Below, one piece after another: positions 1-23,448 of a stretch of DNA of 23,448 nucleotides (position 1 is the first letter of the stretch; each line of letters opens with the position of its first letter). The stretch lies in IMG/VR virus record IMGVR_UViG_3300049793_000265, positions 1 through 23,448 of that record. One strand, written 5' to 3'. The position numbers were made by a program, and so were the translations under genes. The notes under the pieces are model-generated. The model had not been told where the DNA came from and ran no database searches. It saw only the letters and a program-made list of their open reading frames with translations. This DNA is from a virus.

Positions 1-1
1 A

Positions 2-2284
2 GCCCCTTTTGAGCTAAATGATTTGTCTGGGGGATTCACGGATGAAATAATCGGAGTCCCCCAAAACTTTTCAGCCATTCTCGATAATTTTGTCGTCCTC
101 ACAGACAAAACGATCAACACACGTCCGGGCTGCCGGACGCTTGGCGTTTTGGAGGAGGGAGATTCCCAAATCCCCGCTGGTGCTCAGCGTATTGGGGCAC
201 TCATCAATTATATGAATAACGATGCCCTGCTCACGCAGAGTGCGAAGAAAATATATTACCGAGATTCCTTAGAGGCCTACCAAACTTTACAGGGCCCAGG
301 GGGTAATGATGTTTTCTCAGCGGGCAGTACAGCTTCTTATATCTCACATGCACAGAGCAATGGTCAGCTTATAGTGGTGAGTTCTGAGTTTCTAAAACCT
401 CAAAAAATATATCGGGACAGTGCTGATGTTTTACAGGTGCGCACAGCGGGCTTGCCTGCCCTGGTGGTGAGCCCTATAGCCACACCGACTGCTGGCACGG
501 GCTCTTATTTGTATACGTTTGTGCGCAGCTATGAGTACACCGTAGGGCAGCGCACTTATATTGACCGCAGCGCACTTCTCCAAGTCCTCGTAGAACTCGC
601 AGACGCTCCCGATATAAACCCGATTGATTGGGCCAGCATTGAGGTGCTTGAGAGTAGTACTACTAACAACTATGACGACGTGAATGTGAAAGTGGAAATT
701 TACCGCACCATTAATGGTGGCGTGGACTCTTATCTTGTCGACACAATTAATAATGGCACCACAACTTATTCAGACGTGATGAGCGATGCAGATCTGCAAG
801 ATCAAGAGCCCATCTACACGACTGGTGGAATTTTGCCGCTTGATGAGCCCCCACGCTGCAAGTTTGTCCATATTGTTAACAACGCCTGCATTTATGCCCA
901 TATCCAAGAAGGGGCCGAAGTTTTTAAAAATCTATTCCGTGTCTCAACTCCCAACGATATTGACGGCGTGCCGCTTGATAACGAGGGAGAAGTGGAAGAC
1001 GAGATCACGGGAGTTAGCTCCGCGCAATCCATCCCCATCATGCTCTGTAAACGCTACATTTATCGGGTGGAGGGAGGGTATGATAACACCGGCAGAGGCT
1101 ACGCCTCCCCGATTAAGATCTCGGATCATGCGGGCTGCGTCTCTCACCAGAGCATCGTGCAGGCCGAAGGACGCATTTACTGGTTCGGGAATGATGGCGT
1201 GTATACTTCTGATGCGTATAAAACTTTAAAGGTTTCAGATCACTGGAACACGACTTATAAAACTTTTATCACGGCCACCACGTCCCCAAACAGAATTCAA
1301 GGTCGGTTTGACGAGACGAATCGCCGCATTTACTGGACGCTTCAGACCAATAGCATCAGCTCAGAAAATGATACTATTCTTGTTCTGGAGCTGCGCTACG
1401 GGATCTCTGAGCGCATGTGTTTTTATACCTGGAGTGGCGAGCAAGACTTAGCGTCTGATATTAATTTTAAGCCCGCAGCTATTGAAATTTTCAACGATCA
1501 ACTCTACCGGGCCCACGAGTCCGGCTACGTGTTTGTGCATGACTCTGCCATCCTCACGGACCCTTTGGTGGACACCTCCACCGACGCTGCGGACTGGGTT
1601 ACGCAGACCATTCTCTATACTTATCGCTCGGTCGCCTTTAATTTTGGCACGGCATGGGTACGGAAATGGGTGACTCGGGTCATGGCGACTCTTAAAAATA
1701 AGGGCAATATCGCTGTTGCGATTCGTGCGATCAATGATGACGGCAAAGTGATCAGAGATCTCAAGCCCATCCGGCACGTCAATAATTTAGTCTGGGGAGA
1801 TGACAATTTCGTTTGGGGGGCCGCACGATGCGTGTGGTACTACGGCGGGCTCATTGAGCAGTGGCGTAGATTCCCGGCACGTGGTCTTCGCTTAAATTAC
1901 TTGCAGCTTGAGTTTACAAATTCCAAGGAAGTGATCTCCAGCTCGGAGATGCTGGGTGAGGCTACAGTGAACTTGTCGACCAAGGCCGCGACAATTAATA
2001 ACGCCAGCGGGGCCTGGCCCACGGCGTGTGAAAACTACGTGATTGCGTTTGAGTCGGACAGCTATGTTCGGGAGTATAAGATCTTAGCTCGGCAAAGTGC
2101 TCTGGAGTTGCTGCTCTCGGACTCCACCAATGTTCTCCCGAACGGGACGCAAAAGTGGGTGATCCGTGGTAAGCACAAGGGGCAAGTGTTAAATTTAAGA
2201 TCGTTTATTATTTCCTACGCTCTTTTATCTGACACCTCTCAGCCGACGTTTGAGAAGGGCTCCACCGGGGAGATTTCTGAATGA
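2..2284 (+). CDS. Tail protein of the P22 gp10/T7 gp12-like type, 5'-partial
   Basis: A probable tail-tube or packaged-DNA stabilisation protein of a short-tailed phage. The first in-frame start in the window is TTG at 23, but the frame stays open to base 2 and the extra residues (APFELNDL before SGGFTDE) continue the same motif-like N-terminus, so the true start probably lies just outside the window. About 760 residues are visible. The N-terminal segment (DNFVVLTDKTINTRPGC) and the later strand-rich stretch with IYWFGNDGVYTSD and RIYWTL fit the beta-propeller-like proteins of this class. No signal peptide is seen. It overlaps the next gene by 4 nt (ATGA). Family assignment rests on motif resemblance only; the tail role is fairly secure, the exact homologue less so. 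Confidence 0.75.
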   Translation, partial: APFELNDLSGGFTDEIIGVPQNFSAILDNFVVLTDKTINTRPGCRTLGVLEEGDSQIPAGAQRIGALINYMNNDALLTQSAKKIYYRDSLEAYQTLQGPGGNDVFSAGSTASYISHAQSNGQLIVVSSEFLKPQKIYRDSADVLQVRTAGLPALVVSPIATPTAGTGSYLYTFVRSYEYTVGQRTYIDRSALLQVLVELADAPDINPIDWASIEVLESSTTNNYDDVNVKVEIYRTINGGVDSYLVDTINNGTTTYSDVMSDADLQDQEPIYTTGGILPLDEPPRCKFVHIVNNACIYAHIQEGAEVFKNLFRVSTPNDIDGVPLDNEGEVEDEITGVSSAQSIPIMLCKRYIYRVEGGYDNTGRGYASPIKISDHAGCVSHQSIVQAEGRIYWFGNDGVYTSDAYKTLKVSDHWNTTYKTFITATTSPNRIQGRFDETNRRIYWTLQTNSISSENDTILVLELRYGISERMCFYTWSGEQDLASDINFKPAAIEIFNDQLYRAHESGYVFVHDSAILTDPLVDTSTDAADWVTQTILYTYRSVAFNFGTAWVRKWVTRVMATLKNKGNIAVAIRAINDDGKVIRDLKPIRHVNNLVWGDDNFVWGAARCVWYYGGLIEQWRRFPARGLRLNYLQLEFTNSKEVISSSEMLGEATVNLSTKAATINNASGAWPTACENYVIAFESDSYVREYKILARQSALELLLSDSTNVLPNGTQKWVIRGKHKGQVLNLRSFIISYALLSDTSQPTFEKGSTGEISE

Positions 2285-2613
2285 GGTTTGATAATACCAA
2301 GACAGCTCTACTTAAAGGGGTCGAAGACGAAGTGCTTCGAGAGTTTCTTTATAAACTCATGCTCGATCTCCAAAGTGAGCCCATTATTCGCGGGGAGTGG
2401 AAGTTTTTTGAAATTGAGTTTAAGCAGGCCGTCACAAATTACAAATTCCCCCACCAACTCAAGTTTGTACCCAGAGATGTTATCCAAACCCAGCACTCAG
2501 GAGTCGGGCTCTTTGTTTGGAATTATGATCAGTTTGACAATAAGTACCTCGATATTACCACCACAGGGGCCTGTAAAATACGCGCCTTTGTTGGTCAGTA
2601 TAAGGATGTGTAG
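2281..2613 (+). CDS. Small phage structural protein, unknown function
   Basis: A 110-residue protein whose ATG overlaps the stop of the tail gene (ATGA), indicating translational coupling. The sequence looks mainly beta-stranded in its second half: KFPHQLKFVPRDVIQT, then VGLFVWNYDQFDNKYLDITTTGACKIRAFVG. Similar short proteins sit between the tail protein and adaptor genes in other podovirus-like phages, so a minor virion or tail-assembly role is likely by position. No catalytic motif, membrane segment or cysteine cluster is seen. A competing frame beginning at 2288 is shorter of structure-like sequence and lacks a ribosome site, so I treat it as a shadow. Confidence 0.7.
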   Translation: MRFDNTKTALLKGVEDEVLREFLYKLMLDLQSEPIIRGEWKFFEIEFKQAVTNYKFPHQLKFVPRDVIQTQHSGVGLFVWNYDQFDNKYLDITTTGACKIRAFVGQYKDV

Positions 2614-2615
2614 CT

Positions 2616-3326
2616 ATGGCACTCAAAGTTTATTCAGATCTGCTTGAGGAAATCGAAGAAGAATTGGACTTAGAGACTGAAGACTTTATCCAGCCCTCTG
2701 AGATGATTCGCTATGTGAACAAGGGAATCAAACGCGCTCACGCCATTATGGTTCGCTTAGGGATGGCAGATGAGTATTATAAGACCCGCGAGTTCCTGGC
2801 GCTTGTCAGTGGCACGCAAGCCTATGATTTCCCCGCGACCTGCTACTCGGAAAAAATCAAAGAGATACGCTATCGGGGGAGTTCACAGAACTACGAGATT
2901 AAAAAGCTTAAAGGCAAGCGCCGCTTTGAGCGCGCCACGGACGCAGAGCTTTACCCCACTCAAGGCACGAACGACTATGCCTATGACATTCTCAACGCAG
3001 GCACCACCAAGGGAGCCCAACTCTACTTCTTCCCGATTCCGACTGAAGACTCGAGTGAAAATGTACAGATCTGGTTTTTGCGGCAAGCCGAGCTGGTGGA
3101 AGACGCGGACTCTTTGGTGGACATCCCTGAAGAGCTTGACCAGTATCTCATGGAGTTTGTGCGCTGGCGCGTGATTGCCAAAGAGAATGTGGGTGTGGCC
3201 CCGCAGGCCAAAGAAGACTTCCTGGAATTTGAGAAGCAGTTTATTGAAACTCTCACAGGCGAGGTAGACAATGATGACGCGTCTACTTTTGATATGGACT
3301 TAAGCAGCTACGACGAAATGTCTTAA
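2616..3326 (+). CDS. Head-tail adaptor protein (SU10 adaptor/gp4-like)
   Basis: A 236-residue protein with the features of phage head-to-tail adaptors: an N-terminal helical segment (DLLEEIEEELDLETEDFIQPSEMIRYVNKGIKRAHAI, residues about 8-44, split here for description), a central beta region with an AYDFP motif and AQLYFFPIP, and a C-terminal helix containing EELDQYLMEFVRWRVIAKE. This arrangement matches the family that joins portal and tail in SU10-like and related podoviruses. It begins 2 nt after the preceding stop with an AAGGA about 10 nt upstream. Its role would be assembly of the virion neck. The N-terminal acidic, helix-rich pattern and PS(E/D)xIRYxN are the best family evidence. Confidence 0.72.
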   Translation: MALKVYSDLLEEIEEELDLETEDFIQPSEMIRYVNKGIKRAHAIMVRLGMADEYYKTREFLALVSGTQAYDFPATCYSEKIKEIRYRGSSQNYEIKKLKGKRRFERATDAELYPTQGTNDYAYDILNAGTTKGAQLYFFPIPTEDSSENVQIWFLRQAELVEDADSLVDIPEELDQYLMEFVRWRVIAKENVGVAPQAKEDFLEFEKQFIETLTGEVDNDDASTFDMDLSSYDEMS

Positions 3327-3337
3327 AGGAAAAACCA

Positions 3338-4576
3338 ATGGCACAAGACCCTAATGCGCAATATACTTATGACCCTCAGACTGGCACCTACAAGCAAGCT
3401 GTTGAGCCAACAAAAATTGGCAATGTAGATGTGAATGGGCAGTATGTCCGCTACAGTGATGGCTCCATTCGCAATGCGACCACTGGGCAATCAATGACCC
3501 AAGGTCAGTACAACGACATGATGAACTCCCAAGAGATGGCGAAAAAAGGTTTCAATCCTGACGGCTCAAAAATGCTGAAGCAATTTGACTCGATGATTGA
3601 CCCTACGACCGGGCTCCTCAAAGGTCCCTACAACCTGAATGCAGGAGACTATCAGTATGATCCAACCAAGCTCGACGCAGGTTCGATGGAAGGTTATCAG
3701 GCTTTAAAGGGAGAAGCTCTACGCACGGGCCCTTCTACTTGGGCCCAGTACGCGCAAAATAAAAATAAACTCGACACGCAAGATCTTAAGGACCGCGCTG
3801 TTACTCAGGCGGCCACTTCTGGAAATGCCGCCTATAATAATTTAGCAATGCAGGGCGGGGCCAGATCGGGGGCTGCGAATCGTATTGGTTACAATATGGG
3901 CTCAGCCCTTTTGATGGCTAAGCAAAACGCGCAGCGCACAGGGATGGGGCAGGACTTATCGATTCTTTCTACGGATGAGCAAAATCGCCTTGCAAACCTT
4001 GGAAAATTTCAAGGAGCAGAGCTTGATATAAATAAGTACAACACAGGCCTGTCGAATGATGCTCAGCTTAAGAACCTCTCAGCGAAGTCCGATATTGCTA
4101 AATACAATATGCAAAATGCTCTCACTGAAGTGGGCCAGCAACGTGACTGGGATAAATTGGACTACACTGAGTACAACAAAAAATGGGCTGCTGGCAAACA
4201 GGCTGATGCGACGGCGAGAAGTGGTGGCGGTGGAGGCGGCGGGTGTTGCTTCATATTCCTTGAGGCCAGATACGGAAACGGCACCATGGATAAAGTGGTG
4301 CGTCGGTTTAGGGATGAAAACATGACAGTCCAAAATCGTCGGGGGTATTATAAAGTTTCTGAGGTGCTCGTGCCTTTGATGCGTAAATCAAAACTTATAA
4401 AACTGCTCGTCCGCGTGAGCATGACAAGTCCGCTGGTGGCCTACGGCAAAGCTTTTTACGGTGAAGGCTCCCGATTAGGCCTTGTGCTTAAGCCTGTGGT
4501 TAATTTTTGGCTAAAGACTTTCAATTATCTCGGTGGAGAGCATCCGTTCATTCGTGAGAATGGCGAAACAATTTAA
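3338..4576 (+). CDS. Internal virion/ejection protein with CFI-box-like C-terminal domain
   Basis: A 412-residue two-part protein. Residues 1-295 are Gln, Asn, Ala and Tyr rich and largely helical (for example ALKGEALRTGPSTWAQYAQN and AATSGNAAYNNLAMQGGARS), as in phage internal or ejected proteins. A run of seven glycines (296-302) leads directly into CCFIFLEARYGNG (303-315) and then VVRRFRDENM, ending with hydrophobic-basic segments to residue 412. That C-terminal block resembles the bacterial CFI-box C-terminal domain (consensus close to CFIATAAYGS followed by LRxFRD). A similar block occurs in other phage proteins as I recall them. The ribosome site is AAAGGAAA before ATG at 3338. The virion location is inferred from neighbours; the function of the CFI-like block is unknown. 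Confidence 0.68.
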   Translation: MAQDPNAQYTYDPQTGTYKQAVEPTKIGNVDVNGQYVRYSDGSIRNATTGQSMTQGQYNDMMNSQEMAKKGFNPDGSKMLKQFDSMIDPTTGLLKGPYNLNAGDYQYDPTKLDAGSMEGYQALKGEALRTGPSTWAQYAQNKNKLDTQDLKDRAVTQAATSGNAAYNNLAMQGGARSGAANRIGYNMGSALLMAKQNAQRTGMGQDLSILSTDEQNRLANLGKFQGAELDINKYNTGLSNDAQLKNLSAKSDIAKYNMQNALTEVGQQRDWDKLDYTEYNKKWAAGKQADATARSGGGGGGGCCFIFLEARYGNGTMDKVVRRFRDENMTVQNRRGYYKVSEVLVPLMRKSKLIKLLVRVSMTSPLVAYGKAFYGEGSRLGLVLKPVVNFWLKTFNYLGGEHPFIRENGETI

Positions 4577-4597
4577 TTTTTAACTTTGGAGGTTTTT

Positions 4598-4999
4598 ATG
4601 TTGTGGGCACTACCCTTAGCGATGGCGGCAGCCGGAGCATTTATGGGAAATCAAAAACATCAAGAAGAAGTGGATCAAGAGGACCGCATGCGCAAGCTCA
4701 GGGCCGCTGAGCAAGGAGTCTCTTGGGCCTCGGGCCAAAAAGAATTCAGCCCCATTAAATACGCAGGCTCTCAAATGGGGGACATCTTTCAAGGCGGTCT
4801 CTCAGGCTTTGCCACTGGTAGCAATATCAACGCGGCCAGCGGGCCCGAAGCGATGCCCCAGGCGCAGCCAGATGCGGCTTCTGGTACGGGGTACTTAGGT
4901 GGAAATTATAATTTACAGGCTCAGCAAGACCCCGGAGTTATCGGGGGGCAGAGTATTTGGTCGTCGCCTTATTTCCAGACACCTAAAAGGAAGCTCTAA
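4598..4999 (+). CDS. Small probable DNA-ejection/internal virion protein
   Basis: I place the start at ATG 4598 because GGAGG at 4588-4592 sits 5 nt upstream; the longer TTG-initiated reading (4586) would begin before that ribosome site. The 133-residue product starts with a hydrophobic, alanine-rich segment (LWALPLAMAAAGAFMG, residues 2-17), then turns hydrophilic and glycine, glutamine and proline rich. Short proteins with such an N-terminal Ala/Gly hydrophobic helix are common among podovirus ejection proteins, which insert into the host envelope. Here that is inferred from composition and position between two other internal-protein genes. Its stop shares one base with the next start (TAATG). 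Confidence 0.65.
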   Translation: MLWALPLAMAAAGAFMGNQKHQEEVDQEDRMRKLRAAEQGVSWASGQKEFSPIKYAGSQMGDIFQGGLSGFATGSNINAASGPEAMPQAQPDAASGTGYLGGNYNLQAQQDPGVIGGQSIWSSPYFQTPKRKL

Positions 5000-6156
5000 T
5001 GGCTGGCGCAATTCCCTCCTACCTACAGCCCAACGGGCCTACTCCTGAAGAGCAGGCTCAATACAATATGCTCCAGGCCCTGGGACTTAACTTAGCCCCC
5101 AAGGCCCAGCAACAACTCTTGCCTCCCGATGTGGCGCAACAGGTCCCTCAGTCTTTGCCCCAAGTGGTGATGCCCGCTGACCCACGGGAGGCGCACAATG
5201 CTGAGAGCAAAGCTTTGCAGGCCCGCACTCAAGCGATCAATGACATGTATCGCGCACAAGTGAAGCAGGACATCAACAGACAAGAAGGCAGCATTGACCA
5301 GCTCGGACAATCCATAGCTGCGCTTAAAGGCAAGAAGTTGGACGCAAACCTCTCTCCACTTTTTGCGTTGTCAGATGCTTGGTCTGGCGGAAATATTTCT
5401 AAAGGCTACCAAGCCCCGATGTCAGAAGACGAACGCCAGAAACAAGTGGCGGCACTTCAAAACGAGATCACCAAAGGCCGCTATGGACTTTCACAAACTG
5501 AGATTGAAGCGATGAAAACAGACTTGGCTTCACAAAAAAGTTTGATGGATTCAAAGCAAGGCCGCTTTGATGACGAGCAATTGCGCAAAAAAGAAACCGA
5601 AGTGCAAACAGACGTTAACAAAAACGTGTTCAAAGATATGGACACAGCCAAGCAACAATTCGACACACTAACCACCGCCTTGAGTAGTAGAAATGTCGAG
5701 CGCATTCGCGGGGCTTTATCTAACTACGCACGCACCGTGGGTGGAGAGAAAGGTGTGCTGACTGATAAAGATATCGAGCGCACACTCTTCCCTTCGATCA
5801 CGCAGCTTGTGTCAAACGCTGAGCTGTACTTTGACAAGAATGCGCAGTATGACCCTGCCGACATTGCGAATTTAGAAAACGCTGTGAAGGCAGCGCGCGG
5901 AAACGCAACAAAACTTTACTCCACAAAATTGGATCGCCTTGAGAACCAGTATGGCTCTCGGCAGTCTTATGCAAAAGATGTCATGGCTCCCGGAGGCTTC
6001 GGTCCGCAGCTCTTTAAACAGAGTCGTGAGCAGTTTAAAACGTTCTACGGTAATGGTGAAGCGCCAGGCGGCGTGCAAAAAATATCGGACGAAGAGTATT
6101 TAAAAATGACTCCTGAGCAGAGGGCTGAGTACAAAGCGAAACTGGGAGGAAAATAA
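4999..6156 (+). CDS. Probable internal virion protein, coiled-coil rich
   Basis: A 385-residue hydrophilic protein with no cysteine cluster or membrane segment. After a Pro/Gln-rich N-terminus (about residues 1-65), long helical, probably coiled-coil stretches follow (SKALQARTQAINDMYRAQVK, LQNEITKGRYGLSQTEIEAM, DMDTAKQQFDTLTTALSS), and then a region with LTDKDIERTLFPSITQLVSN. The C-terminus ends in DEEYLKMTPEQRAEYKAKLG. Such proteins typically form part of the ejected internal core. The start overlaps the previous stop (TAATG) and its own stop overlaps the next start in the same way, so the three genes are probably coupled. No enzyme motif was recognised. Confidence 0.65.
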   Translation: MAGAIPSYLQPNGPTPEEQAQYNMLQALGLNLAPKAQQQLLPPDVAQQVPQSLPQVVMPADPREAHNAESKALQARTQAINDMYRAQVKQDINRQEGSIDQLGQSIAALKGKKLDANLSPLFALSDAWSGGNISKGYQAPMSEDERQKQVAALQNEITKGRYGLSQTEIEAMKTDLASQKSLMDSKQGRFDDEQLRKKETEVQTDVNKNVFKDMDTAKQQFDTLTTALSSRNVERIRGALSNYARTVGGEKGVLTDKDIERTLFPSITQLVSNAELYFDKNAQYDPADIANLENAVKAARGNATKLYSTKLDRLENQYGSRQSYAKDVMAPGGFGPQLFKQSREQFKTFYGNGEAPGGVQKISDEEYLKMTPEQRAEYKAKLGGK

Positions 6157-7820
6157 TGCCAAACTCTGAGGAACTGGCCAGGCTCGAGGAGCTCGACCGG
6201 CTCGATAAATTAGACAAGCAAGCAGCTCAAGAGCCCAGTCTTTTAAAACAGCTTGGGCATGGGGCTTTAAAAGCTCTCGACTACACTTCAGGAATCGGGA
6301 GAACTGCTGGTGCTGTGGCGGCAGGTGACGTGTGGGACATGGCCAACGCCATCGGCCTGACAGACAAAGGCTCCCCGATGACAGTGGAGCAAAGAAATAA
6401 TGCCGCTGAGCAAGCCTTTCAAGGGGCTGCTCCGACAACGTCTGAGTACCTTGACATGTACGGCATGAAGCCCGGACTCCCGCGCACAGCCCTTGGCTTT
6501 GTAGGTGACGTGGCCTTAGACCCTGCCAACTATGTGCCTGCTTTGAATATTGCGAGCTGGGCTGGTAAAGGCATGAAGGCTGCTTCGGCAGGTACAAAAG
6601 CTGTGACGGCGGGCATACCTTATGCTGGTAAAGCCGTTGAGTACGGCACAAAGCCCATTGACCTCGTAGCAAACCTTTTGGATCATGGGGCTTCAAAAAC
6701 CGTTGACGCAGGTGGCGAGAACCTCTATAAATCCGCCTTTCATAAAATCGATGAGCAGGCAGCACGTAACCGTGACCTTTCCTGGAAAGCTGCCAAAGGA
6801 ACAACTGACTACTTGGCGCCCAGTGACGTCTTTCTGAAGAACCGTGCCACAGGGACAGCGGCTTCCTTGCGGGATGCTCAGCATGAGATTTCTCAAGCAC
6901 TACTTTCTGAGCGAGAAGGTTTACTAAACAGAGCCACAGATGCTGGCGCCCGCATCGACTATAGCGAAGCCCTGGCCCCGCTGCAAAAAGATCTGCGAAA
7001 TGTCTCTTCAAATTTACCCCTTAAAAAACAAGCTGCTCAAGAGTACCAAGATATTTTGGCGCCTTATATGGACATCGCGAATCGGGAGGCGGGCAAGGCC
7101 ACACCGATTTATGACTTCTCAGCTCACGCTGCGAAACCAAATCCAACGGCAGCCAGAGGGGCAGAGATTGTTATCGACAACGCTCCTGTGGTTCGACCAA
7201 ACACGATGCCACGACAATATCGAGATGTGGGTCCGCACTACGGAGAAGCTCCCCGATTCGGAGAGTCTGTTGTGGACGACTCACTTCTTGGTCAGAGAGC
7301 TGGGGCCTACCCTGGGACTCCGGGCCGAGTGGGAGCTACACCACTTGAGACAGGTGAGAACATCACACACATCAATAGTGCGCTTGCTGACCGGGCCTAT
7401 AAGGACACGGGCAAGAGTTCTATTTTTGAAGGATTTGCGAAACAGCAAGCTAAGCTTTTACGCCAAGCTCAGGAAGCCTCTACCCTGGGGCATGAGATTG
7501 GTGGGAGGACTTTAAAGGACATGAACTCGGAAATGTCAGCTTTGCTTGCAGGCAGTGATGCTGTCACACAAGGGGCCACAAGTGAGGCAGGTAAAAATTT
7601 ATTTACCAGTGTGGACGGAATGCTTCTCTCAAATCCGCAGATATTAGCTGCGAAGAAGATTGCAGACACTCTAAAAACTCCTTGGTTTAGAACCAAAGTA
7701 GGCCTTGGAATGCAGGACTTGGCAACAAACCCCGTGGGAGCTGAGATAATTGATAATATCGCGAAGCGCTCCATTTGGTCAGGCATGACGCCTAACACTC
7801 AAAAGGAGCGCGCAAAATAA
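6156..7820 (+). CDS. Probable large internal virion/ejection protein
   Basis: A 554-residue protein with a strongly amphipathic N-terminus (EELARLEELDRLDKLDKQAA, residues 5-24), then an Ala/Gly-rich segment containing GFVGDVALDPANYVPAL, a motif I associate with large phage internal proteins. The middle is charged and helical (ATDAGARIDYSEALAPLQKD, then KKQAAQEYQDILAPYM). GGGAGGA about 6-8 nt upstream supports the start, which overlaps the previous stop by one base. No lysozyme or transglycosylase catalytic motif was identified. A 303-residue frame on the opposite strand over part of this gene is an antisense shadow. Function is inferred from composition and the surrounding structural genes. 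Confidence 0.65.
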   Translation: MPNSEELARLEELDRLDKLDKQAAQEPSLLKQLGHGALKALDYTSGIGRTAGAVAAGDVWDMANAIGLTDKGSPMTVEQRNNAAEQAFQGAAPTTSEYLDMYGMKPGLPRTALGFVGDVALDPANYVPALNIASWAGKGMKAASAGTKAVTAGIPYAGKAVEYGTKPIDLVANLLDHGASKTVDAGGENLYKSAFHKIDEQAARNRDLSWKAAKGTTDYLAPSDVFLKNRATGTAASLRDAQHEISQALLSEREGLLNRATDAGARIDYSEALAPLQKDLRNVSSNLPLKKQAAQEYQDILAPYMDIANREAGKATPIYDFSAHAAKPNPTAARGAEIVIDNAPVVRPNTMPRQYRDVGPHYGEAPRFGESVVDDSLLGQRAGAYPGTPGRVGATPLETGENITHINSALADRAYKDTGKSSIFEGFAKQQAKLLRQAQEASTLGHEIGGRTLKDMNSEMSALLAGSDAVTQGATSEAGKNLFTSVDGMLLSNPQILAAKKIADTLKTPWFRTKVGLGMQDLATNPVGAEIIDNIAKRSIWSGMTPNTQKERAK

Positions 7821-7858
7821 TGAACTACCCACCAATAAAAACACCAGGAGAACAAACT

Positions 7859-8092
7859 ATGAAAGTTACGATTGATGCCTACCCCGTTGAGGAAAGTAAA
7901 GAAGAGAAAAAAGAATTTGATAAGTGGGAAATTGATTCCGCTGTGGATTGCTTAATACGCGCTGAAGAGATTAGAGCGAATCCAGATTTGTACCCTCTCG
8001 TAAAAGAGAAGCTAACGGAAAAATCGAAGGCCCTGCAAAAGATAACTTCTATTGAGGGCCTTCGTAAAGTCGCAAAATCGAAAGGGGCTTAG
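7859..8092 (+). CDS. Small conserved phage protein, unknown function
   Basis: I choose ATG 7859, because AGGAG at 7846-7850 lies 8 nt upstream and the protein-like sequence starts there (MKVTIDAYPVEESKEE). The upstream ATG at 7820 adds 13 residues that look untranslated (NYPPIKTPGEQT) although it forms a TAATG overlap. The 77-residue product is charged and helical, with WEIDSAVDCLIRAEEIRANP, a motif that recurs in small phage proteins as I recall them. A basic C-terminus (LRKVAKSKGA) follows. It is the last gene of the rightward operon and its stop overlaps the stop of a leftward gene. No function can be stated. Confidence 0.65.
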   Translation: MKVTIDAYPVEESKEEKKEFDKWEIDSAVDCLIRAEEIRANPDLYPLVKEKLTEKSKALQKITSIEGLRKVAKSKGA

Positions 8093-8184
8093 GCCGCTTT
8101 CTTTTTTGGTTTAGAGGCTCGCTTCGTTTTCGTCGCGGGCTTTTTTGCTTTTGATTTCTTTGACGTTACTTTCTTGCTTCCCAT
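8089..8184 (-). CDS. Lysine-rich 31-residue basic peptide, overlapping gene
   Basis: A short leftward frame, ATG at 8184-8182 and TAA at 8091-8089, encodes 31 residues of which 13 are Lys and 1 is Arg, the rest mainly Ala, Ser, Thr and Pro (for example KKPATKTKRASKPKKKAA). AAGGAG lies 6 nt upstream of the ATG, a nearly ideal ribosome site, inside the coding sequence of the preceding gene, with which it overlaps by 74 nt in another frame. Composition is like histone H1-type or HU-like C-terminal tails, so binding to nucleic acid is a reasonable guess, not shown. It might also be the product of frameshifting from the upstream gene. Its stop overlaps the convergent rightward gene by 4 nt. Confidence 0.55.
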   Translation of the reverse strand: MGSKKVTSKKSKAKKPATKTKRASKPKKKAA

Positions 8185-8641
8185 CTTCTTCTCCTTGTTG
8201 CTCCGGCTCATCTAGGTCATCTAGCCCGGAAAATAAAAAACTCATTGAAGTGATCTCTGCTGCGGATAACTGCACTTCTCCTAAATCACGCACTGAAATT
8301 TTGTACCGATCAATACTAATCTCAGTCCCAAAGAACTCATCTTGCTTCTCACTCCACTCTGTCATGCGCGCCGCAGGGATCGCGAATCGGGTAGGGTCCA
8401 CGGCTCCGGTCTCGGGATGGACATACGGGACGATATTGCCCTTGTCATCTTTCTCAGCAAAGTCTGCAATCATGCCTTTGTACAATTTATCCCAGCGCAC
8501 TTGCTCAGCATCCAACTTATCAATAATTCTCCCGATGTTGTACTTGACCTTAAATGGCAGTTCTTTTGCATGCTCAAGGGTTCTTAGCCCACCCACTACC
8601 ATGGGGTTTTTTAGGTCTCTAACTTTCAATTTTATCGCCAC
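8111..8641 (-). CDS. Conserved phage protein, DUF1617-like
   Basis: A 176-residue acidic protein with GTG start placed immediately after the TAA of the nuclease gene; GAGGAGG just upstream serves as ribosome site. The N-terminal part has HAKELPFKVKYNIGRIIDKLD, then a short loop rich in charged residues, then EFFGTEISIDRYKISVRDLG. This pattern (helical N-terminus with KxAYxLGR-like element, then EVEI(D/P) strand) resembles the phage DUF1617-type family, known without firm function. Residues from about 142 onward are strongly acidic and then basic, probably disordered. Its end overlaps the lysine-rich peptide gene. Family call is by eye and moderate. Confidence 0.6.
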   Translation of the reverse strand: MAIKLKVRDLKNPMVVGGLRTLEHAKELPFKVKYNIGRIIDKLDAEQVRWDKLYKGMIADFAEKDDKGNIVPYVHPETGAVDPTRFAIPAARMTEWSEKQDEFFGTEISIDRYKISVRDLGEVQLSAAEITSMSFLFSGLDDLDEPEQQGEEDGKQESNVKEIKSKKARDENEASL

Positions 8642-8947
8642 TTAATCCTCCTCTGGCTTTACGCCTTTTAATGTCTCAAAAACAAAATCCCAATTCTCGG
8701 GAGTTGCTACAAACGATAGCCCCCCACAGGCATAAATCTTTTTTAGGTTGTAGTCTTGAAGTTTGTCCGGGCCTTCCTTATCATCTTTCTTAAGCTCAAT
8801 GGCCACAAACCGGCCACGCACACATAAAATCCAATCAGGGATGCCGCGCCTAGTGACTTCCTGGGACTTATAAAACCAGGTGTCCTTCAGAGTTCTTAGG
8901 TCCCTTGCCGTGCGTTCTTTGAACACTGTTTCGGGCTTCTTGGCCAC
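8642..8947 (-). CDS. VRR-NUC domain nuclease
   Basis: A 101-residue protein that is almost entirely a VRR-NUC (PD-(D/E)XK-type) domain. Visible motif elements are YKSQEVTRRGIPDWI (residues 26-40, with G35 and the catalytic-type PD at 37-38), VAIELKK (48-54, E51-x-K53) and a downstream Q64. Free-standing VRR-NUC proteins are common in phages and act as structure-specific or Holliday-junction-type endonucleases in related proteins. GTG start with AAGGAG 7 nt upstream. It overlaps the 3' end of the polymerase gene by 80 nt, and its TAA abuts the next GTG. Probably acts with the neighbouring polymerase, helicase and exonuclease in replication or recombination. Confidence 0.85.
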   Translation of the reverse strand: MAKKPETVFKERTARDLRTLKDTWFYKSQEVTRRGIPDWILCVRGRFVAIELKKDDKEGPDKLQDYNLKKIYACGGLSFVATPENWDFVFETLKGVKPEED

Positions 8948-10751
8948 CGTCCCACTCCTTCATTTCTTCCCAATTTTTTAGTGAATACTCTACGCTGCAA
9001 GTCAGCGGCAAGTACACATAGGGGAACTGATTCTCCATTATTTTCTGAATCTCCGGCACGATGTCAATTTCATCTTTATGGATCTCAAACAAAAGCTCAT
9101 CATGAACTTGAGAAACCATAGCCGACTTTTTATCGCGTAAAAACTCAGCACACCCAATCATCGCTTTTTTAACGACGTCCGAACAGCCCCCTTGAATCAA
9201 GTAGTTCAAGGCTTTATAAGAAAAGCGCTTATCATGAAACGTGTAAACTCGTCCGTAAAAATTGGAAATTTGGGCATGGTCACTCACCCGCTGCTTCACT
9301 GTCTCATTCAGAGCACTCACATTCGGGAGCCCGTGTAGGTACTTCCAGCGAAATTCCTTAGCGTCAGCCAAGGAGCAGCCAAGAGTTTCAGCAAGCAATC
9401 TAATGCCCATCCCATACAAAATACCAAAGGCCATGATCTTGGCGTTTTTACGAGTGAGCCCCGTTAAATCAGCCGCTGCTTGATGCGGATCAAAATCGGC
9501 CAAGATTTTCTCGATCATGCTCAGTTCCCCGGCATAGTCCAGCATCATTCGAAGCTCCATCTGCCGATAGTCAATCGCCACATAGAAATGCTCCGGACGG
9601 GGCACAAAGCACTTTCGCACAAAATAAGGCCCAGGCTCTTCCGCCGGGATATTTTGAAAGTTGGGGTTAGCACAGGACAAACGCATGGTGCGCGTGCCAG
9701 CCTGGCGAAAATCGGGATGGATGGCGTTGTTGGCGTCTTTATAAAATAAGAACGAACGATAGTACGTGTTCGCATTCTTGTGTGCGTCTCTATAATTGCG
9801 CACAGCCTCTGCCACGGGATGAGCATACTTCTTGAGAATCTCATCCGTAAAAGAAGACTCTCCCGATTCGGTTTTATAAATGGTCATGCCGAGCTTTGCG
9901 AACACGGGCTCAAGAATTTTCTCAGAGTCTTTAAACTCCACACCCGTGAGAGCTTGGAACTCAGCCTGATACTCCGCAGATTTGCCCGCCTCATAAGCCA
10001 GAGCCTCATTAATATAGGCCACGTCCACCATGGCTCCGCGACGCTCAATGTGAAAGAGCACATCTGTGACTTTTTGCTCAATGGTCTGCATGGTTGTGAG
10101 GGGCCTGAAACGGCGTTTATATTTCTTTTCCTCAGGCGCTGATGCGCACTCAGCTTCCCATTTTGTGAGTTCTTTAACCTGAGCAAGTCCAATAGCACGC
10201 GTGATTTGACCGTCGACTTCCCCATAGGGCTGCATGATCTCAAGTGGCACAAGTTCGAAATATTTATTTTTCTCGCGCTTCTTTTTTCCTGGGATTAAAA
10301 CCCAGTCCCAAAGCTTATGCTTTTTAATGTAGGCCTCTACCACATCTGACTTTTCAAAACCATAGCGGGGAGCAATCGAGCTGAGGGAGTATTTGACGTG
10401 GTCGTTATCGATAATTCTTTCAGCGACTTCAATGTCCCATTCCTGGCCCTCAATGAAAAGACCTTCTTGCGCTAGCATGTGCTTATCAAACTTTGCGTTC
10501 ATCAAAAACCAAAGCATGTCTGGACGCGCGAGCATTCTTTGAAAATGTGGGATCAGGGAACGGGGCAAAGGATCGGGGGAGTGCTTGTTGAAATCAAAAT
10601 AGTATGTACCCATCGCACAGTCTACAATGACAGAAAACAGGCGATGCCCATGGTAGGGCATCAAGCCTGTGGTCTCACAATCGAGCGCTGCGTCCGGGCA
10701 CTTGAGAATTTCATCAATGACATTATGGAATTCTGAAGCTGTGACTAACAT
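8868..10751 (-). CDS. polA: DNA polymerase I family (family A) with 3'-5' exonuclease domain
   Basis: A 627-residue family A polymerase. The 3'-5' exonuclease domain is intact: Exo I D24-x-E26, Exo II N85/D89 (NAKFD), Exo III Y176/D180. No 5' nuclease domain is present, as usual in phage enzymes. Polymerase motif A is AIDYRQMELR (D394), motif B runs from R434 through K438, F442 and Y446 (RKNAKIMAFGILYG), motif C is VHDE (H550 D551 E552). The template-contact segment GTRTMRLSCANPNFQNIP is at 352-369. F442 is at the O-helix position that is Tyr in T7-type enzymes, so it is of the Escherichia coli Pol I type. The last about 27 residues after KEW are a non-conserved tail overlapping the nuclease gene. 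Replicates the phage genome. Confidence 0.95.
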   Translation of the reverse strand: MLVTASEFHNVIDEILKCPDAALDCETTGLMPYHGHRLFSVIVDCAMGTYYFDFNKHSPDPLPRSLIPHFQRMLARPDMLWFLMNAKFDKHMLAQEGLFIEGQEWDIEVAERIIDNDHVKYSLSSIAPRYGFEKSDVVEAYIKKHKLWDWVLIPGKKKREKNKYFELVPLEIMQPYGEVDGQITRAIGLAQVKELTKWEAECASAPEEKKYKRRFRPLTTMQTIEQKVTDVLFHIERRGAMVDVAYINEALAYEAGKSAEYQAEFQALTGVEFKDSEKILEPVFAKLGMTIYKTESGESSFTDEILKKYAHPVAEAVRNYRDAHKNANTYYRSFLFYKDANNAIHPDFRQAGTRTMRLSCANPNFQNIPAEEPGPYFVRKCFVPRPEHFYVAIDYRQMELRMMLDYAGELSMIEKILADFDPHQAAADLTGLTRKNAKIMAFGILYGMGIRLLAETLGCSLADAKEFRWKYLHGLPNVSALNETVKQRVSDHAQISNFYGRVYTFHDKRFSYKALNYLIQGGCSDVVKKAMIGCAEFLRDKKSAMVSQVHDELLFEIHKDEIDIVPEIQKIMENQFPYVYLPLTCSVEYSLKNWEEMKEWDGGQEARNSVQRTHGKGPKNSEGHLVL

Positions 10752-10757
10752 ATGCCC

Positions 10758-10955
10758 TTAAGTTTGATTGCGCTGGCTGAACAGCTCGTTGATTCGAATC
10801 GGCTTCTGAGTTTTTGCAGAAGACAAAATCAAATCCAGCATGGTCCCAAGACTCACATCATTTGCGCGAGCCTCGCTCTCAAGCCACTTCTTATTTTGAA
10901 CCTGTACCTTCGCGTACAATATGATTGTGTTTTTTGCTTTTTTCTCTGTAGACAT
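10758..10955 (-). CDS. Small putative ribbon-helix-helix protein
   Basis: A 65-residue protein. A short basic N-terminus is followed by a beta-like strand (NTIILYAKVQVQ) and two helices (KKWLESEARANDVSLGTMLDLILSS, here in two parts around residue 33). This strand-helix-helix order and length fit a CopG/Arc-type ribbon-helix-helix protein, which usually dimerises and binds DNA. Its ATG directly follows the TAA of the exonuclease gene and has GGGAGG 6 nt upstream; it ends 6 nt before the polymerase start. It could be a regulator of the replication operon, but the fold is inferred from pattern only. Confidence 0.55.
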   Translation of the reverse strand: MSTEKKAKNTIILYAKVQVQNKKWLESEARANDVSLGTMLDLILSSAKTQKPIRINELFSQRNQT

Positions 10956-11660
10956 TTAGCCTCCCATGAGCTGTATAACTTTAAAGTCAGAAGCTTCACA
11001 TTCTTTGGCATAGTCGCAAGACTTTATCACTTTTGTCCAGCGAACATTATCCCCGTCCCAATGATACCCACGATCTTTCGCTTTCTGCCTATGCTCCCTT
11101 GTTACCACAGCTTGAATTGTGATGTTGGGGATCTGGGCCCTTGAGAAAATCGTGTCAGCGTCATACTTGCTCACCACTTGCATCATAGTTAAAACATCCG
11201 TTACTGCCCGATGGGGGAACGGATTTAAGAATCCATGCTCAGCGGCTAAATAACCAAGCTTGCGTGTAGCACAGGCGTATTCAATATCAATACAGCTATC
11301 CAGCCAGAATGGATTTTGAGGAAGCTCAAGGCCTGCGCGCTTCATATTTGAGCGCAGCATCGGGCGATCAAACTTCTCTCCGTTGTGGGCAACCACACAC
11401 TCAGCTTGCTCAATCATGCCGAGCAGCTCGTTAAAACCATCCTCTGGCACAACTCCCCAGCGCTCCAAATACTCAGGCTTAATCCCTGTGATCTTTTGGA
11501 TCTCTGGAGTGAGCACTCCTTTGATTTTTACAAATTGAGAAAAAATTTGGACGGGGGCTTTCGCCACCACGTCCCACAAGACAGCGCCAATTTCAGTGAT
11601 CTCGTCTTCAGTCACACTGAAACCAGTCGTTTCCAGATCGAGCCCTAACCAGAGACGCAT
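10956..11660 (-). CDS. DEDDh 3'-5' exonuclease (DnaQ-like)
   Basis: A 234-residue exonuclease of the DnaQ/RNase T superfamily. Exo I is LDLETTG (D8, E10), Exo II AHNGEKFDRPML (H92, N93, D98), Exo III PHRAVTDVL (H150, D155), which makes it DEDDh. It needs divalent metal by family rule and trims 3' ends of nucleic acid. After the exonuclease core (to about 175) is a small module with REHRQKAKDRGYHWDGDNVR (190-207 region) resembling the RGFxWDxxxxxW(Y/V)K element seen at the ends of other phage exonucleases and helicases. The ATG overlaps the preceding stop by one base (TAATG). Since the polymerase has its own exonuclease, a repair, recombination or RNA primer role is possible. Confidence 0.88.
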   Translation of the reverse strand: MRLWLGLDLETTGFSVTEDEITEIGAVLWDVVAKAPVQIFSQFVKIKGVLTPEIQKITGIKPEYLERWGVVPEDGFNELLGMIEQAECVVAHNGEKFDRPMLRSNMKRAGLELPQNPFWLDSCIDIEYACATRKLGYLAAEHGFLNPFPHRAVTDVLTMMQVVSKYDADTIFSRAQIPNITIQAVVTREHRQKAKDRGYHWDGDNVRWTKVIKSCDYAKECEASDFKVIQLMGG

Positions 11661-12526
11661 TAAAACCTACTCGCATCGACATTTGTTTTTTCAGCGCGGG
11701 GAGGGGCTGACGTCGCAGGAGCGGTTTTCTCTTCGTCTCGGTTATCAACAACAACCTTGTCTTTGTTCTTAACTAAAATTTGATACCAGTCATAGGCCAC
11801 CTTCAAGTGCTCCTGTGAGGTACGTCCTGCAGGCTCCAGAGACAACACAAAGAATGTACCTTGGTCATTCGTCTCTTTCGTACCGCTTAACTTAAATAGA
11901 TAACTTGCTGGAGGTGTCGGCTTCCCGAGCTGCGTTGCCCGCTGGCACTGCGCAAAGTGAGTGGCAAGCTTCATGCCCACTCGGTAGCTGGTGCTCTTAA
12001 ACTTCAGCATGTATGGCAGAGCCATCGGATCATCACACTCAGAATCCAGCATCACGTAAAAGTTCAACTCTCGCACGCACTGGAATTTTGTGTCGGGCTC
12101 CATGCCAAAATGCTTCGCGACCGCCAGGCTCTCACCTTCTCTTGGCCAATCAGCATTGGCAGAACTAAAGGGGACTGTACCCACCCAGTCTTTAATTTCC
12201 TTGCCGTCTTTTTTAATGAACTGATTTACTCCCCAAGTTTCAAACGCCATAATCGGGAGGAAGGTGACGGGTCTGAAATCTTTCTCACGGCAGGAGCCCA
12301 CGATTTGCTCTGTGAGTGAATTTACCAAGTCCCCCATCTGTGCTTTTTCAGCAGCGACAAGATCTGATAAGCCCTGCATAAGTAATAGTTTTGGGATTAG
12401 GATATTATCACTTGATAAAGTGGAGTCGAGCCCGAAGGTCCCAAAATCCATCCCCATAGTAGTAGCCACTGCCCCGGCTGGAGCTGACGCTAATACTTCA
12501 TTTTTTGGTTCTTCTTTTTTAGCCAT
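11660..12526 (-). CDS. Conserved phage protein of unknown function, possibly ssDNA-related
   Basis: A 288-residue protein. A disordered Ala-rich N-terminus leads to DNILIPKLLLMQGLSDLVAA, MGDLVNSLTEQIVG and then EKDFRPVTFLPIMAFETW, followed by a conserved-looking block (ELNFYVMLDSECDDPMALPY and KFKSTSYRVGMKLATHFAQC). The C-terminus after about 255 is disordered (TAPATSAPPRAEKTNVDASRF, in parts). Proteins of this look occur in phage replication clusters beside polymerase and helicase, and single-strand binding has been suggested for some; I cannot show that here. AAGGAG 6 nt upstream of ATG supports the start, with the ribosome site overlapping the previous stop. No catalytic motif was recognised. 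Confidence 0.6.
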   Translation of the reverse strand: MAKKEEPKNEVLASAPAGAVATTMGMDFGTFGLDSTLSSDNILIPKLLLMQGLSDLVAAEKAQMGDLVNSLTEQIVGSCREKDFRPVTFLPIMAFETWGVNQFIKKDGKEIKDWVGTVPFSSANADWPREGESLAVAKHFGMEPDTKFQCVRELNFYVMLDSECDDPMALPYMLKFKSTSYRVGMKLATHFAQCQRATQLGKPTPPASYLFKLSGTKETNDQGTFFVLSLEPAGRTSQEHLKVAYDWYQILVKNKDKVVVDNRDEEKTAPATSAPPRAEKTNVDASRF

Positions 12527-12537
12527 AAATTTCTCCT

Positions 12538-13005
12538 TTATTTTTTAGTCATTGAGATACGGTAAATTTCAATTCCAGGCTCTATCCCCGGAATTGAGAA
12601 CTCTAAGATGCCCTCAGCAATCGCGGCGTCCCTTTGCTCTTTCACATAAGAGTTCAAGGTCTTTGAATTCACTGCGATCATTTGATCAAACAATTCCCTC
12701 TCCCGCAGATAAGCAAAGAACGCTTCCCGATCTGCCTGAAGTTTTGGAACCTTCACTGAAAACTCAGCCTTTCGAGTGATAGCACCAAACTCAGTTTTAA
12801 AATACTTCATGTTATGCTCAGCTAAAACTGCACTCATTCTGAATTTTATTTTTTCAAGCGCAGTCTTTTCAACATCAACGAGCGATTCAAGCTCATCTAT
12901 TTTTACTTTAAGATCAAATGAATCTTTAATCATTTTGTGCAGGTCCCCAAGGGTCGTCTCTGCTAGGGGCTTTTCACCCATCCCAAAATCCATTACCTCT
13001 TCCAT
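12538..13005 (-). CDS. Conserved phage protein with coiled coil, Gp157/Gam-like
   Basis: I place the start at ATG 13005, which shares one base with the preceding stop (TGATG), rather than the TTG three bases earlier. The 155-residue product has a coiled-coil N-terminal half (DLHKMIKDSFDLKVKIDELE and following, about residues 20-70), then YFKTEFGAITRKAEFSVKVP, and a C-terminal region with FDQMIAVNSKTLNSYVKEQR and PGIEPGIEIY. The overall plan resembles phage Gp157 or Gam-like proteins, some of which bind nucleases or DNA ends; others are functionally unknown. Location between helicase and exonuclease genes suggests a role in DNA metabolism. The assignment is pattern-based. Confidence 0.6.
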   Translation of the reverse strand: MEEVMDFGMGEKPLAETTLGDLHKMIKDSFDLKVKIDELESLVDVEKTALEKIKFRMSAVLAEHNMKYFKTEFGAITRKAEFSVKVPKLQADREAFFAYLRERELFDQMIAVNSKTLNSYVKEQRDAAIAEGILEFSIPGIEPGIEIYRISMTKK

Positions 13006-13244
13006 CAATTCAACCTTTCGTCGGGGCCCCGCCCGGCAAGCTCATAGCCCATAATAGTTTTCGATAACTGCTGCAAAAATTCTGAGAGCATCACTGGTGG
13101 AAGCAGACTTGTAGACGCAATATCAACTCGAAAGTTTTTCTGCCCGGCAGCGCCCCACACCTTGGCTGAGATATTTATAATTCGTCCTCTCTCATCTTGG
13201 AAAGAAGAGTCCACTCGATAATAGATATTATCAATTTTCTCCAA
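13005..13244 (-). CDS. Small hypothetical protein
   Basis: A 79-residue protein with a TTG start; an AGGA about 9 nt upstream lies inside the end of the helicase gene, which it overlaps by 14 nt. The sequence alternates short beta-like and helical parts (NIYYRVDSSFQDERGRIINI, PPVMLSEFLQQLSKTI) and has a basic C-terminus. Its stop overlaps the next ATG (TGATG), so it is likely coupled with both neighbours. No family recognised. The overlaps at both ends and the absence of a better frame support it as a real gene, though the start remains uncertain. Confidence 0.5.
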   Translation of the reverse strand: MEKIDNIYYRVDSSFQDERGRIINISAKVWGAAGQKNFRVDIASTSLLPPVMLSEFLQQLSKTIMGYELAGRGPDERLN

Positions 13245-14673
13245 GCTGCATTTCCTGAGCGATCTCTTTTAAAATTGAATCAGAGATATTTTGTTTTTTA
13301 GCGAGCCGCTCCAAAATTATTTCATCCACCGTGTCTTTAGTAACAAGATCTATTCTCGTGACCTTCGCATGAACCTCCGAGCCCCCTCGGTAATTTCTAG
13401 CCTCAGCTTGTAAATCATGCTCTAAAGAAAAGCCCCTACTAAAAAATATAGCATAAGACGCAACAACCAGATTAACACCAATCCCGCCAGAGCCAGGATG
13501 CCCAATAAGTACACGAGGCCCCCCAGGGTCATTAAAAGCATCAATGTTTTTTTGCCTATCCCCACTCTTGACCTGCCCATGAAGCTCTACGTAACCAATT
13601 TTTAACTCATCACAAATTTCTCGAATAGCCTTAAAGTTCTCATGAAACGTCGCCCACACAATCACCTTATGATCGGGAGTGAGTTCCTCTAGCAGCTCAC
13701 GCAAAACATCCCCCCGATTTGACTGGAGGTCTTTCTCGGTCGGGGAATCCTCAAGCTTTACAAAACCTGAGACAATTTGCTGAAGCCTTAGAAGTTTTGT
13801 GATAGCTAGATTCGCAACACACGCATCCTTCCCCACATAAGTGATGAAATCTTTTTTCATCTCCTTATAAAGTCTTGCTTGCTCTCCTGTCATTTCTACA
13901 AAATACATCTGACGCACAAATGGCGGCAAGTCCAAGCACTCAGACTTTTTAACAACCATGGTCTTTGGCTTTACCTTCTCATTGAGAACAGCCTCTGTGG
14001 AGGGAAGCGGTTCCCACTTTGGGAAATATTTATCCCTCGGCATCATTTTATTTTTGTCCTCAAAATACTTTAAGCGAAACGCAAAAAACTTTGAACCAAA
14101 AGTGGCACCATTATCAAGTAGCAAAAACTGCTGAAATAAATCCATCGGCGAATTTAGAATAGGAGTGCCTGTTAAAATATATCTAAAAGTACTCATGCGA
14201 GAAACCTTCGCTGCAGCCTTTCCTGTCTTGGTGCTCCAGCCCTTGCAACGGTGGCTCTCATCATAAATGACAATCCCAGGCTTTTCATTCTGGAGAGCCT
14301 CGACAAAGTTCTCCATCAACAGCGACTGATAATTCGTGATGAAAATAACTTCCTGTCCGAACTTTCGGTTTGCTTCTTTATAGTCAGCAACGCGTTTCTC
14401 GTTGTGACCAGTGAGAACAATGACTTGCCTCGAAGGAATCTTTGCGTGCATGGCCCACTCGCGCTTCCAATTCTCAAGCACCACAGGAGGAGCAAAAATA
14501 ATTGTGCGCATCACTCCGTTATTATGCCAGTACTTATGCCGAACAATATTTATAGCTGTGGAAGTTTTACCAGTCCCTTGCTCAAAGAAGAGCCCAAATT
14601 CATTTTGCCACTCAGCCCGTTGAATCCCAACAAGCTGATGTTCCCACGGTTTTATTTTATACTCTAAGCCCAT
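13231..14673 (-). CDS. SNF2-like superfamily 2 DNA helicase
   Basis: A 480-residue superfamily 2 helicase of the SNF2/Rad54-like type. Motifs in order: a Q-like start (KPWEHQ), Walker A GTGKT (33-37), motif Ia IIFAPPVVLENWKREW, motif II DESH (138-141), motif III LTGTP (167-171), then helicase domain 2 with KVIVWATFHENFKAI, GSGGIGVNLVVA and the motif VI-like QAEARNYRGGSEVH. The last differs from the usual QAxDRxxRxGQ, as often in phage members. Both RecA-like domains are complete. Role: ATP-dependent remodelling or unwinding of DNA in replication or recombination. ATG is preceded by AAGGGAT, with a candidate promoter just upstream (14693-14721). Confidence 0.92.
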   Translation of the reverse strand: MGLEYKIKPWEHQLVGIQRAEWQNEFGLFFEQGTGKTSTAINIVRHKYWHNNGVMRTIIFAPPVVLENWKREWAMHAKIPSRQVIVLTGHNEKRVADYKEANRKFGQEVIFITNYQSLLMENFVEALQNEKPGIVIYDESHRCKGWSTKTGKAAAKVSRMSTFRYILTGTPILNSPMDLFQQFLLLDNGATFGSKFFAFRLKYFEDKNKMMPRDKYFPKWEPLPSTEAVLNEKVKPKTMVVKKSECLDLPPFVRQMYFVEMTGEQARLYKEMKKDFITYVGKDACVANLAITKLLRLQQIVSGFVKLEDSPTEKDLQSNRGDVLRELLEELTPDHKVIVWATFHENFKAIREICDELKIGYVELHGQVKSGDRQKNIDAFNDPGGPRVLIGHPGSGGIGVNLVVASYAIFFSRGFSLEHDLQAEARNYRGGSEVHAKVTRIDLVTKDTVDEIILERLAKKQNISDSILKEIAQEMQLGEN

Positions 14674-14692
14674 TGTTTATCCCTTGCCGAGA

Positions 14693-14721
14693 ACTATTGA
14701 AAACCTTGCAAGAACTGTCAA
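14693..14721 (-). promoter_or_regulatory. Candidate sigma70-type promoter for the helicase-polymerase operon
   Basis: On the minus strand, a perfect TTGACA (14721-14716) is followed after 17 bp by AATAGT (14698-14693), which matches 4 of 6 of the -10 consensus. The helicase ATG is 20 bp further on. The spacer contains the palindrome CTTGCAAG (14705-14712). No RNA evidence; a chance match is possible. Confidence 0.4.
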
Positions 14722-15153
14722 CTATAAATTATTATTTTTGTACGTAAATCTTTCAGAAGGAACACCAGGAAGTGGGGAAGATTGAGTGTGCTGCCACTCG
14801 TCAGGATGGCTCAAGCTAGTGTTAGCTGGAGAAATCTCAAGAGCCTGCTGTTTAGATCTCAAGTACCCCGCCATAAGTGCACAATAGTTGGCAAGATCTA
14901 TTAGTGTGTCCTCGACTGTTTCAGATTTCACTGAAAGCTCGCCGCGCTGAACAAATGTCGAGAGCCTGGAAAATTTATCACTCATCCGAGTAATGAACCC
15001 CTGCTCCACACTGGCCGCGCCTAAGTGCTCAATCATTCTAAAGTTTCTGAAAGGATCGTTGTCAGCACCGTAGTCCGCATTTTTTGCGGCTGTGATGTTG
15101 ACCATTGCTCTGCAAAAATTTTCATGGAAATCTAAATACTCTTTGCGATTCAT
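14722..15153 (-). CDS. Nucleotide modification associated domain 1 (DUF1599) protein
   Basis: A 143-residue protein matching the DUF1599/Nmad1 pattern: KNADYGADNDPFRNF (24-38), GAASVEQGFITRMSDKFSRL (45-64) and SETVEDTLIDLANYCALM (77-94). The acidic and basic residues in the D-K-x-x-R-L and E-D-T-L-x-D-L-A-N-Y blocks form the conserved core. The family is found in phages near nucleotide metabolism or DNA modification genes; its exact reaction is not established. The C-terminus after about 105 is disordered. GAGGGG about 6 nt upstream supports the ATG. It is the first gene of the leftward replication block, divergent from the primase-helicase. Confidence 0.75.
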   Translation of the reverse strand: MNRKEYLDFHENFCRAMVNITAAKNADYGADNDPFRNFRMIEHLGAASVEQGFITRMSDKFSRLSTFVQRGELSVKSETVEDTLIDLANYCALMAGYLRSKQQALEISPANTSLSHPDEWQHTQSSPLPGVPSERFTYKNNNL

Positions 15154-15282
15154 TGTTGCCCCTCGCCAAATTTTTTCGTTTTATTTTTCTTGCCTGGAGC
15201 CCGCTAACTTCGCACACTGCTTTAATCGCTGCAAGAAATATTATAGAAATTTGCTTGCGTGTCACCGTAGGGGGAACACTAA
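15154..15282. promoter_or_regulatory. Divergent intergenic region, candidate promoter/operator
   Basis: This 129-bp region separates the leftward Nmad1 gene from the rightward primase-helicase and should hold promoters for one or both. Minus strand TATAAT (15245-15240) is present, but the nearest -35-like GTGACA (15265-15260) is only 14 bp away; 17 bp spacing gives AATATT instead. An imperfect inverted repeat, GCAAGAAAT (15231-15239) and ATTTGCTTGC (15249-15258), surrounds it and could be an operator. AGGGGGAA (15269-15276) is the ribosome site of the rightward gene. Confidence 0.35.
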
Positions 15283-17835
15283 ATGCACCAGGGTATTCAC
15301 GACTACTTAATGTCGGAAGGTTTAGACGGCCTTGCAAAACAATCTTATACTCTTGACGATCAAATTCATAATGTCACTGATGACGCTGCTTTTAAAGGCT
15401 GGTATGTCGGCTCTGAATTTCAACTTGATAATGGTGAGCACATCGTCACACTCACAATTGGCAATTGGAGAAGTGGGAAAAAATATCACTATTCTTCTAA
15501 GCCAAATCTTGATGAAGCTGATCAAAGAAAATTAGACCGGCTACAAAAAGAACGGCTTGCGACGTTTGAAAAATACCGCAAAGAAATGCAGCTCAAGACA
15601 GCCGAGAGTTCTCAGAAAATATTTGCGACCTTTGATACTGATGGACTCACTCCCTATATGGAGAGAAAACTTATTCCCGAACTCTACGGCTGCCGCATTC
15701 GCAAAGCGATGGGCGCTGTTGACCTTATAGTTCCCATGCGCGATGTCGATGATTTCTTGTGGGGCTACCAGATTATTTCTGAGGACGGCTCCAAATCAAT
15801 TCGTGAAGAGCAAAAATTGGAGGAGACGTTCCACCTCATCGGGGGGCCGATTAATTCGCAGGATGTGGTTTATATTTGCGAAGGATTCGCCACAGGTGTG
15901 TCCATTTACAAGGCCATCCAAAAACCTGTGCTCTGTACTTTCACAGCTCAGAATTTACCAAAAGTCGCTAAGAGAGTCCGCGAAACCTATGAGGATGTGT
16001 GCGTAGTGATCGCAGGCGACGATGATAAATGGGGCAAGGATAACCAAGGCAGAGAAATGGCGCTTGAGGCCCAAGACGTTTCCTTCGGGCTTGCCATCTT
16101 TCCCTTCTTTCCAGATCACGTGGCTGAGAAAAAACCAACTGACTTTAATGACCTGGAGGCACTTAAGGGCCTGCAAGAATGCACTGAGCAGATCATGCTG
16201 CATAAACCCCCTCGTCCCCCGAAGGTTTTTTTCTTGGGATATAGCGGTAAAAATTATTTCTACTCAACTACTCAGAACCCACAAATCTCCCCACTCTCTG
16301 ACTTCTCGACCACTGAGCTCTATAAACTATTGGACTCCCGCTATTGGAAAACCAAGTTTCCGACCTACATTAAAAAAGAAGTCCAAGTAGATCTTGATAA
16401 AGCCAAGGCCTGGCTCATTGAAAACAACAGACGGCGCGGACCTTTTAATTCTGGGAACCAGCGAGGCCGCGGCGTTTGGATGGACAGACAGCGTATCGTC
16501 TATCACCTTGGTCAAACGATGTACGTGGCTGAGAATAAAAACTTAGAGACGCTGACTGAGACGCACATCCAAGCTTTGCAAGATTCTAAATACATTTATA
16601 CTTTCGCAGCAAATATTGGCTCATCGCCAGCCGAGACGCTGAGTGTTTTGGAGAGGGAATCCCTACGTTCCATCTGCCATCAATTGAAGTGGAAATATCC
16701 GCATCATGCGCAACTGTTTCTCGGCTGGCTCATTTTATCACCATTGTCTGGGGCCCTTCGTTGGCGTCCACACATTTGGATGACCGGGCAAAAGGGATCG
16801 GGAAAGTCTACAGTGATGGATGAAATTGTCTCGCCTATTTTTTCTGAGATTCGCCACTTCAAAGGACAAAAAGTTACTGAGGCAGGACTTCGTCAGGAAG
16901 TGAGACGGGACGCCTGCCCCGTGGTACTTGACGAATTTGAGCCCACAGATGGGGCCTACAAACAAATCTTGCAGCTTGCCCGTGTGGCAAGTTCTAGGGA
17001 CGGAAAATTATTTAAAGGGACAGTGACGGGTGACGCCATGGAATTCAACGCGAGCTTTAGTGCCTGCTTTGCTTCTATTGATCTCCCTCACTTAGAGGAA
17101 GCTGACAAGTCACGAATAGCCGTGCTTGAGCTTTCAGGGGATGAACAGAATGAGTGGCCTAAATTGAGAACTCTAATCCAAAACACATTAACAGAAGACT
17201 TCTCTAAAAAATTCATGTGGACAGCGCTCCGCGTTCTCCCGATGATTCAAGCCTCAAGTGACATGATGACACAAGCTTTTGTGTCGTTAGGCCATGGCGC
17301 CCGGTACGGGGATCTGTACGGTGGGATGCTGGCAGGTCTTTTCTGCTTCACGCATGAGAGAACTCTCACACTAGAGGAAGCCAAAACGATCGCGACTGAG
17401 TGGCTTGAGAACGAGAACAAGTTTGACAACATCGATGATACAAGTTCGCAAGAAGACTGTATTGAGCACCTGCTAAACTTCTCCATCCGTGTAGACACGG
17501 CAGATGGCACAAAAATGATGCCACTTAAAAAAGTGATTGAGAATCATGAGACTTATAACTCCACACTTGAAAACTATGGCCTACAGATTAAATCAGAAAA
17601 TGGGCATGATGGTCTTTTTGTGCCTTCCAAAAATCCGCAGCTTGCAGACATCTTTAAAGGAACTCAGTGGAGCGGGGACTGGAAGCAGCCACTTAAGCGT
17701 TTACCAGAAGCCACGTTTGCGAATTATCGCCAGCAAAAAGATAAGTCCAGAAAACAAAAAAGCGGCATTTTCATCCCGCTTAAAACTATTCACATTGATG
17801 CTAAAAAAGATGTGTTGGATCGGGAGCCGAGCTAG
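15283..17835 (+). CDS. TOPRIM primase - DUF927/DUF5906-like helicase fusion
   Basis: An 850-residue replication protein combining a primase-type TOPRIM domain with a helicase/ATPase domain. The TOPRIM glutamate is in VVYICEGFATG (E200), and the second motif is VIAGDDDKWG. The ATPase domain has Walker A TGQKGSGKST (K508) and Walker B CPVVLDEFEP (D550, E551). The N-terminal 100 residues (AAFKGWYVGS, GKKYHYSSKP) are of the plasmid TraC-like primase type; no zinc-binding cysteine set is seen, as usual for that type. The protein would prime and unwind at the fork, with the family A polymerase. Rightward, isolated among leftward genes, with its own ribosome site AGGGGGAA. Confidence 0.88.
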   Translation: MHQGIHDYLMSEGLDGLAKQSYTLDDQIHNVTDDAAFKGWYVGSEFQLDNGEHIVTLTIGNWRSGKKYHYSSKPNLDEADQRKLDRLQKERLATFEKYRKEMQLKTAESSQKIFATFDTDGLTPYMERKLIPELYGCRIRKAMGAVDLIVPMRDVDDFLWGYQIISEDGSKSIREEQKLEETFHLIGGPINSQDVVYICEGFATGVSIYKAIQKPVLCTFTAQNLPKVAKRVRETYEDVCVVIAGDDDKWGKDNQGREMALEAQDVSFGLAIFPFFPDHVAEKKPTDFNDLEALKGLQECTEQIMLHKPPRPPKVFFLGYSGKNYFYSTTQNPQISPLSDFSTTELYKLLDSRYWKTKFPTYIKKEVQVDLDKAKAWLIENNRRRGPFNSGNQRGRGVWMDRQRIVYHLGQTMYVAENKNLETLTETHIQALQDSKYIYTFAANIGSSPAETLSVLERESLRSICHQLKWKYPHHAQLFLGWLILSPLSGALRWRPHIWMTGQKGSGKSTVMDEIVSPIFSEIRHFKGQKVTEAGLRQEVRRDACPVVLDEFEPTDGAYKQILQLARVASSRDGKLFKGTVTGDAMEFNASFSACFASIDLPHLEEADKSRIAVLELSGDEQNEWPKLRTLIQNTLTEDFSKKFMWTALRVLPMIQASSDMMTQAFVSLGHGARYGDLYGGMLAGLFCFTHERTLTLEEAKTIATEWLENENKFDNIDDTSSQEDCIEHLLNFSIRVDTADGTKMMPLKKVIENHETYNSTLENYGLQIKSENGHDGLFVPSKNPQLADIFKGTQWSGDWKQPLKRLPEATFANYRQQKDKSRKQKSGIFIPLKTIHIDAKKDVLDREPS

Positions 17836-17845
17836 AGAGTTCGGC
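17826..17845 (+). terminator. Hairpin at the 3' end of the primase-helicase gene
   Basis: GCCGAGC (17826-17832) and GTTCGGC (17839-17845) form a 7-bp stem with one G-U pair and a 6-nt loop that contains the stop codon. No U-tract follows directly, so it is a weak terminator candidate or a 3' stabilising hairpin between convergent genes. Confidence 0.3.
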
Positions 17846-17877
17846 GGATACACCTGTGAATTTTAGATATGCTTCAC

Positions 17878-18135
17878 TCATGACTCAACTCCGAGTTCTT
17901 TTAACGTAGTACAGGGCTCGCAATTACATGATTTACCTTCGACACCATAGGCACCACTCCAGCATTCTTTCTTCAAAGCTTCCACGGCTTTGTCGAACTT
18001 CTCTTTAGATACAAACTCGATAACCTCAGCATCTTGAAAATATGATTCGAATCTCTTTGTGCTGGAATATCCGTAACACTCTTTGTCGTTAGAGGTGTCG
18101 CCACCAAACTCAACGAATACTTTATCTATTTTCAC
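17878..18135 (-). CDS. Small Cys-containing hypothetical protein
   Basis: An 85-residue protein started by GTG overlapping the previous TGA by 4 nt (GTGA). N-terminal strand-rich half (MKIDKVFVEFGGD) and a C-terminal cysteine set C58, C70, C72, C75 (KSCNCEPCTTL), which may bind a metal or reflect chance. No family recognised. Positioned last in the leftward series, converging on the primase-helicase. The upstream sequence GGATGAGA before GTG repeats the leader of two other genes in this block. Confidence 0.55.
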   Translation of the reverse strand: MKIDKVFVEFGGDTSNDKECYGYSSTKRFESYFQDAEVIEFVSKEKFDKAVEALKKECWSGAYGVEGKSCNCEPCTTLKELGVES

Positions 18136-18365
18136 TTCTCATCCCCCAACGCGATTTGATCGGCTTTAGCTAAAACCTCGGTGGCCATTCTCGGACCTTT
18201 AACAGATTCATATGGGCCAACTCGATTTAAAGTCGAAATATGGTCAAGCTCAGCTCTCAGCACCTCAACGCATTCAAGCAGGCGGAGGATTTCGCTATTC
18301 ATTCCAGTCTCCTGACCAGCGCCAATTTCAATTCTTATACTCTCGGTTAGCTTTTGCAGGCTCAT
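18132..18365 (-). CDS. Small hypothetical protein
   Basis: A 77-residue, mostly helical protein with leucine-rich heptad-like spacing (EILRLLECVEVLRAELDHIS). ATG overlaps the preceding stop by 4 nt (ATGA), AAAGG lies 5-6 nt upstream, and its own TGA overlaps the following GTG. No conserved motif recognised. Gene status rests on the tight coupling on both sides and a protein-like composition. Confidence 0.55.
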   Translation of the reverse strand: MSLQKLTESIRIEIGAGQETGMNSEILRLLECVEVLRAELDHISTLNRVGPYESVKGPRMATEVLAKADQIALGDEK

Positions 18366-18583
18366 ACAAACCTTTCATCCTCTTCAAGAGGCGGTGTTGG
18401 TTTTATCTCTTTAGCTTCCTTCATATCAGAAATAGCTTCATTCAAATTAATAAGATGCATTTTAATTTGATCTTGATACATATCTTGTATCCGAGAATCA
18501 GCTTCATGCATGAGAGTATCTAGCGCTTTGATCACGTGCAAAATGTTTGCAATTCGTTCTTCTGGTGTAAATTCGTAGGGCAT
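18362..18583 (-). CDS. Small helical hypothetical protein
   Basis: A 73-residue charged protein, probably a coiled coil (FTPEERIANILHVIKALDTL, then DQIKMHLINLNEAISDMKEA) ending in an acidic tail. GGAG is 7 nt upstream of the ATG within the leader AAGAGGAGATGAGAG, similar to the leader of the next upstream gene at 18840. It may form a dimer, but no family or function is known. Confidence 0.55.
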   Translation of the reverse strand: MPYEFTPEERIANILHVIKALDTLMHEADSRIQDMYQDQIKMHLINLNEAISDMKEAKEIKPTPPLEEDERFV

Positions 18584-18612
18584 CTCTCATCTCCTCTTAC
18601 CGACTAGGGCGG

Positions 18613-18840
18613 TTAAATCTTCATCTTATTGATATTGCTCTTAATTACTTCCAGCAGACGAATAGTGTTGCCATGTTCACGGTCAGCTTCTGCCTGATTG
18701 GAATAGTTCTTGTCCTGAGTAAGCATCTTATGTTTCTTCTCAAGCAGATCTATCCAGCCTTGAATTTCACCAACTGCCTGATCTAAAGCCTTATTAAACA
18801 CGTGGATTTTAACTGATTCGCTTTCGCTCTCTTGTAGCAT
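18613..18840 (-). CDS. Small coiled-coil hypothetical protein
   Basis: A 75-residue hydrophilic protein with continuous helical character (FNKALDQAVGEIQGWIDLLE, then EADREHGNTIRLLEVIKSNI), charged throughout and with no cysteines. Preceded by AGAGGATGAGAG, a ribosome site that repeats that of the 73-residue gene downstream. No recognised family. The two consecutive small helical proteins are not obviously homologous. Confidence 0.55.
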   Translation of the reverse strand: MLQESESESVKIHVFNKALDQAVGEIQGWIDLLEKKHKMLTQDKNYSNQAEADREHGNTIRLLEVIKSNINKMKI

Positions 18841-18869
18841 CTCTCATCCTCTCATTCCTGCCATCACAT

Positions 18870-18897
18870 GATGAACAGGGGTTATTTAGCGTCCTTG
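18870..18897. repeat. 28-bp direct repeat, copy 1
   Basis: This copy matches 19114-19141 at 27 of 28 bases (the only difference is G versus A at the eleventh base). It covers the last codons (KDAK), the stop and 12 bp of 3' flank of the 73-residue leftward gene. Distance between copies is 244 bp. Confidence 0.85.
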
Positions 18898-19103
18898 ACC
18901 GGATCAAACCACCATGTTGCATTGTAATTTCGTTGGCTCTTTTCATTAGCGCAAAAGGCTGTAAATATCGCATCTTTCTTATTGTCTAGCTTGATAGATT
19001 TCAGCGACTTTAAACAAGCTTCTTGGTTCGGAAATTCAAAACGCCGAATTTGATCTGTACTAGATCCGCCGCTCAAAATAATTACATAAAGAAAACTGAT
19101 CAT
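18882..19103 (-). CDS. Small phage protein with hydrophobic N-terminus
   Basis: I start this gene at ATG 19103, with AGAGG about 5 nt upstream, giving 73 residues. The longer reading from 19202 would overlap the 263-residue gene by 77 nt and has no ribosome site. The N-terminus MISFLYVIILSGGSS is short and hydrophobic, a possible signal peptide or anchor, followed by a hydrophilic body with two cysteines (C30, C51) and a final KDAK. Small proteins of this look occur in phages; function unknown. Flanked by two copies of a 28-bp repeat (18870-18897 and 19114-19141). Confidence 0.55.
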   Translation of the reverse strand: MISFLYVIILSGGSSTDQIRRFEFPNQEACLKSLKSIKLDNKKDAIFTAFCANEKSQRNYNATWWFDPVKDAK

Positions 19104-19113
19104 ATTTACCTCT

Positions 19114-19141
19114 GATGAACAGGAGTTATTTAGCGTCCTTG
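19114..19141. repeat. 28-bp direct repeat, copy 2
   Basis: Second copy of the repeat described at 18870. It covers the last codons (KDAK), the stop and 12 bp of 3' flank of the 263-residue gene, so both neighbouring genes share an identical 3' end. Confidence 0.85.
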
Positions 19142-19917
19142 CGACCAATGTATTCCCAAGCCAAATCAGCTCTAATTCCACGCTCACCTGATGAAACGCC
19201 ATATCTTTTTGCGTCTTTCAAAACGTGCTCGACATAATATTGGACAGCAAGCTTTGCAGATTCTTTTGTTGTACTCCACTTCGGCGGTTCAAAGTTCCAA
19301 GGCGCAGATAATCCAAAACAACCGTCGTCGCCACAATCCCATGAGTTTTCACCCTTACCAGAGTGCATTGGAGGCTTTTCGATCTCCATATTTACAGAAT
19401 ACCAAGTTTTATGAAACAAGCTGTATGGAATATGCCGCCTAAATGATCTTCCTCTAGTCCACTTTATTGAGTCCATTTTAAATTCTTTGTCACCAATCTT
19501 AAACCAGATGTTTTCTTCTTTACCTAGCTCATCTATAAGACTCTCTGGTTTTCCTAAAAAAAAATCATCTATGCGAAAATATTGGTGCATCCACCATTGG
19601 TCCGAAGAGTTATGCTCAAACTGTCTAGCGTGCCAACTCCAAACAAATGCCCACTCGTAGAAGTAGAACCCATAGTCTCGACCTGTGGAAATAGATGGAA
19701 CTCTAAATATTGGTGAGGTTAGGTAAACAGTAAAGAATAGCAAACCAAGCGTCCATTGTGGGCCATCATCACCATATGAATACTTTAGTTTAAGACTTCG
19801 GCCAGAGCTAAATTCATACTTCAGATATTTCTTGTTATTGTCACTAGAGGAAATAGAGCCTCTGAAATAAAACAGTTTATGCTTTTTCTCGTTTAAGTTT
19901 TGAAACCAATATCTCAC
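19126..19917 (-). CDS. Trp/Tyr-rich phage protein of unknown function
   Basis: A 263-residue protein unusual for its tryptophans and tyrosines (for example YGFYFYEWAFVWSWHARQFE and SSDQWWMHQYFRIDDFF). One hydrophobic segment, LGLLFFTVYLTSPIF (about 57-71), is too short and isolated to call membrane-spanning with confidence. The C-terminal part has a motif GKGENSWDCGDDGCFG, which I recall as conserved in a widespread phage protein family lacking a function, then helices to the end (KLAVQYYVEHVLKDAKRYG). GTG start with GGGAG 6 nt upstream, overlapping the preceding stop. Base composition appears AT-richer than the structural genes. Its 3' end is duplicated at 18870-18897. Confidence 0.7.
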   Translation of the reverse strand: MRYWFQNLNEKKHKLFYFRGSISSSDNNKKYLKYEFSSGRSLKLKYSYGDDGPQWTLGLLFFTVYLTSPIFRVPSISTGRDYGFYFYEWAFVWSWHARQFEHNSSDQWWMHQYFRIDDFFLGKPESLIDELGKEENIWFKIGDKEFKMDSIKWTRGRSFRRHIPYSLFHKTWYSVNMEIEKPPMHSGKGENSWDCGDDGCFGLSAPWNFEPPKWSTTKESAKLAVQYYVEHVLKDAKRYGVSSGERGIRADLAWEYIGRKDAK

Positions 19918-19920
19918 CCT

Positions 19921-20199
19921 CTACTCCCATCCCGGAAAAAGCTTGGAAATCAAATACTCTTTGTATCCGATGATTTTAGGCTCGCTCAAATAGTCCTGAC
20001 TCAGTTTATCCAACTCACTCGGCGTGATGCTGACTGATGGCTCGGGGAGGGGGATTTCGAGGAAAAATGTTGATTTAACTTTGCCCCATAGGTCAGCCAT
20101 AAGCTCGTATTCAACAGGAGTTAATTTAAATACTATTTCTTCTTTTGTGTGATTCAAATACGGCTTTGCCTCTAGCTCAACTCTCTTCATCTTTGTCAT
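19921..20199 (-). CDS. Small hypothetical protein
   Basis: A 92-residue protein started at ATG 20199, just after GGGGGGCAT. The GTG-initiated longer form (from 20259) adds residues that look untranslated (PDSVHRNEPHVRPFGGH). The sequence is charged in the middle (LNHTKEEIVFKLTPVEYELM) and ends in YLISKLFPGWE. No family recognised. Ends 3 nt before the next GTG. The start is the least certain part. Confidence 0.5.
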   Translation of the reverse strand: MTKMKRVELEAKPYLNHTKEEIVFKLTPVEYELMADLWGKVKSTFFLEIPLPEPSVSITPSELDKLSQDYLSEPKIIGYKEYLISKLFPGWE

Positions 20200-20276
20200 A
20201 TGCCCCCCAAAAGGCCGGACGTGCGGTTCGTTTCTATGAACTGAATCAGGACTGGCCACAACGCCCAGCTTTAAAA

Positions 20277-20468
20277 TTACATGTTCTCTTGGAAAAATTT
20301 CCTAATCACTTCGGCAAGAGCTAACTGACTCTCTGCGGACAACTCCGTGCCTTCTCCACTACTATTATAAATCCAAAACCTCTCAGCATAATCTTTTTGC
20401 TTTAGCGTAAACTCCCCAATAGTAACCTCATGTCTCACAACCGATTCAGAATCATTTTCTAATGCCAT
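20277..20468 (-). CDS. Small hypothetical protein
   Basis: ATG at 20468 shares one base with the preceding TAA (TAATG) and has GGAGG 8 nt upstream, so I prefer it to the GTG start six codons earlier. 63 residues, with a strand-rich core (VVRHEVTIGEFTLKQKDYAE) and a helix near the end (ESQLALAEVIRKFFQENM). No family recognised. Between it and the next gene lie 77 bp (20200-20276) with no feature I can support. Confidence 0.55.
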   Translation of the reverse strand: MALENDSESVVRHEVTIGEFTLKQKDYAERFWIYNSSGEGTELSAESQLALAEVIRKFFQENM

Positions 20469-20656
20469 TAACCTAACCTCCAGCACACAAAAGATACCAG
20501 TGCGCTAAAAAATAATACCATTATTAATACAAACCATTGAGCCCGCCGCCGCACTCGGCGCTGCTGCTCTCGCATAGCCCGGCCACTTGAGGTATAACGG
20601 AAAGAGTCCAACACGTGGTCATCGTGGCCACCCAACAATTTCTCATCATTACCCAT
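20468..20656 (-). CDS. Small single-pass membrane protein
   Basis: A 62-residue protein with a hydrophilic N-terminus, a run of arginines (RRVRRR, 33-38), then one strong membrane segment WFVLIMVLFFSALVSFVCW (41-59). By the positive-inside rule the N-terminus is cytoplasmic. ATG 20656 lies in a TGATG overlap with 8 nt from GGGAG; the GTG one codon earlier is the alternative. Phages carry such proteins as holins, spanins, superinfection or host-envelope factors; with no lysin nearby I cannot choose. Confidence 0.6.
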   Translation of the reverse strand: MGNDEKLLGGHDDHVLDSFRYTSSGRAMREQQRRVRRRAQWFVLIMVLFFSALVSFVCWRLG

Positions 20657-20904
20657 CACGTGCGCTCCCGCCTAAACAAAGGCTCGCCAAGTGCTTCAAG
20701 ACATTGCCTCTCGCTCACGGAATGAATCCATTGATTCCGCGACGCAATCAAAGCACTCTTCAATTTGTCGTGCGCCAACTGTAACGAAGAGAGCTCGCGA
20801 ACTAAAGTCTGGCACTGCTCAAAAAGCTCAGTGCGTCCACTATCCTCTGCCCAAGATGCCGTATGCAGCTTGCCTGTAGAAACAACCTCTAATTTCCCAC
20901 TCAT
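20656..20904 (-). CDS. Small helical hypothetical protein
   Basis: 82 residues from ATG 20904, which overlaps the preceding TGA by 4 nt (ATGA) and has GAGGT 7 nt upstream. The longer form from 20931 lacks this support. The central part is probably a coiled coil (TELFEQCQTLVRELSSLQLA, then HDKLKSALIASRNQW), with a basic C-terminus (FRRERT). No family recognised. Confidence 0.55.
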   Translation of the reverse strand: MSGKLEVVSTGKLHTASWAEDSGRTELFEQCQTLVRELSSLQLAHDKLKSALIASRNQWIHSVSERQCLEALGEPLFRRERT

Positions 20905-21170
20905 GGAATGTACCTCACAAAAACGTGCCACACATAGCCCCCCACCATAACAGTTTCTAAAAATTTATATTTCTCTCGCTCTGAAAATTTTTGCCCGGTG
21001 CCTACAAACCAAATCTCCCGATCCTCCTCAACAGTCTCAGCCACATCAGACAGAGCCCACAAAAATAAATGGCCATCTTTATTTTGGACAGACAAAATTT
21101 CTGCGTTCATCGGGAGGCTGAGCGTTTGAAGTTCGACAGGCTGAAGCGCGTACTTATATATTGCTTTCAT
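20901..21170 (-). CDS. DUF7352-like phage protein
   Basis: An 89-residue protein whose whole length follows the DUF7352 pattern as I recall it: IYKYALQPVELQTLSLPMNA, EILSVQNKDGHLFLWALSD, IWFVGTGQKF and a final FLETVMVGGYVWHVF. The family is common in phages and prophages as a small single-domain protein of unknown function. GAGGA about 10 nt upstream is the ribosome site, and it lies at the end of the Gly-rich repeat gene. The next gene overlaps by 4 nt. Confidence 0.72.
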   Translation of the reverse strand: MKAIYKYALQPVELQTLSLPMNAEILSVQNKDGHLFLWALSDVAETVEEDREIWFVGTGQKFSEREKYKFLETVMVGGYVWHVFVRYIP

Positions 21171-21175
21171 TTTAA

Positions 21176-21478
21176 CTAATCCTCACCGAAACCGGAACCG
21201 AAACCGAAACCGAAACCGAAACCGGAACCGAAACCGTCACCTGGACCGGAACCGTCACCTGAACCTGAACCGGAACCGTCACCTGAACCGGAACCGTCAC
21301 CGGAACCGTCACCGGAACCGAAACCGGAACCGTCACCTGAACCGTCACCTGAACCGGAACCGGAACCGAAACCGTCACCGGAACCGGAACCGAAACCGGA
21401 ACCGAAACCGTCACCGGAACCGGTACCGGAACCGTCACCGAAACCGAAACCGAAACCGTAATTAATTATTTGGTCCAT
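21176..21478 (-). CDS. Glycine-X dipeptide repeat protein
   Basis: A 100-residue protein: six N-terminal residues MDQIIN, then 46 consecutive X-Gly pairs, then ED. X is Ser 20 times, Phe 13, Asp 10, and once each Tyr, Thr, Pro. Phe is concentrated at both ends (pairs 2-4 and 39-46) and Asp is scattered through the middle. The ATG overlaps the DUF6948-like gene by 13 nt with GAGGCGG upstream, and the stop is 5 nt before the DUF7352-like start, so it fits in the operon. Gly-rich repeat proteins of this style occur next to DUF6948-like genes in other phages as I recall. Function unknown; the composition would give a flexible, disordered chain. A second frame through the array is also open (Val-Pro), rejected here. 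Confidence 0.65.
21185..21460. repeat. Tandem hexamer array, 46 units
   Basis: Forty-six hexamers of plus-strand form ACCNNN without a break or frame change over 276 bp (units such as ACCGAA, ACCGGA, ACCGTC, with the third base pair pattern varying). Each unit is one Gly codon (GGT) plus one variable codon on the minus strand. Because the unit is a multiple of 3, length changes by slippage would keep the reading frame. Confidence 0.92.
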
Positions 21479-21762
21479 ACGGGGACCGCCTCGATAGACG
21501 CTTTTGCTTTCTCAGTGCAATCAAGAACTTCAAATCCTTGCGGGGAAGTGAGTTCGACTCTGTTAACTGCAATTGGGAATTTGCAATTTTTTGGATCATT
21601 CGTCCCTTCCATTGCAAGTTGACTAAGAGACGCCGCCCCCGACCAATACCAAATGCGGCGTGCACTTGTTAAGACTTTTAAAGTTTCCGTACTTGTAGCA
21701 TCTAAAATTCCTGCAAATACACCCATTGAATACGTTCTAACAATTACATATCTCTTATTCAT
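21466..21762 (-). CDS. DUF6948-like phage protein
   Basis: A 98-residue protein following the DUF6948 pattern: YVIVRTYSMGVFAG at the N-terminus, SARRIWYWSGAASLSQLAME and CKFPIAV in the centre, and [15 protein letters not shown] near the end. The pattern is very distinctive, although the function is unknown. ATG has AGAGGG upstream. The gene overlaps the Gly-rich repeat gene by 13 nt, which suggests an old association. Confidence 0.78.
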   Translation of the reverse strand: MNKRYVIVRTYSMGVFAGILDATSTETLKVLTSARRIWYWSGAASLSQLAMEGTNDPKNCKFPIAVNRVELTSPQGFEVLDCTEKAKASIEAVPVWTK

Positions 21763-21790
21763 TTTTTCCCTCTACTCGTTATAATAATTT

Positions 21791-21997
21791 TCATACACCC
21801 TCTAAATCCTCAAAATCTTGTGCTACCTCTGGCGTACTGCCCATAACTCTTTTATAAAATTCAATAAGGCTCCGAAAAACCTCTGGCTCTAAAAATATTT
21901 GATTAGTCTCTCCCGCCTCATTACCAGTATCCAACCTAACCATCCCGCTATCTATTTCGGCGTAAACGCCATCCCCTAAATAAGTTCTTGGTATCAT
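21791..21997 (-). CDS. Small conserved phage protein
   Basis: A 68-residue acidic protein with YLGDGVYAEIDSGMVRLDTG near the N-terminus and IFLEPEVFRSLIEFYKRVMG, a pattern I recall from many small phage proteins (YLGDGVYAxxDG ... LxPEVLxAL), which have no assigned function. AAGGAG lies 5 nt before the ATG, which overlaps the preceding stop by 4 nt (ATGA). It is followed by a 28-bp gap before the DUF6948-like gene. Confidence 0.68.
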   Translation of the reverse strand: MIPRTYLGDGVYAEIDSGMVRLDTGNEAGETNQIFLEPEVFRSLIEFYKRVMGSTPEVAQDFEDLEGV

Positions 21998-22641
21998 TTG
22001 ATCTCCTTTGCAAATTTCAATAAATCAAGCTTGGCTCTGGCCACGTGGACTATTTGATTTGCACACGCGATTGCTGTGTGCACTCTTTCTGGGTCATACA
22101 GCTTCACTGCCGTGTCCGGCTGATTGCTCCGCAAGCCCTTCATCGAAGAGAACAGCTCCTGGCCCAAATCGTTCAAGGAATTCACTGAGTGTAATACTTC
22201 CTGATTTAAGTTGACTGATAAGTCGGCTAAGGGCTCGGGTAGGTTGTCGCTTATCACGGGAAGCATAGATGAGTCCTCTGAGGCGCTCTTTGTTGGCGTT
22301 ATAAAATTTTCGGTTGTAGGCCCGCTGCGCTTCTCGGTGGGCTCGGGCATACTCAACACGCTGCTGGTTTCTTTTTTCTCGATCGGCATAATATCTGGTC
22401 CTGGCCTTTTCTCGCTCGCGCTCAATATTTTTAAGCCGCCGCGCTTTATCTTTTGCGGCTTTAGCAGCTCGCCAAACTGGGTCTTGATACTGCTCTCGAC
22501 TCTTCTCTCTTCGGGCTCTACGTCTTTTTTCGAGCTGCTCAGGGGAACGTCCCACTCCATCTCCTTAATACATACGTCACACCAGGGAGTGCCCCCATAA
22601 TTAGCAAAACTCCGTTTGCAAGACTGACAGGTTGTGATCAT
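21994..22641 (-). CDS. Zinc-ribbon phage protein with long linker
   Basis: A 215-residue protein with an N-terminal zinc-ribbon-like cysteine set C5-x2-C8 and C21-x2-C24 (TTCQSCKRSF, WCDVCIKE). A low-complexity linker rich in Ser, Glu, Lys and Pro covers about residues 33-140, then helical sequence (EPLADLSVNLNQEVLHSVNS, LNDLGQELFSSMKGL) and a C-terminal helix HTAIACANQIVHVARAKLDL that resembles conserved ends of phage proteins. ATG and the previous TGA overlap by 4 nt. Nucleic acid binding is a guess from the cysteines. The linker is also covered by a nested gene in another frame (22094-22555), so this gene may be constrained twice over. Confidence 0.68.
   Translation of the reverse strand: MITTCQSCKRSFANYGGTPWCDVCIKEMEWDVPLSSSKKDVEPEERRVESSIKTQFGELLKPQKIKRGGLKILSASEKRPGPDIMPIEKKETSSVLSMPEPTEKRSGPTTENFITPTKSASEDSSMLPVISDNLPEPLADLSVNLNQEVLHSVNSLNDLGQELFSSMKGLRSNQPDTAVKLYDPERVHTAIACANQIVHVARAKLDLLKFAKEIK
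22094..22555 (-). CDS. Arg-rich protein, nested in the zinc-ribbon gene
   Basis: A 153-residue frame, GTG 22555 to 22094, lies wholly inside the 215-residue gene in another frame. AAGGAG is 5 nt before its GTG. The product is strongly basic (for example RRRARREKSREQYQ) and contains a repeating R/E/Y/N motif: RYYADREKRNQQRVEYARAH, AYNRKFYNANKERLRG. This kind of repeat is known from the N-terminal portion of some phage HNH or homing-type proteins and their relatives; no HNH catalytic residues follow here. The last about 50 residues (TRALSRLISQLKSGSITLSE, FLERFGPG) look folded. That both frames look protein-like is unusual; an artefact of R-rich codons is the alternative. Confidence 0.52.
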   Translation of the reverse strand: MGRSPEQLEKRRRARREKSREQYQDPVWRAAKAAKDKARRLKNIEREREKARTRYYADREKRNQQRVEYARAHREAQRAYNRKFYNANKERLRGLIYASRDKRQPTRALSRLISQLKSGSITLSEFLERFGPGAVLFDEGLAEQSAGHGSEAV

Positions 22642-22922
22642 TCTGCCTCCGCAAGAATCTTGTCGATTTTCGCAAATAATATTCGTAGCCCATCAGGCCC
22701 CCGATAACCCTTAAGCTCTGGCTCAAGTTTTCCCCAGTCAGAATTTATAAAACCCTCGAAATTTCTTCGCAGCATCTCAATGACTTGGTCACGGACTAAA
22801 ACTCTTTGATGGAAATACTCCACGCGAGCTAAAACGCTTCTAAAAATTTCCACGCGCTGCTCATCGGGGAGCTTGTTGATGGCGGCGGGGTTTAGGGCAT
22901 AGAGAGAAACATCGCCTGTCAT
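22638..22922 (-). CDS. Small hypothetical protein
   Basis: 94 residues from ATG 22922, which overlaps the previous TGA (ATGA); the GTG four codons earlier is the alternative. Mostly helical (KLPDEQRVEIFRSVLARVEY, DQVIEMLRRNFEGFINSDWG) with no cysteines. Ends in an ATGA overlap with the zinc-ribbon gene. No family recognised. Confidence 0.58.
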   Translation of the reverse strand: MTGDVSLYALNPAAINKLPDEQRVEIFRSVLARVEYFHQRVLVRDQVIEMLRRNFEGFINSDWGKLEPELKGYRGPDGLRILFAKIDKILAEAE

Positions 22923-23182
22923 TCTAGTACCCACTTCTTAACTTCAGTTTTTACTAGTTTAACTTTTGCACCACCACTTGAGCCTGGATCAGAAACCCCA
23001 GATGCAATTTTTTCATTCCCGCGTTTACCACACGAAAGACAAACAACAGCTGGCAAAACATTGTTGTGATAGTTAGCATCATTATAACCATACTTTAAAG
23101 TTTGAGTTTTCCCGCAGTGCTCACACTCAAGAACTGCATCAAAATCATTTCTGTGCAGAGAAGTTATTTCTAAAATTTTCAT
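22919..23182 (-). CDS. Small zinc-ribbon phage protein
   Basis: I start at ATG 23182, with GGAGGG 6 nt upstream, giving 87 residues; the longer form from 23209 adds unsupported residues. C20-x2-C23 (LECEHCG) and C48-x2-C51 (CLSCGK) form a four-cysteine zinc ribbon, with YGYNDANYHNNVLPAVVC between. The pattern (MKILEITS ... HRNDF, CEHCG) recurs in phage proteins as I recall. Function unknown; metal binding is likely. Overlaps both neighbours by 4 nt. Confidence 0.7.
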   Translation of the reverse strand: MKILEITSLHRNDFDAVLECEHCGKTQTLKYGYNDANYHNNVLPAVVCLSCGKRGNEKIASGVSDPGSSGGAKVKLVKTEVKKWVLE

Positions 23183-23418
23183 AATTTTCCCTCCGGCCAA
23201 ACATTCCACTCTTTGAAAAATTGCACAGGGTCTTCACAAGCCTGCCACAAACTCCAGGCCTGACAGTGCGCTGGAAACCCCCGCGCCAACAGCCCGAAAT
23301 TATATAAGTCAGCCTTTGGGCACAGATCAAAAATTAAATCCGAGAAGCAGTGCGTGTAGTGATACTGCCAATAATATATTTTTTGAATCGCGTCCTGCAA
23401 CGGCACTTCATGGTTCAT
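23179..23418 (-). CDS. Small phage protein, unknown function
   Basis: A 79-residue protein with AGGAGG 6 nt upstream of the ATG. It has many aromatic residues (YYWQYHYTHCFSDLIFDLCP, GFPAHCQAWSLWQACEDP) and a recurring pattern F/G-FPAHxQAW known from other small phage proteins, again without assigned role. Its stop overlaps the next ATG by 4 nt. It is the first leftward gene within the window; the 30 bp beyond it hold only its leader. Confidence 0.62.
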   Translation of the reverse strand: MNHEVPLQDAIQKIYYWQYHYTHCFSDLIFDLCPKADLYNFGLLARGFPAHCQAWSLWQACEDPVQFFKEWNVWPEGKL

Positions 23419-23448
23419 AAAAATCCTCCTGGATATCGGTCCGCGTTT

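Follow-up and report, generated by a model that had tools for sequence, protein, structure and literature searches.

A probable pair of out-of-frame overlapping genes in the early region of an uncultured phage and of a distant relative

Two reading frames on the minus strand

The window (the whole stretch of 23,448 nucleotides analysed here) is the linear IMG/VR virus record IMGVR_UViG_3300049793_000265, from an uncultured bacterial virus. An earlier note had described in it a 462-nt open reading frame (ORF) with its own AAGGAG and GTG, lying on the same strand as a 215-residue frame and in a different phase. Both frames were found as described, on the minus strand. The features used below are the following.

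21994-22641, minus strand: "zinc" ORF, 215 aa, ATG start, with a CxxC-CxxC ribbon (residues 1-26), a disordered linker (~59-131) and a helical hairpin (136-214)
22094-22555, minus strand: gene A, the nested Arg-rich ORF, 153 aa, GTG start, pI 10.8
21994-22350, minus strand: gene B, the C-terminal stretch of the zinc frame, which is conserved and has a homologue in phage G038 (see below)
22094-22350, minus strand: predicted A/B dual-coding overlap of 257 nt, in which both frames are open and resemble those of G038 more closely than the partner frame would force
22094-22234, minus strand: part of the overlap with both proteins conserved (A, ALSRLISQLKSGSITLSEFLER; B, LNQEVLHSVN)
22351-22555, minus strand: 5′ portion of the overlap, 205 nt, where the A N-terminus lies over the zinc-ORF linker, dual coding unsupported

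The GTG of gene A follows AAGGAG at a distance of 5 nt (−10.1 kcal/mol), and the ATG of the zinc ORF follows GGAGG at 4 nt (−9.5 kcal/mol), to be compared with −8.4 kcal/mol for the 5% quantile of random positions. The zinc ORF overlaps both of its neighbours by ATGA, with its start at 22641 on the stop of 22638-22934 upstream, and its stop on the start of 21791-21997 downstream. No stop is present in the zinc frame ahead of 21994, so that a ribosome coming from 22641 must continue into B. Two internal ATG codons are candidate starts for gene B, one at 22350, the position homologous to the start of B in G038, and one at 22266, which has a better Shine-Dalgarno sequence (AGAGGA) and would give a 90-aa product. 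The Shine-Dalgarno sequences of the internal B starts in the window are only moderate (−3.5 to −5.9).

The zinc ORF has four cysteines (5, 8, 21 and 24) arranged as CxxC...CxxC at residues 5-24, and gave no significant family match in Pfam or PHROG. Its structural model (pLDDT ~60-82) consists of a ribbon-like start, with low-pLDDT strands at 2-4 and 11-13, disorder at ~59-131, and the helical hairpin at 136-214, whose helix 1 (136-171) is encoded inside A. The low-complexity linker had been thought to lie exactly where the two frames overlap. It is indeed included, but the overlap also covers predicted helix 136-171, and we therefore rejected the view that the overlap is disordered linker only. 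The product of gene B is a small, slightly acidic, predicted helical hairpin. Gene A was modelled from a two-sequence alignment as a long helix (26-87) followed by small C-terminal helices (pLDDT 77). It had no significant family, PDB or fold match. The hits obtained in Pfam, PHROG, PDB and Foldseek searches (LegC3_N, DUF3408, ExoVII small subunit, UspA1 and NUMOD3-like) were all non-significant and were discarded. The charge of A (its G038 homologue has a pI of 10.3) and its helices weakly suggest binding to nucleic acid, and basic A and acidic B may, again weakly, act together.

Elsewhere in the window, a 12-bp unit (ACCGAAACCGGA) is repeated in tandem ~23 times at 21172-21458. Read on the minus strand it gives 88 aa of VPVTVPVQ repeat, placed between the DUF6948 gene and the small gene next to it. 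The C-terminus encoded by 3338-4576 (CCFIFLEARYGNG...LGGEHPFIRENGE) resembles the CFI-box domain at the C-terminus of other proteins from phages and bacteria.

Could the two frames be recognised from the single sequence? Given the zinc frame, the 156-codon open run of the nested frame was rare under synonymous permutation (p = 0.0004), genome codon usage (0/5000) and codon-order shuffle (p = 0.0002). The zinc frame was open given the nested codons in 60% of permutations, 32% of order shuffles and 0.4% of draws from genome usage. Codon-model scores across the overlap were 0.101 for A, 0.083 for the zinc frame and −0.137 for the third frame, on a scale where the in-frame values of real genes are 0.08-0.26 and their out-of-frame values mostly negative. 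The window nevertheless has nine further ORFs of 87-191 aa that lie within or across genes on the same strand and out of frame, and ORF length was rejected as proof of a nested gene on that account. Because these nine are comparable, single-sequence evidence is insufficient, and it is the homologue in G038 that decides. Among the other nested window ORFs, those that could be compared had 2 to 11 stops in every relative examined. The longest antisense frame of the window, a 303-aa ORF at 6100-7011 (minus strand) across the virion gene 6156-7820, is probably due to chance.

A relative with both frames, and tests of dual coding

Direct protein searches of viral databases gave nothing: close-relative scans of viral contigs with either protein and with an alignment of A had no match, nor did named phages match the window proteins or their G038 homologues, except for a non-significant hit of A to a Streptomyces phage HNH endonuclease (E 1). 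In 35 records reached via neighbour genes (DUF6948, phrog_14808), the zinc protein was not found. The DNA polymerase and SNF2 helicase then led to syntenic distant phages, in one of which both frames were recovered. Protein searches of 45-46 related records, made independently with A and with the zinc protein, pointed to the same spot of one record, in two frames. This record, G038 (IMGVR_UViG_3300037882_002198), is the nearest relative by helicase (52% identity), and its matches are on the same strand, at 23344-23628 for the zinc protein and 23489-23803 for the nested one. The remaining related records among the 45-46 had no A/B pair, which is thus found in two genomes only. The G038 genes are the following.

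L113:9439-9876, minus strand: homologue of gene A, 145 aa, Arg/Lys-rich, pairwise BLASTP E 2e-5
L113:9312-9650, minus strand: homologue of gene B, 112 aa, start inside A, BLASTP E 2e-5

Phase and order are identical in the two phages and sizes match, with an overlap of 212 nt in G038 for 257 nt in the window, and in both the stop of B forms ATGA with the start of the next gene. A stop lies two codons before the B ATG of G038, and B must therefore begin inside A in this phage. The G038 A GTG has a weak Shine-Dalgarno sequence (−2.9). Pairwise identities between window and G038 are of 27-30%, single-frame E-values are modest (3e-4, 0.005), and part of the A similarity is Lys/Arg composition. Searched as a DNA pattern, the block shared by the two phages had G038 as its sole match among viral contigs, and six cellular contigs carrying the pattern had no convincing profile support for an A/B pair.

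In G038, the pair lies directly upstream of a helicase half: the 850-aa primase-helicase of the window (15283-17835) matches two G038 pieces, L113 8026-9315 and 13575-13997, ~4.3 kb apart. Near the pair, a simple repeat (ESAARSAAESAV) at L113 10438-11121 lies within a 227-aa ORF and is open in more than one frame.

Dual coding was tested with a null model in which one protein is kept in both phages and synonymous codons are redrawn from genome usage. The model requires saturated synonymous sites, which was the case: in core genes of the same phage pair, the same codon was used at identical residues with a frequency of 0.29-0.44, for 0.31-0.40 expected. Given A, the B frame was open in both phages in 0.1% of redraws, and its similarity was 64, versus 20-23 (sd 4-5) expected (20.5 ± 4.1 with genome usage; p < 1/4000). 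Given B, no redraw left the A frame open in both phages, and the A-frame similarity was 69, versus 20-23 expected (19.6 ± 3.8 with genome usage; p < 1/4000). With B kept and genome codon usage, A was open in 0.0000 of the window resamples and 0.0003 of the G038 resamples. As a control, 0/528 alternative-frame windows in core genes were open in both genomes, and alternative-frame scores were ≤35 in control windows with a comparable main-frame score.

The signal differs between segments. At 22094-22234, B given A scored 57, versus 16.8 ± 3.8 expected (p < 1/4000), and A given B scored 36, versus 16.5 ± 4.2 (p 0.0005). The middle segment, 22235-22350, shows conservation of A (33 vs 16.5, p 0.0013), with B merely open. 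At 22351-22555, openness of the zinc frame given A is expected by chance (0.23-0.59 of resamples), similarity to G038 in the zinc/B frame is nil (23, versus 21 expected), and the G038 frame equivalent to ribbon and linker has four stops across the first 75 codons of A.

Each of the two frames thus has a start codon and stays open for a considerable length. Conservation beyond what one frame forces was found, in one relative, for the 3′ 257 nt, and does not extend over the full 462-nt nest, as the linker frame is broken in G038. By this comparison of two phages, A and B, as predicted proteins, are a genuine overlapping gene pair over 22094-22350. The proposal of two proteins in two frames is supported for the 3′ part, where G038 keeps both, and unsupported for the 5′ part. 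There, the zinc-equivalent frame of G038 is broken while A stays intact, a pattern that the note had named as refuting, and dual coding over all 462 nt is not supported. The nest may then consist of a 257-nt dual-coding overlap and a 205-nt stretch in which the zinc frame is possibly passive read-through.

The preferred reading, its alternatives and the history of the overlap

We conclude that the early region of these phages probably holds an overlapping pair A/B, with A translated from its own GTG and the first half of B lying inside the 3′ 257 nt of A. Gene A would give, through its GTG and AAGGAG, a very basic, largely helical 153-aa protein, and gene B a helical-hairpin protein whose first half is encoded there in +1 phase. 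In G038, B would be made through internal initiation or re-initiation next to A translation. In the window, the hairpin most likely forms the C-terminal end of a 215-aa fusion protein with the zinc ribbon, because the B frame runs stop-free to the ribbon with its strong start; this may come with or without an additional short form of B from the ATG at 22266 or 22350. Both frames would be translated, and co-expressed through a shared message and the ATGA couplings.

The alternative that survives best is overprinting of the complete nest, with the 215-aa zinc protein selected along its whole length and all 462 nt dual coding. The strong, ATGA-coupled start at 22641, the stop-free frame down to 21994 that takes the ribosome into B, and a positive zinc-frame codon score throughout the overlap speak for it. 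We nevertheless hold it unlikely: the linker frame is open by chance given A, N-terminal similarity to G038 is absent, and the equivalent G038 frame has four stops and no ribbon.

It could also be that the zinc ribbon and A form one protein, by a −1 shift or an indel of the record near the GAAAAAAG run (~22520-22527), B being separate with an internal start. A shift at the run of six A's (~22521-22526) would make the ribbon continue into RRRARREKSRE of A, the zinc-frame linker is unconserved, and B would start internally as it does in G038. However, in the zinc frame the run does not form a canonical slippery heptamer, short-read data seldom err at such six-A runs, A has a strong Shine-Dalgarno sequence and GTG of its own, and A in G038 starts alone, without a ribbon. 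These points make the fusion improbable.

That only B is real (with or without the ribbon), A being a spurious frame echoing its similarity, seems more improbable still. Purine-rich linkers easily yield Arg/Glu-rich frames opposite, and over the 3′ 140 nt conservation is stronger in B than in A (57 vs 36). On the other side, A is almost never open in resamples that keep B, it alone is conserved in the middle segment, and its codon usage is nearer to that of the genome than B's in most segments. Finally, conservation of the shared stretch as nucleotide sequence (an RNA or a protein-binding site) rather than as two proteins is very doubtful: the two phages have an almost identical block, TCAGGAARTATKWCACTCRRTGAATT, where similarity extends to the third frame, but an Rfam search gave no match to a known RNA element, the frames are open far past the block, the B domain is conserved beyond the A stop, and A is conserved ahead of the block. 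The third frame of 22094-22234 (L113 9439-9552) is itself unusually similar between the phages (49 vs 16), more than one of the two proteins by itself would require, and nucleotide-level conservation of another kind could contribute at this place.

Returning to the overlapping pair A/B, which of the two frames came first? In 4 of 5 overlapping segments of the two phages, it is A rather than the zinc/B frame whose synonymous usage is nearer to the genome, the exception being the middle segment of the window (−0.061 vs −0.038). T-ending codons make up 9-13% of the zinc/B frame of the window, versus 30% genome-wide, an age signal that is merely suggestive since the non-overlapping part of B is also low in T-ending codons. 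Codon usage thus hints that A is the older frame. As the zinc ribbon is missing in G038, the simplest history is an A/B terminal overlap, followed by joining of the B frame to the ribbon in the window lineage. The suggestion of a new gene overprinted on a linker runs against both observations. If anything, these sequences point to the opposite direction, an extension of the zinc-to-B frame across an older A, and birth of a new gene in the linker is the less likely course. Tentatively, and with less than even confidence, we propose that an upstream zinc-ribbon start captured B across the whole of an older A, turning the terminal overlap seen in G038 into complete nesting. If true, the window is a snapshot of nested genes forming by N-terminal extension, not by gene birth in a linker.

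Comparison with known systems

Long same-strand overlaps in metagenomic phages are hard to separate from chance ORFs, and gene callers usually drop one of the frames. Where synonymous sites are saturated, as here, a single distant relative can be enough to tell the real part of an overlap from the rest. Related phages here offer two states, terminal overlap and full nest, in which the origin of nesting can be tested.

The B hairpin aligns to positions 3-64 of 78 of phrog_2044, a family of phage proteins of ~78 aa that carries the label RNA polymerase beta subunit, which is no evidence of function. A clear member is carried by L096 (E 1.6e-10), and is a small, probably helical protein. For B itself, the E-value was 1.1e-4 within this genome and 0.011-0.022 against the library, the latter below confident membership, and the G038 B homologue had no match to this family.

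The phage proteins Rz and Rz1 of lambda are read in different phases, one gene lying within the other, and in this A and B are like them. They differ from the lambda spanins (PMC5295617, PMC6139136) in that no signal or lipobox features were seen in A or B, that they lie in an early region and not in a lysis cassette, and that they are not homologous to them.

In a survey of dsDNA viruses, +1 was the commonest phase among overlaps other than those of 1 or 4 nt, with a median +1 overlap of 14 nt (IQR 8-26) (PMC8903798). The A/B overlap differs from these by its length of 212-257 nt and by being common to two phages.

Overlapping genes of the phiX174 type include E, nested in D, and K, across the end of A (PMC8227390). 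The proteins are unrelated to those described here, which are predicted products of a tailed dsDNA phage. The arrangement is nevertheless alike, as in both cases the overlaps are on the same strand and out of frame, G038 corresponding to the terminal type and the window to the internal type.
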